A stretch of 12,714 bases of DNA from Deltaproteobacteria bacterium RBG_13_61_14 (GTDB lineage Bacteria > RBG-13-61-14), in contig MGQK01000055.1 in the NCBI GenBank assembly GCA_001797815.1, positions 14,979 through 27,692 on the forward strand, read 5' to 3'. A program made the position numbers and the translations under genes. This document shows positions 1-12,714 of this stretch, piece by piece; position 1 is the stretch's first letter, and each line of letters begins with the position of its first letter. The notes under the pieces are model-generated. The model searched no databases, was not told the origin of the DNA, and worked only from the letters and a program-made list of their open reading frames with translations.

Positions 1-1
1 G

Positions 2-70
2 CGCCTTCTGCAAGCACAAAAGCGCAAGCCCAAGGGCAAAGCCAAGGCCCTCTCCGAAGACCAAGCTTGA
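2..70 (+). CDS. Possible 3' end of an upstream gene (partial)
   Basis: Reading from base 2, an open frame runs off the left edge and ends with TGA at 68-70. It would encode a short lysine-rich tail (KRKPKGKAKA followed by LSEDQA). A short hairpin follows at once: GA-CCCC at 69-75 can pair with GGGG-TC at 82-87 with one bulged base. It has no T-run after it, so it is a poor intrinsic terminator. The frame starting at base 3 is also open, to about 113, and has a similar GC bias at third positions, so the frame choice is weak. The product cannot be recognised from about 22 residues. Confidence 0.3.
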   Translation, partial: RLLQAQKRKPKGKAKALSEDQA

Positions 71-132
71 TCCCCCTCATTGGGGTCAGAGCCCAGAAAG
101 GTAATATTTCATGGGCCTGAAATAAAACCTTG

Positions 133-193
133 CGCCTGCCGATCCCGGTCACCAGGCGGCCAAGAAAAAACTCCGCCTAAGCAACAGGTTAGG
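133..193 (+). other. Two small stem-loops in the region before the FecR-like gene
   Basis: The first stem-loop spans 133-158: CGCCTG (133-138) pairs with CAGGCG (153-158), continued by CCG (139-141) with CGG (146-148), leaving a 4-base loop and a 4-base bulge. The second spans 176-193: CCTAA (176-180) pairs with TTAGG (189-193) around an 8-base loop. Neither is followed by a T-run on the + strand, and I could not match them to a riboswitch class I know. They lie upstream of the candidate promoter at 217-246, so if that promoter is the real one they are not in the mRNA leader. The rest of 71-289 shows no credible gene. Confidence 0.2.
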
Positions 194-216
194 TCGAACA
201 ACAAAAATTCTGCATC

Positions 217-246
217 TTGGCATCCGATTTGCTGTCTAAATAAAAT
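217..246 (+). promoter_or_regulatory. Candidate sigma70-type promoter of the FecR-like gene
   Basis: A TTGGCA box (217-222) is separated by 18 bases from a TAAAAT box (241-246); each differs from consensus at one position. Transcription would start near 253, giving a leader of roughly 37 bases before the ATG at 290, with the Shine-Dalgarno at 276-281. The stretch is clearly more AT-rich than the genes on either side. This is sequence resemblance only. Confidence 0.4.
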
Positions 247-275
247 GGTTCTAGTCAAAGGCAATTAACCCTGGC

Positions 276-281
276 AAGGAG
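276..281 (+). promoter_or_regulatory. Ribosome binding site for the FecR-like gene
   Basis: AAGGAG lies 8 bases before the ATG at 290. It supports that start even though the apparent signal peptide then begins about 43 residues into the protein. Confidence 0.7.
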
Positions 282-289
282 ATGAAACC

Positions 290-2473
290 ATGAAAACGGC
301 AAAAGTATTGATCTTGAGAGTGCTGTTCCGGCCCCTGGAACTTCTGGTCCAAGCCATAAACTTTGCTTTCACCTGGAAAAACGGGTTCCAGAGCCGGAAG
401 ATCCCCAAGGCTCCTGGATTGAAATTCCTGCTTCTCGCGGCAGGCGTCCTCGGCGTTACCCTGGCCGCGGCCAGGGCATTAGCCGATGAGGCCGTGCCCT
501 GGGTGAGTGCCATGCAGGGCCAGCCGGATACCCTTTTTCTCCAGCATGGCAATCAAGAATGGTTCCGCGCCACCTTGAATACTCCGATCAAGGCCGGCGA
601 CAACCTCTGGCTGGACGCCGGGGGCAAGGCCGAGATCTTCCTCAACGCCAATACCTTCGTCCGCCTGGAGGGCACGGCCAGCCTGCGCTTCGACACCCTG
701 GAGCAGACCTCCTTTGATCTGGCTCAGAACATGGGCCAGGCCATTCACCAGACCGGAAGCGATAGCTGGATTTATCTCATGACCCCCAAACTGGGGATTA
801 CCTTGCACCCCAACTCCCGCGTCCGCATCGCCGTGGCCGAGGATGAGAGCACCGAGGTGACCACCCAGCGGGGTGAGGCCGAGATCAGCGGGCCCGCCGG
901 CTACGCTTCGGTCCGTGCCGGCCAAAGCCTTTACCTGGCGGCCGCAGCTAATTCTTACAACCTTTCCGCGGCGCCTCCCGCCGATGGATTCGACCGTTGG
1001 TCAGACCAGCGCGACCGGCAACTAGCCTCGGCCACATCCTCGCCGGCCCCGGCTGCACAATACCTGCCCCCGCCGGTCGCCTACGACCTCTCCTATCATG
1101 GCTTTTGGCTTAACGACCCGATTTACGGCTGGTGTTGGCGGCCGCGGGTCATGGCGGTCGGATGGGCTCCTTACCGCGTGGGCCGCTGGATGTGGGAGCC
1201 AGCCTGGGGCTGGACCTGGATCTCTTACGAGCCGTGGGGCTGGTATCCTTACCACTACGGTCGCTGGGTGGTCTCGGGGTCCGGGTGGTTGTGGGTGCCG
1301 CAACCCTTCCTCGCGGTGGCCTGGTCGCCGGCCCTGGTCTTCTGGTTGGACGGGCCGGACTGGATCGGCTGGTGCCCGATCCCGCCCCACGTGGACATCA
1401 CGCTGGTGCATCGGGATCCCAAGCTGGTTTACAAATATGTGACCAAGAACAACATCACGATTGTCAACGTCAACAACTTTAACCAAACCAACTACATCCG
1501 CTACAACCGCCCCCTGCCTCGGGACTTCCGCGCCAGGACCGTGCCGGTAGTTAATCCCCGGCATGAGTTCCGCCACGTGCGCGACACCCGCGAATTCATG
1601 ACACCCGAGCCCCGGGGCTGGGTCAAGCCGGAGCGGCAACCGCCCCGCCGGCTGGCCGAGCGCGTGCCGCCGGCATGGGAGACCAGGCCGCGGCCGGAGC
1701 GCGGCCCCGGCGAGCGGCCGGAAATAACCCGGGAACGTCCGCTCCCGCCCGGCCGGGGCAAGGAGCGCACTCCGCCGGCCAATCCTCGTGAAATCGAGCG
1801 ACCCGGCCGCGGGCCTGGAGAAGTCGCGCCTCCAGGCCAGATCAAGGAGCGGCCGGAACGGCCGGCGCCTCCTGGCCGGGAGGAGAAACCGGGCAAAGGG
1901 CGCGAACCCGGCATCGAGCGGCCCGGTCAAGGACCGCGCGAGGTGAGCCCTCCCGGGCAGATCAAAGAGCGGCCGGAACGGCCGGCGCCTCCTGGCCGGG
2001 AGGAGAAACCGGGCAAAGGAGTCGAACCCGGCATCGAGCGGCCCGGTCAGGGACCGCGCGAGGTGATCCCTCCCGGACCGGTTCAGGAACGGCCCGAGCG
2101 GCCCAGCCCTCCTGGCCGTAAGCAAGGGCCTGCGGGTGGCCCGCGGCCCAGCCCTCCTGCTATGGATCAGCCCGGCGGGTCTTCGGGCCAAGGCGCTCCG
2201 CCCGGCCAGGTCGAGCCGGCTCCTCAGCCCAAGCCTTCGCCCCGCCCTCAGAGAAAGGGTGGAACCCCCAAGCAAGAGACTCCGCCCACAGCGCCGAGCG
2301 CGCCGGGAGCCCCGGGGCCGGCCCAGCCTCCGCCTGGTCGCGGGGAAGGCGGCCAGCCGGGCCACGGGCCGGAAAAGGCCCGGCCTCAGAATCGAGGCCA
2401 GGAGTCACGGAACTATTTCTTCAGTCCCTTTCGGGCTTTTGAAGGCTCAGGGCCGCAATCCTTTTCCAAATAA
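290..2473 (+). CDS. Exported FecR-domain / DUF6600-like W-rich protein with a Pro/Arg/Gly-rich repeat tail
   Basis: The protein has 727 residues. A basic N-terminal part (1-43) precedes a hydrophobic core (about 45-62) ending in ALA-DE, a likely signal peptidase I site after residue 65, so the mature protein should be outside the cytoplasm. Residues about 75-215 read like a FecR domain: GDNLWLDAGGKAEIFL, then beta-rich segments ending in AGQSLYL. Residues about 255-365 are dense in Trp, Tyr and Gly (EPWGWYPYHYGRW), typical of DUF6600/YXWGXW-type proteins that often follow FecR domains. From about 440 the chain is low complexity, rich in Pro, Arg, Gly and Glu, with a 40-residue repeat at 502-621 and an aromatic end (NYFFSPF). 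The known family role is poorly defined; an envelope or surface function is inferred. No FecI sigma factor or TonB receptor gene is nearby, so classical FecR signalling is not supported. It converges on the minus-strand genes. Domain family names rest on recognition only. Confidence 0.85.
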   Translation: MKTAKVLILRVLFRPLELLVQAINFAFTWKNGFQSRKIPKAPGLKFLLLAAGVLGVTLAAARALADEAVPWVSAMQGQPDTLFLQHGNQEWFRATLNTPIKAGDNLWLDAGGKAEIFLNANTFVRLEGTASLRFDTLEQTSFDLAQNMGQAIHQTGSDSWIYLMTPKLGITLHPNSRVRIAVAEDESTEVTTQRGEAEISGPAGYASVRAGQSLYLAAAANSYNLSAAPPADGFDRWSDQRDRQLASATSSPAPAAQYLPPPVAYDLSYHGFWLNDPIYGWCWRPRVMAVGWAPYRVGRWMWEPAWGWTWISYEPWGWYPYHYGRWVVSGSGWLWVPQPFLAVAWSPALVFWLDGPDWIGWCPIPPHVDITLVHRDPKLVYKYVTKNNITIVNVNNFNQTNYIRYNRPLPRDFRARTVPVVNPRHEFRHVRDTREFMTPEPRGWVKPERQPPRRLAERVPPAWETRPRPERGPGERPEITRERPLPPGRGKERTPPANPREIERPGRGPGEVAPPGQIKERPERPAPPGREEKPGKGREPGIERPGQGPREVSPPGQIKERPERPAPPGREEKPGKGVEPGIERPGQGPREVIPPGPVQERPERPSPPGRKQGPAGGPRPSPPAMDQPGGSSGQGAPPGQVEPAPQPKPSPRPQRKGGTPKQETPPTAPSAPGAPGPAQPPPGRGEGGQPGHGPEKARPQNRGQESRNYFFSPFRAFEGSGPQSFSK
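1793..2152 (+). repeat. 120-bp in-frame tandem repeat (3 copies) in the FecR-like gene
   Basis: Units are 1793-1912, 1913-2032 and 2033-2152, each starting with the codons for IERPG and each 40 residues long. Copies 1 and 2 share an uninterrupted identical stretch of 53 bases (1847-1899 against 1967-2019). Copies 2 and 3 agree best in their first third; the second half of copy 3 has diverged. The encoded unit is disordered and charged (KERPERPAPPGREEKPGKG). The near identity of parts at DNA level suggests recent duplication or conversion. Confidence 0.92.
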
Positions 2474-2501
2474 GGGGCGCGCTCGAAATGTGATAATTGA
2501 C

Positions 2502-2565
2502 GGAACCAGAAACCAGGAACCAGAAACCAGGAACCAGAAACCAGGAACCAGAAACCAGGAACCAG
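2502..2565. repeat. Tandem heptamer array, GGAACCA/GAAACCA alternating
   Basis: Four exact copies of a 14-mer made of two related heptamers (GGAACCA + GAAACCA) run from 2502 to 2557, followed by a partial copy (GGAACCAG) to 2565. That is nine consecutive heptamers with alternation of G and A at the second base. It begins 28 bases after the stop codon of the FecR-like gene. All units have the same orientation, so the array itself does not fold into a hairpin. Confidence 0.95.
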
Positions 2566-2636
2566 TCGGGCAGGGTCCGGCCAGAACAGCGGAGCGCCCG
2601 AGGCTTCTCCATTCCTGCTTCAGCCAGCGCGGAAAA

Positions 2637-2657
2637 GGGTGAAGGGTGAAGGATGAA
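2637..2657. repeat. Short tandem heptamer array, GGGTGAA type
   Basis: Three head-to-tail heptamers: GGGTGAA (2637-2643), GGGTGAA (2644-2650) and GGATGAA (2651-2657), followed by a degenerate GGGAGGG. It lies 39 bases beyond the stop codon of the zinc-ribbon gene. The unit differs from the 2502-2565 array, but the period is the same. Confidence 0.8.
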
Positions 2658-2696
2658 GGGAGGGAAACTTTTTCCGGAATTCTCTTCTTTCCCTGG

Positions 2697-3542
2697 CTAC
2701 TCCTGGTCCGAAGGCTCCGGTAAATAATCCGTAGGTTCCGATAAATAATCCGAAGGTTCCGGTTCCGGTTCGGGCTCGGGTTCAAGCTCGGTTTCCAGCT
2801 CGAGCTCGGTTTTGGTCCCGACCAGCCCCTCGCCGTATTCATCCTTGGACCATCGCCGGAGATCTTGGATCAGCACGTTGGTGGTGATCGTGGAGCTGCC
2901 CTTGATATCGAACGACAACGGGAACCCCATAATGCGGGTCTCGACCGTTAGCTCGATGGCCACTTTCAGGGTCATAAACGAGATCCCCGCCGAGCTTAAA
3001 AGCATCTTGGATAAAGGCTTGCCGTCCACTTCGGAATAACTGATCCGAATGCGATCGTCTTTGATGGTAAAGCCATAACCCTTGGCCTGTTTGCGGATCA
3101 TGGAGCGAACCCCATCCGGCGTCATGTTGGCGGAAGCGGAAGCATCGCTGGACACATCCAGCTCGAGCTTGGCCCGATTACCGTAGGTCTTGATGAACGA
3201 CCCGGAAAAGGTGAAGAGGGCGCCGGCCAGCGCGGCCAGGATCAGGATGAGGACGAACCGCTTGGTCGCGGCCTGAGCCTCCACCCGGCGGAGGGCGTCC
3301 CGGTCCACCCCAGGCCCAAAGCGGGAGTATCCTTCCCCGGCGGGCGGCGGGGGCGGCGTCGAACCCCGGGCCCAGCCCGGCGATGCATCCGAGCCCGGCG
3401 CGGCCCATCCTGGCCCAGCCTCCGGGGCCGGCGGCGGCGCGGACGGCCGCTGCTCCCGGGGCCGATATTTCGCCACGATCACCCCGCACTTCTGGCATTC
3501 CACTGCATCCGCCTGCTCAAACCCGCATTTCGGACAAATCAT
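2697..3542 (-). CDS. Zinc-ribbon, single-pass membrane protein with an acidic repeat tail; function unknown
   Basis: The protein has 281 residues. The N-terminus holds a zinc-ribbon-like pair of CxxC motifs (C3, C6, C16, C19) in the pattern CPKCG...CQKCGVIVAKY, recalled from many deltaproteobacterial membrane proteins. Residues 30-70 are Pro/Gly-rich. One hydrophobic helix at about 96-116, preceded by K94-R95, suggests a cytoplasmic zinc ribbon and a C-terminal domain (about 120-240) on the outer side. That domain has beta-like segments (IKDDRIRISYSEVDGKPL). The tail (about 245-281) is strongly acidic: Glu-Leu and Glu-Pro dipeptides, then EPSDYLS/EPTDYLP heptapeptides from a DNA repeat. An AGGGAG sequence 6 bases before the ATG supports the start. 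It follows the kinase gene by 36 bases and is probably co-transcribed. I do not recognise a function; an envelope partner of the kinase is only a guess. Confidence 0.8.
   Translation of the reverse strand: MICPKCGFEQADAVECQKCGVIVAKYRPREQRPSAPPPAPEAGPGWAAPGSDASPGWARGSTPPPPPAGEGYSRFGPGVDRDALRRVEAQAATKRFVLILILAALAGALFTFSGSFIKTYGNRAKLELDVSSDASASANMTPDGVRSMIRKQAKGYGFTIKDDRIRISYSEVDGKPLSKMLLSSAGISFMTLKVAIELTVETRIMGFPLSFDIKGSSTITTNVLIQDLRRWSKDEYGEGLVGTKTELELETELEPEPEPEPEPSDYLSEPTDYLPEPSDQE
2713..2754 (-). repeat. 21-bp tandem repeat encoding the acidic C-terminal heptapeptides
   Basis: Two adjacent 21-bp units (2713-2733 and 2734-2754) differ at only a few positions and encode EPTDYLP and EPSDYLS on the minus strand. 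A partial unit precedes them on the + strand side (about 2705-2712). A degenerate 6-bp GGTTCC/GGCTCG-type repeat follows to about 2820 and encodes the Glu-Pro and Glu-Leu dipeptides. The end of this gene therefore appears to have grown by repeat expansion. Confidence 0.85.
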
Positions 3543-3578
3543 GCTTCGCTCCCTTTCCTGGCGCCCTCAGGCGCGGCT

Positions 3579-6500
3579 TCAACCGGCGATCGGCAAGGAC
3601 ACGGTGAATTCCGTGCCCTCTCCCGGACGGCTTTCCATCCGAATCTCGCCCCGATGCCGGTGAATAATCTCCTTGACAACGCTCAAGCCCAAGCCGGTGC
3701 CTTTGCCCTCCGGCTTGGTCGTGAAAAACGGATCAAAGATCTTGTCCAGGTGCTCCGGCTTGATCCCAATCCCGGTGTCGCTCACCCTGACCTCCACCAT
3801 CTCAGCCTTGCCTTTACCGGCGGTAATCACTACCCGGCCGCCGCCCTTCTCGCCGCAGGCATAGCTGGCATTGGTCAAGAGGTTAATGAACACTTGCTGG
3901 AGTTGGTCTTTCACACCCCAGACCAAAGGCAAGTCCTCCGGAATCCGGGTCTCGATGCTCACCTCGCCCCGGCTGACCTCGTAGCGGCTCAGGGTCAAGG
4001 CCTGCTTGATTACCTCGCCCACGGGCACCGGCCCCGTCTCTCCCGCCGAGGGCCGCGCATAGCTCATCAGGTTCTGGATCAGTCCCTCGATCCGGTTCGC
4101 CTCCTCCAAAATCCGCTTTAGCCGCTCCTGGTTTTTGCTCAAAGGAGGTGGCTGCTGCCGGAGCAGGATCTGGGCATAAGAAGAGATCGCGGTCAAGGGG
4201 TTGTTGAGCTCGTGGGCGATGCTGGCCGCCATTTGTCCGAGCGAGGCCAACTTCTCGGAATGGAGGATTTGGGCCTCCAGTTGCTTGAGCCGGGTGATGT
4301 CCTGGCCGATGGCCACGAAGCCCTGGAACTCTTCGTTGGCATCGCGCAGGGTCGAAGTGTTGAAGACTGCTTCCACCTCCTGCCCGGTCAGAGTCTTTAA
4401 CCGGACTCGAAGATTGACCAGGGATTCGCCCCGGCGCACCTGCGCTTCCAGCTCTTTAAACGAGCCCTCCGGCTCCACCCGGAGAAATTCCCGTAAGAGC
4501 TCTTCCAAGGTGCGGCCCAACACTTCCTCGCGGGAACGGCCGATCAGCTCGGCAAAGGCCCGGTTGAAGATGGCCACCCGGCCCCCTCGGTCCAGAACCA
4601 GGATCAAGGCGTTGGCGTTCTCGATCATCGTCTCCTGGAAACTGCGGAACCGGTTGATCTGCTGGTAGAGGTAGTAATTGCCCAGGGCGGAGGACAGGTG
4701 CAGGCTGAGCAGTTGCAGGAGCGCCAGGTCGGCCGGGGGGAAGGCCGGGTCGTGGTGCGACTCGAACGCGATCACGCCTACTAGTCGGTTCTCGAAGATC
4801 AAGGGAAACAGGGCCATGCTCTGGGTATCGGGCATCAAGGCGGGCAGGCGGGGATCGTTTTGCTTGAACAGGAGCGGGCCCTGGGCTTGCAAGAACTCCG
4901 TTTCGAACTCCGGGGAAATCGCCACCGGCTGGCCGAGGAACTGCTGGGGCAGGTTGCCCAGGTAGGAGTAGCGAAAGTGGCGGGCTTGCGGCGGCCGGAA
5001 AGCGATGCTGAGGTGAGCGCGGGGGAACACCTCCAGCAAGGGACGGCAATAAGTTTCCAGGAGTTCGGGCAAGGGGCTGTTGATCGGGGTCTCGCGGGAA
5101 GCGCGGATCAGGTTTTCCAGCAGGCGGTTGCGCCGGAGCAAGGTCTGGCGTTGCCTCTGGGTTTCCTGGTTCAGCCGCGCATGGGCCAGGGCCAGCGCCA
5201 GTTGTCCGATCACGGGTCCGAGCAGGGCCAGCTCCGAAGGGCCATAAGCGCCGGCCCGGGTGCTGCCCAGGATCAGGCTCCCCAATACCTCCTCCTGGAA
5301 CTGCAGCGGCAGGCAGATCAGGCCTCGGATCCCCTGACTCTGCAGGCGGGCCAGCCTCTCGCTCAGGTCGCGGGACCGAAACCGCGAGGTGAGCAGGGAA
5401 ACGTCTTCGTAAAACTGTGGCTGACTCTGGAAGAGGATGGCACTGATCCGGTCATGGTCATCTTCCATCAGGATGAGTCTCCGTTGCATCTGGCCTTGCT
5501 CATTCGGGCCCAGCACCGCCAGCGTGTTCTCCTCCCGATCGGCAAAGACCACAGCCGCCACCTGGAAAGGAACCAGTCTCCCCAGGTGAGCGAAGACGGC
5601 CTCTAACGACTCCTCCAGCGAGGCCCGGGTCCGGAAAGAATCCACCACTTCCCGCGCCACCCGCAGTTGATCCTCCGGTTGGACCCGCGCCGGCTCCAGG
5701 GCCGGCCGTTCGGAGGTGTCGCGAAGGAAGAGAAAATAGCCGAGCACCCCGGAGCGTTCGTCCCCCAGCCAGGAAGCCAGGTGATGCATCTCCACCATTG
5801 AGCCGTCGCGCCGGCGGAACTCGAGTCGGCTCTCGCTCCGGCCTTCCCGCCCCAGGTTCCGAAGTCGCTCCGAAAAGTCCGCCCGGCTCGCCTCGGTCAG
5901 GAACCCTTCCAGGGGTCGCCCCGCGGCCTCGGCCGCGGAGTAACCCAACTGCGCCTCACACGCCTGGTTCCAAAAAGTGATACGGCCGTCCAGGTCCAGG
6001 GTCAGGATCGGAAAGAGCCCGTGCTGGAGCACCTGCTCCTTGAAAGCCGCGAGCCATTGCTGCTCCTGCTCGGCGCGGCGCAGCGCCGTGACATCGTGGA
6101 GCACGACCAGGAACTCGTTGCGGCCGGGGATGGGAATCGCCGCGCTCCGGGCCTGGCGCCGGTCCCCGCTTTCGGGCCGCGTCAGGGCGAGCTCAAACTC
6201 CACCCGCTGGCCCTGGCGCACTTTCTCGAACGCGGCCATGCCCTGGACATGGGCGAGCCCTTGCAGGTAGCGGGTGAAGGAATGGCCGGCAGGATCCTCC
6301 CCGGTCAAGGCGCGGCCGGCCGGGTTGCTCCGGTTGATGATGGTGTCTTCTCCGATCATCAGGATCGCATCGGGGCAAAGGTCCAGCAACGACTCCAGGT
6401 AAGCGGTGTCGGGCGACTCCGCCGCCGGTCCGCCGGCCCGGTCCAGGTCCACGATCTGGGTGCTCCCCAGATAGGCCTGGGTCTTGAACTCCGCGGTCTC

Positions 6501-8432
6501 CCCGATCTTGCGCACCACCGTGGCCATCCGCTCCGCGCTCTCCGAGATCGCATTCACCGCGTTCTTGAGCGAGGCCAGCGCCGGGTGCTGCGGCGCGACC
6601 TCGTAAAAGCTCCGCTCCACCCGCCGGAGGATCTCGGCATAGCCCAGGATCGAGGTCAGCGGCTGGTTCAACTGGTGCGCGGCCGCCCCGGCCAGGGCCA
6701 CCAGGGCCTCCCGCCGGCGCGACTCCATCAGCCGCTCCTGCGCCTGGCGCAGCTCCTTCTCGATCTTGATCCGGTCGCGGAGGTCGTGGAAGATGCCCAC
6801 GCTCGCGATCTCCCGGCCGTCCTCGTAAATGATGGAAGCCGACATGTTGATGGGAATCTCTTCCCCGTCTTTGCCCAGAATGGTGTTGGAGCAGGTCTCG
6901 AGTTTGCCCACCCCGCCGTAGTCGGGGCTGCGCAGCTTGCGCATCACGTCCCGGGCCACTCCCGGCGAGTAAAAGTCCACGATATTGATCTTCCCGAGCA
7001 CTTCCTCCGCCCGGTAGCCGGAGATCCGCTCCGCCCCCTCGTTGAACAGCACGATCTTGCCCTTGAGGTCTGCGGCAATGATCGCGTCCATGGTTCCCTG
7101 GATGACCTTCTCCAAAAACTCCTTGGTCCGACGCAGCTCCAGGCTGAGTTGCCGCTCCTCGGTCACATCCAAAAGCGAAATCAGGTATTCGTCGCGCGGC
7201 CCGGGCAGCGGCTCGAAGTGGGCGGTGGCCAGACGCTGGGACTGGTCGCGGCAGAACAGGCGCACGTTCACGCTTTGGGAGATGCGGTCCCCGCGCAGGA
7301 GTCGGGAGAGGGATTTGGCCGGGGCCGTCTCTGACAGCAGCACCTGGTCGAGCGGCCGGCCTTGGGCTTCGCTCTTCTCGTAGCCCGAAAGCCGGAGGAA
7401 GTTCTGGTTCACGTCGGTGATGGTCCCCTCCCGGTCCACCACCAGGATGCCGTCCGAGGCATGGGCGAACAGGGCCTCCAGCCGGAGGGAGGATTGGGCC
7501 AGTTGAGTAGCGTCGGCCTCGGCCTTCTGCCGGCCGCGCATCTCCGCGAGCACGTTCCGCGCCAGACGCAGGTTCTTGAGCGCGGTCGCGGTGGTGTTGG
7601 CCACCAGTTCCAGGAAATAAATCTCGGTGGGAGAAAATTTCCGCCGCTCTTTTTCCGAGCGGAGGAACAAGAGCCCGATGATCTCGTCCCGGTAAAGAAT
7701 CGGCGCGGCCAAAAGCGACTGCAAGGGCTTGTGCCGGATGAACTCGCGCACCTCTTTCATCAGCGGGTGGCGGCTCACGTCCGGGATGGCGAGCGTCTTC
7801 TTGGTCTCAATCACCTTGCGCAGCTCCGGGTACTTGCTCAGCTCCAGCCGGATGTTCAACTCCTGCGGCCGGTCCCCCTGGGTGACCACGTAACCCGTCC
7901 GGCGGTCTTCGGTCAGGAGCACCACCGAGCAGCTCGCCCCCGCAATCAGCTTCTCCAACTCGCGGGCGGTCCGGTTGAGGATGGTCACGTCATCGGGCTC
8001 GCTCCGCATGAAGCGGGCAATCCGGTTCAGCGTTTGGATCCCGGCCTGCACCGTCTCCGCGTCCTCGAGCAGTTGCTCCTGGTGGAGCACGCGCTCTAGG
8101 CGGAACTGAAGCTTGTCCAGTTTTAACGGCGGGAATAACAACTCGTCGGCCGGCAAGGAGCGCCGGGAAGCGCGGGAGGCCTGCTTTCCCGGAGCCACCA
8201 CCAGGATGGGCAGCCGCCGGGTTTTCGGGTGGCGGCGCAGCTTTAGGGCCAAATCCTGAAAGCCCGGGCCGAGCAGGGCCGCGGCGAATTCCTGGCCGCG
8301 CGCCCGGGCCAAGGCCGCGGCCGCGGATTCGCAGAAGCGGACCGCGTAGCCGCTCCGCTCGAGCCCGGATACCAGTCGGTGCAGCGAACCGCGCCGCTTG
8401 TCCACCACCAGCAAAGGATGGGTTTGCGTCAC
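3579..8432 (-). CDS. Giant soluble multi-PAS/GAF sensor histidine kinase with a pseudo-receiver and two DHp domains
   Basis: The protein has 1617 residues and no obvious membrane helix, so it is probably cytoplasmic. Domains by eye: receiver-like fold without phospho-acceptor Asp (1-118); GAF (about 145-295); PAS (about 315-428); PAS (about 438-555); a DHp with H586 in [10 protein letters not shown] (about 560-650) but no ATPase domain after it; PAS (about 676-785); PAS (about 795-910); two GAF-like domains (about 925-1090 and 1115-1260); PAS (about 1268-1385); DHp with H1407 in IAHELNNPL; HATPase_c (about 1505-1617) with N1517, DTGIGI (1552-1557), FDPFFTTK (1566-1573) and a GKGTGLGL box. The last pair is a complete kinase core that should autophosphorylate H1407. 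No output receiver is attached, and the partner is unknown. The start is GTG, overlapping the larC stop (GTGA), with AGGAAGG 7 bases upstream. The ligand cannot be told from sequence. Confidence 0.93.
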
Positions 8433-9628
8433 TGCCGGACCTTCCTGGATTGGGGAGAGCGGGTCGAACCCGACTGGCGCAGCACTTCCGCCTCGATCTC
8501 GGCCAGCGTCCGTCCGGTGCGGCGGGCGAGGCGGCGGAGGTCATCGTATTCGGGGTGCGCCGTTTCCCTCCGGTCCGGGCGCAGCGCCCACTTCACCCGC
8601 ACCTTTCCGAAGCGGGTGGCCACGGTCTCGGTGCGCCGCGGCAGCACGGTGCGGTAAAGTTCGCGGTAACGCACGCCCAGGGTGGTGGAATGCAGGAAGA
8701 GCGTGCGAAGGATGGTCAAGCGGTCCTGGGGCCGGGCCAGCACCTGCAGAAGCGCGCCCGGCCGGTTCTTCTTCATCTGGGCGGGAAGCACCAGCACGTC
8801 CAGGGCGCCGGCGGCAAAGAGCTGCTCCATCAGGTAATCGAACCGCTCGGCCGGCAGGTCGTCGAGGTTGGCCGCCAGTTCCACCACCACCGTGTCCTCG
8901 CCGCCGGCCAAGACCTCGCCCACGATCAGGCGGAGCAGGTTGGGCCGGCCCGGAAGCCGGCGATCGCCCAGGCCCACCCCGGTCTTCTCCAGGGTCATGG
9001 CCGGCAGCGGCCCGAAATCCTGGGCCAGGGTCCGGACCAGGGCCGCGCCGGTGGGCGTAACCGTCTCGCCCTCAGCCGCGCTGCCGTAAACCGGCACGCC
9101 CCGGAGCAGGGCCAGGGTCGCGGGCGCCGGGAGCGGGAGCAGGCCGTGAAGGCAAAGGACTTCCCCTCGGCCCAGCGGCAACGGCGAGCAGAGCACCCGG
9201 TCCACCCCCAGCGCCTGCAGCCCGGCCACCGTGCCGACCACGTCCACAATCGCGTCCACCGCGCCCACCTCGTGGAAGTGGACCTCCGGGACCGGCACCC
9301 GGTGCACTTTCGCCTCGGCCCGGGCCAGGGCCGCAAAGACCGCGATGCTTTTTTCCTTGACCTCCGGAGACAAGCGGCTCCGCCGGATCAGGCGGGTGAT
9401 ATCTTCGAGGTTGCGGTGGCGGGGACGCCGGCCGGTCAGTTCCACCCGGAGCTTAAGCCCGGCCAGGCCTTGCTCTTGCCGCCGGCGGAAGTGGAGGCGG
9501 TAGCCGGAAAGCTTGAGCCCGGCCAGGGCCTCCTGGATCCCGCGCGGACCGATCCCGGCATCCGCCACCGCGGCCAAGGCCATGTTGCCGGAGACTCCGG
9601 CGAAGCAATCGAAGTAAGCGATACGCAT
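8429..9628 (-). CDS. larC: LarC, nickel-pincer cofactor cyclometallase (nickel insertion)
   Basis: At 399 residues it has the usual length of an unsplit LarC (DUF111 family). In the known pathway, LarC uses CTP to insert nickel into pyridinium-3,5-bisthiocarboxylate mononucleotide, giving the nickel-pincer nucleotide of lactate racemase and related LarA enzymes. Recognisable motifs are the N-terminal YFDCFAGVSGNM (5-16), HFHEVGAVDAIVD (117-129), TPTGAAL (191-197), NLDDLP (254-259) and QMKKNRPG (284-291). The usual GDM of the first motif reads GNM here (N15), a conservative change of possible interest. The frame is intact, unlike the Lactobacillus plantarum gene, which needs a frameshift. The ATG at 9628 matches the family N-terminus but has no good Shine-Dalgarno, and a large hairpin lies just upstream. 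It overlaps the kinase gene by 4 bp. LarE, the sulfur-transfer step, is not in the window. Confidence 0.95.
   Translation of the reverse strand: MRIAYFDCFAGVSGNMALAAVADAGIGPRGIQEALAGLKLSGYRLHFRRRQEQGLAGLKLRVELTGRRPRHRNLEDITRLIRRSRLSPEVKEKSIAVFAALARAEAKVHRVPVPEVHFHEVGAVDAIVDVVGTVAGLQALGVDRVLCSPLPLGRGEVLCLHGLLPLPAPATLALLRGVPVYGSAAEGETVTPTGAALVRTLAQDFGPLPAMTLEKTGVGLGDRRLPGRPNLLRLIVGEVLAGGEDTVVVELAANLDDLPAERFDYLMEQLFAAGALDVLVLPAQMKKNRPGALLQVLARPQDRLTILRTLFLHSTTLGVRYRELYRTVLPRRTETVATRFGKVRVKWALRPDRRETAHPEYDDLRRLARRTGRTLAEIEAEVLRQSGSTRSPQSRKVRQ
8440..8446 (-). promoter_or_regulatory. Ribosome binding site fixing the GTG start of the giant kinase
   Basis: On the minus strand, AGGAAGG lies within the end of larC, 7 bases before the GTG at 8432-8430. 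The receiver-like beta strand (HPLLVVD) begins a few residues later, so later GTG codons would cut into the fold. The 4-bp overlap with the larC stop suggests translational coupling. Confidence 0.7.
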
Positions 9629-9644
9629 CGTTAGAATCCGGAGA

Positions 9645-9770
9645 TCGTATTCCGTATTCCGTATTTCGTATTTCGTATATCGCGACCCAGCGATGGATCA
9701 ATCCCATTCATTTGGCACCCCAATTCAAAACAAACTATACGAAATACAGAATACGGAATACAAAATACGA
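9645..9770 (-). repeat. Inverted pair of GTATTYC heptamer arrays forming a 35-bp-arm hairpin between larB and larC
   Basis: The left array at 9647-9681 reads GTATTCC twice, GTATTTC twice, then GTATATC. The right array at 9741-9768 reads GAAATAC, AGAATAC, GGAATAC, AAAATAC, which are reverse complements of the same family. The 35-base arms 9645-9679 and 9736-9770 match at 31 of 35 positions around a 56-base loop. In RNA read from the minus strand, three of the four differences become U-G wobbles, leaving one C-A mismatch. In + strand RNA only one is a wobble. The hairpin starts 7 bases after the larB stop and ends 16 bases before the larC ATG. There is no U-run typical of an intrinsic terminator. 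The stretch is very AT-rich compared with its surroundings. Confidence 0.93.
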
Positions 9771-9777
9771 AATTCAT

Positions 9778-10527
9778 CTACAGCCGGTTAATCAGCGAGG
9801 CCACGCAGGCCGCGCCAAAGCCGTTGTCAATGTTCACCACCGCCACCCCGGACGCGCAGGAGTTGAGCATCCCGACCAGCGCGGCAAAGCCGCCCTGGCC
9901 CACGCCGTAGCCCACGCTGGTGGGCACCGCGATGATGGGCTTGTTGACCAGGCCGCCGACCACCGAGGCCAGCGCCCCTTCCATGCCCGCCACCACCACG
10001 ATCACCCGGGCCGAGCGCAGCCGCTTGCTGAAATGGAGCAGACGGTGGATCCCGGCCACGCCCACGTCATACAGGGTCTCGACCGGGTTACCCAGCATTT
10101 CCGCGGTCTCCCGCGCCTCCTCGGCCACCGGCAGGTCCGAGGTCCCGGCGCTGACAATCAGGATCGTGCCCTTGCCTTGCCTGGGCACCGGCGCCGACCG
10201 GAGGGTCACGGTCCGGGCCAGCGGGTTGTAACGCGCCTTGGTGAAGCGCCGGCGGATGCCCCGGGCCATGGCCGGGCTGACCCGGGTGATCAGCACGTTG
10301 TCCCGAAGGCGGAGCATCTCGCGCACAATCGCGTTCACCTGGGAAACGGTCTTGCCTTCGCCCAGTATGACCTCGGGAAAACCCTGGCGCAGCTCGCGGT
10401 GATGGTCCACCTTGGTGTGGCCGAGGTCGCCGAAGGGCAAGCGGCGCAGGCTTTCCAGGACGGCATTTTCATCCAGCCGGCCCTGGCGGAAGTCGCGGAG
10501 CAGTTGGCGTAATCGCTTTTCCTGCAT
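9778..10527 (-). CDS. larB: LarB, pyridinium-3,5-biscarboxylic acid mononucleotide synthase
   Basis: The protein has 249 residues, matching the family. LarB is known to carboxylate nicotinic acid adenine dinucleotide and cleave off AMP, the first step of nickel-pincer nucleotide synthesis. The C-terminal half is PurE-like (AIR carboxylase fold): ILIVSAGTSDLPVAEEA (122-138), VVVAGMEGALASVVGGL (177-193), VPTSVGYG (201-208) and a final NSCASGVAVVNIDNGFGAA (222-240). C224 fits the conserved family cysteine reported to bind the substrate covalently (Cys221 in L. plantarum, from memory). The N-terminal part has LGEGKT (55-60), also typical. The ATG at 10527 is preceded by GAGG that shares bases with the cheD TGA stop, 7 bases spacing, so translation is probably coupled to cheD. 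Nine bases separate the two genes. The larC gene follows after the hairpin region. Confidence 0.95.
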   Translation of the reverse strand: MQEKRLRQLLRDFRQGRLDENAVLESLRRLPFGDLGHTKVDHHRELRQGFPEVILGEGKTVSQVNAIVREMLRLRDNVLITRVSPAMARGIRRRFTKARYNPLARTVTLRSAPVPRQGKGTILIVSAGTSDLPVAEEARETAEMLGNPVETLYDVGVAGIHRLLHFSKRLRSARVIVVVAGMEGALASVVGGLVNKPIIAVPTSVGYGVGQGGFAALVGMLNSCASGVAVVNIDNGFGAACVASLINRL

Positions 10528-10536
10528 GGCGGCGCC

Positions 10537-11058
10537 TCAAAGCACGCGGCTCAAGCCCCGGGAGGTGGTGATCCGGAGCGCGCCGGTGCTGGTATCGAGT
10601 TCCAGGGTCCGCCCTTCCTCCCCGCCCACGTCCTCGCCCCGCAGGGGAATCCCCAGCCGCTTGAGGTTCTCTTTGACCGCGCGCACGTTGCGGTCGCCGA
10701 TGGTGGGCTTGACCGGGCCCTGGGAAGGGTTGGGGAACAAGGAGGAGAACATGTTGGCGCCGCCGGCGATCTTGGCTTCCAGCCGCTCCTGAGCGCAGCC
10801 CTCTTCGATCAGGTGCTCCTGAAGACGTTCCAGGGCCAGGTCGGCATACTTCATCGGGTTCCGGGGCAGGTCGCCGGCCCGCTTCTTGGCCTTGGACCAG
10901 GCCGGGAGCAGGATATGGGCGAGTCCCCCGATCCGGGTCTGGGGATCGTAGAGGGCCACGCCCACGCAGGAGCCCAGGCCGTAGGACTTGAGGAGCGCGG
11001 GCGCGCGGGCGATCTTGCATTCGGCAATGCGGACTTTGATGGCAGGGGTTTGCATCAT
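10537..11058 (-). CDS. cheD: CheD, chemoreceptor glutamine deamidase
   Basis: The protein has 173 residues, close to the family norm. CheD deamidates selected glutamines in chemoreceptors and, in CheC-containing systems, binds CheC and stimulates its CheY-P phosphatase activity. Visible motifs are KSYGLGSCVGVALYD (24-38) with catalytic C31, GGLAHILLP (44-52) with H48, KYADLA (70-75), KIAGGANMF (96-104) and IGDRNV (120-125). C31 and H48 sit four positions later than C27 and H44 of Thermotoga CheD, and S25 falls where that protein has T21; the Thermotoga numbering is from memory. Two ATG codons stand in tandem (11058 and 11055), and either could start. No clear Shine-Dalgarno precedes them, so initiation probably depends on coupling to cheC, whose stop is 10 bases away. 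It pairs functionally with the CheC next to it. Confidence 0.95.
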   Translation of the reverse strand: MMQTPAIKVRIAECKIARAPALLKSYGLGSCVGVALYDPQTRIGGLAHILLPAWSKAKKRAGDLPRNPMKYADLALERLQEHLIEEGCAQERLEAKIAGGANMFSSLFPNPSQGPVKPTIGDRNVRAVKENLKRLGIPLRGEDVGGEEGRTLELDTSTGALRITTSRGLSRVL

Positions 11059-11068
11059 TCGGTTCAGG

Positions 11069-11722
11069 TTAATCCCGCCCGGAGCGGATTAAGGGTTCCA
11101 CCCGGCTGGCCTCCAGGATTAATTTGAGCGAGTTGGGGTCGGGCAGCAGGAAGAAATGCCCGCGGATGGTGGAGCCCATCCCGAAGAATTGAGTTTCCAC
11201 CACCAGAGTCAGGTCGCTCTCCTGACCCAGTTCGATCAGGATGTAGTCCACGATGGCCCCGGCCATGTCAAAGGCCAGGGAAGGCACCGAGGGAAGCAGG
11301 GACAAGCCCAGCAAGTTGCCCATCGCGCCCAGGTAAGCCCCGGCCAGGATATTGGCCACTTCCTTGAGCGCGGAGGCGTGGATCTCGCTGAGGATCAGCT
11401 CCGAAGTAGCCGGCTGGCCGGTGAGCAGCGCGTTCAGGTTCTGGGCGGAGTCCCGGGGGAAGATGAGGAGCAAGTTGCCGCGGAAGTCTCCCCAGACCTG
11501 CAAGTAAATGCCCACCACCACCTGCTCGGCCCCGCCGATGATGTCCGGCACCTGGTCCAGCCCGGCCAAGGTCACCTTGGGCACGTTCAGGTTCACGGTC
11601 TTGCCGATCATCTGGCTGAGCGCGGTGGCGGCATGGCCCATGCCGATGTTGCAGATCTCCTGGAGCGCGTCGAGATGGACGTCGCGCAACTGGTCCATAA
11701 TCGAGAGCTTGGGCTTGGCCAT
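11069..11722 (-). CDS. cheC: CheC, CheY-P phosphatase
   Basis: The protein has 217 residues. The CheC/CheX/FliY family dephosphorylates CheY-P using an E-x2-N motif. Two copies are visible: E22-x2-N25 followed by P48 (QEICNIGMGHAATALSQ), and E121-x2-N124 followed by P147 (KEVANILAGAYLGAMGN). Two intact sites fit CheC; CheX normally has one. There is no N-terminal CheY-binding extension or C-terminal FliN domain, so it is not FliY. The start at 11722 is fixed by a very strong Shine-Dalgarno (GGAGGG) that begins at the last base of the cheA stop codon. It is followed by cheD, its known regulator, after 10 bases. The internal pseudo-symmetry of the two halves is visible by eye. Confidence 0.94.
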   Translation of the reverse strand: MAKPKLSIMDQLRDVHLDALQEICNIGMGHAATALSQMIGKTVNLNVPKVTLAGLDQVPDIIGGAEQVVVGIYLQVWGDFRGNLLLIFPRDSAQNLNALLTGQPATSELILSEIHASALKEVANILAGAYLGAMGNLLGLSLLPSVPSLAFDMAGAIVDYILIELGQESDLTLVVETQFFGMGSTIRGHFFLLPDPNSLKLILEASRVEPLIRSGRD

Positions 11723-11725
11723 GGT

Positions 11726-11733
11726 CCCTCCTA
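11726..11733 (-). promoter_or_regulatory. Strong ribosome binding site of cheC merged with the cheA stop codon
   Basis: Read on the minus strand, TAGGAGGG contains the cheA stop (TAG, 11733-11731) and the cheC Shine-Dalgarno, whose last G is 3 bases before the ATG at 11722. The arrangement suggests that ribosomes ending cheA re-initiate on cheC. Confidence 0.8.
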
Positions 11734-12714
11734 AATCAAACCCAGCGTGTCCAGCACAAACACGATCCGGCCGTCCCCCAGCATGGTGACCCCGCTCAGG
11801 CCCGAGATCCGCTCCAAGGGCTTGCCCAGCGGCCGGATAAAGGCTTCTTCCTGGCCGACAAACTCGTCCACCAACAGCGCGTGCTTGCGCTTCTGCACCT
11901 CCACGATCAGGGCCGGATAGGGCGCCGAGCGGTGGTTTTTCTGGGGCAGGTTGAGGAACGGCCGCAGGTCTTGCATCGGGATCAGTTCTTGGCGGTCCAC
12001 GTAATACTGCTGCTTTTGGTTGCGCCGGATCTGGTGCTCCAGGATCTCCACTGTCTTCAGCACCTTGCTGATGGGAAGCGCGAAGACCTCCTGGTTCAGG
12101 CGGATCAAGAGCACGTTGATGATGGAGATGGTGCGCGGCAAATGCAGGGTGATGGCGGTCCCCGAGTTGATGGCCGAGGCCAGGCTGACAAACCCCCCCA
12201 CCCCTTCCACCGAACTCCGGACCACGTCCATGCCCACGCCCCGGCCCGACACCAGCCCCACCTCCCGCGCCGTGGAAAAGCCGGGCAGAAAAATCAGTTG
12301 CAGCGCGTCCTCATCCGACAGCGCCTCGGCTTCTTCCGGCCGCACCAACTGCTTCTCCACCGCCACTTCTTTGAGCTGGAACGGGTCCATGCCCCGGCCG
12401 TCGTCCCGGATCTCGATCAGCACCATGTCGCGTTCCCGAAAGGCCTGCATCACGATGGCGCCGGTCGGGTCTTTGCCCGCGCGCTGCCGCTCTTCCGGGC
12501 TTTCGATCCCGTGGCTCACCGCGTTGCGGAGCAGGTGGAGCAGGGGGTCTCCCAATTGCTCGAGGATGGCCCGGTCGAGCTCGATCTCCTTGCCCTGGAT
12601 CTCGAAGCGCACCTGCTTTTTCTGGTCCTGGGCCAGGTCGCGCACGGTGCGGGGCAGGCGTTGCACCACGCTGTCCAGGGGCATCAGCCGGATGCCCATG
12701 ACCAGTTCGTGGAA
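11731..12714 (-). CDS. cheA: CheA chemotaxis histidine kinase, C-terminal part (5' end outside the window)
   Basis: The frame stays open to the right edge (FHELV before the first internal Met at 12699), so this is about the last 327 residues. CheA autophosphorylates its P1 histidine and passes the phosphate to CheY or CheB under receptor control. Numbered from the Met at 12699, the visible parts are the end of the P3 dimerisation helix (MGIRLMPLDSVVQRLPR), then the P4 ATPase: N-box LRNAVSHGIE (57-66), DDGRGMD (99-105), FLPGFSTA, GRGVGMDVV. The P5 CheW-like domain runs from about 180 to the end and finishes in MLGDGRIVFVLDTLGLI. MGIRLMPL is the middle of a conserved P3/P4 motif, so the Met at 12699 is not the real start. 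P1 and P2 cannot be judged. The TAG stop merges with the cheC ribosome binding site. Confidence 0.96.
   Translation of the reverse strand, partial: FHELVMGIRLMPLDSVVQRLPRTVRDLAQDQKKQVRFEIQGKEIELDRAILEQLGDPLLHLLRNAVSHGIESPEERQRAGKDPTGAIVMQAFRERDMVLIEIRDDGRGMDPFQLKEVAVEKQLVRPEEAEALSDEDALQLIFLPGFSTAREVGLVSGRGVGMDVVRSSVEGVGGFVSLASAINSGTAITLHLPRTISIINVLLIRLNQEVFALPISKVLKTVEILEHQIRRNQKQQYYVDRQELIPMQDLRPFLNLPQKNHRSAPYPALIVEVQKRKHALLVDEFVGQEEAFIRPLGKPLERISGLSGVTMLGDGRIVFVLDTLGLI

Follow-up and report, generated by a model that had tools for sequence, protein, structure and literature searches.

Heptamer arrays in two gaps of the window

The window analysed here, meaning the whole 12,714-bp stretch of DNA, covers positions 14979-27692 of contig MGQK01000055.1 in the Deltaproteobacteria bacterium RBG_13_61_14 genome (4.74 Mb in 132 contigs). 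Four tandem heptamer arrays lie in its two largest gaps, at 2474-2696 and 9629-9777. The preliminary description had placed both gaps within a series of minus-strand genes; the ORF table bears out their rank in size, but the first one is flanked by a plus-strand gene and a minus-strand gene. In this gap, a GRAACCA array on the plus strand (2502-2565) comprises nine units in which GGAACCA and GAAACCA strictly alternate over 64 bp, constituting a 14-bp higher-order unit. It is followed on the same strand by 3.7 units of GGRTGAA (GGGTGAA/GGATGAA; 2635-2660). An inverted partner was seen neither for the GRAACCA array within 2474-2696 nor for the GGRTGAA array at 2635-2660. The second gap is the larB-larC spacer of 149 bp (9629-9777), in which a GTATTYC array (9646-9682) and its inverse, ATACRRA (9737-9773), both given on the plus strand, form the left and right arms of a hairpin. 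The arms fold with a z of -6.8, calculated as DNA, and for the centre (loop) between them, at 9683-9736, no relatives were found in plasmid or phage collections.

At a self-match score of at least 10, the window contained four period-7 runs, compared with a mean of 0.07 and a maximum of two in 300 second-order Markov resamples, and no run at periods 5, 8, 9, 10, 11 or 13. All arrays that had been noted earlier were recovered, with coordinates that were exact or off by a few bases. A 21-bp (3 x 7) repeat of the zinc-ribbon gene (2707-2763) had been listed alongside them. The repeat corresponds to seven codons and its three heptamers, TCCGAAG, GTTCCGG and TAAATAA, are mutually unlike, so we set it apart from the heptamer arrays as a coding repeat. 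Separately, the gene for a DUF6600 protein carries a 120-bp tandem repeat (1829-2118; 2.4 copies, 88%) that encodes part of a proline-rich tail.

Period-7 arrays and their unit families across the genome

We took a census of tandem arrays in 582 kb of the genome, picked blind to motif, with a score cut-off of 11. While 58 arrays had period 7, the numbers at periods 5, 8, 10, 11 and 13, chosen for comparison as not divisible by three, were 2, 5, 4, 1 and 1, respectively, and shuffled DNA gave at most two runs at any period at this cut-off. An additional 140 kb yielded 11 period-7 arrays, and the pooled samples correspond to a density of ~95 per Mb, extrapolated to ~450 per genome. Tandem Repeats Finder, applied to 722 kb, reported 49 arrays of period 7 and 24 of period 14, compared with 8, 6, 7 and 8 at periods 8, 10, 11 and 13. 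The period shared by the arrays of the window is a property of the genome, not one on which three loci happened to agree, and the scan revealed neither a broad spread of periods nor a confinement to these three places. By this estimate the genome contains several hundred intergenic heptamer arrays, and the window has four of them. Based on coding calls from a simple home-made gene caller, which assigned 82% of the DNA as coding, 51 of the 58 period-7 arrays in the 582 kb were intergenic, and arrays of periods 6 and 12 were mostly coding. The idea that decayed arrays make up a large share of the intergenic DNA was rejected, as no residual period 7 was detected after masking.

At least eight unit families recur in the genome. 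The main units among 95 arrays in 712 kb were AAAATCY, AAAGYCT, AACCAGR, ACATACG, AAGGGTG, ACACCTG, ACAGTGC and ACTGCCT. A few families dominate, compared with more than 1000 possible heptamer necklaces. Each family of the first gap also occurs elsewhere: in the genome searched, three-unit patterns of GRAACCA (19 matches on 7 contigs) and GRRTGAA (16 matches) were found, and their reversed patterns gave none. The arrays have a G+C content of 44%, compared with 60% for the genome, and GGG runs are missing from most families, including the largest one (ATTTTRG). The G/A and C/T variation between units, described at first for the window, holds genome-wide, with 107 transitions and 68 transversions between neighbouring units. 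In addition, a 14-bp self-match exceeded the 7-bp self-match in 16 of 42 longer arrays. Mutation of single units followed by block-wise re-amplification would be expected to produce both patterns.

Inverted pairs, hairpin elements and their gene context

Arrays of the same family lying no more than 250 bp apart were inverted in 25 cases and direct in one. Between 250 and 8000 bp, no such bias existed (16 inverted and 14 direct). Considering the 25:1 ratio at close range, much of the array population consists of hairpin elements; about half of the arrays, including GRAACCA and GGRTGAA of the window, lack an inverted partner. The largest family forms a palindrome of ~76 bp with arms of 4.4 heptamers. 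For the AATCC hairpins, the palindromic pattern gave 81 overlapping matches in the genome and the reversed pattern none. In the 14 copies that we inspected, the span was 76 bp in six, 77 bp in two, and 55, 62, 69, 70, 83 and 90 bp in the rest, where the extents were set by a rule stepping 7 bp at a time and the length of the centre was left free. The centre measured 14 or 21 bp in most of these copies, and arm spacing was mostly constant modulo 7. While most hairpin centres bear no visible relation to each other, some are shared: one is common to L024 6755 and L024 10142 and another to L058 17863 and L337 6615, a sequence starting with AGCTGGA being one such shared centre.

A single arm orientation was found in each family. 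The G/T-rich arm comes first in 23 hairpins of the genome and second in two, or in ~6 families and 2 when counted by family. A strand polarity as a general law was rejected on these family counts and on 30 versus 26 hairpins in other genomes, since descent within families suffices. Considering the near-fixed span of 76 bp, the modulo-7 arm spacing, the partly shared centres and the single orientation, many copies within a family appear to share ancestry as hairpin elements. The preliminary description had proposed a common generating mechanism rather than descent from one element; the first half agrees with a period shared genome-wide, but the contrast with descent is not supported, as copies within a family appear descent-related.

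Two genomes of the same order that belong to another family were compared. The larB-larC gap of 149 bp, in which the hairpin fills ~9647-9773, measures 8 bp in both relatives, and the aminotransferase-hom gap of 94 bp, which contains an 80-bp hairpin, measures 4 bp in both. The simpler reading of these gaps would be a gain of the hairpins in the present lineage. A loss in the ancestor shared by the two relatives is less simple, and it keeps some plausibility because both belong to another family.

Several other hairpins lie 3-12 bp from a stop codon between codirectional genes, several of them within compact operons. Arrays were found in 15 of 102 divergent or convergent gaps and in 31 of 198 codirectional gaps, which indicates no bias in gene context. 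A role as terminators was rejected, as convergent gaps had no excess and no terminator-like site was found in 2400-2750. Likewise, a selected RNA hairpin was rejected: arm covariation was not seen, in that two arms of one element matched no more closely than arms taken from separate elements, and the window had no Rfam match. The even gene context and the missing covariation fit neutrality.

Two functional readings bear on the same data. The hairpins might be transcribed and act on mRNA, through decay, partial termination or the balance of genes in operons. While the strong folding of the window hairpin and the positions just past stop codons of codirectional genes would suit such a role, the first array gap without a terminator-like site, the window without an Rfam match, the arms without covariation and a gene context equal to background make it improbable. 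Alternatively, each family could provide sites for a putative oligomeric DNA-binding protein, with the inverted pair as a two-sided platform. Three heptamers equal two helical turns, and the geometry resembles the opposite-strand paired sites of Geobacter metallireducens (PMC2700814). However, the units comprise at least eight unrelated sequences, divergent and convergent gaps are not preferred, and several arrays sit in compact operons a few bases past a stop codon, and we regard binding sites as an unlikely explanation as well. For annotation, heptamer hairpins can lengthen operon spacers without implying regulation.

Heptamer repeats in other bacteria and the origin of the seven-nucleotide step

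A scan of other genomes with the three-unit GRAACCA pattern gave at least 120 stretches, with many phyla among the matches listed. Around these listed matches, with the seeds excluded, 800 kb contained 66 period-7 arrays, 18 arrays of period 8 and one each of periods 5 and 11. In 38 genomes of other families, 17 period-7 arrays were found in 556 kb, concentrated in few genomes. Heptamer-rich genomes are sporadic, and the set of words differs from genome to genome. Inverted pairs numbered 56 in other genomes, and direct pairs 35. AATCC hairpins of similar size also occur in genome G202 and in two IMG/VR contigs. Among 289 other genomes, three-unit arrays of AATCYRA were present in 17 (reversed, 4) and those of GRRTGAA in 11 (reversed, 2), and GTATTYC arrays in none. 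Since GRRTGAA and AATCYRA are, as single words outside arrays, 1.9-2.3 times commoner than their reversals, and since GTATTYC was absent from all of these other genomes, a sharing of words across phyla was not established.

Arrays of this type, which the preliminary description had mentioned for deltaproteobacterial-type genomes and cyanobacteria, are indeed on record for one deltaproteobacterium (G. metallireducens, PMC2700814) and for cyanobacteria. As represented in PMC4679880 and PMC4692102, Mrazek et al. (2007) found heptanucleotides to be the most abundant class of long simple sequence repeats in most prokaryotic genomes, sporadically distributed across bacteria, and put forward the polymerase footprint as a hypothesis for the preference for 7 nt. 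A common 7-nt generating step is therefore not a new idea but, by the account in PMC4679880, a proposal of 2007. As far as those two papers describe it, that survey counts tandem arrays and assumes an origin by slippage, whereas close neighbours of the same family are inverted as a rule here. Cyanobacterial STRR heptamers and the TAACTGA repeats of Beggiatoaceae are tandem, intergenic and present at many loci (PMC4692102, PMC4679880). Such LSSR/STRR repeats share with the present arrays the excess over other periods, the many loci and the intergenic location, although the TAACTGA sets are nearly all direct (169 direct sets and one indirect), in contrast with the inverted pairing here. GGGAATC of Xanthomonas and GGGGA(C/T)T of Nostoc are intergenic heptamers at more than 100 loci, usually with ~4 units (Rehm et al. 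2015, PMC4692102), and one Xanthomonas genome has 70 close inverted heptamer pairs (PMC4692102). These repeats resemble ours in their intergenic location, many loci and close inverted pairs (25 versus 1 direct here), but each has one dominant family capable of forming G-quadruplexes, in contrast with the at least eight families here, the largest of which (ATTTTRG) lacks GGG and forms a hairpin of near-fixed 76 bp. In G. metallireducens, several multicopy families of 3-5 short units are paired on opposite strands (Aklujkar et al. 2009, PMC2700814); one class has five heptamers (MTYCTGA) and another family four (GGACCGG) (PMC2700814). The class 3 sites, with five tandem heptamers on opposite strands, resemble the present hairpins, whose inverted arms have ~4-5 heptamers, while unit lengths in that species vary (5, 7, 8 and more; PMC2700814), 7 dominates here, and the sequences differ. 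MTYCTGA, the class 3 unit, was not among the consensus units of the 95 arrays in 712 kb.

The heptamer excess, the intergenic location and inverted pairs (PMC4692102) were already published, as was the presence in a single deltaproteobacterium of several families of paired heptamers or octamers (PMC2700814). Added here are a sparsely sampled lineage (three genomes of the phylum in the set), a single period common to at least eight families, a family of near-fixed 76-bp size, the strong prevalence of inversion among close pairs, and two gaps whose counterparts in relatives are compact. In the literature, we found no tested explanation for the heptamer dominance among bacterial repeats reported in 2007.

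As for the origin of the arrays, local slippage might suffice, with chance duplications in place, 7 nt favoured by the DNA held in the polymerase, and common words recurring as seeds. The recurrence of the heptamer excess in unrelated bacteria (PMC4679880, PMC4692102) and the higher frequency of GRRTGAA and AATCYRA as single words argue for it, since common words would seed more arrays. Slippage accounts for the dimers and the 7-bp steps, yet it leaves the 25:1 inversion, the near-constant 76-bp span and the shared centres unexplained, and the dominance of a few families also speaks against it. We consider slippage as the sole cause doubtful; inversion, near-fixed size and shared centres fit the copying of hairpin units. 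It seems very unlikely to us that a dedicated activity works on either side of a break or junction, adding or copying DNA 7 nt at a time and leaving facing arrays around a filler. If true, it would explain one period across many sequences and the inverted pairing, and also the leading G/T-rich arm and the mostly unrelated centres with lengths usually a multiple of seven.

The explanation that we moderately favour treats the arrays as hairpin elements, mostly neutral, which spread as whole units and grow or shrink 7 bp at a time. Hairpins of ~55-155 bp would have been gained at gene junctions, some within compact operons, and the arrays would be their two arms. Some agent may have copied the hairpins as units to new sites, as suggested by the partly shared centres, the single orientation per family, the near-constant length of the largest family and the insert-free relatives at two sites. 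Slipped-strand replication or recombination would then add or remove units in steps of 7 or 14 bp, to which the spans of 55, 62, 69 and 76 bp and the alternating dimers point, and the step itself may reflect a property of the replication machinery. The elements would most likely be passengers, either neutral or mildly selfish, whose presence between genes is tolerated. With at least eight families, hairpins of near-fixed size and relatives free of the insert, strain sequences could separate the insertion of units from local slippage.

REP/BIME sequences and MITEs are likewise short, many-copy intergenic palindromes tolerated between genes. The present hairpins differ from them in having heptamer arrays as arms and in that Y1/RAYT genes are not close. 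Inverted arms are present, and inspection of the 14 AATCC copies by eye showed no evident target-site duplication. The Y1 transposase family (PF01797) has 19 matches in the genome (L291-L307), mostly in frames of ~320 aa, and 5-6 in the two relatives. Y1/RAYT transposases were rejected as the vehicle, since arrays were not enriched near Y1 genes (0.16 versus 0.14 per kb; 18 of the 19 matches).

Other repeats were observed alongside. Some Y1 loci have repeated termini of ~28 bp. A dispersed 138-bp element, which looks like a MITE, has terminal inverted repeats CTTGCCCTCCCTCA...TGAGGGAGGGCAAG and inner palindromes GGGCGCGATTTATCGCGCCC and GGGCGCAATGAATTGCGCCC. It is mostly intergenic and without an Rfam match, and 712 kb contained roughly a dozen copies (L031:4576-4713, L040:3175-3312, L045:12597-12734, L054:11118-11254, L058:9282-9421 and others). 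A second repeated element consists of ~21-22 bp units (GGGGTGGTTGCYGMGCAGAAT) and carries heptamer arrays of varying families on both flanks (L039:15044-15161, L045:2151-2264, L050:7193-7288 and L029:3676-3727).
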